Assembly: GCA_934409175.1 (NCBI GenBank)
Contig: CAKRVX010000009.1
Coordinates: 1-41,490 of the forward strand
From: an uncultured Blautia sp.
Lineage (GTDB): Bacteria; Bacillota; Clostridia; Lachnospirales; Lachnospiraceae
Length of the DNA stretch: 41,490 bases
Direction of reading: 5' to 3'
Shown: positions 1 through 41,490 of the stretch, piece by piece
How the letters are laid out: each line of letters begins with the position of its first letter
Numbering within the stretch: position 1 is the first letter of the stretch
Position numbers and translations under genes: made by a program
Notes under the pieces: generated by a model
Told to the model about the DNA's origin: nothing
The model's input: the letters and a program-made list of their open reading frames with translations, nothing else
Database searches by the model: none

Positions 1-1
1 T

Positions 2-85
2 GATTTCGTTATTTTCCAAAGAGAATGTCCTGTAAAGGATGAGATATGGAAACTTACGGAGTTTCAGGGATATTTTCGTATATAA
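2..85 (+). CDS. C-terminal tail of an upstream gene (partial)
   Basis: A reading frame is open from the window edge and encodes 27 residues ending in a stop at 83-85. The last residues read FQGYFRI. It is too short to assign to a family. The next gene starts 135 bases later behind its own promoter, so this is probably the end of a separate upstream gene. It could also be chance. Confidence 0.3.
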   Translation, partial: DFVIFQRECPVKDEIWKLTEFQGYFRI

Positions 86-96
86 AAATTGAAAAA

Positions 97-114
97 ATGT
101 TGTTTTTACAACAT
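97..114 (+). promoter_or_regulatory. Perfect 7-4-7 palindrome, candidate Crp/Fnr-family (HcpR-like) operator
   Basis: ATGTTGT and ACAACAT flank TTTT as an exact inverted repeat. The spacing is typical of Crp/Fnr-family dimers. Its centre (105.5) lies about 41.5 bases upstream of the start point predicted from the -10 box at 135-140, which is the class II activator position. Hcp genes in many anaerobes are controlled by HcpR, a Crp/Fnr-family regulator. Assigning this site to HcpR is inference. Confidence 0.55.
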
Positions 115-134
115 ACAGAAAGAGAATTCTAGGA

Positions 135-140
135 TATACT
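135..140 (+). promoter_or_regulatory. -10 box of the ferredoxin-hcp promoter
   Basis: TATACT is a good -10 element with no convincing -35 box 17 bases upstream (CATACA). This fits a promoter that needs an activator bound at the palindrome just upstream. The predicted start is near 147, giving a leader of about 73 bases. Confidence 0.45.
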
Positions 141-219
141 TTGCCATGTGATCGGGAAACAGAAAACAATGACAGCAAATATTCATATATAAGATCAGAA
201 TATCACAGGAGGAAAAAAT

Positions 220-825
220 ATGATCCGTAAAATCATACACATTAATGAAGAAAAATGCAACGGCTGTGGTTTATGTGCCAGTGCCTGCCAGGAAGGGGCA
301 ATTGGAATCGTGAACGGAAAAGCAAAGCTGCTGCGGGATGATTACTGTGATGGACTTGGCAACTGCCTGCCGGTATGTCCCACCAATGCAATTTCTTTTA
401 CAGAAAGAGAAGCAGCAGCATTCGATGAGGCTGCAGTGAAGGAAAATATGACAGCAACTGCACTCAGGCAGTGGCCGGTACAGATCAAACTGGTACCTGT
501 TAACGCACCTTATTTTGACGGAGCTCATCTTCTGATCGCAGCAGATTGTACAGCATATGCTTACAGGAACTTTCATCAGGATTTTATCCGTGGAAAAGTT
601 ACGCTGATTGGATGTCCGAAGCTGGATGAAGGTGATTACAGTGAAAAACTGACAGAGATCATCCGACAGAATAATATTAAGAGCGTAACGATTGTGCGGA
701 TGGAAGTTCCGTGCTGCGGCGGACTTGCCAGAGCAGCAGAGAATGCGCTGAGAAATAGTGGAAAATTTATTCCATGGCAGGTAAAAGTCATCTCTACAGA
801 TGGATATATTGTGGATAACATGTAA
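220..825 (+). CDS. 4Fe-4S ferredoxin-type protein, Hcp partner
   Basis: This 201-residue protein probably carries electrons in the cytoplasm and is the likely redox partner of the hcp product encoded 26 bases downstream. Residues 13-23 show the classical C-x2-C-x2-C-x3-C motif. The second motif is unusual: C43, C49 and C53 are present, but the position expected to be the second cysteine is L46 (in a DGLGNC context). The second cluster may therefore be 3Fe-4S or use an Asp ligand. The remaining ~130 residues form an unassigned domain with a Cys-Cys-Gly-Gly motif near residue 168. The start is set by a CAGGAGG site ending 6 bases before the ATG. Similar genes accompany hcp in clostridia (known). 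Its exact partner role is inferred. Confidence 0.88.
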   Translation: MIRKIIHINEEKCNGCGLCASACQEGAIGIVNGKAKLLRDDYCDGLGNCLPVCPTNAISFTEREAAAFDEAAVKENMTATALRQWPVQIKLVPVNAPYFDGAHLLIAADCTAYAYRNFHQDFIRGKVTLIGCPKLDEGDYSEKLTEIIRQNNIKSVTIVRMEVPCCGGLARAAENALRNSGKFIPWQVKVISTDGYIVDNM

Positions 826-851
826 AAAATATAGTATAAAGGAGATAAAAA

Positions 852-2444
852 ATGGACAGACAGATGTTTTGTTTTCAGTGTGAACAGACTGCAGGATGCG
901 GTGGATGTACAGGAAAAGCAGGAGTATGTGGAAAAACAGCAAATACTGCAGGATTGCAGGATGAACTGACAGGCGCCCTTATCGGACTTGCCCGTGCCTG
1001 TGCAAACAACCAGAAAAAAGAAACAACAGACAGGATTATCATTGAGGGACTTTTTACCACAGTTACTAACGTAGCTTTTGATGACGAATCCATCTGTGAA
1101 ATGATTAATAAAGTGAATGCAGAAAAGAACAGAATCGTTCCTGATTGTGCGGCCTGTGCGTCAAGATGTGGAAATACAGACAATTATGATATGAAACGCA
1201 TGTGGAATGCAGAGGAAGATATCCGTTCTCTGAAATCTCTGATCCTGTTTGGAATCAGGGGAATGGCAGCTTATGCATATCATGCAATGGTTTTGGGGTA
1301 TACAGATCAGGAAGTTAATGATTTCTTCTATAAAGCGTTGTTCACCCTGGCAGAAGACTGGAAAATGGAGGAATTACTTCCTGTAGTGCTGGAAGTGGGA
1401 AAAATAAATCTAAGTTGTATGGCGCTTCTGGACAAGGCGAATACAGAAACTTTTGGAACACCCATACCTGTAACAGTACCTCTGAAAGTAGAGAAGGGAC
1501 CCTTCATTGTAGTGACAGGACATGATCTCTATGATCTCAAACTCCTTCTTCAGCAGACAGAAGGAAAAGGCATCAACGTTTATACCCATGGTGAAATGCT
1601 TCCTGCACATGCGTATCCGGAATTGAAAAAATTCTCTCACCTGAAAGGAAATTTCGGAACAGCATGGCAGAATCAGCAAAAAGAATTTTCTGATATTCCG
1701 GCACCGGTTCTTTACACTACTAATTGCCTGATGCCTCCGAAAGACAGTTATGCAGACAGAGTATTTACCACAGAGATGGTATCTTTTCCTGGCATTACTC
1801 ACATTGATGACAAAAAAGATTTCACACCGGTGATCAGGAAAGCTCTGGAACTTGGCGGTTACACAGAAGACACTCAGTTTACCGGAATCAACGGCGGAAC
1901 AGAGGTTATGACAGGTTTTGCGCATGGAACAGTTCTGGGAGTTGCAGATAAAGTGATTGAAGCAGTCAAGTCTGGGGATATCCGTCATTTCTTCCTGGTA
2001 GGCGGCTGTGATGGTGCACGCAAAGGCAGAAATTATTATACAGATTTCGTGAAGCAGACCCCGGATGATACTATTATCCTTACCCTTGCCTGCGGAAAAT
2101 ATCGTTTCAACGATCTTAATCTTGGAACCATCGGCGGTCTTCCGAGAATTATGGATATGGGACAATGCAATGATGCCTACAGCGCTATCAAAGTAGCAGT
2201 CGCTCTTGCTGAAGCTTTCAATTGCAGCGTAAATGAACTTCCACTCAGTATGATTCTTGCCTGGTACGAGCAGAAAGCGGTCTGCATTCTTCTTACTTTG
2301 CTCCACTTAGGAATCAAGAATATTCGTTTAGGACCTACTCTGCCGTCGTTCATTTCCCCTAATGTTCTGAACTATCTGGTAGAAAACTACAACATTGCTC
2401 CGGTAACAACACCGGAAGAAGACCTGAAAAGCATTTTAGGATAA
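852..2444 (+). CDS. hcp: Hydroxylamine reductase (hybrid cluster protein)
   Basis: Hcp (530 residues) is a cytoplasmic Fe-S enzyme linked to hydroxylamine reduction and to nitric oxide and nitrosative stress protection. The N-terminal cysteines C7, C10, C19 and C26, in the FCFQCEQT context, bind the first cubane cluster. Further on, GHDLYDLK, THGEMLPAH, YTTNCLMPP, GGCDGARKGR and TLACGKYRFN carry the His, Glu and Cys ligands expected for the hybrid Fe-S-O cluster. Length is normal for the family. The start has an AAAGGAG site 5-6 bases upstream. It is co-transcribed with the preceding ferredoxin gene and presumably shares the palindromic operator at 97-114. No truncation or missing ligand is visible. 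Confidence 0.97.
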   Translation: MDRQMFCFQCEQTAGCGGCTGKAGVCGKTANTAGLQDELTGALIGLARACANNQKKETTDRIIIEGLFTTVTNVAFDDESICEMINKVNAEKNRIVPDCAACASRCGNTDNYDMKRMWNAEEDIRSLKSLILFGIRGMAAYAYHAMVLGYTDQEVNDFFYKALFTLAEDWKMEELLPVVLEVGKINLSCMALLDKANTETFGTPIPVTVPLKVEKGPFIVVTGHDLYDLKLLLQQTEGKGINVYTHGEMLPAHAYPELKKFSHLKGNFGTAWQNQQKEFSDIPAPVLYTTNCLMPPKDSYADRVFTTEMVSFPGITHIDDKKDFTPVIRKALELGGYTEDTQFTGINGGTEVMTGFAHGTVLGVADKVIEAVKSGDIRHFFLVGGCDGARKGRNYYTDFVKQTPDDTIILTLACGKYRFNDLNLGTIGGLPRIMDMGQCNDAYSAIKVAVALAEAFNCSVNELPLSMILAWYEQKAVCILLTLLHLGIKNIRLGPTLPSFISPNVLNYLVENYNIAPVTTPEEDLKSILG

Positions 2445-2609
2445 ACGTTTTCTTCTGCATGAACTGTGACAGAAACGTGCATAAGCGTGTCACACTTCCG
2501 GCACAGTCTTCTCTTTTGATTTTTTGAGGATATAATTATTTACGTAGCTAGAGTACAGAAGTTTATTTATTAAGAAAACATCTGGAAAAAATAAGAGGAG
2601 GGATAAAGA

Positions 2610-3008
2610 ATGGAAGCAGAGACAGTTGTGAATGCACAAAATGGAAATTTCTCACAGGCAGTTCTGGATACGGCGGTCAGAAAAATACGAACCGGCGCAA
2701 CCATATGGAAAACGATTGGGATATTTCAGATTATAATCGGGACAATGCTGATCATTATTGGATATGGATTTCTGACTATTATCATAGGAATATGGAATCT
2801 GGTGCAGGCCGGAAGAACACGAAAAAATGCAGATTATTTTCAGACAGACCACAGCAATATTGTAAATTATTATGAATCGCAGACAGTTATGCTGATCGTT
2901 TTTGCAGTATTAAACCTGATATTTGGAGGTATTTTCGGTGTGATAGGCTCAATCTATGATCTGAGTGTCAGAGGCTACATATTAGCACACAGAAAAGAAT
3001 TGGGCTGA
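2610..3008 (+). CDS. Small membrane protein, unknown function
   Basis: A 132-residue protein with a polar N-terminus. Two closely spaced hydrophobic segments (about 37-70, rich in Ile) are followed by a polar stretch, then another hydrophobic segment (about 91-117). This predicts a small integral membrane protein with the basic C-terminal tail outside the bilayer. No family is recognised. The start has a strong GAGGAGGG site. It lies 165 bases after hcp with a TATAAT-like box at 2531, so it may have its own promoter. It ends at a strong terminator (3035-3085). Confidence 0.7.
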   Translation: MEAETVVNAQNGNFSQAVLDTAVRKIRTGATIWKTIGIFQIIIGTMLIIIGYGFLTIIIGIWNLVQAGRTRKNADYFQTDHSNIVNYYESQTVMLIVFAVLNLIFGGIFGVIGSIYDLSVRGYILAHRKELG

Positions 3009-3034
3009 AGGTATATTTTGGACACCAATACTAC

Positions 3035-3085
3035 AAAAGAATCTCCCCTGACAGAGGCTATGTCAGAGGAGATTCTTTGTTTTTT
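3035..3085. terminator. Bidirectional rho-independent terminator
   Basis: A long stem pairs AAGAATCTCC and CTGACA with TGTCAG and GGAGATTCTT, followed by TTTGTTTTTT. The left flank AAAA provides a short T-run on the opposite strand. It can therefore end both the membrane protein gene and the convergent regulator gene. Confidence 0.85.
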
Positions 3086-4517
3086 ACGGGAGTCGGGATA
3101 TGTACTGTTTCAGTATATGTAAAGTATCTTCCATGGAATAAACCATGGGACTTCCGGACAGGCCGTGGAAGAAATCAGAAAAAATTCTGCACAGTGTATT
3201 ATCTGAAATATGAATATCACAACAGTATGCCCCGAATATAAAAGAATTTGTAGTATAAAAATGCAGGCCGGATGAAGGGGTTGCATAAACAGTCAGATAC
3301 TCCGGTATCTGTACGATATTTGGCCTGACAATCAGGCTGGTTACGGTTCCCTGGAGTGTTTCGTTGTACAAAGATGTCAGCATAAGTTTAATGTCAGAAG
3401 GATCCAGGGGAGGCACATATTGTGGTGGCAGATCCTGAAGTATGCAGGTTTTTACAAGCGTGTTCAGTCCTTCCTCAGAGAAGATTGTAAGGTAATTCTG
3501 AGAGATATTTCGCAGGGTGGAGAAATGTTTTTCTACCAGGCGAAACATGGGATTGTAAGGCATATCAGCACTGCACATATATTTTTTTATTATTTCAGGA
3601 GTAATGTAACGGCCGGGGCAGGGCTGTGACATCAGGACCTGAAGGCTGTCGTTATCCGTTTTTGTAATATATTCCTGCAGTACTTCCAGAATGTTGGAAC
3701 TACATTGCACCCACAGATCGCAGTTCTGTATCAGTGTATGGAAAAAATTCAGATAACAGGAAATCAGTTCTCTATTATTGGTGATTTGTGCGGTGTTTAA
3801 ATCTTCGGACATCAAAATAAGATAATTTGGAGTAATGATATAATAATTCAGCGGGGACATGGCGTAGGTCTGAGCAGATTTTTTGAAAGAATAAGGTTTA
3901 TAGTTTCCTCTGGAAGCCAGACATAATGGAATGATGGAACTAAGTTTCTGCAAGTTTTTACGTGCAGGGGAACCGGATCTGCGTCCGGATTTCAGGCAAA
4001 GGAGTTCGTTTACGACAAAGTTTCGCCCATTCAGCCAGAGCTCCATTAACTCCATTGTTAAATTTAACTTTTCAGGAACCAGTAATTCAAATTCTGTATC
4101 AGAGAGTGCAGAGTGAGAGGTTTCGTAGATTAATACGGAGCGGATAAGGCTGTGTACAGCATATTCGCCCCGGATCAGCTGATCTGTGACAGGTACAGAA
4201 GAAACCTCTGGTGGGGAGGGCATAGTGAAATTAATGGCTGCCAGTGTGTTCAGCAGATCACAGACTGCCTGTCGGTTCTCATAAGCTTCTTCTCCCTGAA
4301 GCCGGGTATCATATAAGCGGAAAAATTCCTGCCGTTCATCTATAGTCAGGTCAAAATGCTGAGCAAGTGTCTGAACAGATTTATAAGAAAGGGTTCTCTC
4401 GTCAGTCAGTGCCTTGTGGATAGAAGTCCTTTCAATGCCGAGGGTTCTGGACAATGAGGCAATGGATTCTCCGTGACTGCTGATTAATTCTTTCAGATAA
4501 GTGCTGAATTGTGACAT
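3084..4517 (-). CDS. HTH-type transcriptional regulator, large, unknown ligand
   Basis: This 477-residue protein starts with a Xre/lambda-repressor-like helix-turn-helix (about residues 5-62; ESIASLSRTLGIERTSIHKAL forms the core). About 400 residues without a recognised domain follow and probably sense a signal or form oligomers. No membrane segment is evident. The start has an AGGAGG site a few bases upstream. It is divergent from the two exported proteins at 4810-6582 and shares their 292-base intergenic region, so it may regulate them (inference). Confidence 0.75.
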   Translation of the reverse strand: MSQFSTYLKELISSHGESIASLSRTLGIERTSIHKALTDERTLSYKSVQTLAQHFDLTIDERQEFFRLYDTRLQGEEAYENRQAVCDLLNTLAAINFTMPSPPEVSSVPVTDQLIRGEYAVHSLIRSVLIYETSHSALSDTEFELLVPEKLNLTMELMELWLNGRNFVVNELLCLKSGRRSGSPARKNLQKLSSIIPLCLASRGNYKPYSFKKSAQTYAMSPLNYYIITPNYLILMSEDLNTAQITNNRELISCYLNFFHTLIQNCDLWVQCSSNILEVLQEYITKTDNDSLQVLMSQPCPGRYITPEIIKKYMCSADMPYNPMFRLVEKHFSTLRNISQNYLTIFSEEGLNTLVKTCILQDLPPQYVPPLDPSDIKLMLTSLYNETLQGTVTSLIVRPNIVQIPEYLTVYATPSSGLHFYTTNSFIFGAYCCDIHISDNTLCRIFSDFFHGLSGSPMVYSMEDTLHILKQYISRLP

Positions 4518-4809
4518 AGGATCATCCTCCTAAACTGGATAAGATAATGTATATTTAGAAATATTATAAAATTTTAATCTGAATAAATCAAGAAAAAATA
4601 TAAAATGCATATGATACATGAAAATATGAATGAGTTTTGCAGATAATAATAAAAATGTGACATGGTTATTAGAAAAAAATAGCACATATGTTGTCACATA
4701 TTGCGTGAAAACAACTGTTTTATTAAAATATTTTTAATTATAGAAATAAAAAACAGTGAAACAACAATCAGGTTATGGAGTTACAGTAAGGCGAAGGAGG
4801 GCAGTGAAA
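4518..4809. other. AT-rich divergent promoter region
   Basis: This is a very AT-rich gap of 292 bases between the HTH regulator and the exported protein gene. It should hold both promoters. I could not define a convincing -35/-10 pair or a clear operator. No gene is supported here. Confidence 0.4.
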
Positions 4810-5835
4810 ATGAAAAAAGGAAAAAGAAGTATGGCAGTTGTTGGCATGTGTATCATACTGGGATGCACAGGGGGAGTTTCAGAAACTGCATATGCGGCAT
4901 CAAAAGATGAAATAGAGGAAGTTTTCTGGAACTATGTAGAGGAGACCTTGATCCCACAATATGGAGTTATGAATATTCATACAGCAGAAGCAGAACAGGC
5001 AGATAACTGGAAGGAGACTGATTTTCACGGACTGCTTTCAGCAACAATAAAAGACTTCGATAACGATGAACAGCCGGAAATGCTGACAGTGCAGTTTTCT
5101 GATTATTCAGAAGAAAAAGGCGTTGGCGGTATATGCCTTGTGATGTATGAATATCAGGATTCCGGTGAGATAACGACAGGAGCATCGAAGAAGATGGATA
5201 TATCAGGATATACCTGGAGAAGTATCGGATATCGTCAGACCAGTGTATTTACGTATGAGTATCAGGGAGAAACGTATATTGCACTGGATAATTATTGGAA
5301 AGCAAATGAAAGCATTGTGACGGTATCTTTTTTTCAGTATGGAAAGAGCGGATTTGAGGAAATGTTTGTTCCGCATACGGATCAGAGTGTATATAGAGCA
5401 AAGTTTGATTATGCAGGAGGAGTTGGATATCAGGTACAGGGAATCGGGGATATTTATGTAAGGAATGCAGAGTCTGAACCGGGAAATCCGTTGTTCTGCG
5501 GCGATGACTGGGATTATGTCCTTAAATTTACGTATGAAACAGACCCAGATCTGACAGAAGAAGAACAGAAGGAATATATGGATACTTATAGAAATCTTTT
5601 AGAGTCTCATGGACTGAAGGCAGAGGATGAACGTATTGGAATGTCACAGAATGGTGGCTGGACTGAACTTGCAGAGGGTGAACTTCTTGAAACAGCACCG
5701 GATATTTATACTGCTGTAGAAGGAGATATTACCTTTATTTCCGCTATTTATACAGACAGAGGAAGCGAGCGTGACAAAAAACAGCTGTTTAAAAAAGATT
5801 ATCAGAAAACGCTGGATAAGTTCCGTACAGAATAA
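4810..5835 (+). CDS. Exported protein of unknown function
   Basis: The ATG at 4810 is preferred over an upstream in-frame ATG because an AAGGAGG site lies 9 bases before it. This gives 341 residues. The N-terminus is a signal peptide: a basic start (MKKGKR), a hydrophobic core, and a likely cleavage after AYA. A Cys inside the core (ILGC) is a weak alternative lipobox. The mature part is acidic and rich in Tyr, Glu and Asp, with a DFDNDEQPEM stretch that resembles a short calcium-binding-type loop. No enzyme motif is recognised. It is followed 18 bases later by a lipoprotein-like gene, so the two are probably one operon. Confidence 0.75.
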   Translation: MKKGKRSMAVVGMCIILGCTGGVSETAYAASKDEIEEVFWNYVEETLIPQYGVMNIHTAEAEQADNWKETDFHGLLSATIKDFDNDEQPEMLTVQFSDYSEEKGVGGICLVMYEYQDSGEITTGASKKMDISGYTWRSIGYRQTSVFTYEYQGETYIALDNYWKANESIVTVSFFQYGKSGFEEMFVPHTDQSVYRAKFDYAGGVGYQVQGIGDIYVRNAESEPGNPLFCGDDWDYVLKFTYETDPDLTEEEQKEYMDTYRNLLESHGLKAEDERIGMSQNGGWTELAEGELLETAPDIYTAVEGDITFISAIYTDRGSERDKKQLFKKDYQKTLDKFRTE

Positions 5836-5853
5836 ATAATAAGGGGGAATGGT

Positions 5854-6582
5854 ATGTTAAAGAGAAAAGTGAAAAAGGCGGCTCTTTTTCTGGTGATACT
5901 GAGCAGCCTGGTATGCAGCTCCTGTAATAAAACACTGGCAGGAAAAAAGACAGAAAATTATAAGAAAGCGATAGAAGGATATAACGAAAAATTATCCAGA
6001 CAAAGAGTTTCCTGGACAATGCCTGACGGTACAACAACCGATATTTCTACAAGGGGTTTTCAGTTTGCACTGGTTCAGATTAATCCTGGAAATGTTCCGG
6101 ATCTGGTACTTCTCAAAGATACAAAGAAGCATCTGGAAGATGACGGAGTTTATAAGATATATACCTGCAGGGAAGGTTTTCCATATGAGGTTAAGAAAAT
6201 TGAGAAATTTATCGGATGTTATCCTGGTACGGGGGTTTATGTTGCAGAACAGTCCAATTCATATCAGGATGCCAGAACAGAATTGTATTATTATCTGCCG
6301 GATTGTTCCGAGAAAGCAGAAACCTGCATTTTGTCAAGTGAAATAGGAAGCTGTTTAGTGCATGGTGACGGAACAAAGGAATATAGCTGGTATGGAATAC
6401 TTCAGGAGGAAAATGCATATGACAGTGATTATTATGCGAAAATTCAGGAGAATGCACCTGTCAGTGAAGAGGAATTTAATAAGAAGCTGACAGAAATGAC
6501 TGGAAAAACGAAACTGCTGGAACTTTCAGAAATAGAATTTTATGCAAATACGGAAGAAAACAGAGAAAAATATCTGAAATAA
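5854..6582 (+). CDS. Putative lipoprotein of unknown function
   Basis: This 242-residue protein has a lipoprotein-type N-terminus: basic MLKRKVKK, a hydrophobic stretch, then CSSC with C24 as the probable lipidated cysteine. The body is polar and tyrosine-rich, like its upstream neighbour, with no recognised domain. The start has an AAGGGGG site 6 bases upstream and the gap to the preceding gene is short. The pair is likely a co-expressed surface module whose role cannot be read from sequence. A signal-peptidase-I protein is the alternative. Confidence 0.72.
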   Translation: MLKRKVKKAALFLVILSSLVCSSCNKTLAGKKTENYKKAIEGYNEKLSRQRVSWTMPDGTTTDISTRGFQFALVQINPGNVPDLVLLKDTKKHLEDDGVYKIYTCREGFPYEVKKIEKFIGCYPGTGVYVAEQSNSYQDARTELYYYLPDCSEKAETCILSSEIGSCLVHGDGTKEYSWYGILQEENAYDSDYYAKIQENAPVSEEEFNKKLTEMTGKTKLLELSEIEFYANTEENREKYLK

Positions 6583-6696
6583 CATATAAAGTTCCGTGGG
6601 GGAATTCCAGATACTGGAACTGCCTGGATTGCCGGAATCCCTGAGAAAAGAAAAACGATGATGTAATATAAAGTAACTGTAGAGTAAAACAGTGAC

Positions 6697-6726
6697 TTGA
6701 CAATACCATATCTCCAAATGTATAAT
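6697..6726 (+). promoter_or_regulatory. Promoter of the T-box-ilvBN operon
   Basis: TTGACA (6697-6702) and TATAAT (6721-6726) are both consensus, with an 18-base spacer. The predicted start is near 6733, giving a ~330-base leader that contains the T-box. Confidence 0.85.
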
Positions 6727-6732
6727 AATTAC

Positions 6733-7030
6733 CAATAAACAATAACTGAACAACATACGAAAATGCAATGACAGGGAGGAGTATATAACATTGTGAAGCG
6801 CAGAGAGAAAGCGGCAGGTGGAAGCTTTCGTGAACGAGTTATAGAAGTAGCCCTCGAGCAGTGATCCCAACGGTATATTATTAATATGCCAAGTAGGCGT
6901 CAACGTCAGTTCCACGTTACTGGAACACAGTATATCAGTACTGATAAAGTGCAGAGTAAAAACTCTGAATACAGGTGGTACCGCGGAACAGTTTTCGCCC
7001 TGGGCAAACAGCCCGGGGCGTTTTTTTTCG
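6733..7030 (+). promoter_or_regulatory. T-box leader controlling ilvB
   Basis: The leader contains the hallmark T-box sequence GGTGGTACCGCG (6974-6985), which pairs with the uncharged tRNA acceptor end. It precedes a competing terminator (6996-7028). Upstream lie AGAGAG and GGTGGAAG, typical of Stem I. A CTC triplet at 6853-6855, followed by a purine, sits where the specifier codon could be. This would imply sensing of tRNA-Leu, which suits a branched-chain amino acid operon. The T-box assignment is firm; the specifier is tentative because Stem I was not folded. Confidence 0.93.
6996..7028 (+). terminator. T-box attenuator terminator
   Basis: CGCCCTGGGC and GCCCGGGGCG form a GC-rich stem with a five-base loop (AAACA), followed by eight T residues. 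It is mutually exclusive with the antiterminator formed by the T-box sequence just upstream. Confidence 0.92.
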
Positions 7031-7063
7031 CCTGAGTCCCCATACAAAAAGGAGGTCCAACAT

Positions 7064-8782
7064 ATGAAACAAATATCCGGCAACAAACTTTTAGTCAAAG
7101 CCTTAAAAGAAGAAGGTGTAGAATATCTTTTCGGCTATCCCGGTGCCTGCACCATCGACATCAGTGATGAACTTTACAAACAAAATGACGTAAAGATCAT
7201 TCTCCCACGTCATGAACAGGCTCTTGTCCATGAAGCCGATGCATATGCCAGAACCACTGGAAAAGTGGGAGTATGTCTTGTAACCAGCGGTCCTGGAGCT
7301 ACCAATCTCGTAACTGGCCTCGCGACTGCCAACTACGACAGTGTCCCTCTTGTATGCTTTACAGGTCAGGTAGCCCGTCATCTTATCGGAAATGACGCAT
7401 TCCAGGAAGTAGACATCGTAGGGATCACCCGCAGCATCACTAAATATGGTGTAACGGTTCGCAGACGTGAGGATCTTGGCCGTATTATCAAAGAAGCATT
7501 CTATATTGCCCGTACCGGACGTCCTGGTCCTGTTCTTATTGACCTGCCGAAAGATGTTATGGCAGAACTGGGCAGTGCTGAATATCCGAAGAATGTCAAT
7601 ATCCGCGGATACAAACCAAACACAGATGTCCATATCGGACAGCTTAAACGTGCCCTGAAAGTTTTATATAAAGCAAAACGCCCGTTATTTCTTGCAGGAG
7701 GTGGTGTTGTAATTTCCCGTGCACATGAAATTTTCCGTGAAGTAGTGGAGAAGACAAATGTTCCGGTTGTTACAACAGTAATGGGAAAAGGCGCCATTCC
7801 GACAGATCATCCACTCTATATTGGAAATCTGGGTATGCATGGGGCTTATGCAGCAAATATGGCAGTCAGCAACTGCGATGTGCTTTTTTCTATTGGAACT
7901 CGATTTAATGACCGAATCACAGGAAAACTTCATGAGTTTGCACCCCATGCGCAGATTGTTCATATTGACATTGATACGGCATCCATTTCCCGAAATATTC
8001 AGGTGGATATTCCCATCGTTGCAGATGCAAAAGAAGCTATTACAAAGATGAATGAATATGTTCAGGAATGTTCCACTGGCAAATGGCTGAATCAGATCAA
8101 AGAATGGAAAGAGGAACATCCGCTGAAAATGCGTCCAAATGATGTCTTAAGTCCGATGGATATTCTGAAAGAGATCAATGAGAAGTTTGAGAACAGTATT
8201 ATTGTTACGGATGTAGGACAGCATCAGATGCTGGTTTCTCAGTATGCAGAAGTGACGGAAGGAAAACAGATGATCATGTCCGGTGGTCTGGGAACCATGG
8301 GATACGGACTTCCGGGCGGAATCGGAGCCAAGATTGGAAATCCTGACAGACCGGTTATTGTAATTTCCGGTGACGGTGGTGTCCAGATGAATATTCAGGA
8401 GCTTGCAACAGCAGTGCTGGAAGAACTTCCGGTGATTCTGTGTATCTTTAATAACGAATATCTGGGAATGGTACGTCAGTGGCAGAAACTTTTCTATGGC
8501 AAACGTTATGCGATGACAAACTTACGTGCCGGAGCACTTTCACGTCGTACAGAAGGTATGGAGTATCCGCAGTATACTCCGGATTTTATCAAACTTGCAG
8601 AAAGTTACAGAGCAAAAGGTATCCGTGTAACAAAGAAAGAAGAAATCGCGGCAGCTTTTGAGGAAGCAAAGAAAAATACAAAAGCACCTACAGTAATCGA
8701 ATTTATTATTGATCCGGAGGAAATGGTTTATCCTATGATCAAACCAGGAGGAACTCTGGAAGATATGATCATGGATTGTTAA
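7064..8782 (+). CDS. ilvB: Acetolactate synthase large (catalytic) subunit
   Basis: This 572-residue, full-length enzyme condenses two pyruvates, or pyruvate with 2-oxobutyrate, in the first common step of valine, leucine and isoleucine synthesis. It uses thiamine diphosphate. The catalytic glutamate is E51 in LPRHEQ. The ThDP/Mg-binding motif GDGG...N is near residues 445-475 (GDGGVQMNIQEL ending in IFNN). An FAD-type central domain lies between. The start has an AAAGGAGGT site. It is controlled by the T-box leader and followed by the regulatory subunit 18 bases downstream. The N-terminal GYPGACTIDISDE differs from the more usual GYPGGAVLPIYD, a lineage feature rather than a defect. Confidence 0.97.
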   Translation: MKQISGNKLLVKALKEEGVEYLFGYPGACTIDISDELYKQNDVKIILPRHEQALVHEADAYARTTGKVGVCLVTSGPGATNLVTGLATANYDSVPLVCFTGQVARHLIGNDAFQEVDIVGITRSITKYGVTVRRREDLGRIIKEAFYIARTGRPGPVLIDLPKDVMAELGSAEYPKNVNIRGYKPNTDVHIGQLKRALKVLYKAKRPLFLAGGGVVISRAHEIFREVVEKTNVPVVTTVMGKGAIPTDHPLYIGNLGMHGAYAANMAVSNCDVLFSIGTRFNDRITGKLHEFAPHAQIVHIDIDTASISRNIQVDIPIVADAKEAITKMNEYVQECSTGKWLNQIKEWKEEHPLKMRPNDVLSPMDILKEINEKFENSIIVTDVGQHQMLVSQYAEVTEGKQMIMSGGLGTMGYGLPGGIGAKIGNPDRPVIVISGDGGVQMNIQELATAVLEELPVILCIFNNEYLGMVRQWQKLFYGKRYAMTNLRAGALSRRTEGMEYPQYTPDFIKLAESYRAKGIRVTKKEEIAAAFEEAKKNTKAPTVIEFIIDPEEMVYPMIKPGGTLEDMIMDC

Positions 8783-8800
8783 TCAGGAGGACAGACTATT

Positions 8801-9310
8801 ATGGATAAAGGAATGAAAAAAAGATGGATTTCTCTCTATGTTGAGAACCAGGTAGGTGTTCTCTCAAAAATTTCCGGACTTTTTTCCGGAAAGAGTTACA
8901 ATCTGGACAGCCTCACAGTAGGGACTACAGAAGATCCTACAGTATCTCGAATGACTATCGCCACAGTCAGTGACGATGAAACATTTGAGCAGATCAAAAA
9001 ACAGCTGAATCGTATGATCGAAGTGATCAAGGTGATTGATTTTACAGATGTATTTGTCCGCATGAAAGAAATTCTGTATATTAAAGTGTTTAACTGTTCG
9101 AAAGAGGATAAAATTGAACTTTTTCAGATTGCAGAAACTTTTAAGGCGAAAGTCATCGATTATGGTAAGGACAGTCTGCTTCTGGAATTTGTTCAGACAG
9201 CAACAAAAAATGATGCAGTGGTAAAACTGATCAAAGAGGAATTCCACAGAATTGAAGTGGTACGTGGAGGAAGTGTAGGAATTGAATCTATCAGTATGAT
9301 GGAACGATAA
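8801..9310 (+). CDS. ilvN: Acetolactate synthase small (regulatory) subunit
   Basis: This 169-residue protein has an N-terminal ACT domain (about 9-85: WISLYVENQVGVLSKISGLF, then NLDSLTVG) and a C-terminal ALS-small domain (about 86-165). It binds the large subunit, raises its activity and normally gives valine feedback inhibition. The sequence alone does not show whether it is valine sensitive. An ATCAGGAGG site precedes the start. It is translated from the same operon as ilvB. Confidence 0.96.
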   Translation: MDKGMKKRWISLYVENQVGVLSKISGLFSGKSYNLDSLTVGTTEDPTVSRMTIATVSDDETFEQIKKQLNRMIEVIKVIDFTDVFVRMKEILYIKVFNCSKEDKIELFQIAETFKAKVIDYGKDSLLLEFVQTATKNDAVVKLIKEEFHRIEVVRGGSVGIESISMMER

Positions 9311-9329
9311 TAAAAGGGCAGAGGCATTT

Positions 9330-9992
9330 ATGGCAAAAAAGAAGATCTACGCAGTAAGAAAAGGACATAAGACAGGATTGTTCGATACCTGGGCAGAGTG
9401 TCAGAAAGCCACAGCAGGATATTCCGGAGCTGAATTTCGGGGATTTACAGATAGGAAAGAAGCATTGGATTTTCTGGAAATGAAAACGACGAAAGCAGTG
9501 TCAGCAAATAAAGCCAAAGAAGCAGCCGGAGAAGTTGAAGTACCTGAAAATATGGTGATTGCCTATGTGGACGGAAGTTTTGAAAAGAGTATCGGAAGAT
9601 ATGCATTTGGCTGCGTGATCCTGACCCCGGATGGTCAGGAAATCCGCAGATCCGGCAGTGGCAGTGACCCTGCTGGTGTTTCAATCCGAAATGTAGCTGG
9701 AGAGATGTTAGGATCCATGACTGCAGTCAGATGGGCTATGGAGAATAACTATCCGGCAGTGGAAATCCGTTATGATTATGAAGGAGTAGAAAAATGGGTA
9801 ACAGGAGTGTGGAGAGCCAAAACCCCTCTTACCAGTAAATATGCACAGATTATGCAGGAAGCCGCAAAAAAGATTCATATTTCTTTCTGTAAGGTAGCAG
9901 CTCATACAGGGAATTTCTACAATGAAGAAGCAGATCAGCTGGCTAAAGGTGCTCTGCATAATACAGAGCAGGAAATAAGTATGGATGTATAA
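9330..9992 (+). CDS. rnhA: Ribonuclease H (type 1) with N-terminal hybrid-binding domain
   Basis: The first ~50 residues (KIYAVRKGHKTGLFDTW...) form the small RNA-DNA hybrid-binding domain also found in eukaryotic RNase H1. A linker of about 25 residues follows, then the catalytic domain. The four metal-binding carboxylates are visible: D81 in YVDGS, E125 in AGEM, D149 in YDYEG and the last Asp in NEEADQLA. The enzyme removes RNA from RNA-DNA hybrids such as R-loops and primers. It starts 19 bases after ilvN, so it is probably carried in the same transcript, although it has no functional link with amino acid synthesis. Confidence 0.92.
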   Translation: MAKKKIYAVRKGHKTGLFDTWAECQKATAGYSGAEFRGFTDRKEALDFLEMKTTKAVSANKAKEAAGEVEVPENMVIAYVDGSFEKSIGRYAFGCVILTPDGQEIRRSGSGSDPAGVSIRNVAGEMLGSMTAVRWAMENNYPAVEIRYDYEGVEKWVTGVWRAKTPLTSKYAQIMQEAAKKIHISFCKVAAHTGNFYNEEADQLAKGALHNTEQEISMDV

Positions 9993-10033
9993 TATATTTT
10001 ATTCATGCTTACAGAAAAGGAGAAACATATAAG

Positions 10034-11227
10034 ATGAAAGAAAATTATAACAGAACTGTGCAGGCCTGTTTCGTAGGTTATGTGGTACAGGCAATTGTCA
10101 ATAACTTTGTACCGCTTCTGTTTCTGACATTTCAAAGCAGTTATGGAATATCTCTGCAGAAGATCACGCTGCTGGTTACGTTTAATTTTGGAATCCAGCT
10201 TGTTGTTGATCTGGCGTCTATCGGATTTGTTGACCGGATCGGATATCGTGCATCCATGATTCTGGCCCATGCCCTGTCAGCAGGCGGTCTGTTCCTGCTG
10301 ACTGTTCTTCCGGATTGTTTTACGGATCCATTTTGGGGGCTTCTTACAGCAGTTATGATCTATGCTATCGGTGGTGGACTGCTGGAAGTATTGGTAAGTC
10401 CGGTGGTAGAAGCCTGCCCTACAGACAATAAAGAAAAGGCAATGAGCCTCCTTCATTCTTTTTACTGCTGGGGCCATGTAGGAGTTGTACTTCTTTCCAC
10501 ATTATTCTTCCGGATCTTTGGAATCGCGAACTGGAAATATATGGCACTTATCTGGGCAGTTATTCCTGTGGCAAATGGGATACTTTTTACCAGAGTGCCC
10601 ATTGCGCCTCTTCTGGATGAAGGAGAAACAGGTCTTTCCATGAGAGAACTTTTTAAGAAGAAGATTTTCTGGGTACTGATGCTGATGATGCTCTGTGCAG
10701 GAGCCAGTGAACAGGCTGTAAGTCAGTGGGCATCCACTCTTGCAGAAAAAAGCTTCGGAATCGATAAGACGATCGGAGATCTGGCAGGACCAATGTCCTT
10801 TGCCATTCTTATGGGAAGTTCCAGAGCTTTTTATGGAAAGTTCGGGGATAAGATCAATCTGGAACGATTTATGCAGTACAGTGCAGTGCTTTGTATGATT
10901 TCTTATCTGATGATTGCATTTATTCCAGTTCCGGCTCTTGGAATACTGGGGTGTGCAGTGTGCGGATTATCTGTAGGAATCATGTGGCCGGGGACCTTCA
11001 GTATGGCAGCAGCATCTGTAAAAAGAGGAGGGACTGCATTATTTGCTCTTCTTGCTCTGGCAGGAGATGTGGGATGTTCCTCTGGACCTACTTATGTAGG
11101 TATGATTTCCGGTGCATTGAATGACAATCTGAAAATGGGAATTTTTACAGCACTGATTTTTCCAATCCTAATGGTAGTGGGAATCAGAATGATCGTGGGA
11201 CTGAAAAAGAATTCCACACAAAATTAA
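10034..11227 (+). CDS. MFS transporter
   Basis: This is a 397-residue, very hydrophobic protein with about 12 membrane segments. After the second segment it has the MFS-type loop DRIGYRAS, and there is a second basic loop, GKFGDKINLERF, in the second half. The N-terminal half resembles sugar/proton symporter-like members (FVPLLFLTF..., PVVEACPTDNK), but no substrate can be assigned. An AAAAGGAGAAA site precedes the ATG. It lies 41 bases after rnhA and ends at a shared bidirectional terminator. Function in import or export is open. Confidence 0.88.
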   Translation: MKENYNRTVQACFVGYVVQAIVNNFVPLLFLTFQSSYGISLQKITLLVTFNFGIQLVVDLASIGFVDRIGYRASMILAHALSAGGLFLLTVLPDCFTDPFWGLLTAVMIYAIGGGLLEVLVSPVVEACPTDNKEKAMSLLHSFYCWGHVGVVLLSTLFFRIFGIANWKYMALIWAVIPVANGILFTRVPIAPLLDEGETGLSMRELFKKKIFWVLMLMMLCAGASEQAVSQWASTLAEKSFGIDKTIGDLAGPMSFAILMGSSRAFYGKFGDKINLERFMQYSAVLCMISYLMIAFIPVPALGILGCAVCGLSVGIMWPGTFSMAAASVKRGGTALFALLALAGDVGCSSGPTYVGMISGALNDNLKMGIFTALIFPILMVVGIRMIVGLKKNSTQN

Positions 11228-11243
11228 ATAGAATAAGAATGGA

Positions 11244-11280
11244 CAAGACCCCTGCCTGTAAAAAGGCAGGAGTCTTGTTT
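11244..11280. terminator. Bidirectional terminator between MFS and PTS-type genes
   Basis: CAAGAC and CCTGCCT pair with AGGCAGG and GTCTTG around a short A-rich loop, followed by TTT. The structure overlaps the stop codon of the convergent permease gene. Confidence 0.75.
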
Positions 11281-12370
11281 ATGCAAGTGTCATATCGCCG
11301 TCTTTCACCCATCCGATCTTGCGCAGTACAGCGTTGATCAGCGGGCAGAGAACAGCAGGAAGGATAAAGGAAATTAACAGAAGCCCTGCCCAGTCCCAGC
11401 CGGTTACTGCTGTTTTTGCACCTGATGCAATGTCATTCATCCAGCCGGTGTAGACACCAATCTGTCCGACAAATCCACAGGTACCCATACCGGAAGACAC
11501 TGGTGTGCCGTTCATCTGAAGTTTAAACAGACAGGTGGCGAGAGGACCTGTGATAGCGGAAGTCAGAATCGGTGCGATCCAGATGCGTGGATTTTTTACA
11601 ATATTTCCCATCTGAAGCATGGATGTTCCGATTCCCTGGGAAACCAGACCGCCCCATTTATTCTCGCGGAAAGATATAACTGCAAACCCAACCATCTGTG
11701 CACAGCATCCAGCTACGGCAGCGCCCCCTGCCAGTCCGGTGAGACCAAGGGCTGCACAGATGGCTGCGGAAGAAATGGGCAGTGTCAGGGCGATTCCCAC
11801 AAATACAGAAACCAGAATTCCCATAAGGAATGGCTGAAGATTGGTAGCCCACATGATCAGGCTGCCTACTTTCATGGCAGCATTTCCCAGAGCAGGAGCC
11901 CACCAGGCAGAGAGTGCCACGCCTACACCGATGGTAACAAGGGGAGTCACCAGAATATCAATTTTGGTTTCTTTGGAAACTGCTTTTCCAATCTCAGAGG
12001 CGAAGATAGCTACGAAAAGAACTGCCAGGGGACCGCCTGCACCTCCCAGCGCATTGGAAGCGAAACCTACAGTAATAAGAGAAAACAGTACCAATGGCGG
12101 GCAGTGAAGCGCATAACCTATAGCTACTGCCATTGCAGGACCGCTCATTGCAGAAGCAAGTGATCCGACTGTATACTGAGTTTCATTGACAGTTGCAACT
12201 GTCATTGTAAGAAACGGAATGTGGAACTGCGTTCCAAGAGTATTGATGATAGTACCGATCAGCAGTGAACAAAAAAGTCCCTGTGCCATGGCGCCAAGGG
12301 CATCGATTCCATATCGCTTAACGGAAATCTCAATGTCCTTACGTTTGAGAAATGCTTTAAACTTTTCCAT
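11279..12370 (-). CDS. PTS system IIC-type permease (PTS_EIIC_2 family)
   Basis: The start at 12370 (MEKFKAFLKRKD) is chosen over an upstream in-frame ATG because a CAGGAGA site lies just before it. This gives 363 residues. After an amphipathic N-terminus the protein is almost entirely membrane helices rich in Gly and Ala (GLTGLAGGAAVAGCCAQMVG). It matches the stand-alone PTS EIIC_2 family, whose members lack fused IIA/IIB domains and have no clear substrate. No PTS IIA, IIB or catabolic gene is next to it. A perfect palindrome overlaps its predicted transcription start (12401-12416), suggesting a dedicated repressor. Confidence 0.83.
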   Translation of the reverse strand: MEKFKAFLKRKDIEISVKRYGIDALGAMAQGLFCSLLIGTIINTLGTQFHIPFLTMTVATVNETQYTVGSLASAMSGPAMAVAIGYALHCPPLVLFSLITVGFASNALGGAGGPLAVLFVAIFASEIGKAVSKETKIDILVTPLVTIGVGVALSAWWAPALGNAAMKVGSLIMWATNLQPFLMGILVSVFVGIALTLPISSAAICAALGLTGLAGGAAVAGCCAQMVGFAVISFRENKWGGLVSQGIGTSMLQMGNIVKNPRIWIAPILTSAITGPLATCLFKLQMNGTPVSSGMGTCGFVGQIGVYTGWMNDIASGAKTAVTGWDWAGLLLISFILPAVLCPLINAVLRKIGWVKDGDMTLA

Positions 12371-12400
12371 AATCTTTCTCCTGTTGTCAATAATATTGTC

Positions 12401-12416
12401 ATGTGTCAAGACACAT
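12401..12416 (-). promoter_or_regulatory. Perfect 16-bp palindrome, operator of the PTS-type permease
   Basis: ATGTGTC-AA-GACACAT is an exact inverted repeat. A -10 box (TATAAT on the minus strand, 12423-12428) lies just upstream of it, so the palindrome covers the predicted start of transcription. This is a typical repressor position. The regulator is not evident in the window. Confidence 0.55.
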
Positions 12417-12482
12417 ATATGTATTATAACCGCAATGGGAGAATTTTCCTAGTATTAATTTGAAATAAATGAAAAGTTATTT

Positions 12483-12695
12483 CTATTTCACAAGAGAGAC
12501 AGTAATATCACCTTCATCAGACTGGATACTCAGATGATTCTCTGCAGAAGAGGAATCATTTTCGTAAGTACTGTTGTCATCTGTAGATATCAGTTTTCCG
12601 TCCAGTTCATCCGGAACATTAATATCGCCCAGACTTGTATCCAGGTTCAGTGTAAGATCAGTAATATTGTGTTCAGGAATGGCATCAAGACACAA
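12483..12695 (-). pseudogene. C-terminal scrap of a DUF4097-like protein
   Basis: The 70-residue frame contains beta-repeat-like sequence (LNLDTSLGDINVP, then LSIQSDEGDITVSLVK). This is typical of the C-terminus of DUF4097-type proteins, which are normally 250-350 residues. No ribosome site is present and a terminator for another transcript lies immediately upstream. It is best read as a truncated remnant. A genuine small protein is unlikely but not excluded. Confidence 0.5.
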
Positions 12696-12700
12696 AATAA

Positions 12701-12735
12701 AAAATGGTGACCTGATAGTAAAAGGTCACCATTTC
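12701..12735 (-). terminator. Minus-strand terminator
   Basis: AAATGGTGACCT and AGGTCACCATTT form an exact 12-bp stem with a 9-base loop. Read on the minus strand it is followed by a T-rich run (TTTTATTTTG). It terminates whatever is transcribed leftward from 12969. Confidence 0.8.
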
Positions 12736-12768
12736 TGCACTATATGATCATCTGATTACAGACAATAT

Positions 12769-12969
12769 TTATGACTCATTCACCAGCTTCCCGGTCATAT
12801 GTTCCGGAGTCAGCTCCAGACAAAGAACTCTGGGTCCTGCGTTGGTAATTTCATGTTCAATATATGCCGGGTCATCTGTAAACTTGAGACAAAGAATTTT
12901 GCTTTTTCGAAAGTTACATTCGCAACTTTTTTCAAAGAAACTGCAAATTTCTTGAATGTTATTGTGCAA
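12769..12969 (-). CDS. Hypothetical 66-residue protein or gene scrap
   Basis: The frame encodes a Cys-containing polar protein ending EHMTGKLVNES. No family is recognised. It ends just before a good minus-strand terminator, which supports real transcription here. It has no strong ribosome site and is surrounded by broken genes, so it may be the 3' end of a lost gene divergent from the mglB-like fragment. Confidence 0.3.
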   Translation of the reverse strand: MHNNIQEICSFFEKSCECNFRKSKILCLKFTDDPAYIEHEITNAGPRVLCLELTPEHMTGKLVNES

Positions 12970-13064
12970 TCTGCCATGCTATACTTTTTATCGAAGCAGG
13001 GGAAAGAAAAAATACACAGAACTTTCCCGCAAAAACGTAAATTTATAAGATGGAGGAAGAAAAA

Positions 13065-13453
13065 ATGAAAAAAAGAATGCTCAGTTTACTGGTAGCAGCA
13101 GGCATGGCAGCCTCATTAACAGCAACACCTGTATTAGCTGATGATGGAGCATATGGTACAATTTCGCAGATACATTTATTGCAAACGCACGTCAGTGCCT
13201 TACAGGTATTGCACAGGCTGACGGAACTATTTCCATTTCTGATGCAGACAGCGAAAATGACATCAATACACAGGAAAACAACGTAAACAATTTCTATACA
13301 CAGAATGTTAAATATCTGGTTTTAAACAACATCAACAATGCAGCAGCAGATGATATCGCAGCCAAGATGAAAGATGAAGGCGTAGTTGGTATTTTTGCTA
13401 ACACAACAAGTCCTTTTGATGAATCATCAAACAGAAAGCATACAGCCCAATGA
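13065..13453 (+). pseudogene. Frameshifted, truncated galactose/sugar-binding protein (MglB-like)
   Basis: The ATG at 13065 has a GGAGGAAG site and starts a signal peptide (MKKRMLSLLVAAG... ending VLADD). Near 13155-13160 the frame is lost. The homologous sequence continues from 13157 in another frame (YNFADTFIANARQCLTG..., FYTQNVKYLVLNNINN), as in periplasmic galactose-binding proteins of sugar ABC importers. It stops at 13451-13453 after running into unrelated sequence near 13425. Only about a third of the ~340-residue protein remains and no transporter genes follow. The family assignment is by motif recognition. Confidence 0.7.
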
Positions 13454-13790
13454 CAGTGCAGATAAGATACAGGATTATGTGGAACGTACCAAACAGTATA
13501 TTGAAGTATGGTTCCGCAGGGACATTTCTCTGGCAGACTGTGCTCAGAGTGTGGGAATCAGTCCCTACTATCTCAGTCATATTTTTAAAGAGCGTACAGG
13601 GATGACATTTATTGAATATCTGTCAGGAGTGAGAGTTGGAGAGGCGAAGAGACTCTGCGCAGAAACAAATTTGACGATCAATGAGATTTCTGAACAATGC
13701 GGTTATATGAACGTCACTTATTTCTGCAAAGTATTCAAGAGAATGACGGGGATGACTATCAGTGAATTCAGAAAGAAAAAGATTAAATAG
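13430..13790 (+). pseudogene. AraC-family regulator, C-terminal DNA-binding part only
   Basis: The frame contains both helix-turn-helix units of an AraC/XylS domain (ISLADCAQSVGISPYYLSHI; then LTINEISEQCGYMNVTYFCK and VFKRMTGMTISEFRK). The N-terminal sensor or receiver part is missing. The 5' end is fused directly to the broken MglB-like sequence at about 13425-13440, which suggests one deletion joined the two genes. No ribosome site supports expression as a free domain. Confidence 0.72.
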
Positions 13791-13818
13791 AATAGTGTAT
13801 AAAGGAGGACAAAAGATT

Positions 13819-14712
13819 ATGTCACAGGCAAGCAATACAATGAGAAGAGAATGGAAGATCAATGATGCAAAGAGAGATGCAGGACTGACAACACCGGAGG
13901 ATATCTGCCGTTATGATGATCTGGTGTATGGACCGGATCCTGTATGGAATAAGCTGGATGTATACAGACCGAAGAATCTGGAAGGAAAACTTCCAGTGAT
14001 CGTAAATGTCCATGGTGGTGGCTGGGTTTACGGTGATAAAGAACTGTACCAGTTCTATGGAATGACACTTGCACAGAGAAAATTTGCAGTGGTAAACTTT
14101 ACTTATCGCCTGGCACCTGAAGTGAAATTTCCGGCACCTCTGGAAGATACCAATAATGTGATCTGCTGGATGTATGAACATCAGGATGAATATGGACTGG
14201 ATATGGATCATGTGTTTATGGTAGGGGATTCTGCAGGTGGACATCTGTGCGGACTTTACTGCGCAATCTGCACGAATCCGGAATATGCTGCCAATTATGA
14301 TTTCGAAGTACCGTATGGATTTGTACCGGAAGCAGTAGCACTTAACTGTGGAGCTTATGCACCTTTGGGAACTACAGAAGTGCTTGGCAGTGAGCAGGAC
14401 AATGAACTTATGGGAGATTTCCTTCCGGAAAAAGGTTCCGAAAAAGAACGTAAACTGATCAATGTACCGGATCATGTAACTCCGGCTTTCCCACCTGTAT
14501 ATCTCATGACCTGCGTGGGAGATTTCTGCCGTCCGCAGGCTCCGTTACTGGAAAAAGTGCTGAAAGAAAATGAGGTATATTATGAATTTGTAACTTATGG
14601 AAGTGAAGAAGAACCTCTGTATCATGTATTCCATGTAACCATCCAGGAGCCGCAGGGACAGAAGTGCAATGACGATGAGTGCGATTTCTTCCGCAGAATG
14701 ATGAACAGATAA
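13819..14712 (+). CDS. Alpha/beta hydrolase, HSL/esterase type
   Basis: The start at 13819 has an AAGGAGGAC site, giving 297 residues. The oxyanion-hole motif HGGGW is at 65-69. The nucleophile elbow GDSAGG has S138. A C-terminal GDFCRPQ and a His in LYHVFHV are the probable acid and base of the triad. This places it with hormone-sensitive-lipase-like carboxylesterases that act on short acyl esters. There is no signal peptide, so it is cytoplasmic. The AraC remnant just upstream hints that this gene once belonged to a regulated sugar-use locus (perhaps sugar deacetylation), which is inference. Confidence 0.85.
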   Translation: MSQASNTMRREWKINDAKRDAGLTTPEDICRYDDLVYGPDPVWNKLDVYRPKNLEGKLPVIVNVHGGGWVYGDKELYQFYGMTLAQRKFAVVNFTYRLAPEVKFPAPLEDTNNVICWMYEHQDEYGLDMDHVFMVGDSAGGHLCGLYCAICTNPEYAANYDFEVPYGFVPEAVALNCGAYAPLGTTEVLGSEQDNELMGDFLPEKGSEKERKLINVPDHVTPAFPPVYLMTCVGDFCRPQAPLLEKVLKENEVYYEFVTYGSEEEPLYHVFHVTIQEPQGQKCNDDECDFFRRMMNR

Positions 14713-14721
14713 AAAAAATGT

Positions 14722-15594
14722 TCAGTGCTGTTGCAGGTGACAGGCCTCACAGGCAGATGGTGTAGCTGCACATCCCCCCATAGCAGTTTCGCGCAGTTCA
14801 GCAGGCAGTTTTTTCCCTACGTTAAACATAGTCTGGATCATTTCATCCAGAGGAATCAGTTGAGGAATTCCTGCAAGGGACATTTCAGCAGCGATGATTG
14901 CATTTGCCACACCTGCAGCATTTCTGTTCTGACATGGATATTCTACCAGACCGCCGACAGGATCACATACCAGCCCGAGCATGTTCATAAGGACAGTGGA
15001 TGCCGCATAAGTACATTCTTTGGGAGTGCCTCCCATCAACTCTACAGCAGAAGAAGCAGCCATAGCAGATGCGACACCAACTTCAGCCTGACATCCGCCC
15101 ACAGCACCGGCAACAGTTGCATTGCGCATTGCCAGATAACCGATGGCACTTGCGTTAAATAATGCCCGAAGAATCTTTTCATCCGGGAAATGATAATGAT
15201 CCTGCATTGCCAGCAGCACTCCTGGAACAATACCGGCAGAACCGGCAGTAGGAGACGCAACGATCAATCCCATGGAAGCATTTGTTTCAAGAGTTGCCAT
15301 GGCATAAGTGATTGCTTTCTGAAGCAGATCACCGCAGAGTCCTTTTTTCTGTTTTGCGTGAAGATTCAGCTTTCTGGCTTCACCTCCGATGAGACCGCCC
15401 ATAGATTTCACAGGTTTTTCAACAGGAGAATGTGCGGCATCCTTCATGATCTCCAGCACTCTGGACATTCGCTCTTTTACAGTGTCAGCAGTTGTCTCTG
15501 AAAGTTCAATTTCACGGATTCGCATGATCTCAGAAATAGGAAGATTTTTTTCTTCGCAGAGTATTAAAAGTTCTTTTGCATTTTTAAAGTCCAT
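14722..15594 (-). CDS. sdaAA: L-serine ammonia-lyase, iron-sulfur type, alpha subunit
   Basis: This 290-residue subunit holds the [4Fe-4S] cluster and the active site that converts L-serine to pyruvate and ammonia. Conserved stretches include SPTAGSAGIVPGVL, GGCQAEVGVASAMAA, CDPVGGLVEYPCQNRNA and the Cys-rich C-terminus ATPSACEACH. The start has an AGGAGG site. The beta subunit gene lies immediately upstream on the same strand with a 20-base gap, so the two are one operon. The enzyme is expected to be oxygen-sensitive. Confidence 0.96.
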   Translation of the reverse strand: MDFKNAKELLILCEEKNLPISEIMRIREIELSETTADTVKERMSRVLEIMKDAAHSPVEKPVKSMGGLIGGEARKLNLHAKQKKGLCGDLLQKAITYAMATLETNASMGLIVASPTAGSAGIVPGVLLAMQDHYHFPDEKILRALFNASAIGYLAMRNATVAGAVGGCQAEVGVASAMAASSAVELMGGTPKECTYAASTVLMNMLGLVCDPVGGLVEYPCQNRNAAGVANAIIAAEMSLAGIPQLIPLDEMIQTMFNVGKKLPAELRETAMGGCAATPSACEACHLQQH

Positions 15595-15614
15595 AATAAA
15601 AAATCCTCCTGTAT

Positions 15615-16283
15615 TTACATCTGAACAATCATAACTTCATGAATATTCGGGTTCTCACGGATAGCAGGTACAATGTTCTCCGGAAGTCTGCCATCAGATT
15701 CAACAATAGTATAAGCGATATCACCCTTGCCCTCACGGAAAAGACGCATAAATGCAATATTGATATTCCGGTCACTCAGACATTTGGTGATATAAGCCAC
15801 AACTCCCGGAGTGTCCTGATGAATGACGATGACAGCACTGTATTCGCCGGTAAAGTCAACTTTTACATGATTGATTTCTACAATTCGTACCTTGCCGCCA
15901 CCCAGGGATTCTCCACGTACAGTCATCTGTTGGCCTTTTTCATTTTCCATGCAAATATCTACGGTATTGGGATGGACATCTGTTTCCTGCTCATCAGGTG
16001 TAAAGGAAAACATCAGTCCTTTTTCACGGGCAATGTCGAAAGAGTTTCTTATGCGCATATCATCCGTAGAAAAACCCATGATCCCGCCCAGCAGAGCACG
16101 GTCTGTACCGTGTCCACGATAAGTTCGGGCAAAAGAGCCATACAGAATGAAGTCAGCTTTTTTCAGCGGACCTTCGATCATTTTCTGAGCAAGATAGGAA
16201 ATTCGTGCAGCACCTGCAGTATGTGAACTGGAAGGACCGATCATATTCGGACCCATTACATCAAAAGCACTGATAAATGACAT
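15615..16283 (-). CDS. sdaAB: L-serine ammonia-lyase, iron-sulfur type, beta subunit
   Basis: This 222-residue protein has an N-terminal SDH-beta domain (GPNMIGPSSSHTAGAARIS near residues 10-28) and a C-terminal ACT domain (about 147-222; VIHQDTPGVVAYITKCL). The ACT domain may sense serine or stabilise the complex. A CAGGAGAA site precedes the start. It is the first gene of the sdaAB-sdaAA operon. A hairpin lies in its short leader. Confidence 0.96.
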   Translation of the reverse strand: MSFISAFDVMGPNMIGPSSSHTAGAARISYLAQKMIEGPLKKADFILYGSFARTYRGHGTDRALLGGIMGFSTDDMRIRNSFDIAREKGLMFSFTPDEQETDVHPNTVDICMENEKGQQMTVRGESLGGGKVRIVEINHVKVDFTGEYSAVIVIHQDTPGVVAYITKCLSDRNINIAFMRLFREGKGDIAYTIVESDGRLPENIVPAIRENPNIHEVMIVQM

Positions 16284-16320
16284 ATAAAGCGTTCTCCTGT
16301 AAATATTATAGTATTTTGAA

Positions 16321-16358
16321 ACGACGGTAATTTCAGTATTTTATGAAACTGCTGTCGT
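16321..16358. promoter_or_regulatory. Imperfect palindrome upstream of sdaAB
   Basis: ACGACGGTAATTTCA and TGAAACTGCTGTCGT can pair around an 8-base loop with a few mismatches. It lies 38 bases upstream of the sdaAB start. It could be an operator or a leader hairpin; it has no T-run in the sda direction, so it is not a simple terminator. Confidence 0.4.
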
Positions 16359-16486
16359 ATTATTATTAGCAAATATTCAATTATATTGTATCATTTACCT
16401 GAAAAAGAAGCAAACTTTTACAAATGATAAAGGCTACATAAGAGTTAATATTAATAAAAATTAATGTAAAATATGAGAAAATAGGG

Positions 16487-16515
16487 TTGCTTTTTCATTG
16501 GCTGGCGGTTACAAT
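16487..16515 (+). promoter_or_regulatory. Candidate mgtE promoter
   Basis: TTGCTT and TACAAT are separated by 17 bases. The predicted start near 16522 gives an mgtE leader of about 320 bases that contains a small open frame and a hairpin. Other AT-rich pairs exist nearby, so the choice is provisional. Confidence 0.45.
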
Positions 16516-16595
16516 AACAGTGCATTTTGAAAATGTTTTCAGAATGCGGAAAAATATATAAAATAGAAATTAAAAGAAAAGGCAGGTGGAACAGA

Positions 16596-16688
16596 ATGGA
16601 TAATTGCGATTCTCATGGGCGAAGTAGTAGCACGGGATTTGAAATAAAAAGAGTATATGAGTATGGCAGCCATTTTGTTCTGCTGTAG
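16596..16688 (+). CDS. Candidate 30-residue leader peptide upstream of mgtE
   Basis: An ATG at 16596 opens a 30-codon frame beginning MDNCDSHGRSSST and ending HFVLL. A purine-rich GGCAGGTGG lies 6 bases before it and could act as a ribosome site. A second frame (16663-16761) overlaps its end and would encode a hydrophobic 32-residue peptide without a ribosome site. No M-box (ykoK) riboswitch core was recognised in this leader, so translation of a leader peptide is a possible alternative control. Evidence is limited to frame, spacing and position. Confidence 0.35.
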   Translation: MDNCDSHGRSSSTGFEIKRVYEYGSHFVLL

Positions 16689-16774
16689 TCATATATTATT
16701 CATGTCTTTTTATCTCTTATCCTGTATTATAAAATTCCCCGAATCATGCAATTACATATGAGCAAATGCATAGA

Positions 16775-16810
16775 GAAAGTAGCAGTAACGGCAGCAGACT
16801 GCTTTCTTTT
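16775..16810 (+). promoter_or_regulatory. Hairpin just before the mgtE ribosome site
   Basis: AGCAGT and ACTGCT pair around an 11-base loop, extended by GAAAG with CTTTC across a small bulge, and followed by TTTT. It ends 25 bases before the mgtE ribosome site. It is a weak terminator or attenuator candidate. Confidence 0.4.
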
Positions 16811-16845
16811 GGTGTGCATTCATGTACAGAAACGGAGGAAAAAAG

Positions 16846-18240
16846 ATGGAGAAAAGAGTACAAGATTATTCCAAAGAAATTTTGAAGATCATCCGCAGCA
16901 ATACATCTCCGGCTGTTATGGCAGGAAGACTGCAGGATTACCATGAAAATGACCTGGCAGATGTACTGCCGGTGCTGACTGTGCAGGAACGATGTAAATT
17001 GTACCGTATATTGGACACAGATATGCTTTCTGATATTTTTGAATATACAGAGGAAGAAAATGCAGCAGCATATCTGAATGAGATGGATGTAAAAAAGGCA
17101 GCGGCTATTTTATCCAGAATGGAGACAGATGCGCTGGCAGATGTATTAAATAAACTGGAGAAAACCAAAAAGAAAATACTGATTGACCTGCTGGAACCGG
17201 AAGTACGTCGGGATGTGGAAATGGTAGCATCTTTTGATGATGATGAAATCGGAAGCCGAATGACTACAAACTATATTGTGATCACGGATAAACTGACAGT
17301 GAAACAAGCTATGAGCAGTCTGATTTCCCAAGCTGCAAAGAACGATAATATTTCCACGATATTTGTAGTAACTGAGCAGCAGAAATTTTACGGTGCCATT
17401 GATCTGAAGGAACTGATCATTGCCAGACAGGATGATATTCTTGAGAATCTGGTAGTGACATCGTATCCTTATGTGTATGCTGAGGAAAATATTGACGATT
17501 GTATTGAAGAACTTAAGGATTATTCTGAGGATTCCGTTCCGGTTCTTGATAATGACAATCAGCTTCTGGGTGTTATTACATCTGCAAGTATCATCGACCT
17601 GGTGGATGATGAGATGGGTGATGATTATGCGAAGCTGGCAGGTCTGACTGCAGAAGAGGATCTGAAAGAGCCTCTTAAAGAGAGTATGAAGAAACGTATG
17701 CCGTGGCTTATTATCCTGTTAGGACTTGGTATGGTTGTTTCTTCTGTGGTAGGTCTTTTTGAACAGGTAGTAACTGCGCTCCCCATTGTGATGTGTTTCC
17801 AGTCCCTTATTCTGGACATGGCAGGTAATGTAGGTACCCAGTCTCTGGCTGTAACCATCCGTGTTCTGATGGATGAAACCCTTACAGGAAAACAGAAACT
17901 TGAACTGGTATGGAAGGAAATGCGAATCGGGTTATGTAATGGCAGCCTTCTTGGTTTCTTTTCCTTCATACTGATCGGATTATACATTTATCTGTTTAAG
18001 GGAAAAACATTGTTGTTTTCCTATGCAGTATCAGGATGCATCGGTGCAGCGCTGCTTTTGGCAATGCTGATTTCCAGTGCAGTAGGTACTTGCATTCCGT
18101 TGTTCTTTAAGAAAATCAATGTTGATCCTGCAGTAGCGTCAGGTCCATTGATCACGACTGTGAACGACCTTGTTGCAGTAGTTACCTATTATGGCCTGAG
18201 CTGGCTGTTTTTGTTAGAGGTACTGCATCTGGCAGGATAA
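16846..18240 (+). CDS. mgtE: Magnesium transporter MgtE
   Basis: The ATG at 16846 has a CGGAGGAAAA site, giving 464 residues. The order is the MgtE N-terminal helical domain (about 30-130), paired CBS domains (about 135-260) that sense cytoplasmic Mg2+, and a C-terminal membrane domain with five helices (about 285-460). The pore-helix sequence includes DMAGNVGTQSLAVTIR and ASGPLITTVNDLVAVV. It is a Mg2+-gated channel in the cell membrane. Length is normal. The long leader suggests post-transcriptional control. Confidence 0.96.
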   Translation: MEKRVQDYSKEILKIIRSNTSPAVMAGRLQDYHENDLADVLPVLTVQERCKLYRILDTDMLSDIFEYTEEENAAAYLNEMDVKKAAAILSRMETDALADVLNKLEKTKKKILIDLLEPEVRRDVEMVASFDDDEIGSRMTTNYIVITDKLTVKQAMSSLISQAAKNDNISTIFVVTEQQKFYGAIDLKELIIARQDDILENLVVTSYPYVYAEENIDDCIEELKDYSEDSVPVLDNDNQLLGVITSASIIDLVDDEMGDDYAKLAGLTAEEDLKEPLKESMKKRMPWLIILLGLGMVVSSVVGLFEQVVTALPIVMCFQSLILDMAGNVGTQSLAVTIRVLMDETLTGKQKLELVWKEMRIGLCNGSLLGFFSFILIGLYIYLFKGKTLLFSYAVSGCIGAALLLAMLISSAVGTCIPLFFKKINVDPAVASGPLITTVNDLVAVVTYYGLSWLFLLEVLHLAG

Positions 18241-18249
18241 TAAAATGAG

Positions 18250-18296
18250 AAACAGGTCTGACATTTCTGAATTGAGATGTCGGACCTGTTTTTTGT
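18250..18296 (+). terminator. Terminator of mgtE
   Basis: AACAGGTC and GACAT pair with ATGTC and GACCTGTT around a ~12-base loop, followed by TTTTTTG. The next 200 bases up to 18506 hold no recognised gene. Confidence 0.88.
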
Positions 18297-18506
18297 TGTG
18301 TAGACCGGTCGGAAAAATCTTGCCAGGGTATCCGGTCGATTTTATGCGAAGATTGTAAGTGCAATTTGTCTGTAAATTTTTAAAATAAGATGACAAAAGT
18401 CGCACGATAATGTAAAATAAAGTATAAATCTTAAATGGCTGTATGATGTGAAAAGCCGAAGGACGAGATTTGGAAGGAGAAATTACTGCGTTGATAAAGA
18501 CATATT

Positions 18507-19193
18507 ATGGAGAAGGTTTCTGTCCGTTTTACCATTGAAGACACAGGGATTGGCATGAGTGAAGAGTTTCAGAAGAGAATGTTTGATCCATTTACTCAGG
18601 AGAATGAAAGTGTACATGGAAAATATACAGGTACAGGGCTTGGAATGGCTATTGTGAAGAGATTGACAGATAAGATGAATGGCACTATTGAAGTAAGTAG
18701 TAAAAAAAACAAGGGCACATGTTTTGCGGTCACAATTCCATTCAGGGTAGACGGTAAACATAAAGAAAAAGAAATCAAAGAGCAGACAGAAATTCATGGA
18801 AAAAGATTATTGCTTGTAGAGGATAATGAACTGAATCAGGAAATTGCCCAGTTCCTTCTGACGGAAGCGGGGGCAGTTGTGGATATTGCATGGAATGGAA
18901 AAGAGGCAGTGGAAGCAGTTCGTGAGGCTGACAGGAATGGAAAGAAATATGATGCGGTTCTGATGGATGTGATGATGCCGGTTATGAATGGATATGAAGC
19001 AACCAGAGCTATCCGCAGTATGGAAGCGGAATCTGCACATGAAATCCGTACACCGATCATAGCCATGACAGCCAATGCTTTTGCAGAAGATGCTGCCAGA
19101 TGCAGAGAAGCTGGTATGGACGCACATATAGCGAAACCATTGGATATCAATAGAATTCTAAATGTGATCAGCAGGTATTCCGGACAAGTTTGA
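18507..19193 (+). pseudogene. Hybrid histidine kinase remnant: ATPase C-half plus receiver
   Basis: The frame encodes 228 residues that begin inside a kinase ATPase domain: EDTGIGMSEEF (G1 box, 11-21), FDPFTQE (F box, 26-32), TGTGLGMAIVK (G2 box). The H-box, dimerisation helices, N-box and sensor are missing. A complete receiver domain follows (about 98-225) with VLMDVMMP carrying the phosphorylated Asp and a late AKPLD lysine. An in-frame stop lies 12 bases upstream of the ATG and the nearest GAAGGAG is 27 bases away, so it is most likely a 5'-truncated pseudogene. A free receiver protein is possible but unsupported. Confidence 0.75.
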
Positions 19194-19257
19194 TATGCCT
19201 GAAAGTAATAGATAATGATGTGAAATAGGTATTAGACATAGAAGAATAAATGTATAA

Positions 19258-19293
19258 AATAGTAGGTGTATAGAGGACACCTGCTATTTTTTT
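19258..19293 (+). terminator. Terminator after the kinase remnant
   Basis: ATAGTAGGTGT pairs with ACACCTGCTAT (one G-T pair) around a 7-base loop, followed by seven T residues. Confidence 0.8.
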
Positions 19294-19363
19294 GAAGATT
19301 TTTGCTGTATTGGGAAAAGCAGGTGAATTGATTTTATCCATCTGAAAAAAGGAGGACGAATGA

Positions 19364-19954
19364 ATGAAGAAACTAGCAGTGATTATGTGTATGACATTGA
19401 CAATGACAACAATTCCGGTATATGCAGGCCAAGGCGCAAAAAAAGAAAGAGAAAAAACAGAAGACGCAAACGATATTCTGGTAGCGTATTATTCCGCAAG
19501 CGGAAATACAAAAGCAGTAGCAGAAAAGATGGCAGACGACACAGACGCGGAACTATTTGAATTAAAACCTGTAGAAGAATACATAGAAGAAGATCTGGAC
19601 TACAATGATGACGAAAGTCGTGTATGCAAAGAGCATGATGATCCTGAGCTGAGAGATATAGAATTAGAAGAAACCACAGTTGAGGACTGGAATGATATTA
19701 GATATGTGTTTATAGGATACCCAATCTGGTGGGGAAGTGCCGCATGGCCGGTGGATAACTTTGTAAAAGCAAATGATTTTAAGGGAAAAACAGTAATACC
19801 ATTCTGTACATCCGCATCATCAGGATTAGGTGACAGTGGAAAAGAACTGGAAGAACTGACAAAAACCGGTGACTGGCAGGAAGGCATACGTTTTTCTTCT
19901 CATCCATCAGATGATGAGATTCAGAAATGGTTGGATGGTATCACATTAGAATAA
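19364..19954 (+). CDS. Exported flavodoxin-like protein
   Basis: This 196-residue protein has an AAAAAGGAGG site before the ATG and an N-terminal signal peptide (1-21, likely cleavage after VYA). The flavodoxin fold follows. The FMN phosphate loop YYSASGNTKAVAE has S44-T49, and the flavin-ring loops are IGYPIWWGSAAWP and CTSASSGLGDSG. It resembles the flavodoxin_4 type. Export makes it unusual, since most flavodoxins are cytoplasmic; no lipobox cysteine follows the signal. An aldo/keto reductase remnant starts 13 bases downstream, suggesting a former redox pair. Confidence 0.85.
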   Translation: MKKLAVIMCMTLTMTTIPVYAGQGAKKEREKTEDANDILVAYYSASGNTKAVAEKMADDTDAELFELKPVEEYIEEDLDYNDDESRVCKEHDDPELRDIELEETTVEDWNDIRYVFIGYPIWWGSAAWPVDNFVKANDFKGKTVIPFCTSASSGLGDSGKELEELTKTGDWQEGIRFSSHPSDDEIQKWLDGITLE

Positions 19955-19966
19955 AAAACTATATAA

Positions 19967-20329
<363 letters not shown>

Positions 20330-20344
20330 AGTGTGCTGCAATGT

Positions 20345-20384
20345 AAAATACCAGTATGAGAATTATATTAATACCGGTATTTTC
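20345..20384 (+). terminator. Hairpin with T-run after the reductase remnant
   Basis: AAAATACC and GTAT pair with ATAC and GGTATTTT around a ~14-base loop with one mismatch. It can terminate in either direction, though the T-run is short. Confidence 0.5.
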
Positions 20385-20476
20385 TGTATATATGGAAATA
20401 AGTATTCGACATTAGAATATGGGATATAGTATAATAAAAAAATATTTGACAATTAACAGAAGGGAAAAATAAATTT

Positions 20477-21604
20477 ATGATATTATGGGCGGTACTGATG
20501 GCCGTACTGTTCGTTGCGTTCATCGGCGGGATTTTCTATCTGATCAGCAGATTACGGAAATTTGAATGGGTTCGCAAAGCAGCTGGCGGCAAAAAGAAAC
20601 TGGAAATTCTGATCAGTGCAGTAACTGTAATTATTCCGGCAGCAGCAATCTGGCTTGCATGGGGACAGATGAATGCAATCATCTGTATTTTACACCTGAT
20701 CATATTCTGGGCAGTCAGTGATGGCATTTTTTTACTGATAAAAAAATTACGTAAGAAAGAATTCAAAAGATACTATGCCGGAATCGTAGCAGTTATATTT
20801 ACTATTGTTTATCTGGCTGCAGGGTGGTACAATGCACACCATGTATGGGAGAAAAAATATACGATAGAAACAGACAAAGCAATAGGAAACTTCCGTGTTG
20901 CACTTCTTTCCGATTCTCATACAGGAACCACATTCCACGGAGATGGTTTCGCGGAACATATGAAAGAAATCGAGAAACAAAACCCGGATGTTGTACTGGT
21001 AGCAGGTGACTTCGTAGATGACGATACTACAAAAGAAGACATGATCCGGTGTTGCCAGGCATTAGGTGAAATGAAAACAACTTATGGTGTTTACTATGTA
21101 TTCGGGAATCACGACAAAGGCTACTATCCATCCGATTACAGAGGATACACAGGTGACGACCTGATTGCAGAACTGGAAAAGAACGGCGTTACAGTTCTCC
21201 AGGATCAGAATGTACTCATTGACAACAGAGTCTACATCATCGGAAGACAGGATCGCTCCGAAGACGTAGAAAAAGGAAACGGCAGAGCGGACATGACAAC
21301 TCTCACTCAGGGATTGGATGACAGCAAATTTTCCATTGTCATGGACCACCAGCCAGATGACTACGAAGCTCAGACGGCATCCGGTGTAGACCTGGTAGTA
21401 TCCGGACACACCCATGGCGGTCAGCTCTTCCCGCTTATGAATATCGAAAACCTCACAGGTCTCGGCGGCGATGACAAAGTCTACGGCTACGAAAAAAGAG
21501 ACAACACCAACTTCATTGTAACCTCCGGAATCTCCGACTGGGCTATCAAATTCAAGACTGGATGCAGATCGGAATATGTGTTGATTGATATCCAGGGAAA
21601 GTAA
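20477..21604 (+). CDS. Membrane-anchored metallophosphoesterase (YkuE/YaeI-like)
   Basis: This is a 375-residue protein. The first ~125 residues contain three or four hydrophobic segments that anchor it in the membrane. The C-terminal catalytic domain has the calcineurin-type two-metal motifs in order: DSHTG (near 150), GDFVDDD (near 177), FGNHDKG (near 214) and SGHTHGGQ (near 315). Related enzymes hydrolyse lipid-linked or diphosphate substrates such as UDP-diacylglucosamine; the substrate here is unknown. The ATG has a modest AGAAGGG site. It ends at a bidirectional terminator shared with the HxlR gene. Confidence 0.92.
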   Translation: MILWAVLMAVLFVAFIGGIFYLISRLRKFEWVRKAAGGKKKLEILISAVTVIIPAAAIWLAWGQMNAIICILHLIIFWAVSDGIFLLIKKLRKKEFKRYYAGIVAVIFTIVYLAAGWYNAHHVWEKKYTIETDKAIGNFRVALLSDSHTGTTFHGDGFAEHMKEIEKQNPDVVLVAGDFVDDDTTKEDMIRCCQALGEMKTTYGVYYVFGNHDKGYYPSDYRGYTGDDLIAELEKNGVTVLQDQNVLIDNRVYIIGRQDRSEDVEKGNGRADMTTLTQGLDDSKFSIVMDHQPDDYEAQTASGVDLVVSGHTHGGQLFPLMNIENLTGLGGDDKVYGYEKRDNTNFIVTSGISDWAIKFKTGCRSEYVLIDIQGK

Positions 21605-21668
21605 GAAAGATTGAACCTAAAATTTACAGATTATAAATAAATTTATGATTAAAACTAAGAAAATAAAA

Positions 21669-21712
21669 ATACGCTTTCTCAGAGAACCTTTGATCTGGGA
21701 AAGCGTATTTTT
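21669..21712. terminator. Bidirectional terminator
   Basis: ATACGCTTTC and TCAGA pair with TCTGG and GAAAGCGTAT around a ~10-base loop, followed by TTTTT. The left flank AAATAAAA supplies a T-run for the minus strand. Confidence 0.85.
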
Positions 21713-21760
21713 GATTGAGAAGCATCAAACAGAAGTTTATTTTGAGTTATTTGAGCAAAA

Positions 21761-22120
21761 TCAGGCGTTCTGTTCATTCCTGCGTTTATATTCTTCACCC
21801 CACGCCCACATGGCATCCATAATCGGCTTCAGACTATACCCGACATCTGTCAATGTATATTCCACCCGTGGCGGTACTTCTGCATAAATCTTACGGGTAA
21901 GCAGACCGGATTCTTCCATCTGGCGAAGCTGGGAAGTGAGAACTTTCTGGCTTACATGTCCGATAGATTTCTTCAATTCACCGAAGCGCTTAGTCCCCTG
22001 CAAAAGATCTCGCAGGATCAGAACTTTCCACTTATCACTGATCAAAGTCAGAGTTGTTTCTACCGGACATGTCGGAAGTTCTTTTGCTGAAGTTTCAGAT
22101 TTATCTTTGATATTTTCCAT
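21761..22120 (-). CDS. HxlR-family transcriptional regulator
   Basis: This 119-residue winged-helix protein has C18 in TCPVETTL, the cysteine position that senses reactive electrophiles or oxidants in many HxlR/YodB-type regulators. Then comes the HxlR core (SDKWKVLILRDLLQGTKRFGELKKSI, VSQKVLTSQLRQMEESGLLTRK, PPRVEYTLTDVGYSL). It is divergent from the flavin-binding protein, macrodomain and sirtuin genes and likely binds the inverted repeat at 22156-22187, regulating itself and that operon. The inducing signal is unknown; C18 makes thiol stress plausible. Confidence 0.93.
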   Translation of the reverse strand: MENIKDKSETSAKELPTCPVETTLTLISDKWKVLILRDLLQGTKRFGELKKSIGHVSQKVLTSQLRQMEESGLLTRKIYAEVPPRVEYTLTDVGYSLKPIMDAMWAWGEEYKRRNEQNA

Positions 22121-22155
22121 GAAAAACCTCCATTTTACACAATAGTATCTTAAAG

Positions 22156-22187
22156 GTAACTACAGCACTTTATTGTGCTTACTTTAC
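22156..22187. promoter_or_regulatory. Candidate HxlR operator
   Basis: An inverted repeat with outer GTAA/TTAC and inner AGCAC-TTTATT-GTGCT arms. It lies between the two divergent genes and overlaps the -35 box of the rightward promoter. Spacing of the half-sites is compatible with a dimeric winged-helix protein. Confidence 0.5.
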
Positions 22188-22211
22188 GATTTGTACTTAT
22201 GGATTTATTAT
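22183..22211 (+). promoter_or_regulatory. Promoter of the macrodomain-sirtuin operon
   Basis: TTTACG (22183-22188) and TATTAT (22206-22211) have 17-base spacing. The -35 box lies inside the right arm of the operator, consistent with repression by occlusion. Confidence 0.5.
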
Positions 22212-22341
22212 AGAGTCATCGAAAGGGAAAAGCAATCATAAAAAACAAAACACCTTTCAAACTCATAAATAAACCTGTTGTTCGCAGCGTAAACAGCAGA
22301 GCGGATAACAGCCAAACCTAAGAAATATGGAGGAATTCAAA

Positions 22342-22737
22342 ATGAAAAAAGTAGTAGAATTTTTAAATGAGAACCCGGTACAGTATCTTGCAACAGTAGG
22401 ACGTGACGGAAAAGCAAAATGCCGCCCATTCATGTTTGCAGGCGAACTTGATGGCAAATTATGGTTCTGCACAAACAACCAGAAAGATGTATACAAAGAT
22501 ATGCAACAGAACCCGGAAATTGAAATTTCCGTATCCAGCCCGGCTTACGCATGGATCCGTCTGAACGGAAAAGCAGTATTCGAAAACAACATGGCAGCAA
22601 AAGAAATGTGCATCGCCAACCCGATCGTAAAAGGTCAGTACCAGACAGCAGATAACCCGATTTTTGAGGTATTTTATCTGGAGAATCCACACGGTGTAAT
22701 CGCCGACTTCTCCGGTAACCCGCCATATGAATTCTAA
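22342..22737 (+). CDS. Pyridoxamine 5'-phosphate oxidase-like FMN-binding protein
   Basis: The ATG at 22342 is preferred because the GGAGGA site lies 7 bases before it; an upstream in-frame ATG overlaps that site. The 131-residue protein has the split-barrel flavin-binding pattern: VVEFLNENPVQYLATVGRDGKAKCRPF, then GKLWFCTNNQKDVYKDMQQNP, then WIRLNGKAVFENN. Such small proteins bind FMN or F420 and often reduce quinones or other electrophiles. It is the first gene of the operon controlled by the HxlR regulator and is followed 15 bases later by the macrodomain gene. Confidence 0.9.
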   Translation: MKKVVEFLNENPVQYLATVGRDGKAKCRPFMFAGELDGKLWFCTNNQKDVYKDMQQNPEIEISVSSPAYAWIRLNGKAVFENNMAAKEMCIANPIVKGQYQTADNPIFEVFYLENPHGVIADFSGNPPYEF

Positions 22738-22752
22738 ATCATTTGTGTTAAG

Positions 22753-23463
22753 ATGCTCATATACATAATACAGCGAAGCGGAACATCTCTGCTTCGCGGT
22801 CTGATGAATATCCGTCCGGCAAGAAGAAATAATCCAGATTTTCAGCAGATCCAGGATTCCTATTTAGCAGAAGAAACGAAGCAGAAAGGAATCGTAACTT
22901 TAGAAGAACTATCTCCGATTCAGCCAGGAATTTATGTATGGCAGGGCGACATTACAACCTTACAGTGCGATGCCATTGTAAACGCAGCCAACAGCGGAAT
23001 GACAGGATGCTACGTTCCAAACCACCGCTGTATCGACAATTGCATTCATACATTTGCAGGAACACAGCTGCGTCTTGAATGTGCAGAAATAATACGAAGA
23101 CAGGGACATGAAGAACCTGCCGGACGGGCAAAGATCACACTGGGATATAATCTTCCATGCAAATACATTCTGCACACTGTTGGTCCGATCATTCAGGGCA
23201 GATTAACCACGAATGACTGCAGACTGCTGGCATCCTGCTACCGTTCCTGCCTGGAACTTGCCGCAGAAAATAATCTTGAAAGTGTAGCATTCTGCTGTAT
23301 TTCCACAGGAGAATTCCACTTCCCGAATGACAAAGCAGCAGAAATCGCAGTAACAGAAGTAAGAGCATTTTTACAGAAACAAACAAGTGTAAAGAGGGTA
23401 ATATTCAATGTTTTCAAAGACCTTGACAAAGAAATCTACGAAAGATTACTCAGCACAGACTGA
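22753..23463 (+). CDS. Zinc-containing macrodomain ADP-ribosyl hydrolase
   Basis: This 236-residue protein binds ADP-ribose with GDIT (65-68), NAANSGM (77-83) and CISTGEFHFP (near 195). The diagnostic zinc site is C86, H91 and C93 in GCYVPNHRCID, which defines the Zn-macro class known to remove ADP-ribose placed by SirTM sirtuins. The N-terminal helical part (LLRGLMNIRP..., FQQIQDSYLAEE) is also typical. It is about 30 residues shorter at the N-terminus than the staphylococcal relative, and the ATG has no clear ribosome site; coupling with the gene 15 bases upstream is likely. Its last 56 bases overlap the sirtuin gene, which supports a coupled writer-eraser pair. Confidence 0.94.
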   Translation: MLIYIIQRSGTSLLRGLMNIRPARRNNPDFQQIQDSYLAEETKQKGIVTLEELSPIQPGIYVWQGDITTLQCDAIVNAANSGMTGCYVPNHRCIDNCIHTFAGTQLRLECAEIIRRQGHEEPAGRAKITLGYNLPCKYILHTVGPIIQGRLTTNDCRLLASCYRSCLELAAENNLESVAFCCISTGEFHFPNDKAAEIAVTEVRAFLQKQTSVKRVIFNVFKDLDKEIYERLLSTD

Positions 23464-24325
23464 GCAGTTAAAACAGAAAATAAAGGATGCAGATGCAGTG
23501 ATCATAGGTGCAGGAGCGGGTCTGTCCACATCAGCAGGATTCACTTATTCAGGAGAAAGATTTACCAGACATTTCTCCGACTTTATAAATAAATATGGCT
23601 TCCAGGATATGTATTCCGGGGGCTTTTATCCCTTTGATTCACTGGAAGAACACTGGGCATACTGGAGCCGTTATATTTATATTAACCGATATATGGATGC
23701 ACCGAAACCAGTATATTCAGACTTGTATGATCTGGTAAAAGAGAAAGACTATTTCGTACTTACTACCAACGTAGACCACTGCTTCCAGAAAGCAGAATTT
23801 GATAAACACCGTTTGTTTTATACGCAGGGAGATTACGGTTTATTTCAGTGCTGCACACCATGCCATCAGGATACTTATGATAATGAAGAACTGATCCGTC
23901 AGATGATAGAAGCACAGGGATTCAGCGTTGTTAAAGGTTCGGATGAGCTGATTCAGTCAGGCACATCTCTAAAAATGAAAGTCCCATCAGAACTCGTTCC
24001 TCACTGCCCACAATGCGGCCGTCCAATGACCATGAACCTGCGTGCAGACAACACCTTTGTAGAAGACGAAGGATGGCATCAGGCAGCATTCCGATACGAA
24101 GATTTTCTCCGCCGCCACAAAAACCTCAACATCCTGTTTCTGGAACTTGGTGTAGGCTACAACACGCCCGGCATCATCAAATATCCTTTCTGGCAGATGA
24201 CAGACAAATGGGAAAATGCAAGCTATGCCTGCATTAATGCCGGAGATGCAGCTGTTCCGGAAGAAATTAAAAACAAATCTATCAGCATTAATGGAGACAT
24301 TGGAGAGGTTATCTTAAACTTATAA
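23408..24325 (+). CDS. Class M sirtuin (SirTM), protein ADP-ribosyltransferase
   Basis: This 305-residue protein has a Rossmann NAD-binding loop GAGAGLSTSAGF (34-45) and TTNVDHCF (119-126; N121, D123). At the place of the catalytic His of deacetylase sirtuins it has Q140 in TQGD, the hallmark of SirTM enzymes that ADP-ribosylate rather than deacetylate. Zinc-type cysteines lie in QCCTPCH (147-153) and HCPQCG (near 197-203). In Staphylococcus and Streptococcus SirTM modifies a lipoylated GcvH-L; no such carrier or lipoate ligase is present in this window. The start overlaps the macrodomain gene and has an AGAGGG site. Cytoplasmic. Confidence 0.93.
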   Translation: MFSKTLTKKSTKDYSAQTEQLKQKIKDADAVIIGAGAGLSTSAGFTYSGERFTRHFSDFINKYGFQDMYSGGFYPFDSLEEHWAYWSRYIYINRYMDAPKPVYSDLYDLVKEKDYFVLTTNVDHCFQKAEFDKHRLFYTQGDYGLFQCCTPCHQDTYDNEELIRQMIEAQGFSVVKGSDELIQSGTSLKMKVPSELVPHCPQCGRPMTMNLRADNTFVEDEGWHQAAFRYEDFLRRHKNLNILFLELGVGYNTPGIIKYPFWQMTDKWENASYACINAGDAAVPEEIKNKSISINGDIGEVILNL

Positions 24326-24338
24326 TAATTCTTTTGTT

Positions 24339-24380
24339 GGCTGTTCACAGAGTTGGAAGTGGACAGTCATTATTTTATTT
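24339..24380 (+). terminator. Terminator of the sirtuin operon
   Basis: GGCTGTTCAC pairs with GTGGACAGTC (G-T pairs allowed) around a ~10-base loop, followed by ATTATTTTATTT. Confidence 0.6.
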
Positions 24381-24409
24381 CTGGACATATCAGCTTTGAT
24401 GTGTCATAC

Positions 24410-24438
24410 TTGACAAAGCGGCATCAATATAGTATTCT
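24410..24438 (+). promoter_or_regulatory. Promoter of the peptide transporter operon
   Basis: TTGACA (24410-24415) and TATTCT (24433-24438) are 17 bases apart. The predicted start near 24445 leaves a ~295-base leader that includes the hairpin repeat at 24531-24692. Two CTAATTA motifs (24451 and 24508) follow the start and may be operator sites. Confidence 0.6.
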
Positions 24439-24530
24439 GATAAAATCATACTAATTAAGTAGGAAAACGAAAGAATACTGTGAAGGTGAATATCCACTAT
24501 AATAATTCTAATTAGTAATAAAAAGAATAT

Positions 24531-24692
24531 TAGTGTACCAACAAGTTGATTTCTTGAACAATCTCGCGTCTAAATTTTTTATTTCCGCGTTGTCGTCGGT
24601 CGCTGTAGCCACCGCTACGCCTCCTTCCTCCGCCTTGAAATAAAGAATTTATCCTGCAAGATTGTTTCAAAAATCAACTTGTCGGCACACTA
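24531..24692. repeat. 162-bp hairpin repeat element, copy 1
   Basis: The ends are TAGTGTACC and GGCACACTA. The left arm (~55 bases) is complementary to the right arm with only scattered mismatches. The apex (about 24586-24637) is nearly the same as in copy 2 at 36118-36280: about 47 of 51 bases match, and it includes the mini-hairpin GTAGC-CACC-GCTAC. The arms have a different sequence from copy 2 but are still self-complementary. It has no coding capacity for a transposase. It lies in the leader of the transporter operon, and its right arm supplies a false upstream start for the binding-protein gene. A MITE- or REP-like element is most likely. Confidence 0.85.
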
Positions 24693-24739
24693 GAGCTAAA
24701 CAAAAAAGAATTGTTGAAGTGAAAGACAAGGAGAGAACA

Positions 24740-26311
24740 ATGAGAAAAAAATTATTCATGGTACTGCTTGCAGGTGTACTTGCAGCAGGCACAGGTGCAG
24801 CAGGCGTGACAGCATTTGCAGCAGAGAACACAGAAGGAACAAAGGCTGAAGGCGGCAATATCACAATCGCCGTAACTGCAGACCCGCAGAACATCAACCC
24901 ACTTTATGTTGTGGATCAGACAAGCTTTGACATGATGCAGGCTCTGTACTGCCCGTTTTTTGAAATCGTAAACGGCGAAATGTTCTATGGAAACGGCTTA
25001 TGCGAGAGCGTAACTGCAAATGACGATGCCAGCGAATTTACCCTGAAACTGAAAGACGGGTTGAAGTGGCATGACGGTGAACCGCTTACTGCAGATGATG
25101 TAGTATTTACCATGCAGGTACTGGTAGATGAGAGCCAGAATGTTCCGTATTCTTCCTATGGCTATGTAGACGGAAAAGCAGTAGAAGCAGAGAAGGTGGA
25201 TGACCTGACAGTAAAACTGAAACTTGGCTCTTCTTCCGCAGGTTTCCTTGGCGGACTCAGCCAGGTTTACTGTATCCCGAAACACATCTATGAAGGCGTA
25301 GACAATATCGGAAGCAGTGAATTAAACGACAACCCGGTAGGAAACGGACCGTTCAAATTCGAAGAATATAAATCAGGAGAATACTATAAAGTTACCAAAT
25401 TTGATGACTGGTTTGATGATGTAAATCTGGACAGCATTACATTTAAGATCGTAAAGGATTCCAGTTCCGCAAATGCAGCTCTGGCAAGCGGTGACCTGGA
25501 TGCACGTCTCATCAGCGCAGACGATTATGATACAGTCAGCGCTTATGACAACGTAAACATCAATACATATAATTCCGGACGTGTCAATGCTATGTTCATG
25601 AATGAACTGAATGAAGACCTTCAGGATGTCAATGTACGTCAGGCAATTGCCTATGCATTAAATAAAGAAGAATTCTGCCAGTTTGCATTTATCTCCGAAG
25701 ACTATGCAGAACCGGCATACTCGCTGTTTACTCCGGACACTCTTTATTATGCAGAACCGGACAACACTTATGATAATGATCCTTCAAAAGCACAGGAACT
25801 TCTGTCAAAAGCAGGAAAAACAAATCTTTCTCTGAATCTGATGTATGTTTCCACAGACAAAACTATGGAGAGTGAAGCTCTGTATGTACAGTCTGCTCTT
25901 GCAAATGTAGGCATTACCATTAACCTTGTTCCGACTGATGAATCAACCTTCAAGAACAAGACAAAAGATCCGGAATGCACAGACTATGATCTGGTATTAA
26001 GCTACTACACACTTGGTGAGGAACCAAGCCTTTATGCAGATATGTGTTCTTCTGACAGCCGTTCCAACTATTCCAGAATTAAAGACACAGATCTGGATGC
26101 ACTTTGGGTAAAAGGAAACAGCACAGCCGATGAGACAGAACGTGCAGAAGTTTACAAAGAAATCCAGAATACCATCAACGATAATATGTACATCTACCCG
26201 ATCGCATATTCTAACGGTTTCTATGCAGTAAGCAAAGATTTCGGCGGATTTGATGAGTGTCTGTTAAAGACCATCTATTATGATTATTCTAAAATTTATG
26301 CAGTAAAATAA
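24740..26311 (+). CDS. Peptide/nickel-type ABC transporter, substrate-binding protein
   Basis: The ATG at 24740 has an AAGGAG site and starts a signal peptide, giving 523 residues. The mature part belongs to the SBP_bac_5 family (DPQNINPLYVVDQTSFDMMQ, LKDGLKWHDGEPLTADDVVFT, NDNPVGNGPFKFEEYKSGEY, VRQAIAYALNKEEF). It should capture oligopeptides or a similar ligand outside the membrane. The signal region ends TAFAAENTEG and has no lipobox cysteine, which is odd for a Gram-positive binding protein. It is the first gene of a five-gene transporter set plus a cysteine desulfidase. Confidence 0.94.
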   Translation: MRKKLFMVLLAGVLAAGTGAAGVTAFAAENTEGTKAEGGNITIAVTADPQNINPLYVVDQTSFDMMQALYCPFFEIVNGEMFYGNGLCESVTANDDASEFTLKLKDGLKWHDGEPLTADDVVFTMQVLVDESQNVPYSSYGYVDGKAVEAEKVDDLTVKLKLGSSSAGFLGGLSQVYCIPKHIYEGVDNIGSSELNDNPVGNGPFKFEEYKSGEYYKVTKFDDWFDDVNLDSITFKIVKDSSSANAALASGDLDARLISADDYDTVSAYDNVNINTYNSGRVNAMFMNELNEDLQDVNVRQAIAYALNKEEFCQFAFISEDYAEPAYSLFTPDTLYYAEPDNTYDNDPSKAQELLSKAGKTNLSLNLMYVSTDKTMESEALYVQSALANVGITINLVPTDESTFKNKTKDPECTDYDLVLSYYTLGEEPSLYADMCSSDSRSNYSRIKDTDLDALWVKGNSTADETERAEVYKEIQNTINDNMYIYPIAYSNGFYAVSKDFGGFDECLLKTIYYDYSKIYAVK

Positions 26312-26357
26312 TTTCGAGAAAAGGAAACGCATAACAAACATATAAAAACAAAAATAG

Positions 26358-26407
26358 CAGGAAAGATGAAAAAGGCTGACGCATTTTTTGCGGCAGCCAC
26401 TTTCCTG
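26358..26407 (+). promoter_or_regulatory. Intercistronic hairpin between binding protein and permease
   Basis: Outer CAGGAAAG/CTTTCCTG and inner GGCTGACGCA/TGCGGCAGCC arms (one mismatch) enclose a T-rich loop. No T-run follows, so it is unlikely to be a full terminator. It may stabilise the upstream mRNA or dampen read-through, giving more binding protein than permease. Confidence 0.6.
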
Positions 26408-26458
26408 TTATGGGAAAGTTTGAAAAGTTTAACCATTATAAAGAAAGGAAGAGTTACT

Positions 26459-27409
26459 GTGAAAAAAATAGTAAACCGTCTGATACAGTGTATTCTGACA
26501 CTGTTTATTGTTTCAGTACTCTGTTTCGCTCTCACCAAGGCGGCACCGGGTGACCCGGTTCTGACCTATGTCGAGCCAAACATGAGTGAAGAATACATTC
26601 AGAACTTAAGAGAAAGTCTGGGACTGACAAAGCCCTTATATGAACAATACTTTTTATGGCTGGGAAGGATCATGCATGGAAACTTTGGTAATTCTCTGAT
26701 GAATAACCGCCCGGTACTGACCCAGATGCTGGAGCGTCTGCCTGCCACAGTGATCCTGATGGGAAGCAGTATGGTTCTGGGATTCCTGATCGCAGTAGTT
26801 CTGGGACTTTATTCAGGTAAAAACAAGAATGGAATTCTGGATAAGATCACCAGTTTGTTTTGCTATATCGGCGTTTCCATCCCTACATTCTGGTTTGGAA
26901 TCATGCTGATCTATCTGCTGGGCGTGCATCTGCATGTTCTTCCAAGTATCGGAATGCACTCCGATGGAAATCGTTCGTTCGGAGATCTGGTGCTTCATAT
27001 GATCATGCCATGTGCAGTACTGACCTTTGCCAATGCATCTCAGTACATCCGCTATCTGCGCAGCAGTACCATCACGGAAATGTCTTCTGACTACGTTATG
27101 GTGCAGACTGCCTACGGTATGAAAGATTCCGGAATCCTTTTCCATCATGTACTGAAAAATGCCATGCTGCCAATGATTACAGTACTTGGTATGAGCCTTC
27201 AGTCATTGGTTTCCGGTGCGATCATTACAGAGCAGGTTTTTGCATGGCCGGGAATCGGACAGCTCGCAGTAACTGCAGTTATGCAGTATGATTACCCGCT
27301 GATCATGGGAATTACCATGTTTACAGCCCTTCTGGTTGTTGCAGGAAACCTTCTGGCAGATGTGCTGTATGCAGTATTTGACCCACGTATCCGCAAGGCC
27401 GGAGCATAG
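26459..27409 (+). CDS. Peptide ABC transporter permease (DppB/OppB type)
   Basis: A GTG start at 26459 with an AAAGGAAG site is chosen; the longer frame upstream runs through the intercistronic hairpin. This gives 316 residues. Six membrane helices are expected. The N-terminus (VNRLIQCILTLFIVSVLCFALTK, APGDPV) is typical of the family. The EAA-type cytoplasmic loop that contacts the ATPase is recognisable as VQTAYGMKDSGILFHHVLKNAML. It pairs with the second permease encoded 14 bases downstream. Confidence 0.93.
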   Translation: MKKIVNRLIQCILTLFIVSVLCFALTKAAPGDPVLTYVEPNMSEEYIQNLRESLGLTKPLYEQYFLWLGRIMHGNFGNSLMNNRPVLTQMLERLPATVILMGSSMVLGFLIAVVLGLYSGKNKNGILDKITSLFCYIGVSIPTFWFGIMLIYLLGVHLHVLPSIGMHSDGNRSFGDLVLHMIMPCAVLTFANASQYIRYLRSSTITEMSSDYVMVQTAYGMKDSGILFHHVLKNAMLPMITVLGMSLQSLVSGAIITEQVFAWPGIGQLAVTAVMQYDYPLIMGITMFTALLVVAGNLLADVLYAVFDPRIRKAGA

Positions 27410-27423
27410 GAGGTAACAGAAAA

Positions 27424-28257
27424 ATGAGAGAAAATATCTGGAAAAATATCAAACGTGGATTTAAATCCAATAAACTTGCCATTGTAGGGGCAGCAGCGAT
27501 CATACTGCTTGCACTGATCTCCATTTTTGCCTTCCTGTATCCAGTAGATCCGAATAAATTAAGCGCAACAGAACGACTTCTGGGACCGTCACTGAGCCAT
27601 CCGTTTGGTACAGATGACATGGGAAGAGATTATCTGGCAAGATGCATTTATGGAGGAAGAGCCTCCCTTCTGGTTGGCTTCCTTTCCATGATCCTGTCCA
27701 CAGCCATAGGTGTACTGGTAGGTTCTGTCAGCGGATTTATGGGCGGTGCAGTGGATGCAGTTCTGATGCGTCTGGTAGATGCATTGATGAGCCTTCCGAC
27801 CTTCCTGATCATGATCGTTATGAATGCCTATCTGAAACCGGGGCTTCAGAATATTGTCCTGATCATCGGATTTCTTACCTGGATGAACATTGCTAGAATT
27901 GTCCGCGGAGAGACGATTTCTCTGAATGAACGTGAATACGTCATCTATGCAAAGATTTCCGGACAGAAAAAAGGTGCGACGATCCTGCATCACATTCTGC
28001 CAAACATCATGCCGACCATTATTGTTGCAGCGACCATGAATATCGCAAATGCCATCCTCATGGAATCAGCCCTGAGCTTCTTCGGTCTGGGTATCCAGCC
28101 GCCGACAGCATCCTGGGGAAGTATGCTCAGCAATGCACAGCGTTATATTCAGCAGGCACCGCACCTGGCTGTTTTCCCGGGACTTCTGATCCTGATCACG
28201 GTAATCAGCTTTAACTATCTCGGAGAAGTACTCCGTAAAGTGTTTGAACCAAAGTAA
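27424..28257 (+). CDS. Peptide ABC transporter permease (DppC/OppC type)
   Basis: This 277-residue inner-membrane subunit starts with MRENIWKNIKRGFKSNKLA, followed by the first membrane helix and the conserved HPFGTDDMGRDYLARCIYGGR periplasmic-side motif. The EAA-type loop appears as VIYAKISGQKKGATILHHILPN. The SALSFFGLGIQPPTASWG stretch is typical of DppC/OppC. The start has an AGGAGG site. It forms the translocation pore with the preceding permease. Confidence 0.95.
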   Translation: MRENIWKNIKRGFKSNKLAIVGAAAIILLALISIFAFLYPVDPNKLSATERLLGPSLSHPFGTDDMGRDYLARCIYGGRASLLVGFLSMILSTAIGVLVGSVSGFMGGAVDAVLMRLVDALMSLPTFLIMIVMNAYLKPGLQNIVLIIGFLTWMNIARIVRGETISLNEREYVIYAKISGQKKGATILHHILPNIMPTIIVAATMNIANAILMESALSFFGLGIQPPTASWGSMLSNAQRYIQQAPHLAVFPGLLILITVISFNYLGEVLRKVFEPK

Positions 28258-28275
28258 AGTAAGGAGGACAAAAGA

Positions 28276-29235
28276 ATGGAAAAATTACTGGAAGTGAAAA
28301 ACCTGAAAGTGTCTTTCTTTACAGATCTCGGGGAGACACAGGCAGTCAAAGACGCCGGATTTGAGATTGAAAAAGGAGACTTTTTCGGAATCGTAGGAGA
28401 ATCCGGAAGCGGAAAAAGTGTAACAACCAAGTCGATTCTGAGACTGGGAACTTCAAACTGCAAAGTTCTTGGAGGCGAGATCTTTTTTAAAGGGGAAGAT
28501 ATCTTAAAGAAGAATGCAGCGGAACTGAGAGAAATCCGAGGAGGAGAGATCGCAATGATCTTTCAGGATTCTCTTTCTGCATTAAATCCGGTTTATACAG
28601 TGGGAAGCAAAATGGTAGAACTGATCCGCCGCCATACAAAAATGTCAAAAGCAGAAGCAAAAAAACGTGCCATAGAACTTCTGACCGCAGTAGGGATCGC
28701 AGACCCGGAGAATTCCATGAAATGCTATCCTCATGAACTTTCCGGCGGAATGCGCCAGCGTGTTATGATCGCCATGGCAATGAGCAGTAATCCGCAGATT
28801 CTGATCGCAGATGAGCCGACCACAGCTCTTGATGTAACCATCCAGGCACAGATTCTGCATCTTCTTCTCGAACTGCAGAGAAAGAATGGAATGAGTATTA
28901 TTCTCATCACCCATGACCTGGGAGTCGTAGCCCAGACCTGTAAAAGAGTAGCAGTTATGTGTGGAGGATATGTAGTAGAAGAAGGTGACGTAGAGGACAT
29001 TTTCCTGCGTCCGGGTCATCCATATACACAGGCACTGATTGCAAGTATGCCAAGAGTGGGCGGAACCTTTGAACAGTTTCTGGAAAGAGATCTTTCTGAC
29101 AGCAGTGGAAATCTCTGTCCATTCCTGAATCGCTGTAAATATGCAGACGAAACCTGTGAAAAATGTCTTCCGGAATTTTACGAACCACAGGCAGGACACA
29201 AGATACGCTGTCACAGAAGGGAGGAGCAGAAATGA
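28276..29235 (+). CDS. Peptide ABC transporter ATPase (DppD/OppD type)
   Basis: This 319-residue ATPase has Walker A GESGSGKS (41-48), signature LSGGMRQRV, Walker [12 protein letters not shown] and switch His in ITHDLG. The C-terminal oligopeptide-transporter tail contains four cysteines in CPFLNRC and CEKC, a pattern that binds an Fe-S cluster in some DppD-type ATPases. An AAGGAGGAC site precedes it. The end overlaps the second ATPase gene by four bases (ATGA). Confidence 0.95.
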
Positions 29236-30200
29236 GTGAAACATTGATCGAAGTAAAGGATCTGAAAGTATATTTCAAACAGAAATCAACGAAACTCTTT
29301 TCCCTTAAGCCGGAGATTCTTACAGCAGTAGATAATGTAAGTTTTACAATCGAGAAGGGGAAAACCTTTGGTCTGGTAGGTGAGTCCGGAAGTGGAAAAT
29401 CTACGATCGGAAAAGCAATCTTGCGCTATCATAGGCCGACAGGTGGAGAAATTTTCTATGAGGGAAAAGAAATTGGCTCCATGTCAGAAAAAGATCTTCT
29501 GCCATACAGAAAGAAAATGCAGTCTGTTTTTCAGGACCCGTATTCTTCCCTGGATCCGAGCCATACCGTACAGGATATCATCTGTGAACCAATGGAAATC
29601 CACAAAATGTACAGTGCAGCAGAACGAAAAGAACGTGCCCGCGAACTGATCCGTGTAGTAGGTCTGAAAGAACAGGATCTTTTGAAATATCCTCACGAAT
29701 TTTCCGGCGGACAGAGACAGCGAATCTCCATTGCAAGAGCACTTTCTGTAAAACCGGAATTTGTAGTCTGTGACGAACCAATCTCTGCGCTGGACGTATC
29801 CCTTCAGGCACAGATCGTACAGATGCTTCAGGATTTACAGCAGAAATATGGCCTGACATATCTGTTTATCAGCCATCAGCTTCAGGTTGTGCAGAAAATC
29901 TGTGATGAGATCGGTGTATTGTATCTTGGAAATCTGATGGAGATTTCTGATGCAGAAAAACTTTATTCCAATCCACTGCATCCATATACAAAGATGCTGA
30001 TTTCCTCCATTCCGGTACCGGATCCGAGAATTAAGACTCTGGATAAGATCGTGACAGATACAGGGGTTCAGTCAAGGGGAATTGGTGGATGCAAATTTCA
30101 CAACAGATGTCCGGGATGTACGGAGAGATGCAGACAGGAAGTGCCTGCACTGAGAGAAGTAGAATCTGGACATTTTGTAGCATGCCATAAATATGAATAG
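29232..30200 (+). CDS. Peptide ABC transporter ATPase (DppF/OppF type)
   Basis: The ATG at 29232 overlaps the stop of the preceding gene and has a GGAGGAG site, giving 322 residues. Walker A GESGSGKS is at 50-57, followed by QDPYSSLDPSHTV, the FSGGQRQRISIARAL signature, VCDEPISALDVSLQ Walker B and FISHQL. The C-terminus again carries paired cysteines (CKFHNRCPGCTERC). It forms a heterodimer with the preceding ATPase. The gene is followed 14 bases later by the cysteine desulfidase gene. Confidence 0.95.
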   Translation: MSETLIEVKDLKVYFKQKSTKLFSLKPEILTAVDNVSFTIEKGKTFGLVGESGSGKSTIGKAILRYHRPTGGEIFYEGKEIGSMSEKDLLPYRKKMQSVFQDPYSSLDPSHTVQDIICEPMEIHKMYSAAERKERARELIRVVGLKEQDLLKYPHEFSGGQRQRISIARALSVKPEFVVCDEPISALDVSLQAQIVQMLQDLQQKYGLTYLFISHQLQVVQKICDEIGVLYLGNLMEISDAEKLYSNPLHPYTKMLISSIPVPDPRIKTLDKIVTDTGVQSRGIGGCKFHNRCPGCTERCRQEVPALREVESGHFVACHKYE

Positions 30201-30214
30201 GAGACATTTTTACA

Positions 30215-31507
30215 ATGGTAAATAATGAAATATATCAGAATTATATTGGAATTCTGAAAGAAGAAATGATCCCTGCAATGGGATGTACAGAACCCATTGC
30301 TTTGGCATACGGAGCAGCCAGAGCCCGTGAAGTTCTGGGAAAAGAACCGGAACGGATCGTGGCACGGTGCAGCGGAAATATTGTAAAAAATGTCCGTTGC
30401 GTGATCATTCCCAATTCCGGCGGTCTGACCGGAATCGAAGCAGGTGTTGTCCTTGGTGCAATAGCAGGGGATGCATCTTTAAACATGGAAGTGTTGTCGA
30501 AGGTAAATGAAGAAGGCAGAAAACGCTGCCGTGAACTTCTGGAGAAAAAGATTTGTAAAGTAGAGCTTCTGGATTCTCCGATTGTGCTGCATATTATTAT
30601 TGAGATGTATGCAGGAGAGGATTCTGTAAGTCTGGAAATCAAATACGACCATATTAATGTCACGAAGATTGTAAAAAATCAAAAGGTACTGCTGGATGTG
30701 GACGGGAACAGTAAAGCGGGGAAAAACAATGGCACAACACTGTGTGCAGACCGTACACTGCTGAATCTGGAGGATATCAAAGAGTTTGCTGATACGGTAA
30801 ATCTGGAAGATGTCAGAGATATGATTGAAAGTCAGATCCGCAGCAACATGGCAATTGCTCATGAGGGAATGACCGGAAAATATGGCCTTGGAATCGGCCG
30901 CGTAATCCGTGAAACCTACTCCAACGACATGCTTACCAAAATGCGCAGCCTCACAGCAGCAGCTTCCGAAGCCAGAATGGGCGGATGTGATATGCCGGTA
31001 GTTATCAATTCAGGAAGCGGAAATCAGGGAATTGCCTGCTCTGTACCGCTGATCGTATACGCCAGAGAAATGGAACTTCCGGACTATGTACTTTACCGTG
31101 CCCTGGTATTTTCTAATCTCTTAACCGTATACCAGAAACAGTACATCGGAAAGCTTTCTGCATTTTGTGGTGCAGTATCTGCATCCTGCGCAGCAGGTGC
31201 GGGAATCACTTATATGGTAGGGGCAGACCTCTCCGTGATCAAGAAGACTATCGAGAACACCCTTGCCAACATCCCGGGAATCATATGCGACGGAGCGAAA
31301 ATCTCCTGCGCAGCCAAAATCGCAGCAAGCCTTGACGCAGCATTCCTGGCACATCATCTTGCTATGAACGGCCAGTCCTATGCTCCATACACTGGAATCC
31401 TCCAGGAAGAAGCCGGAGAAACCATCAGTTGTGTAGGTCAGATTGGTAAAGAGGGAATGAAAGAAACAGACAAAGAAATCCTGCGGATCATGCTGGAGAG
31501 TGTTTAA
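30215..31507 (+). CDS. cyuA: L-cysteine desulfidase (UPF0597/YhaM family)
   Basis: This 430-residue protein is of the serine-dehydratase-alpha-like family that turns L-cysteine into pyruvate, sulfide and ammonia with a [4Fe-4S] cluster and no PLP. The conserved N-terminal PAMGCTEP has C24. Further cysteines lie in SASCAAGAG, GIICDGAKISC and CGAV in the C-terminal half, as expected for cluster and catalysis. It is co-directional with, and 14 bases after, the peptide ABC transporter, so the operon probably supplies cysteine-containing ligands and degrades the cysteine released. Cytoplasmic and likely oxygen-sensitive. Confidence 0.9.
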   Translation: MVNNEIYQNYIGILKEEMIPAMGCTEPIALAYGAARAREVLGKEPERIVARCSGNIVKNVRCVIIPNSGGLTGIEAGVVLGAIAGDASLNMEVLSKVNEEGRKRCRELLEKKICKVELLDSPIVLHIIIEMYAGEDSVSLEIKYDHINVTKIVKNQKVLLDVDGNSKAGKNNGTTLCADRTLLNLEDIKEFADTVNLEDVRDMIESQIRSNMAIAHEGMTGKYGLGIGRVIRETYSNDMLTKMRSLTAAASEARMGGCDMPVVINSGSGNQGIACSVPLIVYAREMELPDYVLYRALVFSNLLTVYQKQYIGKLSAFCGAVSASCAAGAGITYMVGADLSVIKKTIENTLANIPGIICDGAKISCAAKIAASLDAAFLAHHLAMNGQSYAPYTGILQEEAGETISCVGQIGKEGMKETDKEILRIMLESV

Positions 31508-31549
31508 TTAAATCCGGGAAATTATCCGTCTGATTTTCAGGTCAAAATA

Positions 31550-31606
31550 AAAAAGACCACTATATTCAGAAGAGAAATAAATTCTGAATATACTGGCTTT
31601 TTTATT
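31550..31606 (+). terminator. Terminator of the transporter-desulfidase operon
   Basis: CCACTATATTCAGAA pairs with TTCTGAATATACTGG (one mismatch) around a ~10-base loop, followed by CTTTTTTATT. The AAAAAAG before it could serve the opposite strand. Confidence 0.88.
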
Positions 31607-31640
31607 ATCTTATTTCAAAAACAGTAACTGCCACATCGTT

Positions 31641-31928
31641 TTATGCAGCTGCTTTTGCCTGTTTCTGTTTCTTAAATGTCTGCACACCCTCAGCTACAAG
31701 GAAGAGTGCCAGAATAGCCATAGCTGCCGCAAAGATCAGCTGGAACCAGTCGCCCCACAGAGCCTGTCCTGCACCGATCATAACGATCTTGTTCTTTACA
31801 GTAATAAGCAGACTGCAGAGTGTTGCAGCAAGCATAAATACCATCGGCACATAGAACATTTTATTGTTTTTACCAGCCTGACCAAGCCATGCGCAGACAG
31901 CACTTAAAGATGCCGGAATCCAATTATA
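31641..31928 (-). pseudogene. Carbon starvation protein CstA, C-terminal fragment
   Basis: About 95 residues remain, open from about 31928 and ending at 31641. NWIPASLSAVCAWLGQ precedes FYVPMVFMLAATLCSLL, then WGDWFQLIFAAAMAILALFLV, typical of the last membrane helices of clostridial CstA peptide/pyruvate transporters (normally 450-700 residues). No start or ribosome site is present; the 5' end is broken at about 31928, where a fragment of another gene begins on the opposite strand. Confidence 0.6.
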
Positions 31929-31929
31929 C

Positions 31930-32097
31930 GGAGGAGTAAGAGGAAATGCAGATGAAGCAATACATGCTTATCTGAGTGGAAAACTTGACTACAATCCGGA
32001 AGTACGTTGTACAAAACATGAACACGAGCATTCCTGTGGGGAACATCACTGTGGGGAAAATAAACATGGCTGCGCCGGTAATGGGGGAAATTGCTAG
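31930..32097 (+). pseudogene. NifB/NifX-type cluster-binding protein, C-terminal fragment
   Basis: The open frame starts without an initiation codon as GGVRGNADEAIHAYLSGKL and ends in a His/Cys-rich tail (HEHEHSCGEHHCGENKHGC) before a stop. Proteins of the dinitrogenase iron-molybdenum cofactor (NifX/NafY) fold in anaerobes end in such metal-binding tails. Only the last ~55 of ~120 residues remain. Its broken 5' end touches the broken 5' end of the CstA fragment. Confidence 0.6.
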
Positions 32098-32120
32098 AGC
32101 CTTTTTCAAACACGCTCTAG
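32094..32120. repeat. Short inverted repeat after the NifX-like fragment
   Basis: CTAGAGC and GCTCTAG form an exact 7-bp stem around a 13-base loop containing CTTTTT. It overlaps the stop codon. It may be a relic terminator or rearrangement scar. From 32121 to 32384 no gene is supported. Confidence 0.4.
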
Positions 32121-32384
32121 AGGTCAGTTGTGGTTTAGAAAGCCTGGAAATTATTCTCAAAATGAGAAAAAGTAAATTATATCAGTAACATTATAAGTTC
32201 AAAGTGCGGGTTCCGATATGAAAGGTATCCGCATTTTGCGTATTGTTTTCTTATCATTCAATCTATCATCAATTGTAAAAATTTGAAACATTTCTTAATA
32301 TTTAATATCCCATGGAACTGTATGATATAAGCAAAATATTTGTGCATAACAGATAAAAATCAAATAAAAAATTTGGAACATAAA

Positions 32385-32419
32385 ACAAAAAATCCCGACA
32401 TATGTCGTGTTAGTTTTTT
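32385..32419 (-). terminator. Terminator of the Crp-type regulator gene
   Basis: AAAAAATCC and CGAC-ATAT-GTCG pair with GTTAGTTTTTT in a symmetric hairpin. On the minus strand it ends in TTTTTTG, 21 bases after the regulator stop codon. Confidence 0.6.
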
Positions 32420-32439
32420 GCAGTAATCGATATAATTTA

Positions 32440-33138
32440 TTACAGATTTGAAGTTACATAACGCAAAAGTTTCTGATACTGTGCCTGTGAAATAGAGACT
32501 TTTCCCTTTGCGGTACTGATGAGCCCATCCTGTTTTAAGGCACGGATATGGCGTTCGACAGTGCGCGTATGAATTCCAAGAAAATTACCGATTATTTCGT
32601 GTGTCTCGTGGATGACAACAGTTTCATTTTCAGGACTGACTGCCGAGTTCAATTCAAAACGATAGCGATCCACAAAATATTTTGCCAGATTAATTTTGGA
32701 AGTACTGGACTGGCAATTTGCAGAAAAATCAGCAGTATAATGCAGTCGTGTTACAAGATTCTTCAAAACAAAATTTACAAAACAGGGATAACTGCACAGC
32801 CAGTTGTTAAATGTCTGTGAGTCCAGTTCTGCAACGATCAGCTGTGTGCAGGATTTGAGGGAAGCAATATAACGCGTATTGTGAAGAACGTATTCAGACA
32901 CTCCGATAAGATCCCCCTTGGAAAGCCTCAGAGTAATGACTTCTGTGCCGTTGTCAGTCCGATTTATAACGTTGCAGATGCCATCCAAAATGATCATAAC
33001 ATGATGAAAAAGCTGATTTTTGTGAATAAATGTTTCATTAGCTTCAAATCGCCGTATGACAAGTTTGTTGATATCAGATTCCGGAATATCGGCAAGCCAG
33101 GTGGATAACCTGAGATAGTATTTATTAAAATTTTCCAA
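32440..33138 (-). CDS. Crp/Fnr-family transcriptional regulator
   Basis: This 232-residue protein has an N-terminal cyclic-nucleotide-binding-type barrel (about 15-125; HHVMIILDGICNVIN, LRLSKGDLIGVSEYVL) and a C-terminal winged helix (about 160-225; HEIIGNFLGIHTRTVERHIRAL as the recognition region). There is no N-terminal Fnr-type cysteine cluster, so it probably senses a small molecule. The start is a TTG with a GGAGG site 9 bases upstream. It is divergent from the isochorismatase-deaminase fusion and likely regulates it and the following permease (inference). Confidence 0.9.
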   Translation of the reverse strand: MENFNKYYLRLSTWLADIPESDINKLVIRRFEANETFIHKNQLFHHVMIILDGICNVINRTDNGTEVITLRLSKGDLIGVSEYVLHNTRYIASLKSCTQLIVAELDSQTFNNWLCSYPCFVNFVLKNLVTRLHYTADFSANCQSSTSKINLAKYFVDRYRFELNSAVSPENETVVIHETHEIIGNFLGIHTRTVERHIRALKQDGLISTAKGKVSISQAQYQKLLRYVTSNL

Positions 33139-33333
33139 TTAAAAAATCCTCCATAAAATAATCAACTGGTAATATTGAAATTTTTTATTGGTAAAAAACA
33201 CAGAATATATATCTGTAACACATTATAACATTCAGGGGACCGTTAGTAAAAGTATTGTACTCAAAAAGACGGGTAATTCTTTACTGGCTGTAAGAGATAT
33301 TAACCATAAATATATTGTAATAGAAAGGAAAAG
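33139..33333. other. Divergent intergenic region
   Basis: This 195-base AT-rich gap should contain both promoters. Weak dyads are visible, such as TTAC-TGGCT-GTAA and a TGTAACACATTATAACA stretch that loosely resembles a Crp-type site. None is strong enough to call an operator with confidence. Confidence 0.35.
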
Positions 33334-34389
33334 ATGAAAATGAAGCTGGAAAAAAACTGTGCCCTGCTGGTTATCGATATTCAGCAGGAAGACTTCATGG
33401 AAATGAATGAAAGCAACATGGAAGATCCAAGATGGAATGTGATCCGAAATGGAAAACGTGTTCTGGATGTATTCCGGGCAAAGAAACTGCCTGTGATTCA
33501 GATAAAAGAGTGTCATCGCCCGGACATGGTGGATTTTGGAAGAGAGTTAGACGGTTCGGAAGGAATCCATTGTGTTGAGAACCGTCCGGAAAACGACTAT
33601 GCAAAGCTGACATACCCGATTGAAGGAGAATACCTGATTTCAAAGCGTCGGTACAGTGCATTCTTTGCTACAGATTTGGAGATTCTGCTCAAAGGTCTTG
33701 GGGTTGATACCCTTTATATGATTGGCGGTCTGACAGATGTATGCATTCATTATACAGCAGTGGATGCCCATCAGAACGATTATCATATCCATGTTGTTAC
33801 AGATGCCGTGGCAGGCTCCAGTAAGGAAGCACATGATGGGGCTTTGAGAGCGATATACTATTTACAGCATGATGCACTCATTACAACAGCAGATGTGGAA
33901 GCCTCTTTAAATGACGAAACGAAATCGGAAGATGAAACTTTTATGCGCGAGGCAATCCGTCTTTCCAGACTTGCTGTAGAACATGGTAATGAGCCGTTTG
34001 GTGCAGTATTGGTAAAGGATGAAAAGATTGTGTTCAGCAACGAAAACCAGATTTATACGAAACATGATCCAACATTCCACGGAGAAGCAGGTCTCATCAG
34101 AGAATTCTGTGCACAGACTGCCATTACAGATCTGCACGAATACACCCTTTATTCCAGCTGCGAACCATGCTTCATGTGTAGTGGAGCAATGGTTTGGGTG
34201 AAACTGGGACGACTGGTGTATGGTGCAAGCAATATGGAACTGGAGGCTATCCTGGGCAATAAAGGTTGTAATTGCTCTGCCATGGTGTTTGAGAACTCTT
34301 TCTGGCAGCCACAGGTTACCGGAGGCGTTCTTCGTGAGGAGTCCCTGGAAATTCTGAACAAATATTTTGCTGCTCATCAAAAAGGTTAA
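33334..34389 (+). CDS. Fusion of isochorismatase-like hydrolase and nucleoside deaminase-like domain
   Basis: This is a 351-residue two-domain protein. Residues 5-190 form a cysteine hydrolase of the isochorismatase/nicotinamidase type, with the triad D15 (VIDIQ), K104 (ISKRRYSAF) and C137 (LTDVCIHYT). Residues 200-345 form a cytidine/guanine-deaminase-like zinc domain with H249-G-E251 and PCFMC (C279, C282). The two activities suggest stepwise breakdown of a nitrogen compound, for example base deamination plus amide hydrolysis, but the substrate is not evident. A weak AAAGGAA site fits either Met1 or Met3. It is followed by a permease gene. Confidence 0.9.
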   Translation: MKMKLEKNCALLVIDIQQEDFMEMNESNMEDPRWNVIRNGKRVLDVFRAKKLPVIQIKECHRPDMVDFGRELDGSEGIHCVENRPENDYAKLTYPIEGEYLISKRRYSAFFATDLEILLKGLGVDTLYMIGGLTDVCIHYTAVDAHQNDYHIHVVTDAVAGSSKEAHDGALRAIYYLQHDALITTADVEASLNDETKSEDETFMREAIRLSRLAVEHGNEPFGAVLVKDEKIVFSNENQIYTKHDPTFHGEAGLIREFCAQTAITDLHEYTLYSSCEPCFMCSGAMVWVKLGRLVYGASNMELEAILGNKGCNCSAMVFENSFWQPQVTGGVLREESLEILNKYFAAHQKG

Positions 34390-34647
34390 ATAATCATCCG
34401 TTATGGCATAAATTGCATTCAAACTGGCACCATATATCATTCAATGAGAACTTTATCAAAGCTATAATGTCATTATCAATAAAAAAATCAGACGGAGGGA
34501 TTAATTTTTGGCATGAGCAAATGAAGTCTGCAAAGGAAATTAAAGAACGAAGATACCACTTTCCAGAAGCAATTAAATCATACGAGAGAACTGATTGCAA
34601 AAAATGATGAAAAGTCAGAAAATAGCACTTTACCACGTTAATTTATG
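34390..34647. other. Gap without a supported gene
   Basis: Short frames exist, including one that reads FQKQLNHTRELIAKNDE near 34560-34610 and could be the tail of a lost coiled-coil protein. No start, ribosome site or recognisable family supports a gene. Confidence 0.3.
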
Positions 34648-34676
34648 TTGACTCCACAGAATGGGCAGTGTATTAT
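34648..34676 (+). promoter_or_regulatory. Promoter of the YfcC-type permease gene
   Basis: TTGACT (34648-34653) and TATTAT (34671-34676) are 17 bases apart. The predicted start near 34683 leaves a ~30-base leader with a GGGGG ribosome site. Confidence 0.65.
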
Positions 34677-34713
34677 GAATTTATAATTAACTTACATAAA
34701 GGGGGCGCCGTTT

Positions 34714-36120
34714 ATGACTGAAAAGAGAAAAAGAAAACTGGCAATGCCGGACACCCTGATCATTGTAGCATCAGTGGTACTTCTGGTGGCGATTCTCTCA
34801 TGGATCATTCCATCTGGAACTTATGATTATCAGGAAATGAATATCAATGGAAGAATTCGAAATGTAGCCATTGATGGGACTTATCACACCATTGACAAAT
34901 CCGAAGTTACTACTACCGGATTCCTTGGATTTTTCAGTGTACTGTATCGGGGGTGTGTGGAGGCAGCTGATGTAATCTTTATGATTCTTTGCTGCTGTGG
35001 AACCTTTGGAGTTGTGGTAAAAACTGGTGCCTTCCACGCAGGAATTGGAACTATCCTGAAGAAGCTAAAGGGAAAAGAAATCCTTCTGGTTCCGATCATT
35101 ATGTTGATCTTTGGTCTTGGGGGTTCTGTATTTGGCATGGCAAGTGAGTTCTACGGATTTTATCCGTTGATTGTAGGCCTGGGAGTTGCTCTGGGTTATG
35201 ATGCAATGTTCGGATTTGCCATTATTGCGGTTGGCGAATTTGTTGGATTTATGGGTGCGACGCTGAATCCATATTCTGTAGGAATTGCCCAGACAATTTC
35301 AGGTGTAGAGCTTTATTCCGGTACCGGATATCGTACCATCTGTTTCGTGATCTTCATGGTAATTTCAATTGTCTATGTAATGATGTACGGCAGAAAAATT
35401 AAGAAAAATCCAGGCACATCTGTTGTATTTGGAGAAAAAAATATCCATGCTTTTGACAGAGATGAATTAAATGAGTATAGTTTTACCTTAAAAGATGGTC
35501 TGGTTCTGCTGGATGTGTTAGTTGTACTGGTAGTACTTATGTTTGGCCTGATCAAATGGGGCTGGGATTTTCCACAGCTTTGTGGTCTGTTCCTTCTCAT
35601 GTCCATGATAGCCGCAGCAATCTGTAAATGGTCTCCAAACAAATGGTGCAGCGAGTTCATTGACAGCGCTAAAACTGCTATGTGGGGATGTATTCTGACT
35701 GGTGTTGCTAAAGCTATTACTGTTGTTATGCAGGATGCACAGATTATGGATACGGTTATTTACGGTTTGTCAAATGTACTGAAAAATGCACCCCACGCAG
35801 TTTCCGCACAGGTAATGCTTGTGGTTCAGACACTGATCAACTTCTTTATTCCATCTGCAACAGGTCAGGCTTCTGCAACCATGCCGATTATGGCACAGCT
35901 TGCGGATATCATTGGAGTAAGCAGACAGACAGCAGTTCTTGCTTTTCAGTTTGGTGACGGACTTTCCAATATTTTCTGGCCGACGGCCGACATCGTTATT
36001 ATCTGCGGCCTGGGTGGGATTTCCTTACAGAAATGGTATAAGTGGTTTACACCACTGTTTTTGATATTGTTTGCAACACAGGCAATTCTTTTGGGAATTG
36101 CAACGGGAATTGGATTCTAG
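34714..36120 (+). CDS. YfcC-family (C4-dicarboxylate anaerobic carrier type) permease
   Basis: A 468-residue integral membrane protein with about 11-12 helices. WIIPSGTYDY after helix 1, GGSVFGMASEFYGFYPL in the middle, and NFFIPSATGQASATMPIM near the end are typical of the YfcC/arginine-ornithine-like branch of the DcuC superfamily. The substrate is probably an organic acid, amino acid or peptide; not determined. It has its own promoter. Its stop codon TAG is also the first three bases of the hairpin repeat copy 2, so the element inserted exactly at the gene end. Confidence 0.88.
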   Translation: MTEKRKRKLAMPDTLIIVASVVLLVAILSWIIPSGTYDYQEMNINGRIRNVAIDGTYHTIDKSEVTTTGFLGFFSVLYRGCVEAADVIFMILCCCGTFGVVVKTGAFHAGIGTILKKLKGKEILLVPIIMLIFGLGGSVFGMASEFYGFYPLIVGLGVALGYDAMFGFAIIAVGEFVGFMGATLNPYSVGIAQTISGVELYSGTGYRTICFVIFMVISIVYVMMYGRKIKKNPGTSVVFGEKNIHAFDRDELNEYSFTLKDGLVLLDVLVVLVVLMFGLIKWGWDFPQLCGLFLLMSMIAAAICKWSPNKWCSEFIDSAKTAMWGCILTGVAKAITVVMQDAQIMDTVIYGLSNVLKNAPHAVSAQVMLVVQTLINFFIPSATGQASATMPIMAQLADIIGVSRQTAVLAFQFGDGLSNIFWPTADIVIICGLGGISLQKWYKWFTPLFLILFATQAILLGIATGIGF

Positions 36121-36280
36121 TACACCGAATATTAAATAACCGCCATCTTGACTTGTCTGATTTTTCATATACTGCGTTGTCGTCAATCGCCGTAGCCACC
36201 GCTACGCCTCATTCCTCCGCCTTGCATATGAGAAAATCATCTTGCGTCAATATAGCAGATATTTAATGTTCGCTGTACTA
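36118..36280. repeat. 163-bp hairpin repeat element, copy 2
   Basis: The ends are TAGTACACC and the inverted GCTGTACTA. The arms of ~54 bases (36118-36171 and 36227-36280) pair with each other. The apex (about 36172-36224) carries the same GTAGC-CACC-GCTAC mini-hairpin and CCTCCGCCTTG run as copy 1. The two copies differ almost completely in arm sequence apart from the termini, but both keep pairing. It overlaps the stop codon of the permease gene and could act as its transcription end. Confidence 0.85.
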
Positions 36281-36310
36281 GTAAAAAAAGAAAGTCTTGA
36301 GTAACTGCCT

Positions 36311-36877
36311 ATGGAAAGAAAAGGAAATCTCATCAAACTTACAGATTTATCTTCAGATTTTATTATTGAGCTGAAATATGCCACACCGGATAATTTCACT
36401 GGTGTGCAGGTGTATCAGTCAGCAGAGTGCTGGCTGGATGAGCATACCGCGCAGATTCTGATAAAAGCTAAAGAAATTTTTAAAAAAGACGGCTACCAGG
36501 TAAAAATCTGGGATGCCTATCGTCCAATCCGAGCACAAAAGCGATTCTGGGAGATTATGCCAAACGATGATTTCATCGCCCGTCCGCCGGACATGACGAA
36601 AATTAAGAAATTTCGTCCTACCCATATGAATGGAATGTGCGTAGATGTCACGTTGACGGACAAATATGGTAATGAAATCGAAATGCCTTCCCCGTTTGAC
36701 ACTATGGATGAACGTGCAGCTCTAAACTATGCCGGTCATTCTGAAATCGGCAGAAGAAACGGAGAATATCTGAAAAAAATAATGGAATCCGTAGGATTTC
36801 AGGCATATGAATGTGAATGGTGGCACTTCTACGATGTGTCCACAGAACCTGCACCGTTTTCAGATTATGAGATTTAA
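36311..36877 (+). CDS. D-alanyl-D-alanine dipeptidase-like (VanX/DdpX family)
   Basis: This 188-residue zinc peptidase of family M15D has all catalytic features at VanX-like spacing: R71 (DAYRP), zinc ligands H105 and D112 (THMNGMCVD) and E169 with H172 (ECEWWHF). It cleaves D-Ala-D-Ala dipeptide. No vanH, vanA/B, vanR or vanS gene is nearby, so a role in recycling D-Ala-D-Ala or a related dipeptide fits better than vancomycin resistance. There is no signal peptide, so it is cytoplasmic. The ribosome site is weak. Confidence 0.93.
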   Translation: MERKGNLIKLTDLSSDFIIELKYATPDNFTGVQVYQSAECWLDEHTAQILIKAKEIFKKDGYQVKIWDAYRPIRAQKRFWEIMPNDDFIARPPDMTKIKKFRPTHMNGMCVDVTLTDKYGNEIEMPSPFDTMDERAALNYAGHSEIGRRNGEYLKKIMESVGFQAYECEWWHFYDVSTEPAPFSDYEI

Positions 36878-36971
36878 AAAAATTGAGTATGATCATTTGG
36901 TATTTACAAACTGAATGGTCATAAATTAAATGGTTTTTATTTTATTAGAAGACTGATAAAGAAGAGGTTCT

Positions 36972-37237
36972 TTATCTCTCCCTGGGAGAACAGTCGTAAT
37001 ATTCCAGGAATGTTTTATAAAAATTACCTGGATTACCGTAGTCATGTATATAGAAAATATCTTCAATGGAAAGGGTTGTTGCCTTCAAAAGGCTTCCGGC
37101 TCTTTCCATTCTTTGTTCCATGACGATCTGCGAAAAGAATTTCACCGTTTCTTCTGGCAGCAGAGTGGAGATATAGTTTGAGTAATAAGAAAAATGTTCC
37201 GATAAATGCAAGATGGTGTTGTAAATACATTAACAGT
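36972..37237 (-). pseudogene. AraC-family regulator, DNA-binding-domain scrap
   Basis: An open frame without a good start encodes about 88 residues: HLSEHFSYYSNYISTLL (end of the first helix-turn-helix) and LSIEDIFYIHDYGNPGNFYK with FLEYYDCSPRE (second unit). The rest of the AraC protein is absent upstream. From 37238 to 37438 only an unassignable short frame on the plus strand is present. Confidence 0.6.
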
Positions 37238-37438
37238 AGAAGGGGGCACTCTTGGCAATATGTGTGATAAAAAGACAGTTACCGTATATATTCGTCCACA
37301 GCGTTATACAAAGAAGTCAGGCGTTTTCGCGGAAGTGGAAGGGAGAACCAATATTGCAAATATAGTATATTATATTTACAATAGCCTATATAGATTGATG
37401 AATTTATAGAAAAATCGAAATATAAGGAGGCAGACAAT

Positions 37439-37702
37439 ATGCTGTATATGGTAATAGAAAAGTATAAAGATAAAGAAGCTGTTTATAAAAGATTTCACGA
37501 AAAAGGCCGGATGATGCCAGAAGGTGTAAGCTATGTCAACAGCTGGGTTGCAGAAGATGGAAATACCTGTTACCAGATCAATAAATCTGAGAGTATAGAA
37601 TTATTGCATAAATGGGCTTCAAACTGGAATGATGTTACTGATTTTGAGTTCATCCCTGTAATTAGCAGCCAGGAAATGAGTGAGAAAATGACAAATAAGT
37701 AA
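37439..37702 (+). CDS. DUF3303-like small protein
   Basis: This is an 87-residue protein. MLYMVIEKYKDKEAVYKRF, MMPEGVSYVNSWV, and DVTDFEFIPVISSQE match the layout of DUF3303, a small alpha/beta-barrel-like domain of unknown function. An AAGGAGG site lies 8 bases before the ATG. It stands alone between the AraC scrap and the ketopantoate reductase-type gene. No function is known. Confidence 0.8.
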   Translation: MLYMVIEKYKDKEAVYKRFHEKGRMMPEGVSYVNSWVAEDGNTCYQINKSESIELLHKWASNWNDVTDFEFIPVISSQEMSEKMTNK

Positions 37703-37804
37703 ATAATTCCTGGCTTGTCAAATAAAAATCAGGAATAAAAAGCCAGAAATTACGTTCTGATAAAATATATAAGACATGAAAAATATATGAAGGGGATACA
37801 GAAA

Positions 37805-38761
37805 ATGAAGATAAAAACAGTTGCAGTCCTTGGCGCAGGAGCAGTTGGTTCTTATGTAATATGGGGACTTTCCAGACGGGAAGATATCAGACTGGGAGTT
37901 ATTGCAGAGGGTGAGCGTGCAGAACGAATGAAAAAAGGCTGCATGATTAATGGGGTAACCTATCATCCTGAAGTATGGACTCCACAGGAAGCAAGAGGGA
38001 CAGATCTGCTGGTCGTGGCTTTAAAATATGGAGCGTTGCCAGGTGCCATGGACAGTATCCGTGCGATTACAGGAGAAAATACTACGGTTATGAGCCTTAT
38101 GAATGGCGTGGACAGTGAAGAACTGATTTCTGCTGAAATCGGAGCTTCCCATGTCCTGCATTCACTGATAAAAGTAGCTTCTCATAAAGAGGGAAAAGGA
38201 TACTGCTTTAATCCGGAAACTACGATTGGAATTATTTTCGGAGAACTTTCTGCTCCGTATCAGAGTGAACGTGTACAGGCGATAGAAGAGCTTTTTAAAG
38301 ATACAGGACTGCATTATCGTTTTACGGAATATATCAGAGAGGAAATGTGGAGTAAATTTAGACTGAATGTCTGCAATAATCTGCCGCAGGCAGTCCTTGG
38401 CGCAGGAGTGGGATGTTATCAGGACAGTGTTCATATGAAACACATCAGCAACGGACTCAGACAGGAGCTGGAAGCTATTGCAGCGGCAAAAGGAATTGAT
38501 ATAAGTAAGGCAGATGCATCTTCAAGTCATGGAAGTGCAGTTCCCCCATCTGCGAGATATTCTACACTGCAGGATCTGGATGCAGGACGCCATACAGAGA
38601 TTGATATGTTCTCAGGGGCGCTGGTACGTATGGGAAGAGAACTGGGAATCCCGACACCATACAATGAATATACCTACCACATTATAAAAGCAATAGAAGA
38701 AAAAAATGACGGAAAATTTGACTACAGCAAGGACAGTAGAGAAGTAACTTGTGCAAAGTAA
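37805..38761 (+). CDS. Ketopantoate reductase family oxidoreductase
   Basis: The ATG at 37805 is preferred because the GAAGGGG ribosome site lies 10 bases upstream and inside an alternative longer frame; this gives 318 residues. The N-terminal Rossmann motif is VLGAGAVGSYV. The C-terminal ApbA/PanE domain includes EEMWSKFRLNVCNNLPQAVLG and SMLQDLDAGRHTEID-like sequence (here STLQDLDAGRHTEIDMF) with the conserved Lys and Glu. It may reduce 2-oxopantoate for coenzyme A synthesis, but panB and panC are not adjacent, so another 2-oxo acid is possible. Confidence 0.85.
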   Translation: MKIKTVAVLGAGAVGSYVIWGLSRREDIRLGVIAEGERAERMKKGCMINGVTYHPEVWTPQEARGTDLLVVALKYGALPGAMDSIRAITGENTTVMSLMNGVDSEELISAEIGASHVLHSLIKVASHKEGKGYCFNPETTIGIIFGELSAPYQSERVQAIEELFKDTGLHYRFTEYIREEMWSKFRLNVCNNLPQAVLGAGVGCYQDSVHMKHISNGLRQELEAIAAAKGIDISKADASSSHGSAVPPSARYSTLQDLDAGRHTEIDMFSGALVRMGRELGIPTPYNEYTYHIIKAIEEKNDGKFDYSKDSREVTCAK

Positions 38762-38811
38762 TGTAGCTAACAATAGGCATTACATAAATTGGAAGTATGA
38801 GGAATGATTGA

Positions 38812-38934
38812 TATACCGACAAAAATCTGCCCGAAGGTTATGTTAGGGAAAAGTATTATGAAAGAGAAAGTCTGGAAAAGAGAGAACTTTTTACATTAAA
38901 AATGGAGTATAAAATGTATGAAATAGAAGTATAA
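38812..38934 (+). pseudogene. Possible 3' end of a lost gene
   Basis: A frame without a start codon reads DKNLPEGYVREKYYERESL and ends KMYEIEV at a stop. Composition looks coding, but the family is not recognised. It lies between an in-frame stop and the ogt gene and has no ribosome site. Confidence 0.3.
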
Positions 38935-38960
38935 AATCTGAATTGAGAGGAAGAAAAAAT

Positions 38961-39494
38961 ATGGTATATACTTGTACATATAAAGCAGTGCTTGGTGATA
39001 TTTTACTGGCTGCTGATGAAATCGGAATTACAGGTTTATGGTTTGAGGGACAGAAATATTTTGCAAATACACTTCCTGATGAATATGTCTCACAGGAAAA
39101 TTCCATTTTGACAGAAGCAAAAAAATGGCTGGATATATATTTTTCTGGAGAAGAACCGAAATTTACTCCGCCACTTCATCCAACTGGCTCAGCATTCAGA
39201 CAGGCAGTGTGGCAGATCCTCTTACAGATACCTTATGGTCGGACGATCACATACGGAGAAATCGCCAGACAAATGGCTGAAATGCAGAATACTCCCCATA
39301 TGTCTGCGCAGGCAGTAGGCGGCGCAGTGGGACATAACGAAGTCTCCATTATCATTCCCTGCCATCGTGTAGTTGGAACAAATGGCAGTTTGACAGGATA
39401 TGCGGGTGGAATTGATAAAAAGATTGCACTGCTGAAACTGGAGCATACAGAGATGAGCCATTTATTTGTTCCTAAAAAAGGGACTGCACTGTAG
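38961..39494 (+). CDS. ogt: Methylated-DNA--protein-cysteine methyltransferase
   Basis: The ATG at 38961 has a GAGAGGAAG site and gives 177 residues. The C-terminal domain has the acceptor-cysteine motif IPCHRVVG, preceded by the FRQAVWQILLQIPYGRTITYGEIA helix-turn-helix and Asn-containing GAVGHN. It removes alkyl groups from O6-alkylguanine in a single-use reaction. The nitrilase-NUDIX fusion gene starts 10 bases after its stop, so the two are likely co-transcribed. Confidence 0.95.
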   Translation: MVYTCTYKAVLGDILLAADEIGITGLWFEGQKYFANTLPDEYVSQENSILTEAKKWLDIYFSGEEPKFTPPLHPTGSAFRQAVWQILLQIPYGRTITYGEIARQMAEMQNTPHMSAQAVGGAVGHNEVSIIIPCHRVVGTNGSLTGYAGGIDKKIALLKLEHTEMSHLFVPKKGTAL

Positions 39495-39504
39495 GAGGAA
39501 AAGA

Positions 39505-40959
39505 ATGAAATTAGCACTTGCACAGATGAAAATGGAAAAAGAGATATCAGAGAATCTTAATAAAAGTCTGCAGTATTGTGATATGGCAGAAAATTGTGAT
39601 CTGCTCTTTTTTCCTGAAATACAGTTAACGCCATTTTTTCCACAGTATCACAATAGATGTGTCGATCACTATTGCATGGATATAAACGATGATGCATTAC
39701 AAAGACTGGCACAAAAAGCGAAAGAACATAAGTATTATCTGTCTCCAAATGTGTATCTGGAATCAGACGGAGCCAGATACGATACTTCCTTATGGATCGG
39801 ACCAGATGGAAGAATTCAGGATACTGCAAAAATGGTACATATTGCTCAGAATACAAATTTTTATGAACAGGATTACTATACTCCGTCAGATGACGGATTT
39901 AAAGTATTTCACACGCCATTCGGGAATGTAGGTATTGTCATATGTTTTGACCGTCATATACCGGAAAGTATTCGTTCCTGTGCATTAAAGGGTGCGGATC
40001 TGATCATAGTTCCTACAGCGAATACGAAAGCTGAACCAATGGAAATGTTCGAATGGGAAATGCGTGTTCAGGCAATGCAGAATCAGGTTTTCATTGCAAT
40101 GTGCAACCGTGTTGGCACAGAAGATAAGATGCAGTTTGCCGGTGAGTCTATTGTTATACATCCAGGCGGAGAGGTAATTGCAAAAGCAAATGATCAAGAA
40201 CAATTACTGACATGCGATATCGATTTAAACGAGGTAAAGAAAGTCAGAAACAACATAAACTACTTATCGCTCAGAAGACCTGAGCAGTATGAATCGTTTT
40301 ACCAACTAACATTAAAAGCATTGAGGGCAGAACGAATGGATAAAAACAAACAATGGATTGATTGGATCGTAGAATTACAGAGTCTCGCGCAGGCAGGACT
40401 TACATATGGAAAAGATGTTTATGACAAGGAACGTTATGAACGAATCCGGGATATTTCGGCAGAAATGATAGCTGATATTTCAGACATGCCACTCAAGAAA
40501 GTGAAAGGCCTTTTCTGCAATGAAACAGGATATCAGACACCTAAAATAGACACCCGGGCAGCGATATTCAAAGATGACAAAATCCTGCTGGTCCACGAAA
40601 ACAATGGAACCTGGTCACTTCCGGGAGGGTGGTGTGATGTGAATGTATCTGTGGCAGAAAACACAATAAAAGAAGTCAAAGAAGAAGCAGGACTGGATGT
40701 TTCTGTCAAAAGTGTGATTGCCATTCAGGACAGAGAGAAACATAATCTTCCGATTTATGCGTACAGAGTTTGCAAAATATTCATGCTCTGCTCCGTGACA
40801 GGAGGGGATTTTGAAGAGAATATTGAAACCACAGGTTTCGATTATTTCGCAGAAGACGAACTGCCTGAACTTGCAGGTGAGAAGAACAATGAGGAACAGA
40901 TCAGAATGTGCTTTGATGCGTATCGTGCAGGGGAGAACTGGAAAACATTCTTTGATTGA
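39505..40959 (+). CDS. Nitrilase-type amidohydrolase fused to a NUDIX hydrolase
   Basis: The ATG at 39505 has an AGGAGGAAAAG site, giving 484 residues. Residues 1-270 are a carbon-nitrogen hydrolase domain with the triad E38 (FFPEI), K109 (TAKMVHI) and C147 (VICFDRH). Residues ~285-350 look like the NUDIX N-terminal helical domain, and ~350-480 form a NUDIX domain with GGWCDV and KEVKEEAGL. In the NUDIX box the first Glu of G-x5-E is Val, while the metal-binding KEVKEE core is intact. Proteins of this NUDIX subtype often act on nucleotide sugars or ADP-ribose. The fusion suggests sequential action on one metabolite, which is inference. Confidence 0.9.
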   Translation: MKLALAQMKMEKEISENLNKSLQYCDMAENCDLLFFPEIQLTPFFPQYHNRCVDHYCMDINDDALQRLAQKAKEHKYYLSPNVYLESDGARYDTSLWIGPDGRIQDTAKMVHIAQNTNFYEQDYYTPSDDGFKVFHTPFGNVGIVICFDRHIPESIRSCALKGADLIIVPTANTKAEPMEMFEWEMRVQAMQNQVFIAMCNRVGTEDKMQFAGESIVIHPGGEVIAKANDQEQLLTCDIDLNEVKKVRNNINYLSLRRPEQYESFYQLTLKALRAERMDKNKQWIDWIVELQSLAQAGLTYGKDVYDKERYERIRDISAEMIADISDMPLKKVKGLFCNETGYQTPKIDTRAAIFKDDKILLVHENNGTWSLPGGWCDVNVSVAENTIKEVKEEAGLDVSVKSVIAIQDREKHNLPIYAYRVCKIFMLCSVTGGDFEENIETTGFDYFAEDELPELAGEKNNEEQIRMCFDAYRAGENWKTFFD

Positions 40960-41032
40960 TTGTATAATACACTCTGAAATTTAATAGTGACTTATAAATT
41001 TGCTAATATCTTCCAAAACAGAAGCAAATTGG

Positions 41033-41062
41033 TTAACATGAATATACCAAGTAACTTATAAT
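41033..41062 (+). promoter_or_regulatory. Promoter of the broken flavin-binding protein gene
   Basis: TTAACA (41033-41038) and TATAAT (41057-41062) have an 18-base spacer; a strong GGAGGT ribosome site follows at 41075. Confidence 0.55.
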
Positions 41063-41087
41063 AGAAAGAAATCTGGAGGTATATGCA

Positions 41088-41384
41088 ATGTTAAATGAAT
41101 CAGTGATCAAAGTATTAAAGAATGGTATGTGGGATCTTGCTACATGTGCAGACGGATAACCGAATGTAGTTCCGGTTGCATTTAAAGATGTTACAGATGA
41201 TGGTAAGCTGGTTGTAGGGGATGTTTTTCTTGAGACAACCTTAAAGAATATCAAAGCTAATGATGGAAAAATTGCCATTTCAGCATACGATGCAGAAAAC
41301 CTTGAGGGATATCAGATCAAGGGAACTGCCGAGTATATAACAGAAGGTTATTGGCAGTTAAATATAAATTATAAAATTATATAA
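41088..41384 (+). pseudogene. Pyridoxamine 5'-phosphate oxidase-like protein, disrupted
   Basis: The frame from 41088 reads VLKNGMWDLATCADG, meets TAA at codon 24 (41157-41159), then continues in the same frame with PNVVPVAFKDVTDDGKLVVG and FLETTLKNIKANDGKIAIS. A GAA-to-TAA nonsense change explains this simply. The family-like sequence stops after TAEYITEG (about 41350); the last ~12 residues before the stop are unrelated. The normal family length is 125-140 residues. The 3' loss coincides with the start of a likely IS607-type element. Confidence 0.85.
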
Positions 41385-41442
41385 GCACATGTTGAGTTTT
41401 ATAAGATATTAGGGTAGAATATTATTGAAAGGAGTTGATTCT

Positions 41443-41490
41443 TTGAGTAAATATTATTCTATACATGAATTTTCAAAAATTATAGGCGTA
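41443..41490 (+). CDS. N-terminus of MerR-type HTH protein, likely IS607-family TnpA
   Basis: A TTG start with an AAGGAG site 9 bases upstream opens a frame that runs off the window: SKYYSIHEFSKIIGV after the initiator. This is the first helix-turn-helix of the MerR fold, used both by MerR regulators and by the serine recombinase of IS607-type elements, which typically begins with a near-identical YYSI-x-EFSK-x-IG pattern. Because the preceding gene is cut off just upstream, the IS607 reading is favoured, but the visible part is only 16 residues. Confidence 0.5.
   Translation, partial: MSKYYSIHEFSKIIGV

Follow-up and report, generated by a model that had tools for sequence, protein, structure and literature searches.

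A SirTM and Zn-Macro Gene Pair of an Uncultured Blautia sp. as a Probable Member of an HxlR-Type Stress Regulon

The DNA considered here, hereafter the window, is a stretch of 41,490 nucleotides from an uncultured Blautia sp. (contig CAKRVX010000009.1). It carries a class M sirtuin (SirTM) and a macrodomain protein of the zinc type (Zn-Macro), which are accompanied by a regulator of the HxlR family, a conserved element, and a small protein of the PPOX family (Table 1).

Table 1. Genes and sequence features of the SirTM/Zn-Macro locus.
Feature	Position	Strand	Remarks
HxlR/DUF24-family regulator	21761..22120	-	119 aa, Cys18 in CPVE motif; PF01638 E 1e-33
44-bp conserved element, candidate HxlR operator	22144..22187	+	41.5 bits with full matrix
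Candidate promoter of the PPOX-Macro-SirTM operon	22183..22211	+	sequence match only
PPOX-family (pyridoxamine phosphate oxidase-like) protein, PPOX136	22327..22737	+	136 aa; PF01243 50.2 bits; 2ig6 E 4e-20
Zn-Macro (ADP-ribosyl hydrolase)	22753..23463	+	236 aa; helical extension at the N-terminus damaged, Zn-loop and catalytic Dx3H retained
SirTM (class M sirtuin; by homology a protein ADP-ribosyltransferase)	23408..24325	+	305 aa, full length

The reading frames of Zn-Macro and SirTM share 56 bases (23408-23463), so that the two genes are genetically linked; in this respect, the open reading frames, coordinates, and overlap given by the initial annotation are confirmed. HxlR and PPOX136 both lie upstream of the pair, HxlR being divergent from the operon. 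The 44-bp element is placed between HxlR and the operon and overlaps the -35 hexamer of the candidate promoter (TTTACG, 22183-22188), which is followed by a 17-bp spacer and a -10 hexamer (TATTAT, 22206-22211). PPOX136, earlier described as a flavin-binding protein, can be assigned to the PPOX family by homology, and its sole solved match is the NimC/NimA-family protein 2ig6; flavin binding itself is predicted from the same homology. The element and an alteration in the N-terminus of Zn-Macro had not been recorded in that description.

The best solved match of the window SirTM is SpySirTM (5a3a, E 7e-72). According to PMC4518038, SpySirTM is disabled by mutation of Asn118, Gln137, or Arg192, and the loop of the class reads GVGx[NT]TP. 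The window protein retains N121, Q140, R212, and a GVGYNTP loop and thus has the class M arrangement, in which the catalytic His is exchanged for Gln, the partner residues being Asn and Arg. By homology, it is a protein ADP-ribosyltransferase.

The Zn-Macro finds its best solved matches in 8rsi (E 4e-74) and 5kiv (E 4e-73) and scores 335.9 bits with the NCBIfam model NF003163 (cut-off 272). The motifs defined in PMC11490716 are present, namely, the Cx4HxC zinc loop (C86-YVPN-H91-R-C93), the Dx3H dyad (D95/H99), and NAAN (77-80). Conversely, the N-terminal three-helix extension is damaged: residues 1-12 are unrelated to the homologues and replace about 35 conserved N-terminal residues, whereas the rest is present. 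The lineage of the protein is therefore clear, while its function is in doubt; given this replacement, the eraser may be impaired through the loss of its first helical segment. One could go further and consider the locus as decaying, the pair having ceased to function in this strain. A length of 259 aa is found in 48 of the 50 nearest Macro matches (P0122-P0171), against 236 aa in the window, and PMC11490716 reports that SauMacro without residues 1-70 loses both zinc and activity. However, the window protein lacks about 35 residues and not the 70 of that deletion, the remaining motifs checked are intact in both enzymes, and SirTM is of full length. The altered form may also come from an assembly error; the 236-aa protein is listed on 2 contigs, the longer one having the length of the window itself. 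On balance, decay of the locus is considered unlikely.

The presence beside the pair of an HxlR protein with a candidate sensing cysteine, as initially annotated, is borne out by alignment. In an alignment with YybR, HxlR, and other structures, Cys18 (in TCPVETT) corresponds to the CPVE cysteine of Bacillus subtilis YybR (4a5m), known as HypR. The N-terminal cysteine is kept in 49 of 50 covered rows, including that of the window, and the protein thus combines an HxlR domain with the conserved cysteine of redox-type HxlR/DUF24 regulators; the NCBIfam models RrpB and RrpA match it below their cut-offs. In B. subtilis, the DUF24/HxlR systems HypR/HypO, YodB/AzoR1-YodC, and CatR similarly consist of N-terminal-Cys regulators that control flavin oxidoreductases. 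The HypR, YodB, and CatR regulons are not known to contain an ADP-ribosylation pair. On the other hand, activators also occur in the HxlR family, and the role of HxlR itself lies in aldehyde detoxification, which counts against the HxlR-type stress regulon proposed below.

The element was searched for with a matrix, since a strict regular expression caught it in just 7 of 26 HxlRa and 22 of 54 HxlRb regions. The matrix holds 45 bits of information, and the best of 1400 shuffles scores -1.6; 11 of 48 HxlRb regions score below 15 bits. When the matrix was trained solely on the other HxlR subtype (HxlRb), the window element still scores 12.9 bits, the best of 2200 shuffles reaching 1.8. Across 22 HxlRa regions, this HxlRb-only matrix gives 4.4 to 33.2 bits in 21 and -16.8 in the remaining one; only one of the 21 positive regions scores lower than the window.

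Among 80 SirTM loci, which are mutually related and not independent, the element (>18 bits) lies ahead of SirTM on the operon strand in 45 and behind it in 4, while in 1 it sits on the opposite strand. An HxlR match of at least 70 bits within 5 kb of SirTM is located on the upstream side in 37 loci and on the downstream side in 3. Thirteen of the 45 element-bearing loci have no HxlR of at least 70 bits within 5 kb upstream, their sites lying outside the training regions; two of these (L025, L048) carry HxlR downstream and one (L063) an upstream HxlR fragment. Neither HxlR nor the element is found within 5 kb upstream in 30 of the 80 loci, where some contigs end, and control of SirTM by HxlR is therefore not universal. 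The exact core of the element is found at 76 sites in 66 of 397 genomes (the reversed pattern, 4), and 52 of the 76 are within 6 kb of a SirTM or a radical-SAM gene of the ACGX system (rSAM_ACGX) among the matches listed. Of the 24 other core sites, 20 were examined, and 19 precede the same gene repertoire.

At sequence level, the new observation is that the element recurs before SirTM/Zn-Macro in Clostridia, with or without a local HxlR and across two HxlR subtypes. Its occurrence even where HxlR is not nearby makes membership of the pair in an HxlR-type stress regulon probable. Our main reading, to which we give a probability of about 0.6, is that the SirTM/Zn-Macro writer-eraser pair is part of such a regulon in many Lachnospiraceae and other Clostridia and that its target is encoded elsewhere. 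HxlR would bind the 44-bp element, and Cys18 would sense thiol-reactive, electrophilic, or quinone stress, as in HypR, YodB, and CatR. Stress would then induce flavin/NAD(P) detoxification enzymes along with SirTM and Zn-Macro; SirTM would mono-ADP-ribosylate an acidic residue of the target, from which Zn-Macro would take the modification off. Reversible ADP-ribosylation may thus belong to the electrophile or thiol-stress response in gut bacteria.

This arrangement resembles the extended SirTM operon of Staphylococcus and Streptococcus (GcvH-L, LplA2, Zn-Macro, SirTM, OYE, and LLM), as presented in PMC4518038 and PMC11490716, in the overlapping Zn-Macro and SirTM genes with conserved catalytic motifs, the adjoining redox enzymes, and the inferred stress response. 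Unlike that operon, the window has HxlR and PPOX and contains neither GcvH-L nor LplA2. Lone pairs without lipoyl genes, Lachnospiraceae being among the holders, were reported in 2015 (PMC4518038), so the lone pair is already published and the novelty lies in the element and in the ACGX link described below. Minimal-operon pairs such as that of Methanobrevibacter oralis likewise lack lipoyl genes; the window pair differs in its probable regulon, which is marked by a defined element and by redox partners that replace one another. The word HxlR does not occur in the text of PMC4518038 or PMC11490716. Among the matches listed from open-licence PMC papers, none joins HxlR with sirtuin, Zn-Macro, or SirTM, and no open-licence PMC paper was found to combine HxlR with pyridoxamine 5-phosphate oxidase, HxlR with macrodomain, or the latter two with each other.

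As to the target, the 2024 Zn-Macro study names GcvH-L as the only known SirTM target and gives none for other SirTM/Zn-Macro systems (PMC11490716). The pair might accordingly still act on a lipoylated carrier of the GcvH type whose gene lies in another part of the genome, as in an unlinked extended operon, and three relatives (G010, G014, G218) do have GcvH and LplA, the LplA match of G010 being below cut-off. However, tblastn with 3 GcvH and 2 LplA proteins of relatives gave no match in the window, in agreement with the reported lack of lipoyl-carrier genes beside the pair, or in the 80 SirTM loci, a search that a very divergent GcvH-L could escape. Among 20 genomes of relatives, GcvH exceeds 100 bits in 4 and LplA reaches E<=0.001 in 3; 19 of the 20 are known to carry SirTM, with GcvH in 3 and LplA in 3 of the 19. 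In 9 further genomes, GcvH scores at most 22.3 bits and LplA occurs in 1. Five genomes without full GcvH (G001, G003, G011, G430, G458) show short GcvH-like matches of 20-23 bits; in G430 and G458, whose SirTM-bearing contigs measure 3.7 and 3.3 Mb, these cover only 35 residues at 21-22 bits. Moreover, according to PMC11490716, SpyGcvH-L is not demodified by MorMacro, the one minimal-operon Zn-Macro tested, nor by fusion-protein Zn-Macros. Since most of the relatives searched, G430 and G458 among them, have neither full-length GcvH nor LplA in draft genomes that may be incomplete, a substrate other than a lipoyl carrier is likely, a possibility that the initial annotation had considered, and the lipoyl carrier is regarded as highly improbable.

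The neighbouring flavin protein had been put forward as a possible substrate, on which SirTM would place the modification and from which Zn-Macro would remove it. It is the direct upstream gene in the window, and relatives of PPOX136 or PPOX206 precede a minority of the 80 SirTM loci (6 and 21, respectively). In most loci it is missing, and its place is taken either by unrelated enzymes (nitroreductase, NmrA-like, SnoaL-like, or quinone reductase) or by a PPOX-ferredoxin protein. Conversely, L237 and L251 have PPOX136 together with HxlR and the same element but lack the pair, and PPOX206-type genes follow the element with no pair at 7 of 20 sites examined. On the SirTM tree (86 rows out of 91 loci offered), partner labels change 33 times against a shuffled mean of 41.7, that is, frequently, yet with more clustering than in shuffled labels. 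In the survey, the HxlR/redox-protein arrangement repeatedly takes the place of the lipoyl operon, its flavin/NAD(P) enzymes are interchangeable, and PPOX136 is probably co-regulated with the pair rather than its dedicated substrate, a role that is very unlikely. Here, some protein encoded outside the locus is probably the target, rather than lipoyl-GcvH-L or PPOX136.

One candidate is offered by the ACGX system, composed of a radical-SAM protein (TIGR04340) and a Cys-rich repeat peptide (TIGR04341). Many related loci combine it with HxlR, the element, and SirTM/Zn-Macro: rSAM_ACGX is upstream of SirTM, in an operon including the system, in 18 of 80 loci, and SirTM is nearby for 30 of 52 rSAM_ACGX copies. 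At these loci, the ACGX-repeat peptide is a candidate substrate. The window SirTM clusters with L007 and with two ACGX-linked loci, L040 and L060 (support 81). In the window, by contrast, neither the radical SAM (by tblastn) nor the peptide (by pattern) was found, and only G005 has an rSAM_ACGX above cut-off among the 14 genomes searched that encode a PPOX136 relative with 80% identity or more; the link could also reflect shared regulation alone. That the substrate of the window pair is such a modified peptide encoded elsewhere in this genome is accordingly quite improbable. A broader proposal, which we consider doubtful, is that the Clostridia pair serves a second kind of dithiol carrier, in which ACGX-repeat peptides matured by rSAM/SPASM proteins replace lipoyl-GcvH-L. 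The acidic residue after the CG motif, adjacent to the modified cysteines, would receive ADP-ribose from SirTM and lose it again through Zn-Macro, under HxlR control; the PPOX version of the window would be a derivative of this regulon with another carrier. No paper in the open-licence PMC literature was found to describe the SirTM/Zn-Macro-ACGX link, to combine ACGX with radical SAM, to give the TIGR model names, or to treat macrodomain, radical SAM, and sirtuin together; papers on ACGX alone concern, by title, unrelated topics. The common control element and the recurrent ACGX link give named, testable candidates in gut bacteria, and the setting beside a probable stress-sensing regulator and a widely shared control site eases testing of what the pair tags outside staphylococci and streptococci.

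A role in anti-phage defence was set aside, the four proteins having no PADLOC match at E<=0.001. As to a mobile or viral origin, 3 stretches on viral contigs fit the PPOX136 pattern and none encodes a relative, and 13 fit the SirTM pattern, of which 3 encode a relative. Distant matches occur in 7 of 72,556 plasmid records, none spanning 80% of the query. Alignment A1 held 15 rows, and P0003, P0006, and P0052 were omitted from A2, the scan query. Among the relatives searched, no near-identical locus was met. SirTM identity is at most 75% among the matches listed in 397 genomes (family of G002), and PPOX matches range from at most 38% in the genus of G196 to as much as 94% in that of G001. Among named relatives, Ruminococcus sp. 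AF41-9 has the closest protein, at 92%.

The initial annotation had described a pair of overlapping genes for SirTM (a class M sirtuin, the writer) and Zn-Macro (an ADP-ribosyl hydrolase, the eraser), and the pair with its 56-base overlap is borne out by ORF calling, structure matches and motifs. Pfam gives no match for the window sirtuin at E ≤ 0.001; the protein matches the S. pyogenes SirTM structure 5a3a (E 7e-72) and the solved SirTM-macrodomain protein 8rsn (E 4e-24), and the class-M Gln, Asn and Arg and the GVGx[NT]TP loop are all present. The macrodomain passes NF003163, its top solved structures are Zn-Macros, and it has the Cx4HxC zinc loop as well as the Dx3H dyad.

Genes and candidate control element of the SirTM/Zn-Macro locus
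Feature	Position	Strand	Basis
HxlR-family gene	21761-22120	-	ORF calling
44-bp element	22144-22187	+	matrix match
PPOX-family gene	22327-22737	+	ORF calling
macrodomain gene (Zn-Macro)	22753-23463	+	ORF calling
sirtuin-like gene (SirTM)	23408-24325	+	ORF calling

Papers of 2015 and 2024 already describe SirTM/Zn-Macro pairs that lack lipoyl genes, so this feature by itself is no novelty. The former reports bacterial SirTM/macrodomain pairs as independent operons or within extended ones, and lists Lachnospiraceae as one of the groups that hold them (PMC4518038). According to the latter, GcvH-L is the only SirTM target known, those of other systems remain elusive, and SpyGcvH-L is not demodified by MorMacro, from a minimal operon, or by fusion-protein Zn-Macros (PMC11490716). 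Annotated pairs are also carried by plasmid-collection records of Roseburia sp. 831b (NZ_CP135163.1, 49995-51365) and Enterococcus casseliflavus (NZ_CP068131.1, 73163-73783). Three database proteins of 463-510 aa (P0001, P0003, P0022) read as tandem, partly duplicated SirTMs.

Judged from its predicted protein, the eraser is altered in the window copy. It has 236 aa, starts 15 bp past the PPOX stop and carries 12 unrelated residues in place of an N-terminal stretch of about 35 residues, which is homologous in 13/13 aligned relatives; 48 of the best 50 macrodomain matches (P0122-P0171, 89-95% identity) have 259 aa. The 236-aa form is listed on 2 contigs, the longest being as long as the window. 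For the S. aureus Zn-Macro, PMC11490716 reports loss of zinc binding and activity on deletion of residues 1-70.

Genome contigs were scanned with an alignment of 12 SirTMs, giving at least 591 relatives, and the best 80 loci (L004-L083) were kept. Neighbours were counted within 5 kb of SirTM, HxlR being scored at ≥70 bits; as 4.9 kb of upstream sequence was available in only 62/80 loci, the counts are lower bounds, and the loci share kinship and are not independent. HxlR lies upstream of SirTM in at least 37/80 and downstream in at least 3/80, and a macrodomain in at least 53/80 and 5/80, respectively. Relatives of the window's own 136-aa PPOX protein (PPOX136) lie upstream in at least 6/80 loci. 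Further upstream neighbours are PPOX206, a PPOX domain joined to a 4Fe-4S ferredoxin domain (≥21/80), nitroreductase (≥13/80), NmrA-like (≥5/80), quinone reductase (≥4/80) and SnoaL-like proteins (≥3/80); at least 39/80 loci have one or another of these six enzymes. The fullest window-like operons (L226 and L232, from the genus of genome G001) have the order HxlR, the control element, PPOX136, PPOX206, Macro and SirTM.

This control element is a 44-bp ungapped sequence common to HxlR-adjacent intergenic regions. Its matrix (45 bits) was built from 70 regions belonging to two HxlR subtypes, 22 of HxlRa type, as in the window, and 48 of HxlRb type; scores exceed 15 in 21/22 and 37/48, respectively, and the maximum of 1400 shuffles is -1.6. 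A matrix trained on HxlRb regions only gives the window element 12.9 and the remaining 21 HxlRa regions 4.4 to 33.2, except for L134 (-16.8); the highest of 2200 shuffles is 1.8. In the window, the element overlaps the -35 (TTTACG) of a candidate promoter, with the -10 (TATTAT) 17 bp further. Among the best 80 loci, 45 carry it upstream of SirTM and on the operon's strand, 4 downstream, and 1 on the opposite strand. Thirteen of the 45 loci with an upstream element lack a 70-bit HxlR within 5 kb upstream. A genome-wide search for the exact core gave 76 sites in 66/397 genomes (reversed pattern, 4), at least 52 of them within 6 kb of SirTM or rSAM_ACGX (a radical SAM protein) among the matches listed. 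Twenty of the 24 other sites were fetched and their genes recognised by tblastn, in some cases at 32-47% identity; the first of these after the element is PPOX206-type at 7, NmrA-like at 5, PPOX136 at 3, SirTM at 2, Macro at 1 (1.1 kb away) and SnoaL-like at 1 (matrix score only 15), while at the last, L239, a gene that looks cupin-like by eye follows. At L233, L242, L245 and L248, behind the PPOX206-type gene come genes that by eye resemble ABC transporter permease genes, mostly accompanied by an ATP-binding gene. No paper with the element was found among the open-licence PMC papers listed, relative to which it is new.

The N-terminal cysteine of HxlR is kept in 49/50 covered rows and aligns with that of B. 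subtilis YybR (HypR). In HypR, YodB and CatR, this cysteine is the sensor of HOCl, quinones and diamide, and B. subtilis HxlR has a role in aldehyde detoxification (PMC6943732). On the simplest account, the ADP-ribosylation pair is probably part of a stress regulon of HxlR type that also includes the flavin/NAD(P) enzymes.

A further association is with the ACGX system. At least 18/80 loci have an ACGX-type radical SAM upstream of SirTM, and many share the order divergent HxlR, short peptide, radical SAM, nitroreductase or quinone reductase, PPOX206, Macro and SirTM, although individual members are absent from some loci. The peptide has the form MALSN..[ACGxACGAxD..]n. Both radical SAMs compared with the models belong to TIGR04340 (rSAM_ACGX; 576.5 and 596.3 bits, cut-off 400), and the one peptide compared belongs to TIGR04341 (target_ACGX; 77.8, cut-off 28). 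Above cut-off, rSAM_ACGX has 52 copies in 50/397 genomes of one family. SirTM is within 6 kb of at least 25 among the matches listed; 20 of the other 27 were fetched, with SirTM nearby in 5 (four at 38-46% identity to the window SirTM) and none in 15, making at least 30/52. At L166 and L173 the nearby SirTM is on the opposite strand. Genome G005 has PPOX136-Macro-SirTM at one place (L076) and HxlR-ACGX-rSAM, with no SirTM found there, at another (L085/L162), the element being present at both.

A pattern search collected 43 different peptides; in their 151 repeat units, the third residue past CG is Asp 123 times and Glu 9 times. This is of interest since in GcvH-L the residue that SirTM modifies is an acidic one (PMC4518038). 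The link could be one of shared regulation alone, as partners have been exchanged repeatedly. A rapidly built tree of 86 SirTM rows requires 16 changes of the ACGX label (shuffled mean 18.2; as low in 55/500 shuffles), of which well-supported branches impose at least 6. For all partner labels taken together it requires 33, where shuffled labels average 41.7 (as low in 0/200), so they are somewhat clustered, yet exchanged. No paper on a link between ACGX and SirTM/Zn-Macro was found among the open-licence PMC papers listed, relative to which the link is new.

As to the substrate, the suggestion that SirTM modifies the flavin protein is not supported: the enzyme next to the pair varies from locus to locus, and L237 and L251 have PPOX136 but not the pair, so a neighbouring enzyme is improbable as the dedicated substrate. 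The broader proposal of a substrate other than the lipoyl carrier is supported for relatives, whose genomes include drafts that can miss genes. GcvH exceeds 100 bits in 4/20 genomes, with short matches only (20-23 bits) in 3 more, and LplA is found at E ≤ 0.001 in 3/20, two above cut-off; without G089, which has no SirTM among the matches listed, both stand at 3/19. Nine further genomes, 8 with a PPOX136 relative, gave two 35-residue GcvH matches only, one just above cut-off, LplA in 1/9 and rSAM_ACGX in 0/9 at E ≤ 1e-60; the control of the rSAM_ACGX search gave no match either, though this model does match in other genome searches.

Elsewhere in the window, a T-box leader (Rfam RF00230, 123.9 bits; 6759-7005, +) precedes a thiamine-pyrophosphate enzyme gene (7064-8782). 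An aldo/keto reductase match (55%) from about 19904 (+) is probably a remnant; L007 has a 280-aa relative behind SirTM, encoded on the other strand. About 200 bp past the SirTM gene begins an inverted repeat (24531-24692; 37-nt arms, 84% complementary, 88 nt between) that resembles a small mobile or structured element.
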